From the NCBI GenBank assembly GCA_945901155.1, contig CAMDKO010000021.1, positions 1 through 33,685 on the forward strand: a stretch of 33,685 bases of DNA. The letters run 5' to 3'. The notes beneath the pieces were generated by a model. The model worked only from the letters and a program-made list of their open reading frames with translations. It ran no database searches and was not told the DNA's origin. Of the stretch, positions 1 through 33,685 are shown piece by piece (the stretch's first letter is position 1; the number at the start of each line of letters is the position of its first letter). A program made the position numbers and the translations under genes. This DNA comes from Pedobacter schmidteae (GTDB taxonomy: Bacteria > Bacteroidota > Bacteroidia > Sphingobacteriales > Sphingobacteriaceae).

Positions 1-10
1 ATAAGGTTTG

Positions 11-124
11 CTGTAGGAGAAGGAGTCGAACCTTCACGAAGCAGTTATTTCCCTGTTACAGTATTTCCCAAATCTTCGCCACCGAGACGAGGAGGTGTGT
101 CTGCCAAATTTCACCACCCTACAG
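11..124 (-). tRNA. Leucine-type tRNA-like gene with expanded variable arm and non-standard anticodon loop
   Basis: On the minus strand the ends pair as CTGTAGG/CCTACAG. The T arm is canonical (GAAGG, loop TTCGACT, CCTTC). The D arm (GTG, loop AAATTTGGCAGA, CAC) is typical of tRNA-Leu. In standard alignment the anticodon stem is CCTCC/GGTGG with one T-T mismatch. Its loop is TCGTCTC, which would put GTC at the anticodon, C instead of T at position 33 and T at 37. The variable region is about 43 nt, well beyond a normal class II arm. It is closed by CGAAG/CTTCG (74-78 with 37-41) and holds an imperfect duplication, CAGTTATTTCCC (42-53) and CAGTATTTCCC (59-69). CCA is not encoded. I infer a derived or decaying tRNA-Leu; amino-acid identity and function are uncertain. 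Confidence 0.6.
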
Positions 125-230
125 TGTGTAAGCAATTAATTATCAAATGCTTAATACAAATGTATACAATAGCTAAATTTTTACAAATATTTTAATAAAC
201 TATTTTAATTATTACATAAACTATAATTAT

Positions 231-240
231 ATTGCGCAAT
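231..240. promoter_or_regulatory. 10-bp palindrome upstream of the Lrp-family gene
   Basis: ATTGCGCAAT is a perfect palindrome 24 bases before the start codon of the Lrp/AsnC gene, in very AT-rich DNA. Lrp/AsnC proteins often autoregulate through short dyads near their own promoter, so this is a candidate operator. The palindrome does not extend outward, so support is weak. The rest of 125-263 shows only AT-rich sequence. Confidence 0.25.
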
Positions 241-263
241 TATTAAAAATTCATTAATGCAAA

Positions 264-734
264 ATGGAAAACCGGAGCCAAAATTTCGAACTTGACAATC
301 TGGACACTCAGATTTTATCTATACTGATGGAAGATGCAACAATTCCTTACACAGAAATTGCAAAGAAACTGATCGTTTCTGGCGGAACTATCCATGTGAG
401 AATGAAAAAGATGCAAGACATGGATATCATCAAGGGTTCACATTTAATAATTGATCCCCAGAGAATTGGATATGATATATGCGCATTTTTAGGGATTTAC
501 CTTGAAAAGGGGTCGCAGTATAAAGATGCTGTAGAAAATCTAAGAAAAATAAAAGAAGTAGTTGAACTTCACTATACAACAGGCTCATACAGTATGTTTG
601 CAAAGATAATTTGCAGAGATACCAATCATTTAAGGCAAGTTTTAAATGAAGATATTCAGGGGGTTAAGGGCATACAGCGAACAGAGACTCTGATATCTCT
701 TGAAGAAAGTATTAAAAGACAGATTACGCTCTGA
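264..734 (+). CDS. Lrp/AsnC family transcriptional regulator
   Basis: This 156-residue protein has the family's usual size and layout. An N-terminal winged helix-turn-helix lies at about residues 10-58 (LDTQILSILMEDATIPYTEI, then IAKKLIVSGGTIHVRMKKM). A C-terminal RAM ligand/oligomerisation domain covers about 70-150. Family members bind DNA as dimers or higher oligomers and sense amino acids or related metabolites. The ligand cannot be read from the sequence. Arginine genes lie at the far end of the window, but nothing here links the two. The gene stands alone, transcribed towards pdhB, and the two share a bidirectional terminator. The start follows an AT-rich leader with no Shine-Dalgarno, as is normal in Bacteroidota. 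Confidence 0.9.
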   Translation: MENRSQNFELDNLDTQILSILMEDATIPYTEIAKKLIVSGGTIHVRMKKMQDMDIIKGSHLIIDPQRIGYDICAFLGIYLEKGSQYKDAVENLRKIKEVVELHYTTGSYSMFAKIICRDTNHLRQVLNEDIQGVKGIQRTETLISLEESIKRQITL

Positions 735-742
735 TCACTCAA

Positions 743-776
743 AAAAAAAGCATCCTGAATTCAGGATGCTTTTTTT
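743..776. terminator. Bidirectional intrinsic terminator between lrp-type gene and pdhB
   Basis: A perfect 22-base palindrome, AGCATCCTGAA at 749-759 followed by its complement at 760-770, is flanked by an A run on the left and a T run on the right. It therefore works as a hairpin plus U-tract in both directions. It sits between the convergent stop codons at 734 and 793. Confidence 0.9.
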
Positions 777-792
777 AAAATAAAATCTTTTT

Positions 793-1779
793 TTATGCTT
801 CCTTATAAAGAACGCTCTTTACTGCTTTAATTACCTTTTCTGCATTTGGAAGTGCCTCGCTAATCAAAGTTGGTGCGTATGGCAATGGTACATCGGCACA
901 TGCAACGCGCAGAACCGGTGCATCAAGGAAATCAAAAGCATCTTTCTGAACCTTAAATGCAACTTCGGTTGCAATTGATCCTAATGGCCAAGCTTCCTCA
1001 ACAAATACCATACGATTTGTTTTTTTAACTGAATTGATCACAGTATCGTAATCGATAGGACGAACCGTACGTAGATCGATTACTTCTGCATTAATTCCTT
1101 CTTTTGTTAGCTCTTCAACAGCAGGCATTACTACTCTTGAAAGCATTTTACCAAATGTTACAATGGTAACATCAGTGCCTTCTTTTACAATATTGGCTTT
1201 ACCAATTGGAATATAATATTCTTCTTCAGGTACCTCTCCTTTATCGCCATACATTACTTCAGACTCCATGAAGATTACTGGATCTGGATCGATAATAGCT
1301 TGTTTTAACAATCCCTTTGCCTCATACGGAGTAGAAGGAACTACCACTTTCAATCCTGGACAATTGGCATACCAGTTCTCAAAATTCTGAGAATGCTGAG
1401 CGCCTAACTGACCGGCATTCCCTGTAGGCCCTCTGAAAACAATTGGGCAAGAAAACTGACCACCACTCATACTAAGCACTTTTGAAGCTGCATTAATTAC
1501 TTGGTCAATTGCTACAAGAGAAAAATTAAATGTCATGAACTCAATGATCGGATTCAATCCGTTCATTGCTGCACCAATACCTATTCCTGTAAAACCTAAT
1601 TCAGCAATTGGAGTATCAATAACTCTTTTAGCGCCAAATTCGTCAAGCATTCCCTGACTCACTTTATATGCTCCATTATACTCAGCAACTTCCTCTCCCA
1701 TCAAAAAAATCTTATCGTTTTTGCGCATTTCTTCATTTAATGCTTCACGAAGTGCTTCTCTGAACTGTATTTCTCTCAT
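793..1779 (-). CDS. pdhB: Pyruvate dehydrogenase E1 component, beta subunit
   Basis: 328 residues from the ATG at 1779 (protein begins MREIQFREALREALNEEM). An upstream in-frame TTG at 1806 would add nine residues with no family support. The protein is the transketolase-like beta chain of the thiamine-diphosphate E1 enzyme. Seen motifs are FLMGEEVAEYNGAYKVSQG near the N terminus, the pyrimidine-binding region around GFTGIGIGAAMNGLNPI, the segment RGPTGNAGQLGAQHSQ and the C-terminal transketolase domain (VIDLRTVRPIDYDTVI). E1 decarboxylates pyruvate and passes acetyl groups to E2 for acetyl-CoA. The alpha subunit and E2 are not adjacent, so pdhB is separate from them here. A branched-chain 2-oxoacid E1 beta is the main alternative; the length and sequence favour pyruvate. 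Its promoter lies partly inside a heptamer array. Confidence 0.9.
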   Translation of the reverse strand: MREIQFREALREALNEEMRKNDKIFLMGEEVAEYNGAYKVSQGMLDEFGAKRVIDTPIAELGFTGIGIGAAMNGLNPIIEFMTFNFSLVAIDQVINAASKVLSMSGGQFSCPIVFRGPTGNAGQLGAQHSQNFENWYANCPGLKVVVPSTPYEAKGLLKQAIIDPDPVIFMESEVMYGDKGEVPEEEYYIPIGKANIVKEGTDVTIVTFGKMLSRVVMPAVEELTKEGINAEVIDLRTVRPIDYDTVINSVKKTNRMVFVEEAWPLGSIATEVAFKVQKDAFDFLDAPVLRVACADVPLPYAPTLISEALPNAEKVIKAVKSVLYKEA

Positions 1780-1803
1780 GTTAAAAATCAATTTTTTGGA
1801 AAG

Positions 1804-1835
1804 CAAATATAAGGCTATGAATTGTGAATTACGAA
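1804..1835 (-). promoter_or_regulatory. Bacteroidota-type promoter of pdhB, -33 box inside a heptamer array
   Basis: On the minus strand TATATTTG (1811-1804) fits the TAnnTTTG -7 consensus exactly. Twenty bases upstream is TTCG (1835-1832), a one-mismatch -33 box. The predicted transcript starts near 1799, giving a leader of about 20 bases. The -33 box falls within the tandem array 1819-1888. Confidence 0.5.
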
Positions 1836-1888
1836 GGATTAATTACGAATTACGAAGGATTAATGACGAATTACGAATTACGGAGTAC
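1819..1888. repeat. Left heptamer array, GAATTAC-type, 10 units
   Basis: Ten consecutive 7-mers in perfect register: GAATTGT, GAATTAC, GAAGGAT, TAATTAC, GAATTAC, GAAGGAT, TAATGAC, GAATTAC, GAATTAC, GGAGTAC. A 21-bp higher-order unit (GAATTAC-GAAGGAT-TAATTAC) occurs twice, at 1826-1846 and 1847-1867. The unit is the reverse complement of the GTAATTC unit at 2330-2378, so the two arrays form inverted arms around the four-helix-bundle gene. Confidence 0.9.
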
Positions 1889-1961
1889 TGATACCGTTAA
1901 ATAGATAAAAAAGTATTTTCAAATACGAATCGCGAAATTTCAGAAATGAATAAATAATGGA

Positions 1962-2333
1962 ATGAAAACTGAAAACTTAATACAAACAAAAACATTTGCA
2001 TTTGCAATTCGAATTGTCAATGCAAGCAAATTTTTGAAAAATGAGAAGCGTGAATTTATTCTTTCAACACAAATGCTTAGAAGTGGAACCTCAATAGGAG
2101 CAAATGTTGAAGAAGGAATAGGAGCCCAATCGAAAGCAGATTTTATTTCAAAATTTTCTATAGCATATAAAGAAGCTCGAGAAACATCCTACTGGCTTCG
2201 TTTGCTATACGCTACAGACTATTTATCAAAAGAAATGAGTGATAGTTTAATAAATGATGCGGAAGAACTTTGCAGAATAATTGGAAAAATTCAAATAACC
2301 TCTAAAAGAACCCTAAAGACGCAACAGCCGTAA
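1962..2333 (+). CDS. Four-helix-bundle protein, 23S rRNA intervening-sequence protein (S23) family
   Basis: 123 residues, the normal size. The family core is clear: LRSGTSIGANVEEGIGAQSK at about 42-61, then the DFISKFSIAYKEARETSYWL stretch typical of the second and third helices. First described in 23S rRNA intervening sequences of Leptospira, these proteins are common as stand-alone genes in Bacteroidota and are related to the Avd accessory protein of diversity-generating retroelements. They form pentameric, basic bundles thought to bind nucleic acid; the cellular role is unknown. The gene is alone, its TAA overlaps the first unit of the right heptamer array, and a dyad GTATTT-TC-AAATAC (1913-1926) lies between the left array and the start. 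No reverse transcriptase or rRNA is nearby. Confidence 0.88.
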   Translation: MKTENLIQTKTFAFAIRIVNASKFLKNEKREFILSTQMLRSGTSIGANVEEGIGAQSKADFISKFSIAYKEARETSYWLRLLYATDYLSKEMSDSLINDAEELCRIIGKIQITSKRTLKTQQP

Positions 2334-2378
2334 TTCGTAATCCGTAATTCGTAATTCGTAATTCGTAATTCGTAATTA
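2330..2378. repeat. Right heptamer array, GTAATTC-type, 7 units
   Basis: Seven 7-mers in register: GTAATTC, GTAATCC, four further GTAATTC, then GTAATTA. The array begins one base before the stop codon of the four-helix-bundle gene, which it supplies. It ends five bases before the stop codon of the convergent addB-type gene, so it fills the whole gap. It is the inverse complement of the left arm at 1819-1888. Confidence 0.92.
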
Positions 2379-2383
2379 ACTAA

Positions 2384-5281
2384 CTACCTCTGACAAATCC
2401 CCTTAAAATTGCAGTATTTACATGCATCTACATTGCTAGTCTGCCGGAAAGGGATAGATGTATCAAATAACTCATTGAGCTTTTCCTTGAGCTTAATTTC
2501 AAACTGATCTTTGAAATCTGCAAGATTTTCATCCCTGAGCACAAAGTTATCTGCTTTTTTTTTCTTTAAAAATACAGTGCCGTCTGAAAAATCTTTTACA
2601 GTATATAAATGCGGCTCTACTTGCTCGACATTTTTTGCCTTTTCATAAACAATTGTATAGAAGATTGTCTGCAAGAGTGCTTTATTCTGATCTTTACCAT
2701 CCTCAGTAAACAAACTTTCAAAATCCTTAAATTTTACCTGATCCTTGCCCGTCTTATAATCAACGATCCTAATCTTCCCATCCTGTGTATCAACTCTATC
2801 AATTATCCCCATTAACCTCACTTGCTCCTCCTTACCATTTACCTCAATAGTAAATAAGGGGGTATAGGCATCTTTTTCTTCCAACTCCTTAATCACAAAA
2901 GGAGCAATTGATGCATCATGTTCCAAAACCTTAAGGGCATATTGTTCAATAACCTTAATAATAATCTGCTGCAACGCGCTTTGATGCTGAAGCTCTGACT
3001 TTGGATCCAGATTTAACATTGTTGCCATCGCATGCTGACACATCGCCGGCAATAATTTTTTACGCTGCCTGATATACGCTGCATTTACTTCCATCCCAAT
3101 AGAGTCACGATAAAAATGCTCCATTACTGCGTGCAGCAAATTCCCTACAGCATGTGGCCCAATCTGATCAGGAAGGTCATTTGGCTCTTTTAGTCCGGCA
3201 ATCTTGCCATAAAAAAACTTCAGTGGGCAACTGATATAATCTGTAAATCCAGATGCGGAAATCCTTTTATCATACTTTTCTAACGCATTTCTATGTAAAT
3301 ATTTTTGAAGCCTTTCAAGTACCAGACCATTTTTTTCAATAATTATTTGCTGTGGGAAGGCATTTTCGACCGGCTGATTCTGCTGAAGGACATGAAGAAA
3401 TTTACAGGATGTTTCAAACTCAAGCTGCTTTATAAACCTGCTCTCTTCACCAGTGCTTTTTTCATCAGTAATTCCATTGTAAACCAGGGTGATTTTTTTT
3501 GCGCAATGAAGCAAACGATAAAAAAAATATGCGAAAATAGAGTTCTGATTTTCAAGTACAGGTAAGCCAAATGCTCTTCTGACATTGTCGGGAATAAAGG
3601 ACGGAGTAATACTAATTTTAGGTAGCACGCCCTCATTCATTCCAAGAACAACAAGTTCGTCAAAATCAAGGCATCGGCTTTCTAAAAGCCCCATAACCTG
3701 CAATCCCACTAATGGCTCTCCGTCAAAAGGCACAGAAAGTCCGGCAAGGGCACGTCTGATCATTTTTAACACAAATCTGGCATCAATGTCAGGCATAGAG
3801 GCGTTTTTAGCAAGATCCTCAAAGCTGTCTGAAAGAACATTCAATGTTTTTACAGCCTCTGCAATCAGCAGGCTTTCTAGCTTACGCAGATCTGCTATCT
3901 GCTCAGAAACGAATAAAAGCAAACTGCCAAGATTTCGTATAACTTGAGCAGGGCTCTCAAATGCACTGAAGGTCAACTCTGAGATCTTCCCAGATCTCCT
4001 CAGTTCGAGCAAACTAAACCTGGCTTTCTTCTCATCGATGATCTCTGAATGAATCCTATTTCGGGTTTGTTCTTCAATTGCTACTAATGGATTAAATATA
4101 TAGGTAAGAACGTGGGAATATGCTATACTGGCCTGGTCGGCAGTGGCAATTTCCTCTTGTATGCCAAGCCAGAGATCACATAGTCCAAAAACCGCAGACT
4201 GCTCAAAGGGATAACCCATGGTTACGTTTAAGCTTTTATCGTCAACAGTCTGAAGAACAGGTAGTAGCAAACTCTCATCGGCAAGTATAATTGCCTTTGA
4301 ATCTGGTCCGTTCTTATCTTCATTACCCTGTAGAATCTGGTTTAAAATTTTCCCTTGGGCCACTTTGCCTAATGCCTGAATAATTGTAAATTCCTTTTCA
4401 GGCACATCAATTCGGTTTTCCTGTACTTTAAACTGATTTTCAAGACCAACTGTTTTGATATTTCTTCTGATAAAGTGTCCTGCCTCCTGAATTTGATCAG
4501 CAAAGTAATGCTCATCGGCATCAAAATAAAAGGAGCATAAACCCTGGGCCTGCCATGACTTAAACAGAATTTCTTCGGCTTTTGAAAGCGCATTAAAACC
4601 TGCAAAAACCACATGTTTATAGTTCTTAAGAAAATCAGGATTACTATCCCGCCCTTCTGCTAGGTTACGATACATTCTGGCACTACTGATTAAATTTTGC
4701 TCGGCTAGCCGTTTATGAAAATTGATGTACAGGCGAGGCATCCTATGCCACATTTCAATGAATTTTTCCTGAATACTGCTTTGCTTAACTTGCGAAAAGG
4801 AAGCCCAAAAGCTTTCCATAAACTCAAGCTGTTCTTTGTCAAAATTGGGGAATTGTTGTTCAAGCTCTGCAATATTGCCAATCAGATTAAAAACCTTAAC
4901 TGGATCGGCCATGTAATAATCAATCTGTGAAAAATCAGAAACAATGATCTCAGCAAGCGGATAAAAAACATCAGCACTAACAGGCTCCTTTCCTTCTTCA
5001 GCCAATAAGGTATTGTATTCAGAAAGCAGCACAAAAAACTGCTTTAGCTGTGAAGCACAAACTAGTGATGAAGACTCAGAAAAGAATTGTTGGATCGTAA
5101 AAAAATGAGGACTCCAAATAGGTTTCCCACTGATCTCAGCCAAATACTTTTTTAGAAATAACTGGGGTCTTTTATTATTGAATACAATTGCTACATGCTG
5201 AAGGTCATTGCCAAAACGATTAAGAAGATCTGTGGCAACCCGGTGCAAGAATTTATCAGATGTGTTATTCTTCATGATCAT
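2384..5281 (-). CDS. addB: AddB-like PD-(D/E)XK nuclease subunit with iron-sulfur cysteines
   Basis: 965 residues from the ATG at 5281, chosen because ATGA overlaps the TGA stop of the upstream helicase gene (4-base overlap, translational coupling). The C-terminal nuclease domain starts near SASGFTDYISCPLKFFYG and contains NLLHAVMEHF (His717) and IVDYKTGK (Asp841, Lys843). Cys685 plus Cys954, Cys957 and Cys963 (CKYCNFKGIC) form the 4Fe-4S staple typical of AddB. The N-terminal helicase-like part has no Walker A motif, so it probably does not hydrolyse ATP and serves in scanning DNA. With AddA it would resect double-strand breaks for RecA recombination. It also fits the broad PD-(D/E)XK family annotation. 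Confidence 0.82.
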   Translation of the reverse strand: MIMKNNTSDKFLHRVATDLLNRFGNDLQHVAIVFNNKRPQLFLKKYLAEISGKPIWSPHFFTIQQFFSESSSLVCASQLKQFFVLLSEYNTLLAEEGKEPVSADVFYPLAEIIVSDFSQIDYYMADPVKVFNLIGNIAELEQQFPNFDKEQLEFMESFWASFSQVKQSSIQEKFIEMWHRMPRLYINFHKRLAEQNLISSARMYRNLAEGRDSNPDFLKNYKHVVFAGFNALSKAEEILFKSWQAQGLCSFYFDADEHYFADQIQEAGHFIRRNIKTVGLENQFKVQENRIDVPEKEFTIIQALGKVAQGKILNQILQGNEDKNGPDSKAIILADESLLLPVLQTVDDKSLNVTMGYPFEQSAVFGLCDLWLGIQEEIATADQASIAYSHVLTYIFNPLVAIEEQTRNRIHSEIIDEKKARFSLLELRRSGKISELTFSAFESPAQVIRNLGSLLLFVSEQIADLRKLESLLIAEAVKTLNVLSDSFEDLAKNASMPDIDARFVLKMIRRALAGLSVPFDGEPLVGLQVMGLLESRCLDFDELVVLGMNEGVLPKISITPSFIPDNVRRAFGLPVLENQNSIFAYFFYRLLHCAKKITLVYNGITDEKSTGEESRFIKQLEFETSCKFLHVLQQNQPVENAFPQQIIIEKNGLVLERLQKYLHRNALEKYDKRISASGFTDYISCPLKFFYGKIAGLKEPNDLPDQIGPHAVGNLLHAVMEHFYRDSIGMEVNAAYIRQRKKLLPAMCQHAMATMLNLDPKSELQHQSALQQIIIKVIEQYALKVLEHDASIAPFVIKELEEKDAYTPLFTIEVNGKEEQVRLMGIIDRVDTQDGKIRIVDYKTGKDQVKFKDFESLFTEDGKDQNKALLQTIFYTIVYEKAKNVEQVEPHLYTVKDFSDGTVFLKKKKADNFVLRDENLADFKDQFEIKLKEKLNELFDTSIPFRQTSNVDACKYCNFKGICQR

Positions 5282-8200
5282 ACCTTTTGAAGTTTGCGAT
5301 CTTGCGCATACCATAGGTAGGCATCCACCTGCTCAAATTCACCCATTTTTATCAAATTGTCACGATACAGACTGATATCTGAAATGTACTTATTGTTTTG
5401 CGCTCCGAATTTAAAATCCAGCAAAACTGCACGATCTTCAAGAATGAATAGTTTATCAGGTCTTTTTACCACACCCGAATCAATGATTATGTCCTTTTCA
5501 CTAATAATTGACCTTGCTTTTTCAAACCATTCTTTTATTTCATGCTGCATCAATACATCTGAAACGGCCTGCCTGATCTCTTCACGTTCAGCCTCCCGAA
5601 TTAAACCCTCCTGCACTTTTTCTGCTATTAGTTTTTCAAGATTGCCTGAACCAGTTAATGTTTCGAGGATTTTATGAAGTACTATTCCTTTTCTTTGCTT
5701 CGCATTGAACCAGTTATCTTCATTCATGCTATTTCGCTTAAAACGCTCTGTGAGTTGCTCATTCACATGATAATCATGAATAATCAATTGGCCATGATCC
5801 TTGGGCGAATCATTTTTCTGAACATGAACAGGCATTTCACCAAAACTGTATTGGTTATCCTCGAAATTCAAGTTAAATTCATCAATTCCATCAGACTTAA
5901 ACAATTCAGAAAGAAAAAACTGGATATCATTTGGAGGAACTTTACTGGTTGGTTTTAAGATTGGTGATTTAGGGCAAATAATACAGAGATAATCCTTAGC
6001 CCTGGTGCTTGCAACATAAAGCGTATTTAACTCATCCATATAGTTGAGCAACATTTCTTCAAAATATTCGCCTGCAAACACAGTAGATGCCAAGCTTTTA
6101 GTATAGTCTACTGGTAAAGAATTGAATTTTTCAAAACCTGCAGCTTCTGCATCAACCCACATTAATTTTTTTATGGCGCCTGTTGACGATTTATTCAACT
6201 TCCAATCCATAAAAGGAACAATAACAGCCCTGAATTCCAATCCTTTAGATTTGTGAACGGTCATTACCTGTACAGCATCCTGATTCTGGGACGATGGTAG
6301 TGCTTTTGCAGAACCTTCTTTATCCCACCAATCCAAAAAGGCAGTAATACCCTGATCTCCTGCTGAAGTGAAAAGAGCCAGCTGATCACGAAAAGCAAGT
6401 AGAAATGGAATATGATTTTCTGTTAGGCCAGTACCAAGCTGATAATTACTGATCAACTTTTCTGCCAGTTCATTAACCGGCAGCTGCCGATAGGAATTAA
6501 AACCGGAACAAAGTTCAGCAGGCAAAATATCCTTCAGATCTGAGACAGACTTAAATGAAAATCCGATCCAGTCTTCGGCACTAATTCCCAGCTGTTCTAA
6601 TCCGGGATTACGAACCTGAAACCAAAGACGGGCGCATTCAGCCTTATATATTCCGGATTCAGGCTCACGCACAGAGAGTAGCTTGAACGTGCTCAGTAAT
6701 AATTGAACTACAGGGTTATTCGCGATCTTTAACGCCTCACCAGAAATTACCTGAAAAGTTTTTCCCGCTGCGGCAGTTAACTTAGTGTAATTGCTATTCT
6801 GAAAGATACAATCCAGGATCTGTACTGCTTCCGAATTTGTTCTTACCAGGATTCCAATATCATTCATATAAAAACCCTGATTCAATAATTCTACGATCCG
6901 CTCAATTGCATAGTTAGCTGCAAGAGGATTAACATCATCATCTTCAGGTTCTTCGCCCTTGAAAAAGAATTTGATCTCTATTTTTCCACCCGGCAATGTA
7001 CTTTCAGTAATCTCCTGACTACTTGCTTCATAGGCCTTAATAATCAGTTCGCTATTTCCTTGATCCCAATATTCCTGCAAATAGCTAAGACCCGAGTCTG
7101 TAAAAATATCGTTGAGCTGGTTTTGTAAGATTGAAGGTAGTTTTTGAAATAAAAAATTGTTAAAACGAATCACATTTTCTGAGCTCCTTCGGTTGAATGA
7201 AAGTTCCTCTTCTGCTACATTGTCAGCCAAAAGATCATGCTTAAGGTCACTATGAAGGATACGCCAATCACCATTCCTCCATCGATATATTGACTGTTTC
7301 ACATCCCCTACTACCAGATGTGATACCTGAATACCGGGCGAGCCTTCAGCAATTGCATTTTTTACCAGTGGCAAAAAATTCATCCATTGAAAAGAGCTGG
7401 TATCCTGAAACTCATCAAAAAGAAAGTGTTTAAATTTATTCCCGGTTTTTTCCCATATAAATGATGGGTTATCCACATCAGAACCGGTAATACCCCTGAG
7501 CAATTGTTGTGCATCAGAAATAAGTAGGGTTTTATTCTCAGAACGGTAATTTTTTAGTAAGTCTGCCATGCCTTGCATCAGGCGCAGATAGGCACTATTT
7601 TTAGCGATAGCCTGATAGGCATAATACATCGCAGAACCAGTATTATATGCCTCGACAAGTGCGTTAAGAAGTGGATTGATTGTTTCAAATAAATGCAAAA
7701 GGGCTGAAGTATCTTTCAGCGTTTTATGCGGCCATTGATCAAAATTATCGAGGTATTTTTCAAATGAGTTAACATATTCAAACTTTTCTGCTACTATTTT
7801 ATCGAGCTTGAACAGCGGATTATTACTTTGCTGATCAAGCATGCCCTTTTCAATTCCTGAAAGTTCAAAAAGTTCATGAATTTTGGCAGCCTGATCAATA
7901 ATATCCTTCTTAAAAACGGTTATCCCTTGATTAACCTCAGCACGTAATGCATTAAACTCTTTGCCTTGGTCTTTACCCATAACGAGCATTGCTTCCTGAA
8001 AAGGATAATACCGTTCTTTGAATATCTCACTGGCCAGATCTTTCAAAGATCTTTGATAATTCCAGTCATTGCCATCATTTATTCGTTCAATAGCCAGATT
8101 TGTAACCCACTCTAACAATTCTGGATCCTTTTCAAGACGTAGATTCAATGCAGAAACAAGCTCTTCCTTTACCTTATCCTGATTCAGCTCCAGTTTATAC

Positions 8201-8598
8201 CCGCTGTCGAGGTTCAGTTCAAAAGCAAAACTTCGGATCAGTTGCTGAACAAAGCCATCAATAGTACTGACTGAAAATCGGCTGTAATCATGCAGAATAC
8301 TACTATATATTTCAGATGCTTTTGCCCTCATTTCCAAATCACTGATATCGGGGAAATTATTCTTGAGAATAGGGCTAAAATTTGATTTTTCATAACCAGA
8401 CAAAGCAAGCTGCTCCAATGCACCCAAAATGCGTTCTTTCATTTCGGCAGTAGCCTTATTAGTAAAAGTTACAGCCAGAATTTCGCGGTATTTTCCCTTT
8501 CCACTAAATAGCAGCGTAAGATAGTGTGCTGTTAATGCAAAAGTTTTTCCAGAACCGGCAGATGCGCGAACTAATTTTAAAGCTTTTTGCTGAGGCAT
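5278..8598 (-). CDS. addA: UvrD/Rep-family helicase-nuclease, AddA/RecB-like
   Basis: 1106 residues from the ATG at 8598. An in-frame TTG at 8643 would add 15 residues with no family support. All superfamily 1A motifs are visible: Walker A ASAGSGKT (about 12-19), LFDEFQDTS (motif II), VVGDVKQSIYRWRNGD (III), MTVHKSKGLEFRAVIVPF (V) and LYVASTRAKDYL (VI). A C-terminal PD-(D/E)XK nuclease domain contains GIVLHKILE and LLDFKFG (Asp1061, Lys1063), with the upstream Asp1048. It unwinds and degrades DNA ends 3'-5'. It is the first gene of a two-gene operon with the AddB-like subunit, to which it is coupled. A strong terminator at 8731-8762 isolates it from the GH3 gene upstream. Confidence 0.88.
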   Translation of the reverse strand: MPQQKALKLVRASAGSGKTFALTAHYLTLLFSGKGKYREILAVTFTNKATAEMKERILGALEQLALSGYEKSNFSPILKNNFPDISDLEMRAKASEIYSSILHDYSRFSVSTIDGFVQQLIRSFAFELNLDSGYKLELNQDKVKEELVSALNLRLEKDPELLEWVTNLAIERINDGNDWNYQRSLKDLASEIFKERYYPFQEAMLVMGKDQGKEFNALRAEVNQGITVFKKDIIDQAAKIHELFELSGIEKGMLDQQSNNPLFKLDKIVAEKFEYVNSFEKYLDNFDQWPHKTLKDTSALLHLFETINPLLNALVEAYNTGSAMYYAYQAIAKNSAYLRLMQGMADLLKNYRSENKTLLISDAQQLLRGITGSDVDNPSFIWEKTGNKFKHFLFDEFQDTSSFQWMNFLPLVKNAIAEGSPGIQVSHLVVGDVKQSIYRWRNGDWRILHSDLKHDLLADNVAEEELSFNRRSSENVIRFNNFLFQKLPSILQNQLNDIFTDSGLSYLQEYWDQGNSELIIKAYEASSQEITESTLPGGKIEIKFFFKGEEPEDDDVNPLAANYAIERIVELLNQGFYMNDIGILVRTNSEAVQILDCIFQNSNYTKLTAAAGKTFQVISGEALKIANNPVVQLLLSTFKLLSVREPESGIYKAECARLWFQVRNPGLEQLGISAEDWIGFSFKSVSDLKDILPAELCSGFNSYRQLPVNELAEKLISNYQLGTGLTENHIPFLLAFRDQLALFTSAGDQGITAFLDWWDKEGSAKALPSSQNQDAVQVMTVHKSKGLEFRAVIVPFMDWKLNKSSTGAIKKLMWVDAEAAGFEKFNSLPVDYTKSLASTVFAGEYFEEMLLNYMDELNTLYVASTRAKDYLCIICPKSPILKPTSKVPPNDIQFFLSELFKSDGIDEFNLNFEDNQYSFGEMPVHVQKNDSPKDHGQLIIHDYHVNEQLTERFKRNSMNEDNWFNAKQRKGIVLHKILETLTGSGNLEKLIAEKVQEGLIREAEREEIRQAVSDVLMQHEIKEWFEKARSIISEKDIIIDSGVVKRPDKLFILEDRAVLLDFKFGAQNNKYISDISLYRDNLIKMGEFEQVDAYLWYAQDRKLQKV

Positions 8599-8730
8599 AC
8601 AATATTCCGGTTTATGATTTAAGATTCTGTACAAATTGGTCAATTCCCTGCAAAATTCAGAGAATTATAAAAATATCGATTTTCCTGTTTATTCAGCAAT
8701 TTCAATTAATCCCTGTATCGAACAGATAGA

Positions 8731-8762
8731 AAAGCCGACAAAATCAGAATTTTGGCGGCTTT
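8731..8762 (-). terminator. Intrinsic terminator after the GH3 gene
   Basis: A 14-bp stem with one mismatch, AAAGCCGACAAAAT (8731-8744) pairing with ATTTTGGCGGCTTT (8749-8762), around a 4-base loop. On the minus strand the stem is followed by T-rich sequence. It lies between the GH3 stop (8788) and the addA start (8598). Confidence 0.8.
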
Positions 8763-8787
8763 ATCTCAAAAGAAGAATTAAAAGATA

Positions 8788-10503
8788 TTACTGGCTTAAG
8801 CCATCCCCGTTTTTAAAATTGGCATTTATTGTAACTGGAAGCTTTCCATTTGCCTTTAAACCACCATTGATCACGCGAAATGTTGCATTCTGAGCTTCAT
8901 TCGTATTTTGGTAATTCAAAATAATGGTTTTAGCGGCTTCAATGCCTGGTAAACCCGCAAGTGAATATGGATTTGCGAAAATGGCGAACATACTGTTCAT
9001 ACCTGCAAGTTCAGCAATAAATAATTTCAAACTTTTATTATAATCCAGAACCGGAGCAGGACGCTTGCGCATATCATGAATACTTACAATAATTTGGTCA
9101 TATGCCAGCAGTTCCTTCTTCACATTTTCCAGTTCAGCATCGCTTATATCCTTTGGTAAAATAAAGTTCAAAGAGTTAGGCAAGGCGGGCCTTAAAGCCC
9201 TTTGTAGCATAGTCAGTTCAGTAGAGCCCAAACTAATAATTGCTGTTTTCTTTCTTCTGTCGAAGTTTTTAAGCTGAATATCGCTATTTAATAGGGTTAC
9301 AGCGGCATCTGCCAATTTTTGATTAAGTTCTTTAGCCTCTAAACGATTTAAATCGGCAACAATATTTTGCGATTGAACATACTGACTTTTATTAAGTCCT
9401 GACCAATATTTTCCATAAAGAATCTTTTTAACACTGGTGTTTACCTGTTGCCAGCTTAAACGCTTTTTGTTGATTGCCTGGCGAACTAGTTTAACCGCTC
9501 TTTTTGAATTACCTGAAAGCTCAATCACATCTAGGCCGGCAATAATACCGATCACATCGCCCGCTCCATTGGGATAAAACTTTGCAACTCCTTTCATTTC
9601 CATTGCATCCGAAAAGATCAGACCTTTAAAACCTAGCTCATCTTTTAATAAAGTGGTAATAATTGGTTTAGACAAGGTTGAAGGAAGATTTGGTGTATTA
9701 TCTAAAACAGGTATATTCATATGAGCAACCATTATTCCTGACGCTCCTGCTTTAATTAATTCCTTGAAAGGATATAATTCCATCGAATCAAGTCTTGCTT
9801 TTGTAAATGGCAGTTGAGGAAGATCCTGATGCGAGTCAACCTCGGTATCACCATGGCCAGGAAAGTGCTTTACACTCACAATTACCTGATTATCCTGCAG
9901 ACCCTTCATGTAAGCTGTTACCTTTTCGGCAACCTTAAATTTATTATCGCCAAATGAACGGAATCCAATTACTGGATTTTTAGGATTATTATTTATATCA
10001 GCTACAGGGGCGAAATTAACATGCATTCCGATGCGCTTAAAGTCTAATGCAACCTGCTTGCCCATCTCATAGATCAGCTTATTGTCTTGAATAGCCCCCA
10101 GTGTCAACTGATATGGGAATGAAGTGGTGCTGTCTAATCGCATACCTAAACCCCATTCTGCATCCATTGAGATTAGTAAGGGCACCTTACTGATTGCTTG
10201 GTACCTGTTGGTCAGGATTGCCTGCCTTACAGGCCCACCCTGAAAGAATACTAAACCACCAATTCTTTCCTTTTTGATCACCATTGCAATCGAATCTTCA
10301 AAAGCTTTACCCTTATCTGTATGTGCTCTGACCATAAACATTTGAGCTATCCGCTCACGCTTGCTTAATTTCTTAAAGACAGAATCTACCCAGGCATTTG
10401 GTTCATTCAATCCTCCTATAAAGGTATTTCGGTTTTGGGCTAGGCCGATAAATGGGCTTAGGAATGCCAGCAAGAATACTATTTGTTTTACCTTTTTAAA
10501 CAT
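8788..10503 (-). CDS. Secreted glycoside hydrolase family 3 protein, NagZ/BglX-like
   Basis: 571 residues with an N-terminal signal peptide (hydrophobic 5-22, ending GLAQN). The GH3 N domain carries KHFPGHGDTEVDSH at 212-225, the NagZ-type signature with the acid/base Asp-His dyad, and FSDAMEMKGV with the nucleophile Asp299. These point to a beta-N-acetylglucosaminidase acting on cell-wall sugars in the periphery. A GH3 C-like domain follows (about 390-560, ending NGKLPVTI...FKNGDG). Many Bacteroidota relatives continue after this point into a beta-lactamase-type serine hydrolase domain; here the protein stops. The start overlaps the end of the small membrane protein gene by 8 bases, so the two are probably one transcript. 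Substrate is inferred, not shown. Confidence 0.88.
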   Translation of the reverse strand: MFKKVKQIVFLLAFLSPFIGLAQNRNTFIGGLNEPNAWVDSVFKKLSKRERIAQMFMVRAHTDKGKAFEDSIAMVIKKERIGGLVFFQGGPVRQAILTNRYQAISKVPLLISMDAEWGLGMRLDSTTSFPYQLTLGAIQDNKLIYEMGKQVALDFKRIGMHVNFAPVADINNNPKNPVIGFRSFGDNKFKVAEKVTAYMKGLQDNQVIVSVKHFPGHGDTEVDSHQDLPQLPFTKARLDSMELYPFKELIKAGASGIMVAHMNIPVLDNTPNLPSTLSKPIITTLLKDELGFKGLIFSDAMEMKGVAKFYPNGAGDVIGIIAGLDVIELSGNSKRAVKLVRQAINKKRLSWQQVNTSVKKILYGKYWSGLNKSQYVQSQNIVADLNRLEAKELNQKLADAAVTLLNSDIQLKNFDRRKKTAIISLGSTELTMLQRALRPALPNSLNFILPKDISDAELENVKKELLAYDQIIVSIHDMRKRPAPVLDYNKSLKLFIAELAGMNSMFAIFANPYSLAGLPGIEAAKTIILNYQNTNEAQNATFRVINGGLKANGKLPVTINANFKNGDGLSQ

Positions 10504-10720
10504 CTGAAGAGGGGATCAATAAATTTTTTGTGAAATCAAAATTAACAATCAGAATAATTCCTAGCAATACCAACAAAAAAGTGATACCAAGGCTTAAAGA
10601 AATACTGAATAGCCATATAGAAAGTTTATCCTGAAGACGATTATTTAAATACCTGTAGAAGAGAAAAATACCCAAAACATTTAATACAATATACGTAAAT
10701 GCCGAAATCAACCAAATCAT
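10496..10720 (-). CDS. Small membrane protein, two predicted transmembrane segments
   Basis: 74 residues that I do not recognise. Two hydrophobic helices are visible, about residues 2-22 (LISAFTYIVLNVLGIFLFY) and 34-62 (WLFSISLSLGITFLLVLLGI and following), joined by a short basic loop (YRYLNNRLQDK). This suggests an inner-membrane hairpin protein. Its stop lies 8 bases inside the GH3 gene, typical of a co-transcribed pair, which is the best evidence that it is real. Its role could be in the same cell-wall process, but nothing in the sequence shows this. Confidence 0.6.
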   Translation of the reverse strand: MIWLISAFTYIVLNVLGIFLFYRYLNNRLQDKLSIWLFSISLSLGITFLLVLLGIILIVNFDFTKNLLIPSSDV

Positions 10721-10893
10721 AAAATACGCTTTTGATTGTATACTATTAAATACAAGTTCAGATTTGTAAAATTACTAAACGAAAATTACAAAGGGGCCTA
10801 ATTTGATTTAATGCTATAAATAATCTGTTTGGCATCATTATTTGTTATGCTAACCTAGAAACATATGAAGATGATTATGAAAAAAATAAGTTG

Positions 10894-10938
10894 ACAAAAA
10901 AGAGGCTAATCATAATTTATGATCAGCCTCTTTTTTGT
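10894..10938 (-). terminator. Intrinsic terminator after the NTF2-like gene
   Basis: A long hairpin with ACAAAAAAGAGGCT (10894-10907) pairing with AGCCTCTTTTTTGT (10925-10938) and inner ATCAT/ATGAT pairs. A/T runs lie at both sides, so it could work both ways, but only the minus-strand gene ending at 10968 leads into it. The stretch 10721-10893 holds the upstream region of the small membrane protein gene, with no clear promoter match. Confidence 0.8.
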
Positions 10939-10967
10939 AGTTAATAATTGGCTTTTAAAAAGCAATC

Positions 10968-11414
10968 TTAGCTCTGATTAATTACGATTTCAGAAATCTG
11001 CCAACCGATATCCGATTTTTTAAACTTAAGATTAAATCGATAGCTACCTGTAATATCCATTTCGCTACCGTTTACTTTTCCAACACCTTCAACATTAAAA
11101 TCAGCTGAAACTCCAGCCTCTACACCATTAATTTTATACGTTTTGTTTACAGCATCCGATTTAGTGATATTATAAACTCCTTCAGTAAATGTCATAATAA
11201 TACCTGCTCTATTCAATGTATTGCCCGTAGGTTCATACATTTTACAGGCATCACTTAAACGTGACAACATCCATGCTTTATCCTTTTTAACGATAGCAAC
11301 AGAGAAGCTATCGATTAAGCTACTTAATTGATCCTCATCACCTGAAGATAATTGGGCAGAACGTGCTTCTGTGAATGAAAAAGCAAGAAATAATAGAACT
11401 AATAATTTTTTCAC
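10968..11414 (-). CDS. Secreted NTF2-like/SnoaL-like (DUF4440-type) protein
   Basis: 148 residues. A signal peptide (MKKLLVLLFLAFSFTEARSA) is followed by a cone-shaped NTF2-like fold: helix-rich N-terminal half (EDQLSSLIDSFSVAIVKKDK) and strands at the end (YRFNLKFKKSDIGWQISEIV). Such domains bind small hydrophobic ligands or act as inactive scaffolds; no catalytic residues can be assigned. It starts 11 bases after the glutathione peroxidase stop, so the two are almost certainly co-transcribed. It may therefore belong to an envelope stress pair, which is inference from position only. Confidence 0.7.
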   Translation of the reverse strand: MKKLLVLLFLAFSFTEARSAQLSSGDEDQLSSLIDSFSVAIVKKDKAWMLSRLSDACKMYEPTGNTLNRAGIIMTFTEGVYNITKSDAVNKTYKINGVEAGVSADFNVEGVGKVNGSEMDITGSYRFNLKFKKSDIGWQISEIVINQS

Positions 11415-11425
11415 AGGCTTACTGA

Positions 11426-11935
11426 TTATAAATGTTTAGTAATTTCAGATGACATTGGTGTAACTGAAGAGCGGAATCTGTGTATCAGTTGTCCATTTTC
11501 GTCGATCAAGAATTTCTCAAAATTCCATTTAATATCTCCCGTAAAATCAGGGTTTTCTGTAGTGGTAAGTTGCTTGAATAATGGTGAAATATCAGCACCT
11601 TTCACGCTGCTTTTTCCGGCGAGTGCAAAGGTCACACCAAAATTCTTTTGACAAAATTCTTTAATATTTAAATTCTCACCTGGCTCTTGTCCGGCAAAAT
11701 TATTTGCCGGGAAGCCAATAACCACCAATTTATCTTTATAGGTATCAGCAAGTTTTTGAAGATCTGCATATTGTTTGGTATAACCGCATTTGGATGCTGT
11801 ATTAACAATCAGAATCTTTTTGCCTTTGTATTGCTTGAGATCAAGATTTTTACCGTCAATATCCTGAATTTTAAAGGTATGGATAGATGGCGGTGTAGTA
11901 ATGAACATGGCGAGTACTATGAGTAGTGTTTTCAT
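11426..11935 (-). CDS. Glutathione peroxidase family thiol peroxidase, exported
   Basis: 169 residues with a hydrophobic leader (about 1-16). The catalytic tetrad is visible: Cys50 in NTASKCGYTKQY, Gln83 in FPANNFAGQEPG, and Trp137-Asn138 in IKWNFEKFL. Cys95 (FCQKNFG) is where the resolving cysteine of thioredoxin-dependent members sits. It is a cysteine enzyme, not a selenoprotein. It would reduce hydrogen or lipid peroxides in the periplasm, probably with thioredoxin rather than glutathione as donor. It is the first gene of a pair with the NTF2-like protein. No clear promoter match was found in the AT-rich upstream stretch. Confidence 0.9.
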   Translation of the reverse strand: MKTLLIVLAMFITTPPSIHTFKIQDIDGKNLDLKQYKGKKILIVNTASKCGYTKQYADLQKLADTYKDKLVVIGFPANNFAGQEPGENLNIKEFCQKNFGVTFALAGKSSVKGADISPLFKQLTTTENPDFTGDIKWNFEKFLIDENGQLIHRFRSSVTPMSSEITKHL

Positions 11936-12048
11936 AATTTAAAATTAGAATTTAAAATCTAGATTTAGCTAAAAGAACAAGGCTTTACTTTAAAAGTAAC
12001 AATTATCTGACAATTAGGAATAAGATCAGATTTAGTGGCCCTAACAAT

Positions 12049-12120
12049 TCAGACCCTCAGTAATCCACGAAACGCCCTGCCGGCATAGTAAGATTCTGCA
12101 CCGTTATGATACAGAAACTG
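12049..12120 (-). pseudogene. C-terminal remnant of a DUF4256-family gene
   Basis: The minus-strand frame ending in TGA at 12049-12051 encodes QFLYHNGAESYYAG, then RAFRGLLRV. This closely resembles the C-terminal end of DUF4256 proteins as I know them (YHNGAESYYxARGFRGxLxV). The frame stays open upstream to 12187 but the family resemblance stops near 12120, and a rho-independent terminator lies in that upstream part. Only about 24 of the roughly 190 residues remain. I read it as a deletion remnant; no start codon or function is expected. The rest of 11936-12048 shows nothing recognisable. Confidence 0.6.
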
Positions 12121-12154
12121 GCTGTTTAATAATTTTATACAAATTTTCTCAAAC

Positions 12155-12184
12155 AAAAAAGCCCCACCATATCCGGCAGGGCTT
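12155..12184 (-). terminator. Intrinsic terminator of nrdJ
   Basis: On the minus strand AAGCCCTGCC pairs with GGTGGGGCTT (two G-T wobbles) around GGATAT, followed by TTTTT. It lies 58 bases after the nrdJ stop, with the GTAATTC heptamer array between. Confidence 0.8.
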
Positions 12185-12205
12185 CAAGCTTTTAGCTATC
12201 GAGTC

Positions 12206-12240
12206 ATAATTCGTAATTAATAATTCGTAATTCGTAATTA
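12206..12240. repeat. Heptamer array, GTAATTC-type, 5 units, abutting the nrdJ stop
   Basis: Five 7-mers in register: ATAATTC, GTAATTA, ATAATTC, GTAATTC, GTAATTA. It uses the same unit and orientation as the array at 2330-2378 and ends one base before the nrdJ stop codon. The junction (GTAATTAATCAACTACATCC) closely resembles that at the addB-type stop (GTAATTAACTAACTACCTC). Confidence 0.85.
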
Positions 12241-12241
12241 A

Positions 12242-15200
12242 TCAACTACATCCTCCCTGCGTACCGCAGTTTAAACACTTATAACAAGTACCCGATCTAA
12301 CCATAATATGACCACAATTGCCGCATGCAGGAGCATCAGACTGGCCACCACCCGAAATATCAAGTACTGGCTTTAGCTGTGCACCTGATGAAGAGCTTGG
12401 TACACTCACCGGGCTTTCTACGAATGTGTTGGTAGTATCTGAATTCACATCTTCGTCAGTCATTTGTGGATTACCCAAAATAACTTTCTGCTCCGTTAAA
12501 ACATGAACTAGATCAGTACGGTTCAGGTACTCATATCCAAGCATTCTGAAGATATAATCTACAATTGAGGTAGCGCTTTTGATGTTATCATGACCGCTTA
12601 CCATACCTGATGGTTCAAAACGGGTAAAGGTAAACTTATCGACAAATTCCTCCAATGGCACTCCATACTGAAGGCCAACTGAAACAGCGATAGAGAAACA
12701 GTTCATCAAAGAACGGAAAGTTGCCCCTTCTTTATGCATATCCACAAAGATCTCACCCAATGTTCCATCTTCGTATTGTCCTGTACGAACGAATACTGTT
12801 TGTCCGCCAACTGCCGCTTTCTGCGTGAATCCGCCACGTTTACTAGGCAGGTTTTTACGTTCCACAACAGATGATAACTGACGCTTGAACTTGGTGTCAG
12901 TAGAACGCTCTAGGATTGCTCTTGCAGCCTCCAATACCTGATCAGCAGTAAGATCGCTCAGTTTAACATTAGCGGCTTGGCCTAATACTTCTTCAACAGT
13001 ATCTAGTTTATCTTCCTTACTGTCAGATGATTTGGTAGACAATGGCTGAGATAATTTACTACCGTCACGATAAAGAGCGTTAGCTTTAACGCCAAGTTTC
13101 CATGATAATTCGTAACAATCTTTAATCTCTTCAACGGTAGCTTCATTAGGAAGGTTAACTGTTTTGGAGATCGCACCTGATAAGAACGGCTGTGCTGCAG
13201 CCATCATTTTAATGTGGCCATGAGCATGTATGTAGCGCTCACCCTTTTGTCCGCATTTATTGGCACAATCAAATATATCGTAATGCTCTTCTTTCAAATA
13301 AGGAGCACCTTCAACAGTCATTGTTCCACAGATGTATTCATTTGCTTCAGCAATTTGCTGGCGATTGAAACCTATAGCGCGTAACAGATTGAAATCAGGA
13401 GAGGAATATTGCTCAGCTTTGAATCCTAAACGATTTAAACACTCTTCACCAAGGCTCCACTGATTAAATACGAAACCAATTTCAAAAGCGGCAAGCAATG
13501 ATTTGTCAATTTTTTCTAATTCATCTTGAGTAAATCCTTTGGCAGCAAGACTGTCAAAATTGATGTGTGGCGCAGCATTAAGTGTTGCAGCACCTTTAGC
13601 ATAATTTACTATTGCTTCAATTTCATGCTCTTTATAGCCTTGGTTGCGCAAAGCTCCAGGAACACTTTGATTGATAATTTTGAAGTAACCACCACCTGAA
13701 AGCTTCTTGAATTTAACCAATGCAAAATCTGGCTCGATACCTGTTGTATCGCAATCCATTACTAAACCGATGGTCCCTGTTGGGGCAATTACGGTAGTTT
13801 GAGCATTGCGATATCCATATTTTTCACCTAGTTCTACTGCTTTATCCCATGAATTACATGCAGCTGAAAGTAAATAATCAGGACAGTATTTCGGATCTAT
13901 TCCCGGAGGCGCAATTTCAAGACCTTCGTAGGAATCAGTATTGTATGCAGCATAACGGTGATTACGCATGACACGTAACATGTGCTTTTTATTGTCTTCG
14001 TATTTCTTAAATGTACCTAACTCTTTGGCCATTTCTGCCGAAGTTGAATAAGCAGTACCCGTCAAGATCGCTGTAATAGCACCACCAATTGCGCGGGCTT
14101 TATCACTATCGTAAGGAATACCAGCAACCATTAGCATTGAACCAAGGTTAGCATAGCCTAAACCAAGTGTGCGATAGTCAAATGATAATTGCGCAACCTC
14201 TTTTGAAGGGAACTGCGCCATTAAAACTGAAATCTCTAGAACCACAGTCCAAACACGACAAGCATGCTCAAAGCCTTTCACGTCAAAAATTAATGTTTGA
14301 GGATCGAAGAAATGCGCCAGGTTAATGGAAGCCAGGTTACAAGCAGTATTGTCTAGGAACATGTATTCTGAACAAGGATTTGAGGCATTGATGCGTCCAC
14401 CTTCAGGGCAAGTATGCCACTCGTTGATAGTGGTATCGTACTGCATACCGGGATCAGCACATGCCCAAGTAGCGAAAGAAATGTCCTGCCATAATTTTTC
14501 TGCAGAAATAGACTTAACTGGTTTTCCACTAATACGGCCAATTAAATCCCAGTTTTCACCATTCTCAAGTGCTTTGAAGAATGCGTTTGGTACACGTACA
14601 GAGTTGTTTGAGTTCTGTCCTGAAACAGTGCGATAAGCCTCACCTTCATAATCTGAAGAATATCCTGCAGCAATTAAAGCTGCAACTTTTTTCTCTTCTT
14701 CTACTTTCCAGTTAACAAAACCTTCAATTTCAGGGTGATCAAGATCCAGACATACCATTTTGGCAGCGCGACGTGTAGTACCACCTGATTTGATTGCTCC
14801 TGCAGCGCGGTCACCTATTTTAAGAAATGACATGAGTCCTGATGAGTAGCCACCACCTGAAAGTTTTTCACTTTCTCCACGAATCGATGAGAAATTTGTA
14901 CCCACTCCTGATCCATATTTAAAAATTCTTGCTTCTCTAACCCAAAGGTCCATGATACCACCATCATTCACCAGGTCATCACTTACAGAAAGTATGAAAC
15001 AAGCATGAGGCTGAGGACGTTCATAAGCAGAAGTTGATTTCTCAAGCTGATCTGTATCAGGATTTACAAAATAATGTCCCTGCGGCTTTCCAGTGATACC
15101 ATAAGAACTATGTAAACCGGTATTAAACCATTGTGGTGAATTTGGTGCAGCCAATTGACCTACAATTGTATATACCAGCTCATCATAAAATATAGAAGAG

Positions 15201-15559
15201 TCTTTTTTGCTTGCAAAATAATTGTAGCGCTCACCCCAAGATTGCCAGCAATGCGCCATACGATGTGCCACCTGTTTGATACTGGTTTCTGATGAAGTTG
15301 TTCCATCTGGCTGGGGTACTCCAGCTTTACGAAAATATTTTTGAGCCAAAATATCAGTAGCAACCTGACTCCAGCTACCAGGTACTTCAACATTATTCAT
15401 TTCGAATACGGCATCTCCTGCTGGGTTACGAATCACCGAGGTACGTTTCTCATATTTAAAGAGATCATAAACGTTTACACCTTCTTTGGTGAAATATCTT
15501 TGAAATTCGAGACCTTTTCCGGTTCCTTTGGCAGCTGTTTTTATAGAAGATTTACCCAT
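12242..15559 (-). CDS. nrdJ: Adenosylcobalamin-dependent (class II) ribonucleoside-diphosphate reductase
   Basis: 1105 residues. It converts ribonucleotides to deoxyribonucleotides using a B12-derived radical, so it works with or without oxygen. The active-site loop NPCSE is at 394-398 (Asn394, thiyl Cys396, Glu398). The redox pair is Cys187 (PHACFIL) and Cys407 (NTACNLA), with the same 11-residue spacing as in characterised class II enzymes. The C terminus is a cysteine-rich tail, Cys1079/1082 then Cys1092/1095/1098 and Cys1104, a likely zinc ribbon plus shuttle cysteine for re-reduction. It is a single gene with its own promoter and terminator. No B12 riboswitch was recognised upstream, but a 13-bp inverted repeat flanks the promoter. 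Confidence 0.95.
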
Positions 15560-15623
15560 GTTGAATTGATTAATGTTGTTATTGAGTTAGTTACCCTAAA
15601 AAAAATGTTTGGGGGTTTTTAAT

Positions 15624-15656
15624 CAAATCTATAAGTTGGCGTCATTTATATACAAT
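15624..15656 (-). promoter_or_regulatory. Bacteroidota-type promoter of nrdJ
   Basis: On the minus strand TAGATTTG (15631-15624) matches TAnnTTTG exactly. ATTG (15656-15653) lies 21 bases upstream as the -33 box. The expected leader is about 58 bases and contains an A5C5 tract. The proximal arm of the 13-bp inverted repeat begins two bases upstream of the -33 box. Confidence 0.55.
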
Positions 15657-15657
15657 C

Positions 15658-15752
15658 AGAGTTTTCCACAGAATGTTAGTGTATCACTCATCCAGCACTT
15701 AATTAGATATTAAAAGCTTGTTTTAAAGGGACTTATCTATGTGGAAAACTCT
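15658..15752. promoter_or_regulatory. 13-bp perfect inverted repeat upstream of nrdJ, DnaA-box-like
   Basis: AGAGTTTTCCACA (15658-15670) and TGTGGAAAACTCT (15740-15752) are perfect inverse complements separated by 69 bases. The inner arm touches the nrdJ promoter. Each arm contains TTTTCCACA, one base from the DnaA box TTATCCACA. This looks like a paired operator site, possibly DnaA; the protein is not proven. Confidence 0.5.
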
Positions 15753-15799
15753 AAAAAAATGATGTTTTAGCCATTTTTATTTACACTTGAATTTACACA

Positions 15800-15827
15800 A
15801 AAAAAGCCGGTTCAAGCCGGCTTTTTT
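15800..15827 (-). terminator. Intrinsic terminator after pyk
   Basis: AGCCGG (15805-15810), loop TTCAAG, CCGGCT (15817-15822), flanked by A and T runs that extend the stem to about 11 bp. It lies 43 bases beyond the pyk stop on the minus strand. The interval between it and the 15658-15752 repeat holds only AT-rich sequence. Confidence 0.8.
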
Positions 15828-15870
15828 CACAGGTATTTGAACCTGCAATAACACAATGAAATTTTCGTAT

Positions 15871-17301
15871 TTATTCTATAATCGTTAATTTGATCATATT
15901 GGTCTTGCCTTTTTTCTCAATTGGAATTGCCGCTGTATTGATTACCACATTTCCTGGCTCAACAAGCTTCTCTGATTTCAATATCTGGTTCACATCACGA
16001 AACGTTTTATCAGTGCTTTCAAATTGATCATAATAAAACCCACGTACACCCCAAAGTAAACTCAGGGTATTCAAAAGTTTAATATTACTAGTGAAAATAA
16101 AGGTTGCCGCCTTTGGACGGTAGCTTGATATTTCAAAGGCTGTATAGCCTGAAGAAGTCATTGAAATGATCCCTACAGCCTGAGTCTTCTCGGCAAGAAA
16201 CACAGCCGATCCGCAAACTGCGTCACCCATATACGTTGGAGAGTTTTCATTCAAAATTTTAGCGGTACTGTAAGGGTAATCATTCTCTTCAACATTTCTA
16301 ACGATTTTTTGCATGGTTTCTATCACAATTAAAGGATATTCTCCTACAGAAGTTTCGCCGCTCAGCATTACTGCATCAGCACCATCAAGAACAGAATTGG
16401 CTACATCATTCACTTCAGCTCGTGTAGGACGCGGACTAGTAATCATGCTTTCCAGCATTTGGGTAGCTACAATTACAGGCTTTGAAGCAGCTCGACATTT
16501 CCTTGCAATCATTTTCTGCAGCAATGGAACCTGCTCCATAGGCATTTCTACACCCAGATCGCCACGTGCAACCATCACACCATCAGTAGCTTCAATGATC
16601 TCATCAATATTATCAATAGCTTCAGGCTTCTCGATTTTCGCAATTACCCGTGCTACATTACCACTTCTTCCAATAATTCTCTTTAATTCAATAATATCAT
16701 CAGCAGAACGCACAAATGATAAACCGATCCACTCCACATCATTTTTTAAGGCAAAGTCAAGATTAATCAGATCATCTTCCGTTAAACTTGGAATTGACAC
16801 TTTCGTATTGGGAAGGTTTACTCCTTTACGAGAGGTAAGCACTCCACCATATACCACTTCACATTGAACAGTATCCTTATTGTTAGTTTTTAGCACTCTC
16901 ATCTGGATCTTGCCATCATCTAGAAGAATAATCTCTCCGGCGCGAACATCACTTGGAAAATTCTGATAAGTGATGTAGATCTTATTCTCATCACCAATCA
17001 TTTCTTTAGTAGTAATCTCGATCTTATGGCCGCTAGCCAGATTAACACCTCCCTCTTTCACTAAACCTATCCGAATTTTTGGACCCTGCAAATCAGCCAG
17101 TATTCCAACATTGGTTTTATATTTCTTATTTATGTCTCTGATAACATTGATTACCTTCTGGTGATCTTCCTGGCTACCGTGCGAAAAGTTTAATCTACAA
17201 ACATCAACACCAGCCTTTATCATATTCAACAAGACTTCTTTCGAAGAAGAAGCAGGTCCTAATGTGGCTACAATTTTAGTTCTGTTATGAACTGTTTTCA
17301 T
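15871..17301 (-). CDS. pyk: Pyruvate kinase
   Basis: 476 residues from the ATG at 17301 (MKTVHNRTKIVATLGPAS). The longer frame begins with a TTG at 17358 and adds 19 residues with no family support. It catalyses phosphoenolpyruvate plus ADP to pyruvate plus ATP, the last step of glycolysis. Visible motifs are CRLNFSHGSQEDH near the N terminus, the active-site signature VARVIAKIEKPEAIDNIDEI, VMVARGDLGVEMP and the substrate/metal segment KPVIVATQMLESMI followed by PTRAEVNDVANSVLDGADAV. A C-terminal regulatory domain is present. It follows the IPExxxVDY gene by 66 bases on the same strand, a neighbourhood common in Bacteroidota, so they are likely co-transcribed. Confidence 0.96.
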   Translation of the reverse strand: MKTVHNRTKIVATLGPASSSKEVLLNMIKAGVDVCRLNFSHGSQEDHQKVINVIRDINKKYKTNVGILADLQGPKIRIGLVKEGGVNLASGHKIEITTKEMIGDENKIYITYQNFPSDVRAGEIILLDDGKIQMRVLKTNNKDTVQCEVVYGGVLTSRKGVNLPNTKVSIPSLTEDDLINLDFALKNDVEWIGLSFVRSADDIIELKRIIGRSGNVARVIAKIEKPEAIDNIDEIIEATDGVMVARGDLGVEMPMEQVPLLQKMIARKCRAASKPVIVATQMLESMITSPRPTRAEVNDVANSVLDGADAVMLSGETSVGEYPLIVIETMQKIVRNVEENDYPYSTAKILNENSPTYMGDAVCGSAVFLAEKTQAVGIISMTSSGYTAFEISSYRPKAATFIFTSNIKLLNTLSLLWGVRGFYYDQFESTDKTFRDVNQILKSEKLVEPGNVVINTAAIPIEKKGKTNMIKLTIIE

Positions 17302-17367
17302 CAGCTTTATATTTTTTTGAATTATTTTTTCGATCAATTGTGTACTAAATACACCCAATCCAAAGGG

Positions 17368-17787
17368 CTAAAATATGAGATTTTCTTTGGATTTCAATTT
17401 TTTAGGGTCAACTTCTACCGCAACGAGTACCTCCGGAACCTTATTTAATTTGCTAATTATCAGCTTTAAGTCATCGTCATCAATGTAATTCCTGATCAAT
17501 AAAAAGAAATCCACCTTTTTCATTTCGGGCACCAGAAAACCTTCCGTACCTTTGTTCGCAATAATATAGAGCTCTGTTTCCGTTTGCGGCATCAGATAAA
17601 AGTATCTGCTAAAATAAAAAGTTTTGTCGCTGGCATTGAAGGGATGCTCTAAATCAGTAACCTTGCAAAAATCAGTTCCAAGTTGCTTATTAATTTTAAA
17701 ACAAAAAATATAGTCTTTTAGTTGCGAAGTAATAGCCAGCAACACGAAGTCAAGGTCAAGTTCAAATTTTAAAGTAGTTCTATTCAA
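17368..17787 (-). CDS. IPExxxVDY family protein
   Basis: 139 residues. The family motif appears as VPEMKKVDF at 86-94. The protein has an N-terminal helix (FVLLAITSQLKDYIFCFKIN), a central beta-rich part and an acidic then basic C terminus; no signal peptide or membrane segment. The function of the family is unknown. It is restricted to Bacteroidota and usually encoded, as here, between pyk and the divergent acpP-fabF-rnc cluster, which hints at a link with central metabolism or lipid synthesis. That link is positional only. Confidence 0.85.
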   Translation of the reverse strand: MNRTTLKFELDLDFVLLAITSQLKDYIFCFKINKQLGTDFCKVTDLEHPFNASDKTFYFSRYFYLMPQTETELYIIANKGTEGFLVPEMKKVDFFLLIRNYIDDDDLKLIISKLNKVPEVLVAVEVDPKKLKSKENLIF

Positions 17788-17868
17788 TGTTTTTTTGTGC
17801 TAAATTACAAATGTATTAAGCTTAAACATTTAAATTGTTGACTTAAAAAATTGCTAAAAACAAAAAGG

Positions 17869-17899
17869 TTTGAAAATTGATAGAATTTATTTTTCTTTG
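17869..17899 (+). promoter_or_regulatory. Bacteroidota-type promoter of acpP
   Basis: TTTG (17869-17872), a 19-base spacer, then TTTCTTTG (17892-17899), one mismatch from TAnnTTTG. The predicted start is near 17904, giving a leader of about 29 bases. It lies in the divergent gap between the IPExxxVDY gene and acpP. Confidence 0.5.
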
Positions 17900-17932
17900 C
17901 ACAGAATTATTTAACAATTAAATCATAAAACC

Positions 17933-18169
17933 ATGTCTGATATCGCTTCAAGAGTTAAAGCAATTATCGTTGAAAAATTAGGTGTTGACGAAAGTGAAGT
18001 TACACCAGAGGCATCATTCACCAATGATCTTGGTGCCGATTCACTAGACACCGTGGAGTTAATCATGGAGTTTGAGAAAGAATTTAATGTAGCTATCCCT
18101 GATGACCAGGCTGAAACTATCGGTACTGTAGGCCAAGCTATCGCTTATTTAGAAAAGAACGTAAAGTAA
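17933..18169 (+). CDS. acpP: Acyl carrier protein
   Basis: 78 residues, acidic, the standard size. The phosphopantetheine attachment site is Ser37 in [13 protein letters not shown]. It carries growing acyl chains for type II fatty-acid synthesis in the cytoplasm. It is followed after 20 bases by fabF, its direct partner, and led by a recognisable promoter. No Shine-Dalgarno; the start is preceded by AT-rich leader as expected in this phylum. Confidence 0.97.
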
Positions 18170-18189
18170 TTTACGACACCCTCACATAA

Positions 18190-19443
18190 ATGGAGCTTAA
18201 AAGAGTTGTTGTTACAGGATTAGGTGCGCTTACTCCAATTGGAAACACTGTTCCAGAATTCTGGAAAAGTTTGATCAATGGGGTAAGCGGTGCCGCTCCT
18301 ATAACGCACTACGATCCTGAAAAATTTCGTACAAAATTCGCCTGTGAAGTTAAAAACTTCAATCCGGAAGACTTTTTGGAGAAAAAAGAAGCTCGTAAAT
18401 TAGATCCATTTGTTCATTATGCAATCGCTGCATCCGACGAGGCTATTAAAGATGCTGGCTTAGACTTCCCAAGTCTCGATACTAATCGAATTGGGGTGAT
18501 CTGGGGTTCTGGTATTGGTGGTTTAAAAACCTTTACCGATGAAGTAGTGAACTTCGCAAATGGAGATGGAAGTCCACGGTTCAATCCGTTTTTCATTCCT
18601 AAAATGATTCTGGACATCGCTCCTGGCCATATTTCAATAAGACATGGCTTGCGCGGTCCGAATTTCTCTACTGTTTCTGCTTGCGCTTCTTCTACCAATG
18701 CGCTGATCGATGCATTTAACTATATCCGATTGGATATGGCTGATATCATTGTTTCAGGAGGTTCAGAAGCAATTATTAATGAGGCAGGCATGGGTGGTTT
18801 CAATGCCATGCATGCACTTTCTACACGAAATGATGATCCAACAACCGCATCCCGACCTTTTGATAAAGACCGAGATGGTTTTGTTGCAGGAGAAGGTGCA
18901 GGAAGTATTATTCTTGAAGAATTAGAGCATGCTCTAGCAAGAGGTGCTAAAATTTATGCTGAACTTGTAGGCGGTGGTATGAGTGCTGATGCAAATCATA
19001 TAACTGCACCACATCCTGAAGGTCTTGGTGCTAAACTGGTTATGACCAATGCGCTAAGAGATGCTCATATGTCTCCTTCTGATATTGATTATATTAATGT
19101 GCATGGCACTTCTACTCCTCTTGGAGATATAAGCGAAGTAAAAGCTATCCTTGATATGTTTCAGGAAGATGCTTTCAAACTAAATATAAGCTCAACAAAA
19201 TCAATGACAGGCCACCTTTTGGGTGCCGCCGGAGCCGTAGAAGCAATTGCAGTAATTCTTTCTGTACAAAATGACATTATTCCACCAACAATAAATCATT
19301 TTACAGATGATCCTGGTTTTGATCCAAGATTAAATTTCACATTTAATAAGGCTCAAAAACGTACCGTAAATGCTGCTTTAAGCAATACCTTCGGATTTGG
19401 AGGGCACAATGCTTCTGTGATCTTCAAAAAATACAAGGCCTGA
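18190..19443 (+). CDS. fabF: Beta-ketoacyl-ACP synthase II
   Basis: 417 residues, full length. The condensing-enzyme triad is visible: Cys165 in VSACASSTN, His305 in NVHGTSTPLGD and His342 in SMTGHLLGAAGA, with Lys337 just before it. The C-terminal NTFGFGGHNASVIF loop is conserved. It condenses malonyl-ACP with acyl-ACP to elongate fatty acids. It lies in the acpP-fabF-rnc-plsC run, the same arrangement as in many Bacteroidota, so the group probably shares one promoter. A FabB-type enzyme is less likely given the length and the Cys-His-His context. Confidence 0.96.
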   Translation: MELKRVVVTGLGALTPIGNTVPEFWKSLINGVSGAAPITHYDPEKFRTKFACEVKNFNPEDFLEKKEARKLDPFVHYAIAASDEAIKDAGLDFPSLDTNRIGVIWGSGIGGLKTFTDEVVNFANGDGSPRFNPFFIPKMILDIAPGHISIRHGLRGPNFSTVSACASSTNALIDAFNYIRLDMADIIVSGGSEAIINEAGMGGFNAMHALSTRNDDPTTASRPFDKDRDGFVAGEGAGSIILEELEHALARGAKIYAELVGGGMSADANHITAPHPEGLGAKLVMTNALRDAHMSPSDIDYINVHGTSTPLGDISEVKAILDMFQEDAFKLNISSTKSMTGHLLGAAGAVEAIAVILSVQNDIIPPTINHFTDDPGFDPRLNFTFNKAQKRTVNAALSNTFGFGGHNASVIFKKYKA

Positions 19444-19523
19444 TTATCTTAGTCATTAAATTTCCTTACAGTATCTCTTTAAAGCTGTATATTAGTTAGT
19501 ATCAATTTGATTTACGGTCATTA

Positions 19524-20252
19524 ATGCCATTTTTAAGAATCTATAAACTTTACTTTTCGCCAAATCGCAAGTACATAAGATCTTTAGAGAACCTATTGGG
19601 TTATGTTCCTGGAAATTTACGACTTTATCGTATGGCTTTCAGACACCGTTCTGTTGCTGTTGAGGTTAAAAACGGAGCTAAAAACAGTAACGAACGACTT
19701 GAATTTTTAGGGGATGCTATATTAGGGTCGGTAGTGGCTGAGTTGTTATTTAAAATGTACCCGTATAAAGACGAGGGCTTTTTAACTGAAATGCGATCAA
19801 AAATAGTGAGCCGATCAAACCTGAACCAGCTGGCTAAACGTCTTGGTCTCGATGAACATATTGAACTTGATAACAAAGTACTTAGTCATAACAACAAACA
19901 AGGCTCTCTGTTAGGAGATACTTTTGAAGCGATGATCGGCGCTATTTACATGGATAAGGATTATAATTTTACGAGAAATTTCCTCCTAAAACGCATTATT
20001 AAACCACATATTGACATCCATACCCTCGAACTTACTGAAACTAATTTCAAAAGCAAGCTAATTGAGTGGTGTCAGCACCACGGAAAAGATATCACTTTTG
20101 AAATAATCCCTAATGAAGAAGGAGAAAATACTAAGCTCTTTACAATCAGGGTAAATGTGGATGGAGAAAGTTGCGCCATTGGTCGAGATTATAACAAGAA
20201 AAACGCAGAAAAGCTGGCAGCAGAAAAAGCCTGCGAGTTCTTACATATTTAG
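19524..20252 (+). CDS. rnc: Ribonuclease III
   Basis: 242 residues. The RNase III signature NERLEFLGDAILG (56-68) supplies Glu60 and Asp64. GDTFEAMIGAIYMD (131-144) supplies Asp132 and Glu135, the metal-binding residues. A C-terminal double-stranded RNA binding domain covers about 168-242 (ending KNAEKLAAEKACEFL). It cleaves double-stranded RNA during rRNA and mRNA processing. It lies 80 bases after fabF, with no terminator in between, and four bases before plsC. The N-terminal YKLYFSPNRKY extension is usual for Bacteroidota homologues. Confidence 0.95.
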   Translation: MPFLRIYKLYFSPNRKYIRSLENLLGYVPGNLRLYRMAFRHRSVAVEVKNGAKNSNERLEFLGDAILGSVVAELLFKMYPYKDEGFLTEMRSKIVSRSNLNQLAKRLGLDEHIELDNKVLSHNNKQGSLLGDTFEAMIGAIYMDKDYNFTRNFLLKRIIKPHIDIHTLELTETNFKSKLIEWCQHHGKDITFEIIPNEEGENTKLFTIRVNVDGESCAIGRDYNKKNAEKLAAEKACEFLHI

Positions 20253-20256
20253 GCAA

Positions 20257-21006
20257 ATGATCAGAATTTTTAAAAATGCTAGTGCAATTTTATTCCTGAT
20301 CTATAGTATGATGGTATTTATTGCTGCCATGATACTTGTCTTTCCATTCATTCTGATCAGTTCAATACTATTTAAAGAAAAACAGGCTCAGGATATCATT
20401 TTTCTATTTCTTAAACTTTGGGCCTGGATTTTTTCAATTTTATGCTTCTTTCCCGTCAGAACCAGGGGATATAAACACAAAAATCCGAATAAAGCTTACA
20501 TATATGTATGCAACCATAATTCATATTTAGACGCAATTACCGTTGTAATTGGAATTTCAGGCTCAGTAAAGCCTTTAGGAAAAATTGAAATGGTTAAGGC
20601 CCCCCTTTTTGGGATAATTTATAAGCGGGTTGTAGTTTTGATTGATAGGAAAAATAAAGAAAGTCGTGCACACAGTGTTGAAGAATTGAAGATTGATCTT
20701 GCCAGGGGACAATCAATTCTGATATTCCCCGAAGGTAAAATGAACAAAACTGAAGCAAACCTAGCCGAATTTTATGATGGAGCATTCAGGCTTGCTATTG
20801 AAACTCAAACAGATATAGCACCTATGGTTATATTAAATGCAAGAAACCTCCTCCCAAGGGCAAATCCTCTTAGCGTAAAACCAGGATTGATCACCTGCAT
20901 TTTTGATGAACCTGTGTACGTAGCCGGACTCCAAGCAGAAGACTTGGAAGATTTAAAGGCTAAGGTTCGAAAGCGAATGGAGAATTTAATGAAAAGTTCG
21001 GTTTAA
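20257..21006 (+). CDS. 1-acyl-sn-glycerol-3-phosphate acyltransferase (PlsC family)
   Basis: 249 residues from the ATG at 20257, four bases after the rnc stop; a longer frame starting at 20155 lies inside rnc and is rejected. The N-terminal third holds hydrophobic membrane segments (about 9-38 and 47-66). The acyltransferase signature His-x4-Asp is His87 to Asp92 (NHNSYLD), and block III is FPEGKMNKTE at 157-166. The enzyme adds an acyl chain to lysophosphatidic acid at the inner membrane, in keeping with the acpP-fabF genes just upstream. Related acyltransferases for ornithine lipids share these motifs, so the exact acceptor is not certain. Its stop overlaps the convergent gene by four bases. 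Confidence 0.85.
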   Translation: MIRIFKNASAILFLIYSMMVFIAAMILVFPFILISSILFKEKQAQDIIFLFLKLWAWIFSILCFFPVRTRGYKHKNPNKAYIYVCNHNSYLDAITVVIGISGSVKPLGKIEMVKAPLFGIIYKRVVVLIDRKNKESRAHSVEELKIDLARGQSILIFPEGKMNKTEANLAEFYDGAFRLAIETQTDIAPMVILNARNLLPRANPLSVKPGLITCIFDEPVYVAGLQAEDLEDLKAKVRKRMENLMKSSV

Positions 21007-21776
21007 TATTTTAACTTCTTCTCAGTTAGGTCTTTAGCCTTTGGCAATGGAGGCAAATTTTTGAGTCCCTTTGGGCGACCTGAATTGTTAAATGTTTGAA
21101 GTGATCTTTTAAGGTAGTTGATCAGGCCGTATTCATCCCAAGTAGATAATGATTCATAATCTGGGCGAAATGTAATCATGAAATTTTTCAGATCAAGGCT
21201 GTCCAATCCGGTAATGTTTCGCACAGTATAGGCATTAAACCTACGATCAACCTCCGATTGACGTAGCTCATTCGTATAATAGGAATTAAATCTGCGTGCC
21301 TGTCCGGGTGTTTTACCAACAAGCTCATAAATTGCAGTAAGTGGCTGAAAAATATAGGCTAACCAAGGAGGTTTTCCGGCGTAATAGGAACCTTTTTTTC
21401 GGTATTGATCTTTTATTTCATCCAGCTCCTGCTTTTTACTTTGACCCTGAACCATCACTTCTGAAAGCTTAATTACTGGCTGAAGCCTCAGAACAAGATC
21501 AGAAAGATCAGGCAGAACAAGAATCAGTTCGGTATATCCAGATTTTGAAAAATTAAGTGTGTCGCCCTTCAATGCTGGTATTCTAAACAGCCCATATTCA
21601 TCACTTTGGCTGATTCGCTTGGTTCTTTTATTAAGAATAAACACATTGGAAAGTTTTGATACACCAGACTTTTCCATGATTAACCCCCTTACGGCTGGTT
21701 CCTGAGCATATAAAAACCTATTTGCAGACCCAATAAATTGAATAGCAATCAGAAATACAATAAGAACCTGTTTCAT
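21003..21776 (-). CDS. Secreted protein with carboxypeptidase-regulatory-like domain
   Basis: 257 residues. A signal peptide (hydrophobic 4-24, ending LYAQE) precedes a beta-sandwich domain of the carboxypeptidase D regulatory-like type (about 27-100; VRGLIMEKSGVSKLSNVFIL, then a GLFRIPALKGDTLNFSKSGY stretch). Such domains lead TonB-dependent transporters, but here no plug or barrel follows. The remaining 150 residues are basic, with no recognised domain, and end in a proline/lysine-rich tail. This is a common Bacteroidota envelope protein of unknown role. It is transcribed alone, convergent with plsC. Confidence 0.75.
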   Translation of the reverse strand: MKQVLIVFLIAIQFIGSANRFLYAQEPAVRGLIMEKSGVSKLSNVFILNKRTKRISQSDEYGLFRIPALKGDTLNFSKSGYTELILVLPDLSDLVLRLQPVIKLSEVMVQGQSKKQELDEIKDQYRKKGSYYAGKPPWLAYIFQPLTAIYELVGKTPGQARRFNSYYTNELRQSEVDRRFNAYTVRNITGLDSLDLKNFMITFRPDYESLSTWDEYGLINYLKRSLQTFNNSGRPKGLKNLPPLPKAKDLTEKKLKY

Positions 21777-21844
21777 CTATATCAAAATTAGCAAAACATA
21801 GGCTTGGATTATCTAAATAATGTTAAATAGGGTAATAAATTGGC

Positions 21845-21875
21845 TTTAAGCCTTTCCAATTAAATCTTATCTTTG
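21845..21875 (+). promoter_or_regulatory. Promoter of yicC with -7 box four bases from the start codon
   Basis: TATCTTTG (21868-21875) fits TAnnTTTG exactly. A weak -33 box TTTA (21845-21848) lies 19 bases upstream. The expected transcription start falls at or next to the ATG at 21880, so the mRNA would be leaderless or nearly so. Confidence 0.45.
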
Positions 21876-21879
21876 CCGT

Positions 21880-22755
21880 ATGATTAAATCCATGACAGGC
21901 TATGGTTTGGCTACCAATGATTTTGCCCACGCAAAATATACGGTGGAGATCAAATCATTGAACAGTAAGTTCCTGGAACTTTCTTTAAAAATTCCAAAGG
22001 CATTTTCTGATAAAGAGTTTTTATTAAGAAATGAATGTGCCAGGCAAATTGAACGCGGGAAGGTAAATATCAGTATCAACATTGAATATGCAGAAACTAC
22101 ATTAAAGACCTCCAGCATTAATCAGCCATTACTCAGGCATTATTATGCTCAGCTTAAGGAATCTGCAGATGCCTTAGGCGATACGGGAAGCAACCTGTTT
22201 CAAATGGCACTGAACTTCCCAGAAGTTGTTCAGTATTCGATTGATGAAGTAAGCGAAGACGAATGGAAAACAGTTTATAAAACTTTTGAACAGGCAGTGG
22301 TCAATTTTCAAAATTTTAGGCAGGATGAAGGTGGAGTTTTGAAGCTAGACCTGATTCTGCGAATAACAAACATAATGGAAGGCATGAGGCTAGTTTCAGA
22401 ACAGGAGCCGCTACGTATTCCATCCATAAAAGATCGTTTAAATCAGTTTTTAGAAGATGTCGTTGGAAAAGAGAACATCGATCATAACCGCTTTGAACAG
22501 GAGTTGATCTATTTTATCGATAAGTTGGATATCACTGAAGAAAAAACCCGTTTAAAAAGCCACTGCGATTACTTTATTGCAGCACTTCAGGATAAAGATG
22601 CAAACGGAAAAAAATTAGGATTTATTTCACAGGAGATAGGGCGCGAGATCAATACAATGGGCTCAAAAGCCAATGATGCTAAAATGCAGCAGATTGTTGT
22701 GGGAATGAAAGAAGAACTGGAAAAAATCAAGGAGCAATTATTAAACGTATTGTAA
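21880..22755 (+). CDS. YicC/YloC family endoribonuclease
   Basis: 291 residues, full length. Family landmarks are the N-terminal MIKSMTGYGLATNDF and EIKSLNSKFLELSLKIP, and the C-terminal DUF1732 region (EEKTRLKSHCDYFIAAL, then GRKLGFISQE-type sequence as GKKLGFISQEIGREINTMGS). Family members were shown to act as endoribonucleases on mRNA or small RNA. In Bacteroidota the gene usually precedes gmk, as it does here. Its stop codon is followed with no spare base by a heptamer array. Function in this organism is inferred from the family. Confidence 0.93.
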   Translation: MIKSMTGYGLATNDFAHAKYTVEIKSLNSKFLELSLKIPKAFSDKEFLLRNECARQIERGKVNISINIEYAETTLKTSSINQPLLRHYYAQLKESADALGDTGSNLFQMALNFPEVVQYSIDEVSEDEWKTVYKTFEQAVVNFQNFRQDEGGVLKLDLILRITNIMEGMRLVSEQEPLRIPSIKDRLNQFLEDVVGKENIDHNRFEQELIYFIDKLDITEEKTRLKSHCDYFIAALQDKDANGKKLGFISQEIGREINTMGSKANDAKMQQIVVGMKEELEKIKEQLLNVL

Positions 22756-22797
22756 GGTTGTAAGTTATAGGTTGTAGGTTATAGGTTATAGGTAAAC
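22756..22797. repeat. Heptamer array, GGTTATA-type, starting at the yicC stop
   Basis: Six 7-mers in register: GGTTGTA, AGTTATA, GGTTGTA, GGTTATA, GGTTATA, GGTAAAC. The first base follows the yicC TAA directly. Its reverse complement (TATAACC) resembles the units of the array at 22819-22888, so the pair can fold into an imperfect hairpin. Confidence 0.85.
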
Positions 22798-22811
22798 TAA
22801 ACTTAGTATTT

Positions 22812-22888
22812 AAAACTTATTACTTATTACTTATAACTTATTACCTATTACTTATTACTTATAACTTATTACCTATTACTTATTACTC
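22812..22888. repeat. Heptamer array, ATTACTT-type with 28-bp higher-order unit
   Basis: Ten clear 7-mers from 22819, after one leading AAAACTT at 22812: ATTACTT, ATTACTT, ATAACTT, ATTACCT, then the same four again, then ATTACTT and ATTACTC. The 28-bp block is therefore present two and a half times, showing expansion in steps of four units. The array ends eight bases before the gmk GTG, replacing any normal ribosome-binding region. Confidence 0.92.
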
Positions 22889-22896
22889 AAAATCTA

Positions 22897-23463
22897 GTGA
22901 ACGGTAAACTAATCATATTTTCAGCCCCTTCAGGTGCAGGTAAAACCACAATTGTACATCATTTATTAAAAGTGATGCCTGATCTTTCCTTTTCAATTTC
23001 AGCTACAACAAGAGAGCAACGTGGGGAAGAGGTTAATGGGCAGGACTATTATTTTATCAGTCAGGAAAGCTTTCTTCATAAGATTGCACAAAAAGAGTTT
23101 GTTGAGTTTGAAGAGGTTTATACCGGAACTTTTTATGGAACACTCCGAGCTGAGATCGAGCGGATCTGGGCTGAAGGTAAACATGTGATTTTTGATATTG
23201 ATGTGATCGGCGGACTACACTTAAAGAAAAAATATGGAGACAGCGCATTAGCTGTATTTGTTCAACCCCCATCATTGGAAGTTTTAATTGAAAGGCTCAC
23301 AGGCCGGGGAACAGACCTTCCTGAAAAGTTAGCTGAAAGAATTAAAAAAGCTGATAAAGAGCTAAAATATGCTGATCAGTTTGATGTAATTTTAAAAAAT
23401 TACGAGTTAGAAAAAGCTAGTAAAGAGGCAGAAAAGCTAGTCACACAATTTCTTGCTCAATAA
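22897..23463 (+). CDS. gmk: Guanylate kinase
   Basis: 188 residues with a GTG start (protein MNGKLIIFSAPSGAGKTT). The start is set by the P-loop SAPSGAGKT at 9-17, which needs a short lead, and by the heptamer array that ends eight bases upstream. Further motifs: SATTREQRGEEVNGQDYYF (GMP-binding region) and the lid segment RLTGRGTD. It phosphorylates GMP to GDP in the cytoplasm. The gene sits in the yicC-gmk-nadD run. No Shine-Dalgarno is possible within the repeat; AT-rich repeat sequence may instead keep the start unstructured. Confidence 0.94.
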   Translation: MNGKLIIFSAPSGAGKTTIVHHLLKVMPDLSFSISATTREQRGEEVNGQDYYFISQESFLHKIAQKEFVEFEEVYTGTFYGTLRAEIERIWAEGKHVIFDIDVIGGLHLKKKYGDSALAVFVQPPSLEVLIERLTGRGTDLPEKLAERIKKADKELKYADQFDVILKNYELEKASKEAEKLVTQFLAQ

Positions 23464-23490
23464 TTCAAATAGGATGTATAACTTACCCAT

Positions 23491-23518
23491 TCTCACATCT
23501 CACATCTCACATCTCTAG
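23491..23518. repeat. Heptamer array, TCTCACA-type, before nadD
   Basis: Three exact TCTCACA units (23491-23511) plus a partial TCTCTAG (23512-23518). The array ends four bases before the nadD start codon. It has the same period as the other arrays in the window but a different unit. Confidence 0.85.
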
Positions 23519-23522
23519 ATGT

Positions 23523-24095
23523 ATGAAAATAGGATTATTCTTTGGCTCATTTAATCCCGTTCATATTGGCCATATGATCATAGCCAATTATATGGCAAAC
23601 TACACTGACCTTGAGCAGGTTTGGCTGGTCGTTTCTCCTCATAATCCTTTGAAAGAAAAGAGCGACCTGATTAATATGTATGATCGACTGGAAATGGCGA
23701 AACTCGCAACAGAAGAAACATTGAATATCAGGGTTAGCGATGTGGAACTAAAACTTCCGCAACCTTCCTATACCATTGATACCCTAACTTTTCTTCATGA
23801 AAAATACCCGGAACATGAATTCAGTCTAATCATGGGTTCAGACAATTTAACTTCAATCAAGAAATGGAAAAATTATGAACTGATTCTACGTGATTATCAT
23901 ATTCATATCTACCCAAGACCTGGGTTTGAAATTCAGGAATTCAAGGATCATCCTTCCATAACAATTACAGAAACTCCTCTCATGGAATTATCTGCCACAT
24001 TTATTCGGAAAGCTGTTAAAGAAGGCATGAATGTGCACTATTTTGTGCCTGATAAAGTGCTTAAATTCATCGATAGCAAGAATTTATATCGTTAA
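23523..24095 (+). CDS. nadD: Nicotinate (nicotinamide) mononucleotide adenylyltransferase
   Basis: 190 residues. The nucleotidyltransferase motif GSFNPVHIGH is at 8-17, with its HxGH signature, and the C-terminal ELSATFIRKA segment matches the SxTxIR motif. It adenylates nicotinate mononucleotide on the way to NAD. The gene lies 59 bases after gmk, a usual pairing in Bacteroidota. The start is the ATG at 23523; another ATG at 23519 is out of frame. The TCTCACA array leaves no room for a Shine-Dalgarno. Confidence 0.93.
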   Translation: MKIGLFFGSFNPVHIGHMIIANYMANYTDLEQVWLVVSPHNPLKEKSDLINMYDRLEMAKLATEETLNIRVSDVELKLPQPSYTIDTLTFLHEKYPEHEFSLIMGSDNLTSIKKWKNYELILRDYHIHIYPRPGFEIQEFKDHPSITITETPLMELSATFIRKAVKEGMNVHYFVPDKVLKFIDSKNLYR

Positions 24096-24146
24096 TATTC
24101 GAAATTATCCCAGCACTAAAAACGCCGAAAGAATTATAAAAATACT

Positions 24147-24749
24147 GTGAGCAACGAAAAAACCATACTTAAACTGAAACTCCCAACTGACCCACTTTGG
24201 GTTAAGAATGTGGTTGAAAGTAATATTGAGGAGATTCTAACTGACCATGCTTTTTGCGAGCAGAAGGCTGCCAGCAATGCTATTACGCTGATCGTTCAAA
24301 ATCCAAATCTGTCTGACTTGGTACAGGAAATGGCCCTCTTGGTGCAGGAAGAAATGGATCATTTTAAAAGGGTACATGATCTGATCATTGCCAGGGGCTT
24401 TGTGCTTGGCAGAGAACGAAAAGATAATTATGTGAATGAACTCTTACAATTTGTGATCAAAGGCGGAAGCAGGCATGATCAATTGATTGACCGACTCTTA
24501 TTCTCTGCCATGATCGAAGCCCGAAGCTGTGAACGCTTCAAAGTAATGTCTGAGCATATTAATGATGATGAACTTTCCAAGTTTTATTATGAACTGATGG
24601 TCAGTGAAGCCGGGCATTATACCATGTTCATTGGGCTTGCTCGAAAATATGCTGAAGGAATTGATGTAGAAAAACGCTGGAAAGAATTTCTAGAATATGA
24701 AGCTAAGGTTATACAAAATTACGGGAAATCGGAAACGATACATGGTTGA
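24147..24749 (+). CDS. miaE: tRNA-(ms2io6A)-hydroxylase, MiaE family
   Basis: 200 residues, GTG start. The four-helix ferritin-like fold is recognisable by di-iron ligands: Glu38 (HAFCEQKA), Glu69-x2-His72 (EEMDH), Glu124 (MIEARSCERF) and Glu154-x2-His157 (SEAGH). The enzyme hydroxylates the isopentenyl side chain of 2-methylthio-isopentenyl-adenosine 37 in tRNAs that read U-starting codons. It is last in the yicC-gmk-nadD-miaE run, 51 bases after nadD. MiaE homologues are common in Bacteroidota. I see no clear terminator just after it. Confidence 0.9.
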   Translation: MSNEKTILKLKLPTDPLWVKNVVESNIEEILTDHAFCEQKAASNAITLIVQNPNLSDLVQEMALLVQEEMDHFKRVHDLIIARGFVLGRERKDNYVNELLQFVIKGGSRHDQLIDRLLFSAMIEARSCERFKVMSEHINDDELSKFYYELMVSEAGHYTMFIGLARKYAEGIDVEKRWKEFLEYEAKVIQNYGKSETIHG

Positions 24750-24905
24750 TAACCGAATAAAATAATCATGACCAAACTTGATCCCGATGAGGTAGGTAGA
24801 AAATAAGGATGAATAAATTAAAGTTATAATCAACAAATTTCTATACCTCTCAACGGTATCGCTTAATTAAAACTTGGCGCAGGTGATTGAAAAAACGTTG
24901 AAATG

Positions 24906-25028
24906 GACGTCATTCCGAATGAGGAACGAAGAGGAATCTGTTGAGTAAAACAGAGATTTGATCAAGAGATCTCTCCACGATTCAAAGTTTTTTAAAGGGA
25001 AACATAGTTTAACGTGCTCGAGATGACG
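24906..25028. repeat. MITE/REP-like dispersed repeat with degenerate terminal inverted repeats
   Basis: The left end GACGTCATTCCGA (24906-24918) and right end TCGAGATGACG (25018-25028) are imperfect inverse complements (shared ACGTCAT and CGA). The interior has GAGGAATCTGTTGAG and AGAGATCTCTCC, wording I know from short repeats scattered through Bacteroidota genomes. No coding capacity. It occupies the middle of the gene-free stretch 24750-25084; the rest of that stretch shows nothing recognisable. Confidence 0.55.
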
Positions 25029-25084
25029 TTAATGTTGTCATCTAATTTCACAATCAAACAAAAAGCACGAATTACTCTTCTTAA

Positions 25085-25795
25085 CTATTTCTTAAACAAT
25101 AGAAATATAGTAGGCCGTTTATGTAATTGCGGAATCTTCAGCTTCCATTCCCTTATACTTTTTGTCTGAATGAATTCACTTTCGGAGGTAAGATCGCAGG
25201 CAATGCATAATCTTGTTTCGGGTTTACAACTTTTTAATACTTCCTCTAGTATCGAATCGTTGCGGAATGGCGTTTCAATGAACATCTGAGTCTGACTATG
25301 TCGCTCTGCCACCGCTTCTAACTCCTTAACCTTATTAGCCCGTTGTAACTTATCAATTGGCAAATAACCATGAAATGTAAAACTTTGTCCACTAAAACCA
25401 GAAGCCATCAATGCCAGTAATATGGAACTGGGTCCAACCAATGGAACAACTTTAATTCCTTTTGAATGGGCTAAGGCTACAATTTCTGCTCCCGGATCAG
25501 CAACACCCGGACAGCCGGCCTCACTCATCAAACCCACATCTTTACCCGATAACAAGCCTTTAAAAAATTCGTGAATATTACCATCTCTGTTATGCTTGCC
25601 ATAATCATGAATAATAAGTTCACTCTGCGGGGTTTTTAAACCGGCCTCCTTAAGAAACCTACGTGCAGTTTTACTGTTTTCAACGATATATTCATTAATG
25701 TGATTAATGGTATCGACAAGGTATGGAGTAAATGATTTTGCAGATGCATTTTCTGCCAATGGGACGGGAATAAGATAAAGAGTGCCTAAAAGCAT
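25085..25795 (-). CDS. SAM-dependent methyltransferase, RsmI-like (tetrapyrrole methylase fold)
   Basis: 236 residues from the ATG at 25795 (MLLGTLYLIPVPLAEN); a longer reading adds 11 unsupported residues. Motifs of the RsmI group: LYLIPVPL at the N terminus, the SAM-binding SEAGCPGVADPGAEIV, and VGPSSILLALMASGFSGQSF with FHGYLP. RsmI 2'-O-methylates a cytidine in 16S rRNA (C1402 in E. coli). This is the shorter Bacteroidota version, so the target is probable, not certain. It lies 169 bases after the aspartate aminotransferase gene. No terminator is obvious on either side. Confidence 0.8.
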   Translation of the reverse strand: MLLGTLYLIPVPLAENASAKSFTPYLVDTINHINEYIVENSKTARRFLKEAGLKTPQSELIIHDYGKHNRDGNIHEFFKGLLSGKDVGLMSEAGCPGVADPGAEIVALAHSKGIKVVPLVGPSSILLALMASGFSGQSFTFHGYLPIDKLQRANKVKELEAVAERHSQTQMFIETPFRNDSILEEVLKSCKPETRLCIACDLTSESEFIQTKSIREWKLKIPQLHKRPTIFLLFKK

Positions 25796-25964
25796 GTATA
25801 GTTTTTTGTACAAATTAATTAAAATCAATCCAAAATGCTGGTTTATATTGACAGATGATGAATACTAGCTAGTAATTTATTCCGCTTAGTATGATATTAA
25901 GCAATAAATTAATTACAATATAAGCTTTGCAAAATCCTGAAAGAGTGACATTATTTGTTTACCC

Positions 25965-27221
25965 TTATTTCAACTTACTGAGCGCAAGTCTCATTCTTGG
26001 GATCATTTGCTGAATATCTTCAAGAGAACAACCTCCAACAGAGGCTCTAAACCAATTCACGCTATTGTTAGTACCAAATGCAGAAAAAGGCACAATACCC
26101 ATTTTAGCCTCTTTGATCAGGTAAAAATTAACATCCGCACTATTTTTCAAAACCTCACCATGTGGTGTAGTTTTTCCGATATAATCAATTTGCACTGTCA
26201 GATAAATTGCACCCATTGGATTAATGGCATCCACTGCGAAGCCATCTGCCTTTAACTGGATTATTCCCTGGTAAAGTGCATCTAAGCTTTTTTGAACCTT
26301 CGCTTTGAATACGTTCAAAAAGGTATTTAATTCCACTGGCTGGGTTAAAAATTTAGCTGTTGCAATCTGCTCTGGCTTGGGTGCCCATGCTCCCACATGA
26401 CCTACAATAGTTTTCATTTTATCGATCACGTGCTCCGGACCGAAAGCCCATCCAACCCGTACTCCTGTTGCAGCAAGACATTTAGATATCCCATCAATAT
26501 AAATAACATAGTCTTTCAACTCAGGCCTAAGGCTTACTGGATCATAATGAAACTGATTGCCAAAAGTAAGGAGAGAATAGATTTGATCGTACATGATATA
26601 CAATGGCTTTTCATCTGCCGCACGGCTCTTATTCTCTTCGATGACCAGGTCACAGATCTCTTCCAGATCCTTTTTAACAAACATGGTTCCGGTTGGGTTC
26701 AATGGAGAACATAATGCCAGTAGTGTTGCGCCTTTTAAATGAGGCCTGATATCGTCAGCCTTAGGCATAAAATTATTATCCGCAGATGTGATCACAGAAA
26801 CTTGTTCTGCACCCGTAAAGCGACAATAATGATTGTTGTTCCATGATGGTGTTGGGAAAATCACTTTATCTCCGGGATCGATCAATGCCATATAGGTACC
26901 ATAGATCAAAGGACGAGAGCCACCCGCAACCAAAATTTGCTTATTGTTATATTCCAATCCGAAGCGCTCCTTCAAAAATGCCGAAACATTCTTGCGTAAC
27001 ACAGCAACACCCTCGGCGGGTGGATAATTAGTCTGATTATCTTTATATGCTTCTACAATTCCTGCTTTCAGCTCATCCGGTATCGGATAAATATTAGCGT
27101 CAAAATCACCGATAGTTAAGTTAGCAATCTGCTCACCTTTCTGCTTAAGCTCATTGATCTCGCCGGCAATTTTTATAATTTCTGAACCCTCAAGTGTACT
27201 TGCTAATCTGGATATATTCAT
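25965..27221 (-). CDS. PLP-dependent class I/II aminotransferase, aspartate aminotransferase-like
   Basis: 418 residues. The PLP Schiff-base lysine is Lys247 in YIDGISKCLAATGVRVGW. Other fold-type I landmarks are VAGGSRPLIYGTYMALIDPG, Asn175 in SPLNPTGT and Asp212-x2-Tyr215 (YDQIY). It most likely interconverts aspartate and oxaloacetate with glutamate. It lies 50 bases after argH on the same strand with no terminator between, so it may be the last gene of the arginine transcript. Aspartate is the nitrogen donor in the argininosuccinate step, which fits. Other amino-group donors cannot be excluded. Confidence 0.82.
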   Translation of the reverse strand: MNISRLASTLEGSEIIKIAGEINELKQKGEQIANLTIGDFDANIYPIPDELKAGIVEAYKDNQTNYPPAEGVAVLRKNVSAFLKERFGLEYNNKQILVAGGSRPLIYGTYMALIDPGDKVIFPTPSWNNNHYCRFTGAEQVSVITSADNNFMPKADDIRPHLKGATLLALCSPLNPTGTMFVKKDLEEICDLVIEENKSRAADEKPLYIMYDQIYSLLTFGNQFHYDPVSLRPELKDYVIYIDGISKCLAATGVRVGWAFGPEHVIDKMKTIVGHVGAWAPKPEQIATAKFLTQPVELNTFLNVFKAKVQKSLDALYQGIIQLKADGFAVDAINPMGAIYLTVQIDYIGKTTPHGEVLKNSADVNFYLIKEAKMGIVPFSAFGTNNSVNWFRASVGGCSLEDIQQMIPRMRLALSKLK

Positions 27222-27271
27222 TCTGTTATGGATCTTCAGATGACCTCTTATTAAAATTCTTTTATTTAATA

Positions 27272-28606
27272 TCAGATAATTAGTGCACTGACAGCTTTTT
27301 CAACTTTCTCAAAATTAAATCCGGATAAGACCCCATTAAAGGAGTCGCGGATTTGCTCATTACACAAATTACCAATACTACCTTCATGGCTATGTTTTAC
27401 ACTTGAAGGTGCTTTAAATTCACCCTTTTGAATGGCTATACCAACATTTTTATAGGCTTCACGGAATGGTACACCCTTCAATACTTCTGCGTTTACCGCA
27501 TCCACACTAAACAAGTAAGCATATTTCTCATCTTTCAAAATATCCTCTTTAATTCGAATAGACTGAAGCATGAAGGCGGTCATTTCCAGGCACTCATTTA
27601 AAGACTTAAATGCCGGAAATAGATTTTCCTTCAGCAATTGAAGATCGCGATGGTATCCTGAAGGCAAGTTAGTAGTCATCAGAGCGATCTCATTGGGTAA
27701 AGCCTGTATCTTATTACATCTTGCACGGATCAGTTCAAAAACATCCGGATTTTTTTTATGTGGCATGATGCTCGAACCAGTGGTCAGCTCATCTGGAAAG
27801 CTGATAAATGCAAAATTCTGATTAATGAAAAGACAAGCATCCATTGCCAGTTTTGCCAGAGTTGATGCTATTGATGACATGGCCTGTGCCAGAATTCGTT
27901 CAGTTTTTCCTCGGCCCATTTGTGCATAAACTACATTATAGTTCAGCGAATCAAAACCTAATAACTCGGTGGTCATGGTACGGTTCAAAGGAAAAGAAGA
28001 TCCATATCCAGCTGCTGAACCTAATGGATTCTTATTACACACCTTCCAAGCTGCAAGCATCAACTCCATATCATCAGTAAGGCTCTCGGCATAAGCACCA
28101 AACCAAAGTCCGAAAGAGGAAGGCATTGCGATCTGCAAATGAGTATATCCTGGAAGTAACTTATTCTTATGCTCCTCACTTTGATTGATTAGTTGATTAA
28201 ACAGCAGTTCCGTATTTTTAACGATTCCCTGAATCTCGCTCCTGAAAAATAATTTAAGGTCTACAAGAACCTGATCATTCCGTGATCTTCCACTATGGAT
28301 TTTCTTTCCGGCATCTCCAACCCTGCGGGTAAGCAATAGCTCAACTTGTGAATGGACATCTTCTACATCAACCTCAATACTGAATTTACCTTCTTTAATT
28401 TCTTTTAATATTACTTTCAATCCGGCTTGAACCTGATCCAAGTCATTTTTATCTAAAAGACCTATACTTTCAAGCATTCGGGTATGCGCCAGTGAGCCTA
28501 AAACGTCAAAAGCAGCAAGCTGATTATCTAGTTCTCTGTCATTTCCTACTGTAAATTTTTCTACTGAACCTTCGGTTTTTGTATCTTTTTGCCAGAGCTT
28601 GCTCAT
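27272..28606 (-). CDS. argH: Argininosuccinate lyase
   Basis: 444 residues. The fumarase/aspartase superfamily signature GSSIMPHKKNPD is at 277-288 (catalytic serine loop). HSGRSRNDQV (104-113) and GYTHLQ with His155 complete the active site. It splits argininosuccinate to arginine and fumarate, the last step of arginine synthesis. The start codon lies only four bases after the stop of a 52-residue reading frame, itself coupled to argE, so it belongs to the arginine operon. Length is slightly short of the 460-470 of many homologues but normal for Bacteroidota. Confidence 0.95.
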   Translation of the reverse strand: MSKLWQKDTKTEGSVEKFTVGNDRELDNQLAAFDVLGSLAHTRMLESIGLLDKNDLDQVQAGLKVILKEIKEGKFSIEVDVEDVHSQVELLLTRRVGDAGKKIHSGRSRNDQVLVDLKLFFRSEIQGIVKNTELLFNQLINQSEEHKNKLLPGYTHLQIAMPSSFGLWFGAYAESLTDDMELMLAAWKVCNKNPLGSAAGYGSSFPLNRTMTTELLGFDSLNYNVVYAQMGRGKTERILAQAMSSIASTLAKLAMDACLFINQNFAFISFPDELTTGSSIMPHKKNPDVFELIRARCNKIQALPNEIALMTTNLPSGYHRDLQLLKENLFPAFKSLNECLEMTAFMLQSIRIKEDILKDEKYAYLFSVDAVNAEVLKGVPFREAYKNVGIAIQKGEFKAPSSVKHSHEGSIGNLCNEQIRDSFNGVLSGFNFEKVEKAVSALII

Positions 28607-28610
28607 AGTA

Positions 28611-28769
28611 TCACTTTGAAATTTGTAAAATATTGTTTTTTTGTGCCTTACTTTTCGGAATCAAAATACTGTAAAAAACAGTATCCCTACTATATCCATT
28701 GTGAATTTTCATGAGCTGGCGAAATAATTCGCTAATACTTTCTAAACGTAAATTCAGATCTTTTCCCAT
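28611..28769 (-). CDS. Small unrecognised protein (52 aa) between argE and argH
   Basis: The frame begins MGKDLNLRLESISELFRQLM and ends ...NNILQISK. I do not recognise it. The first half is a likely amphipathic helix (leucine/isoleucine spaced at heptad-like intervals); the second half is basic and polar, with no signal peptide or membrane segment. The case for a real gene is its position: its ATG overlaps the argE stop by one base (TGATG), and its TGA is four bases before the argH ATG, exactly the spacing of its neighbours. It could also be a decayed gene or chance frame in a 162-base gap. Confidence 0.5.
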   Translation of the reverse strand: MGKDLNLRLESISELFRQLMKIHNGYSRDTVFYSILIPKSKAQKNNILQISK

Positions 28770-29827
28770 CACACAATTTTACCAATTAATTGGATGTAAA
28801 GATCAATCCCTTGTTCAATTTCATCCACATATATGAACTCATTAGCCATATGCGACCTAGCTGAATCACCCGGACCAATCTTCAACGAAGGAATATCCAA
28901 TAAGGCCTGATCACTAGTAGTAGGAGAACCATACGTTTTTCTTCCCAAAGAAATTCCAGCCTTTACAATCGGATGATCCTCGCTAATAGAAGATGATTTT
29001 ATGCGGGTGGAACGGGGAGTAACTTCGCAATTCACATTTTGACGAATAATCTTCAGCACCTCTTCATTCCGATAGGCATCGGTAACCCTCACATCAACAG
29101 TAAATTTGCAGACAGCTGGTACAACATTATGTTGTGAGCCGGCTTCAATAACTGTGACGCTCATTTTTATTGGTCCAAATAAACTCGATTTTTTTGCAAA
29201 TTCATACGTTCTGAACCACTCAATATCTGTTATTGCATTATAAATGGCATTATCACCTTCTTGGCGTGCAGCATGACCAGCTTTGCCCTGTGAAACACAA
29301 TCAAGAACCATTAAGCCTCGTTCAGCAATGGCAAGATCCATCAATGTAGGTTCGCCAACAATGGCGAATTCCAACAAGCCAAATTCAGGAATAACCAGTT
29401 CAATGCCATTCTTTCCAGAAATTTCTTCTTCAGCTGTTGCTGCAAAGCATAGGTTATATTTTAAATTTTCCTGCCCATGAAAATGCAGGAAAGCTGCGAT
29501 CAATGAAACCAGGCACCCTCCCGCGTCATTGCTACCCAAACCAAATAACTTACCATCAATGATATCAGCTGCCAATGGGTCATTAGAGTATCCTGGATTT
29601 GGCTTTACTGTATCATGATGTGAATTGAGCAAAATTGTTGGCTTTTTGGAATCAAAATGCTCATTATATGCCCATACATTATTAACTGTTCGATGAGTTT
29701 TTACTCCACGATCCTGCAAAAACTGCTCAATTACCGTGGCAGTTTGCATCTCTTCTTTACTTAAAGAAGAGATGCTGATCAGCTTACGCAATAAATCAAC
29801 ACTATCATCAAACAGTTTAGTGGCCAT
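28769..29827 (-). CDS. argE: M20 family deacylase, acetyl-/succinyl-ornithine or -citrulline deacylase
   Basis: 352 residues. M20 metallopeptidase ligands are visible: NSHHDTVKP (His70, Asp72), GLGSNDAGG (Asp101) and TAEEEISG (catalytic and metal Glu near 133-134). The dimerisation domain follows (about 175-285). Within this operon it should remove the acyl group from N-acyl-citrulline, because argF' acts on acylated ornithine. It starts five bases after the proC stop. The closely related DapE and LysK enzymes use similar motifs; context decides for arginine. Confidence 0.88.
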   Translation of the reverse strand: MATKLFDDSVDLLRKLISISSLSKEEMQTATVIEQFLQDRGVKTHRTVNNVWAYNEHFDSKKPTILLNSHHDTVKPNPGYSNDPLAADIIDGKLFGLGSNDAGGCLVSLIAAFLHFHGQENLKYNLCFAATAEEEISGKNGIELVIPEFGLLEFAIVGEPTLMDLAIAERGLMVLDCVSQGKAGHAARQEGDNAIYNAITDIEWFRTYEFAKKSSLFGPIKMSVTVIEAGSQHNVVPAVCKFTVDVRVTDAYRNEEVLKIIRQNVNCEVTPRSTRIKSSSISEDHPIVKAGISLGRKTYGSPTTSDQALLDIPSLKIGPGDSARSHMANEFIYVDEIEQGIDLYIQLIGKIV

Positions 29828-29832
29828 TTTTC

Positions 29833-30648
29833 TTAGTCGTTTGTATATAATTCACCGGCCTTCTGTGCCGATAATTTAATCCCTTTAATCATGGATGAAC
29901 TAAAACCATTATGCTCCATTTCATTTAAACCGGCAATGGTACAACCTTTTGGAGAGGTAACCTTATCAATTTCCTGCTCCGGGTGACTACTCAACTCCAG
30001 CAATAAAGAGGCTGCTCCCTTGGCAGTTTGAGCGGCCATTCTGAGTGCCTCATCAGCATGAAAACCAATTTCAACACCTCCCTGAGATGCTGCACGAACA
30101 GCCCTCAAAAAGAAAGCTACGCCACAAGCACATAAAGCTGTGGCCGAGGTCATCAGTTCTTCATTGATCTTGATTACTTCGCCTACAGTCTTGAACATTT
30201 TGGTAACCTCTGCAATATTTTCAGCCTCTGCATTATCGGATGCGATGCAGGTCATTGATTCACCGATAGCAATCGCTGTATTAGGCATTGCCCTAACCAC
30301 CTGAACATTATTGCCTAGTTTGGCACGAATATCTGCACAGCTAACTCCCGAAATCACAGAAATTACCAGATGCTTTGTAGGATCAATAGCCCCTGCAATT
30401 TTTTCGAGCAAAATATTAAGTTGCTGAGGCAAAACAGCAAGAATTATGACAGATGAGTCTGCAACGGCTGCGAAGTTATCCTCGCTCACCTTGTAGCCCT
30501 GTTGTTGCTGTACTGATAAATGCTGAACATTACGGCGCGTAAGCGTAATGTCTCCAGGTAGGCAATAATCAGATTTTACCAGGCCTTTAGCCAGTGACAT
30601 ACCAATATTACCGCTTCCTAAAATTGCTGTTTTCTTCGATGTGCTCAT
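29833..30648 (-). CDS. proC: Pyrroline-5-carboxylate reductase
   Basis: 271 residues. The Rossmann nucleotide motif AILGSGNIGMSLAKGL is at the N terminus, and the C-terminal signature appears as SPKGCTIAGLNEMEHNGF with the preceding TAKGAASLLL. It reduces pyrroline-5-carboxylate to proline with NAD(P)H. It lies one base after the argB stop, inside the arginine operon. proC in this position is a recurring Bacteroidota arrangement, which couples proline and arginine, both from glutamate. It is unlikely to be an arginine-pathway enzyme itself. Confidence 0.92.
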   Translation of the reverse strand: MSTSKKTAILGSGNIGMSLAKGLVKSDYCLPGDITLTRRNVQHLSVQQQQGYKVSEDNFAAVADSSVIILAVLPQQLNILLEKIAGAIDPTKHLVISVISGVSCADIRAKLGNNVQVVRAMPNTAIAIGESMTCIASDNAEAENIAEVTKMFKTVGEVIKINEELMTSATALCACGVAFFLRAVRAASQGGVEIGFHADEALRMAAQTAKGAASLLLELSSHPEQEIDKVTSPKGCTIAGLNEMEHNGFSSSMIKGIKLSAQKAGELYTND

Positions 30649-30649
30649 A

Positions 30650-31471
30650 TTACTTAGTTAATCTCGTTCCAAAATTATGTTCATTCAATGAGGATAAGGA
30701 GTCTGATTTTCCTATACAAACCTCTTTCAATCCTTGCTCAATCGCTTCAAAAGCATTATCGAGTTTGGGTATCATACCTTCGTTGATAATTCCCTGCCTC
30801 TTCAATTCGTGATAGTAAGGTGGGTTTATCGATTTAATCAGTGTGCTATCATCCTCAACATTCATCAGCACCCCAGCCTTTTCAAAACAATAAATAAGTG
30901 ATGTTTCATAGAGTTTTGCCATTGAAACCGCAATTATAGATGCAATTGTATCTGCATTGGTATTCAGTAGTTGTCCTTTGCCATCATGAGTGATCGCAGA
31001 AAAAACAGGGGTAAAACCTGCTTCTAATAGCTTAGAAAGCGCCTCTGAATCAACAGATGTATCATCTAGATCACCTACAAAACCATAATCAACGAGTATA
31101 TCGGCACCTTTTTCTTCTGAATAAACCTTAACCGGCTGACGTTTTTTTGCTCGTATAAAATTTCCATCAGCCCCTGTAAGTCCGATAGCGTTACATTGTT
31201 TATTCTGTAGAGCTGCAATAATATTTTTATTGATTAATCCAGAATAGACCATTGTTACAATTTTGAGGGTTTCTCCATCAGTTACTCGACGCCCCTCAAT
31301 CAATTTTGATTTGATACCCAGGTCTGTTGAAAGCTTGGTGGCAATTTTACCGCCACCGTGTATCAGAATCTTATCGCCTTTCAATGCAGAAAAGTCTGAC
31401 AAAAAATTCATCAGATTTTCCGGATCATCAATAACATTCCCCCCAATTTTTATGACATATAAAGGTTTCAT
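30650..31471 (-). CDS. argB: N-acylglutamate kinase (acetylglutamate kinase family)
   Basis: 273 residues. The amino-acid kinase fold shows VIKIGGNVID (Lys8, Gly10-11) and LIHGGGKIATKL (38-42). The substrate and phosphate region includes GLTGADGNFIRAKKR. It phosphorylates N-acylglutamate, the second step of arginine synthesis. The protein starts directly at the kinase fold and lacks the N-terminal helix of arginine-inhibited hexameric enzymes, which suggests feedback-insensitive control (inference). Its start overlaps the argF' stop by four bases (ATGA). With an argF' of succinyl type the natural substrate may be N-succinylglutamate. Confidence 0.92.
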   Translation of the reverse strand: MKPLYVIKIGGNVIDDPENLMNFLSDFSALKGDKILIHGGGKIATKLSTDLGIKSKLIEGRRVTDGETLKIVTMVYSGLINKNIIAALQNKQCNAIGLTGADGNFIRAKKRQPVKVYSEEKGADILVDYGFVGDLDDTSVDSEALSKLLEAGFTPVFSAITHDGKGQLLNTNADTIASIIAVSMAKLYETSLIYCFEKAGVLMNVEDDSTLIKSINPPYYHELKRQGIINEGMIPKLDNAFEAIEQGLKEVCIGKSDSLSSLNEHNFGTRLTK

Positions 31472-32430
31472 TTCAGTGCCTCAAGCATATTTTTAAGTAT
31501 CGTTTGCGCCGACCATACCCGATTAGCTGCCTCTTTGATCACAAGCGAATGCGGTCCATCTAAAACTTCGGCAGATAGCTCGAAATCACGACGCACAGGC
31601 AAACAGTGCATGACCTTAGCCTCATTGGTTTGTTCCAGTTTTTTATGTGTTATCATCCATGATTCTGCTCCCTGAACGGTTTTGCCATAATCATGATAAG
31701 ATGACCAGTTCTTGGCATAGACAAAGTCAGCACCCTGCAGAGCAGTATCCTGATCATATTCAATTTTTGCTCCGGGAGTAAATTTATCAGCAAGCTCAAG
31801 CCCTTGAGGATGAGTAATCACAAAATCGATCATTCCCTCGGCCTGTGCTCTGCACATCCACTCCGAAAAAGAATTAGGAACAGCCTGAGGTAAAGATTTT
31901 ACATGAGGTGCCCAGGTTAAAACCACCTTAGGCCTGGCAGTCTTTTTATTTTCTTCAATGGTGATCAAATCGGCAAAACTCTGAAGCGGGTGCAGCGTTG
32001 CACTCTCGAGTGAAACCACAGGAACACCACTAAACTTTACGAACTTATTGAACAGACCCTCACTATAATCTTCATCACGATTCTGCAATTTAGGAAAAGA
32101 ACGGAAGCCCAATATATCACAATATTGACCCATTACTGCTGCTGCTTCACGAATATGTTCTACCGTTGTACCGTTCATCACAACACCGTCTTCAGTCTCT
32201 AAAGCCCAGCCTTCTTTATCCAAATTCATCACCATGACATTCATTCCCAAATTCAAGGCTGCCTTTTGAGTGCTTAAACGGGTACGTAAACTTGGATTTA
32301 AAAATACCAGCCCAAGGGTTTTGTTTTTACCCAGACTTTGATTTGCAAAAGGATCTGCCTTTTGAATCAAAGCTTGTTCAACAGAACCTTTAAGGTCAGA
32401 GATATCGTTTACAGAAGAAAATAATTTCAT
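31468..32430 (-). CDS. argF': N-acyl-L-ornithine carbamoyltransferase (acetyl/succinyl type)
   Basis: 320 residues, clearly of the Xanthomonas/Bacteroides N-acyl-ornithine transcarbamylase family and not ordinary ArgF. Carbamoyl-phosphate motif is NPSLRTRLSTQKA (45-57), and the family segments ATLHPLQSFADLITIEE, VLTWAPHVKSLPQAVPNSF and HCLPVRRD are conserved. It makes N-acyl-citrulline. At the residue that sets acyl preference in this family (Pro90 in the B. fragilis succinyl enzyme, Glu92 in the X. campestris acetyl enzyme) there is Val90 (GTTVEHIREA). This argues for succinyl preference. It is second in the operon after argD and overlaps argB by four bases. Confidence 0.92.
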   Translation of the reverse strand: MKLFSSVNDISDLKGSVEQALIQKADPFANQSLGKNKTLGLVFLNPSLRTRLSTQKAALNLGMNVMVMNLDKEGWALETEDGVVMNGTTVEHIREAAAVMGQYCDILGFRSFPKLQNRDEDYSEGLFNKFVKFSGVPVVSLESATLHPLQSFADLITIEENKKTARPKVVLTWAPHVKSLPQAVPNSFSEWMCRAQAEGMIDFVITHPQGLELADKFTPGAKIEYDQDTALQGADFVYAKNWSSYHDYGKTVQGAESWMITHKKLEQTNEAKVMHCLPVRRDFELSAEVLDGPHSLVIKEAANRVWSAQTILKNMLEALK

Positions 32431-32432
32431 TT

Positions 32433-32540
32433 TTAAAAACTAAAAGGTAAAAGTACCAAGCATAAAGCTAGAATGCACGCATTTTCCAATACCATTCGAT
32501 GAGCTTTTTTCCATACTTCAATCATAGTATAATCTCTCAT
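32433..32540 (-). pseudogene. N-terminal remnant of a second four-helix-bundle (S23-family) gene
   Basis: This 35-residue frame lies in the 122-base gap between argD and argF'. It begins MRDYTMIEVWKKAHRMVLE, a good match to the usual N terminus of four-helix-bundle proteins (consensus about MRDFKKLxVWQKAHELxLE). After residue 19 the resemblance is lost, and the rest is hydrophobic sequence (ACILALCLVLLPFSF) encoded by a degenerate 7-bp repeat. About 100 residues of the family core are missing. I infer a decayed copy, different in sequence from the intact family member at 1962. No function is expected. Confidence 0.55.
32440..32467. repeat. Degenerate heptamer run within the gene remnant
   Basis: Four consecutive 7-mers each ending AAG or AAAG: CTAAAAG, GTAAAAG, TACCAAG, CATAAAG. 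The period matches the other arrays in this window, but identity is low and chance cannot be excluded. Confidence 0.35.
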
Positions 32541-32552
32541 AATAATTCCGCT

Positions 32553-33685
32553 TTATGCTTTTATATTTTTGCTATCACCTTTCAGCTCTATACTAAGTGC
32601 CTCTAAGAATTGATCAGCATGTGCTTTTGTTATGTTCAAAGCGGGCAAGAGCCTGATAACATTTGGCTTTGCCTCTCCGGTAAAGATACGATGTTTAAAA
32701 AGTAAATCTTTTTTAACGTGGCTATACTCATCTGGAAGATCAATACCAATCATTAAACCCCTGCCACGAACTTCAATGACCTTTTCAAACTTCTTGAGCT
32801 CTGAAATTAAATAGTCTCCAACTTCTTGAGCATTTTTCATCAGATTATCCTTTTCCATAACTTCAAGCACAGCAAGAGCAGCTGCACATGCCAGGTGATT
32901 CCCGCCAAAAGTTGTTCCCAGTTCACCATGCCAAGGCATGAACTTTGGAGAGATAGCAATTGCCCCTATTGGAAAACCATTGCCCATTCCTTTTGCCATA
33001 GAGTAGACATCAGCTTCAACACCTGCATAATCATGGGCGTAAAAATTACCGGTACGGCCATAACCGCATTGCACTGAATCTGCAATATAAACTGCATTAT
33101 GCTCATCGCATAGTGTTCTAATCTTTTGAAGAAAGCTTTTTGACGCCTCTCTAATCCCGCCAACACCCTGAATTCCTTCAATGATTACCGAAGATATCTC
33201 ATTACCAAATGCTTTGAATGTATCTTCCAATGCCTTTTCATCATTAAAGGGAAGAAAAGTAACATTATCGGTCTGGTTAACTGCTGCAATAATCTTCGGA
33301 TTATCTGTAGCCGCAACCGCAAGTGAAGTTCGGCCGTGAAATGCTCCCTTGAAAGCAATGATCTTTTTGCGGTTATTATAAAAAGAAGCCAGTTTAAGGG
33401 CATTTTCATTTGCCTCAGCACCTGAATTACATAAAAATAACTGAAAATCAGACTTGCCAGACAATTTACCCAGTTTCTCAGCCAACTCTTGTTGCAAAGA
33501 AATAATTACTGAATTTGAATAGAAAGCAACCTTATTCAGTTGATCTGTAAGTCTGTTTACATAATGTGAATGAGTATGTCCGATAGAGATCACCGCATGA
33601 CCGCCATACAGATCTAAATATTCATTACCATCTGCATCCCAAACGTTGCTACCGATGGCTTTAGTTATTTCTATTGGGTTAAGTG
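32553..33685 (-). CDS. argD: N-acylornithine aminotransferase, 5' end beyond window
   Basis: The frame is open to the right edge, so about the first 15 residues are missing; an internal GTG at 33593 is not the start. The visible protein begins near NPIEITKAIGSNVWDADGNE and YLDLYGGHAVISIGHTHSHY, the usual N terminus. Class III PLP aminotransferase motifs follow: CNSGAEANENALKLA, FKGAFHGRT, the PLP-binding ADSVQCGYGRTG, and the Schiff-base lysine in DVYSMAKGMGNGFPIG. It transfers an amino group to N-acylglutamate semialdehyde. It is the first arginine gene seen, with argF' after the 122-base gap that holds the four-helix-bundle remnant. Confidence 0.93.
   Translation of the reverse strand, partial: LNPIEITKAIGSNVWDADGNEYLDLYGGHAVISIGHTHSHYVNRLTDQLNKVAFYSNSVIISLQQELAEKLGKLSGKSDFQLFLCNSGAEANENALKLASFYNNRKKIIAFKGAFHGRTSLAVAATDNPKIIAAVNQTDNVTFLPFNDEKALEDTFKAFGNEISSVIIEGIQGVGGIREASKSFLQKIRTLCDEHNAVYIADSVQCGYGRTGNFYAHDYAGVEADVYSMAKGMGNGFPIGAIAISPKFMPWHGELGTTFGGNHLACAAALAVLEVMEKDNLMKNAQEVGDYLISELKKFEKVIEVRGRGLMIGIDLPDEYSHVKKDLLFKHRIFTGEAKPNVIRLLPALNITKAHADQFLEALSIELKGDSKNIKA

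What the first reader, a model, noticed from the sequence alone, without database searches (positions are those of the whole stretch)
1819..2378. Four-helix-bundle gene framed by inverted 7-bp arrays: candidate compact mobile or RNA-acting element
Seen: ten GAATTAC-type heptamers (1819-1888) on the left and seven GTAATTC heptamers (2330-2378) on the right, inverse complements, with one S23-family gene (1962-2333) between them. The right array supplies the stop codon. A dyad GTATTT-TC-AAATAC (1913-1926) lies just before the gene. Known: the family was first found inside rRNA intervening sequences flanked by base-paired arms, and is related to the retroelement protein Avd. Inference: the arms may pair in RNA or single-stranded DNA and be the substrate of the encoded protein, as in a very small mobile element.
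Basis: partly seen in the sequence, partly recalled or inferred. Interest (0 to 1): 0.72.

Follow-up and report, generated by a model that had tools for sequence, protein, structure and literature searches.

The report
Protein gene boxed by 7-letter repeats
A small bacterial protein of unknown function often sits in a DNA cassette whose two ends are mirror-image runs of a 7-letter word, and each branch of the protein family tends to have its own word, which suggests a compact selfish element and gives a first handle on what the protein and these repeats do.

Summary
The window gene is PF05635/TIGR02436 (S23, 23S-rRNA-intervening-sequence protein, IVP) between inverse-complementary 7-bp arrays. 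Of 97 IVP genes from relatives, 67 have inverse-complementary flanks, against 6 of 579 other ORFs of the same loci and 80 of 1923 partner-shuffled pairs. In 118 arm pairs repetition occurs only at 7, 14, 21 and 28 nt. The heptamer differs between protein subfamilies and follows the protein: among pairs of loci without homologous neighbours, arms match in 233 of 17,243 pairs below 45% protein identity and in 35 of 35 at 75% or more. At nuoF|nuoG the cassette is present here and absent from a close relative. In two tests, dispersed arrays of a heptamer mostly track the matching IVP, with exceptions. Nine of 13 plasmid loci examined, eight of them cyanobacterial, show inverse-complementary flanks too. 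Best reading: a compact selfish cassette working like RAYT/REPIN and like rRNA intervening sequences, belonging to neither. Movement, protein-repeat binding and RNA excision are inferred.

The parts
1819..2378 (.). whole cassette: left arm, IVP gene, right arm
   Evidence: inverse-complementary arms pair in the RNA fold; absent with only an outer remnant left in G016 (by eye)
1819..1888 (.). left arm: ten 7-bp units, GAATTAC type
1962..2333 (+). IVP gene, PF05635/TIGR02436 four-helix-bundle protein, 123 aa
   Evidence: dN/dS 0.06-0.10 among three orthologues
2330..2378 (.). right arm: seven 7-bp units, GTAATTC type; holds the gene's stop codon
12201..12242 (.). gene-less array of the same word (GTAATTC), candidate dispersed copy
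   Evidence: exact triple GAATTAC units also at two other places of this genome, C3 and C5

Best explanation
A compact selfish cassette: left heptamer arm - IVP gene - right heptamer arm, about 560 bp here. Shown: the unit recurs at unrelated loci; the arm word follows the protein subfamily; sites are occupied, decayed or empty among close relatives; the protein is under purifying selection; genomes that hold one IVP subfamily usually also hold scattered arrays of its heptamer. Inferred: the protein (a homopentameric ring in the Xanthomonas relative) binds its own heptamer array, in hairpin or single-stranded form, and this lets the arms, with or without the gene between them, be copied or inserted elsewhere with host replication, repair or RNA functions, as RAYT proteins are thought to spread REPINs. 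In a transcript the arms would form a long stem that RNase III could cut, as in rRNA intervening sequences, which would soften the cost of sitting between operon genes.
For: Enrichment of inverse-complementary flanks, 67/97 against 6/579 controls; strict 7-nt period; arm-protein covariation in pairs of loci without homologous neighbours; prospective tests: 52/80 loci of one subfamily, 19/23 relatives of the window gene with inverted arms and 12/23 with the window word against 0/96 other-subfamily flanks, none of the 29 loci beside addB or pdhB; occupied and empty sites; decayed copies; dispersed arrays tracking the matching gene; purifying selection.
Against: No movement event, excised form or target-site duplication was seen. 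The arm-protein pairs are not independent, and the rank correlation over all pairs is modest (0.15). 30 of 97 genes lack arms at the score used and 4 of 13 plasmid loci do too. 35 of 42 gene-less arrays of this genome have no inverted partner within 200 bp. The genomes of the array-gene tests are related, thresholds of the second test were set after seeing the data, and there are exceptions (G000, G006; G002, G041). In IVP-rich G003, G012 and G018 no array was found in 140 kb sampled. The protein has no known transposase or nuclease domain.
Confidence: 0.6

Rival explanations
1. Host RNA-processing or regulatory module: the arms form a stem in an operon mRNA that RNase III or the IVP protein uses to set stability or expression; it is kept for that function and spreads by ordinary horizontal transfer.
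For: 173 of 203 IVP genes lie on the same strand as both neighbours; the RNA fold is stable; insertions between nuoF and nuoG, cas6 and cas4, cas10 and cmr3.
Against: The strand bias is little or no stronger than for ordinary ORFs: TT against FF 173:19, controls 79:22 below 200 aa (p 0.0075) and 212:32 up to 400 aa (p 0.37). The window copy is antisense to both neighbours. Close relatives lack the cassette or keep broken copies.
Confidence: 0.22
2. Invertible cassette: recombination between the inverted arms flips the gene and switches its expression.
For: IVP remnants at addB|pdhB in G003 and G018 lie in the opposite orientation to the other copies.
Against: Both inverted copies are remnants; no mixed orientations within one genome were looked for; arms are imperfect.
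Confidence: 0.06
3. Host regulation by dispersed heptamers with the IVP as their binding regulator, without mobility.
For: Arrays of a word track the matching gene and lie mostly outside long ORFs: 16% of array bases against 87% of all bases.
Against: Arrays at one site vary among close relatives, and at yicC|gmk different words are used (by eye).
Confidence: 0.09
4. Chance: an ordinary gene beside arrays that are common in these genomes through replication slippage.
For: Array-rich genome, 46 arrays in 409 kb.
Against: 67/97 against 6/579 and 80/1923; empty sites carry no arrays.
Confidence: 0.03

Closest known systems
23S rRNA intervening sequences (IVS) with an S23 ORF, e.g. in Coxiella and Leptospira (PMC4990558: abstract and passages seen)
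   Same: Same protein family; ORF between terminal inverted repeats that pair (28-bp stem in Coxiella); called a selfish element, and a mobile origin was proposed earlier
   Different: Window cassette lies between protein genes, arms are tandem 7-nt units whose word follows the protein, and gene-less arrays are dispersed; RNase III excision untested here
RAYT/REPIN systems (PMC3116915: abstract and passages seen)
   Same: A gene with cognate inverted repeats beside it, cognate gene-less copies dispersed, several families side by side in one genome
   Different: Protein is PF05635, not a Y1 transposase; repeats are 7-nt arrays, not REP palindromes; most gene-less arrays here are single, not paired
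TAACTGA heptamer direct repeats of Beggiatoaceae, Cyanobacteria and Bacteroidetes (PMC4679880: abstract, passages and one section seen)
   Same: 7-nt direct-repeat arrays between genes; the TAACTGA word is that of one IVP subfamily here
   Different: That paper does not use the terms helix bundle, S23 or IVP and proposes translational regulation or rearrangement
Avd accessory protein of diversity-generating retroelements
   Same: Resembles PF05635 (PMC10053308, passages seen)
   Different: The window protein matches only PF05635 in Pfam; no search for a reverse transcriptase near these genes was made
Heptanucleotide STRR repeats of cyanobacteria (recalled, not read)
   Same: 7-nt tandem repeats in cyanobacterial genomes
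   Different: A link to IVP genes is my inference from the plasmid loci

Membership tests
PF05635/TIGR02436 (23S rRNA IVP, four helix bundle) | Profile match above the curated cut-off | tested here: met
   98 bits against 33.8 and 107 against 24
PF05635/TIGR02436 (23S rRNA IVP, four helix bundle) | Sequence relatives with a solved structure | tested here: met
   Profile of 11 IVP proteins matches 2rld (7e-37) and 2gsc (8e-27); no structure was predicted for the window protein
23S rRNA intervening sequence | S23 ORF between arms able to pair | tested here: met
23S rRNA intervening sequence | Located inside a 23S rRNA gene | tested here: not met
   Lies between PdhB-like and AddB-like genes
23S rRNA intervening sequence | Excision from the transcript by RNase III | not testable with these tools
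   needs RNA work
RAYT/REPIN | Y1 (HUH) transposase | tested here: not met
   Only PF05635 found at E up to 5
RAYT/REPIN | Gene present as a single copy per family in a genome | tested here: inconclusive
   No same-genome pair above 65% identity among 120 pairs, but G387 has two neighbouring copies, 79% and 77% identical to the window protein
RAYT/REPIN | Dispersed cognate repeats that depend on the gene | tested here: inconclusive
   Association in two tests with exceptions, related genomes, no causal test
Classical DNA transposon or IS | Target-site duplication and transposase domain | tested here: inconclusive
   No duplication evident at nuoF|nuoG by eye; no known transposase domain
DGR with Avd | Reverse transcriptase with template and variable repeats nearby | not tested
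   no systematic search made

The most novel reading that the evidence does not exclude
PF05635/S23 proteins are the sequence-specific partners, and the spreading machinery, of heptanucleotide repeats in Bacteroidota and Cyanobacteria: a previously unrecognised class of minimal selfish element in which a four-helix-bundle ring, not a known transposase, reads 7-nt units, each protein branch with its own word, and rRNA intervening sequences are a special branch of it.
Probability: 0.4. Interest if true: 0.93.

Novelty: new variant of a known kind. Interest (0 to 1): 0.82.

Why it matters
It ties together two orphans: S23/IVP proteins, widespread and without known function, and heptanucleotide repeat arrays, whose origin is unknown. 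The protein-word pairing gives a direct binding experiment with built-in negative controls (the words of other branches) and a natural set of variants from which a recognition code could be read. If the protein drives spread, this is a selfish element without a known transposase; if it acts on RNA, it is an mRNA-processing module found between genes of central operons such as nuo, nrd and cas.

Tried and rejected
Chance adjacency to common arrays: rejected. The dyad 1913-1926 as a part: rejected, broken in 4 of 4 orthologues. 'Arrays only in genomes with IVP': 260 kb from five genomes without a PF05635 match had none, but 140 kb from three IVP-rich genomes also had none, so the sampling was uninformative and I turned to genome-wide patterns; there G015, without IVP, has 8 ATCTCA hits. 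'All gene-less arrays are hairpins': rejected, 7 of 42 have an inverted partner, and two of the pairs are counted from both sides. Phage relatives: 2 records, flanks read by eye, no evident arms. Co-directional insertion as proof of RNA action: weak. Structure prediction was not run. Literature: nine searches listed no paper that joins heptamer arrays to this protein family; they cover only an open-licence library, lists were capped, and I opened six papers in part, so prior work may exist.

Selection and dropped rows. One search uses 97 of the 110 IVP hits; the rest lacked complete 200-bp flanks or repeated a locus, and the window's own gene was merged with its near-identical G002 orthologue. 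The 60 regions were picked by me from the list, weighted to the same genus. One search tested 23 of 29 loci (5 without an ATG ORF in that script, 1 short flank). One search read 13 of the 30 plasmid records: 9 with inverted score 28 or more (one of them, Riemerella, is Bacteroidota), 4 below (Calothrix PCC 7716, Scytonema, Trichormus, Aulosira); in Pseudanabaena the direct score (125) exceeds the inverted one (50). At nuoF|nuoG G005 and G013 are uninformative and G009 gave no NuoG match. Loci L250-L279 were used only within.

Full report
What is there. The window gene 1962-2333 encodes a 123-aa protein of PF05635/TIGR02436, the 'S23' or 23S-rRNA-intervening-sequence protein (IVP). It lies between a ten-unit GAATTAC-type array (1819-1888) and a seven-unit GTAATTC-type array (2330-2378), inverse complements of each other, and its stop codon is in the first right unit. 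The neighbours, a PdhB-like gene (transketolase domains) and an AddB-like gene (PD-(D/E)XK domain), are both antisense to it (the names PdhB and AddB are mine). The genome is a 2.74-Mb draft in 191 contigs; by the named loci it is near Daejeonella/Pedobacter (inference).

The layout is general. This genome has six PF05635 genes. By eye five have repeats on both sides, each with a different word; for the sixth (C65) only 54 bp of right flank remain before the contig end. One (C122) uses an 8-bp unit, and one (C55) has an internal stop. In 97 IVP genes of relatives a period-7 array lies within 200 bp on both sides in 16 and on either side in 51; in 579 control ORFs of the same loci the counts are 2 and 65; other periods are near zero. 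Aligning the left flank with the reverse complement of the right flank gives a score of 28 or more in 67/97 IVP genes, 6/579 controls, 8/97 in direct orientation and 80/1923 with partners shuffled between loci; at 24 it is 79/97 against 37/579, at 40 it is 24/97 against 4/579. In 118 arm pairs the identity at lags 7, 14, 21 and 28 is 0.68, 0.66, 0.66 and 0.56, and 0.21-0.32 at the other lags up to 30; the left arm is C-poor, 7.7%.

The word follows the protein. A first set of 99 genes from 40 genomes suggested it. With 229 loci and 23,022 pairs that share no homologous neighbour within the sequence held (at most 3 kb each side), the left arm of one matches the right arm of the other in 233 of 17,243 pairs below 45% protein identity, 2.5% at 45-50, 9.8% at 50-55, 20.2% at 55-60, 26.5% at 60-65, 52.8% at 65-75 and 35 of 35 at 75% or more. 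The opposite-strand control is 0.5-1.4% below 50% identity but climbs to 18% and 34% in the last two bins. None of 300 permutations reaches the observed rank correlation, which is modest (0.15); the pairs are not independent. Two prospective tests agree. One subfamily gave 80 named loci, by title nearly all Bacteroidota (one is labelled Bifidobacterium, probably a mis-binned MAG): 52/80 have inverted arms, 9/80 direct, and shuffled partners reach 325/1577 because the word is shared; most arms are GTT-N4 by eye, the TAACTGA word among them. Relatives of the window protein in other host families gave 23 testable loci: 19 with inverted arms, 12 with the window word (2 also or instead on the opposite strand), against 0 of 96 flanks of other subfamilies. 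None of the 29 loci has addB or pdhB beside it. So arms and gene are one unit that reaches new places.

Gain and loss. At nuoF|nuoG the cassette is intact in this genome, apparently frameshifted in G004, reduced to short remnants in G007, G008 and G011, and absent in G001, G002, G003, G006, G010, G012, G014 and G015 (read by eye); G002's NuoG stretch is 99% identical to ours. At addB|pdhB, of 18 AddB loci (L120-L137), IVP is intact in G000, G002, G017 and G019; it has a stop in G009; it is a remnant in G003 and G018, there in opposite orientation; in G010 the copy is cut by the contig end; none was detected in G016, G001, G004, G012, G014, G007, G008 and G011, the last three carrying a Y1-type transposase gene there; G006 and G021 show no PdhB (Pfam was run on the G007 protein only). 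G016 keeps a piece of the outer left arm, so it is probably a deletion. The nuo empty sites carry no arrays, so the arms come with the cassette.

Dispersed arrays. In the 409 kb examined 42 arrays are not beside an IVP gene; 7 have an inverted partner within 200 bp, against 2 of 230 random intervals. Over 26 genomes the pattern for the ACTTATW word gives 4 or more hits in 10 of 11 genomes with the matching IVP (58% identity or more; G006 has none) and in 1 of 15 without (this genome, 73 hits; G039 has a single hit); the reversed-pattern control gives one hit in all. Within the genus it is 10/11 against 1/5, p 0.013. The exception has a likely cause: the right end of the window contig aligns to G002 about 55 bp short of that IVP gene, so the draft breaks at the element. 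A second test, ATCTCA, gives 32 or more hits in 8 of 8 genomes with a match of 63% or more and in 2 of 18 others (G002, G041); both thresholds were set after seeing the data, the rank test gives p 2e-4, and the reversed pattern gives up to 5 hits in some genomes. The genomes are related, so this is association only. At yicC|gmk several genomes carry a gene-less inverted pair; G007 has another word there (by eye).

Beyond Bacteroidota. Of 30 plasmid records with a relative, mostly cyanobacterial, I read 13: 9 reach the inverted score, among them Nostoc edaphicum (between nrdB and nrdA, antisense), Anabaena 90 and Pseudanabaena (between cas6 and cas4; in Pseudanabaena the direct match is stronger) and Picosynechococcus (between cas10 and cmr3); 4 do not.

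How it may work. The protein is under purifying selection (dN/dS 0.06-0.10 among three orthologues) and 210 IVP proteins share a nearly invariant polar set, Q37, R40, N48, E51 and E74. The Xanthomonas relative is described as a homopentameric ring (passage of PMC4990558). The simplest model is a ring that reads 7-nt units of its own word in hairpin or single-stranded form, with arms copied or inserted by host processes; binding, substrate and copying are inferred. Cutting of the stem by RNase III, as in rRNA intervening sequences, is possible: the arms pair in the predicted RNA and 173 of 203 genes are co-directional with both neighbours. But that bias is not clearly beyond ordinary ORFs, and the window copy is antisense.

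Comparison. It works like RAYT/REPIN but has no Y1 domain and other repeats. It is built like an rRNA IVS but is not in rRNA. Heptamer repeats were described before without this protein. I rate it a new variant of a known kind, the S23-encoding selfish intervening element, with a fair chance that it deserves a class of its own.

Noticed in passing
window 22753-22892; loci L349-L364: A gene-less inverted pair of period-7 arrays (AAGTTAT type, about 31 bp apart) lies between a YicC-like ORF and gmk; relatives keep, lack or replace it, and G007 has a TAACTGA-type array there.
   Followed up: partly
window 33685 (contig end): The contig ends about 55 bp short of where G002 carries another IVP gene (MQNY type) beside the argD-like gene, so this draft probably breaks at a second cassette.
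   Followed up: partly
L127, L128, L129 (G007, G011, G008): The addB|pdhB junction, where the window holds the IVP cassette, carries a Y1-type (RAYT-like) transposase gene with REP-like palindromes instead: one site used by two kinds of element.
   Followed up: partly
L281, L286, L288: In cyanobacterial plasmids IVP genes sit inside CRISPR operons (cas6|cas4, cas10|cmr3).
   Followed up: no
L010 (G000 C122): One IVP gene of this genome is flanked by 8-bp instead of 7-bp units, upstream of a transaldolase-like ORF (name from recall).
   Followed up: no
L132, L133 (G003, G018): IVP remnants at addB|pdhB lie in the opposite orientation to the intact copies, so the cassette was inverted or inserted twice.
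   Followed up: partly
L425 (G387 C1 15887-16715): Two neighbouring IVP copies, 79% and 77% identical to the window protein, in one genome: a possible recent duplication.
   Followed up: no
L293, L294: Two unannotated gut phage contigs encode relatives of the window protein (44% and 40% identity) without evident arms.
   Followed up: no
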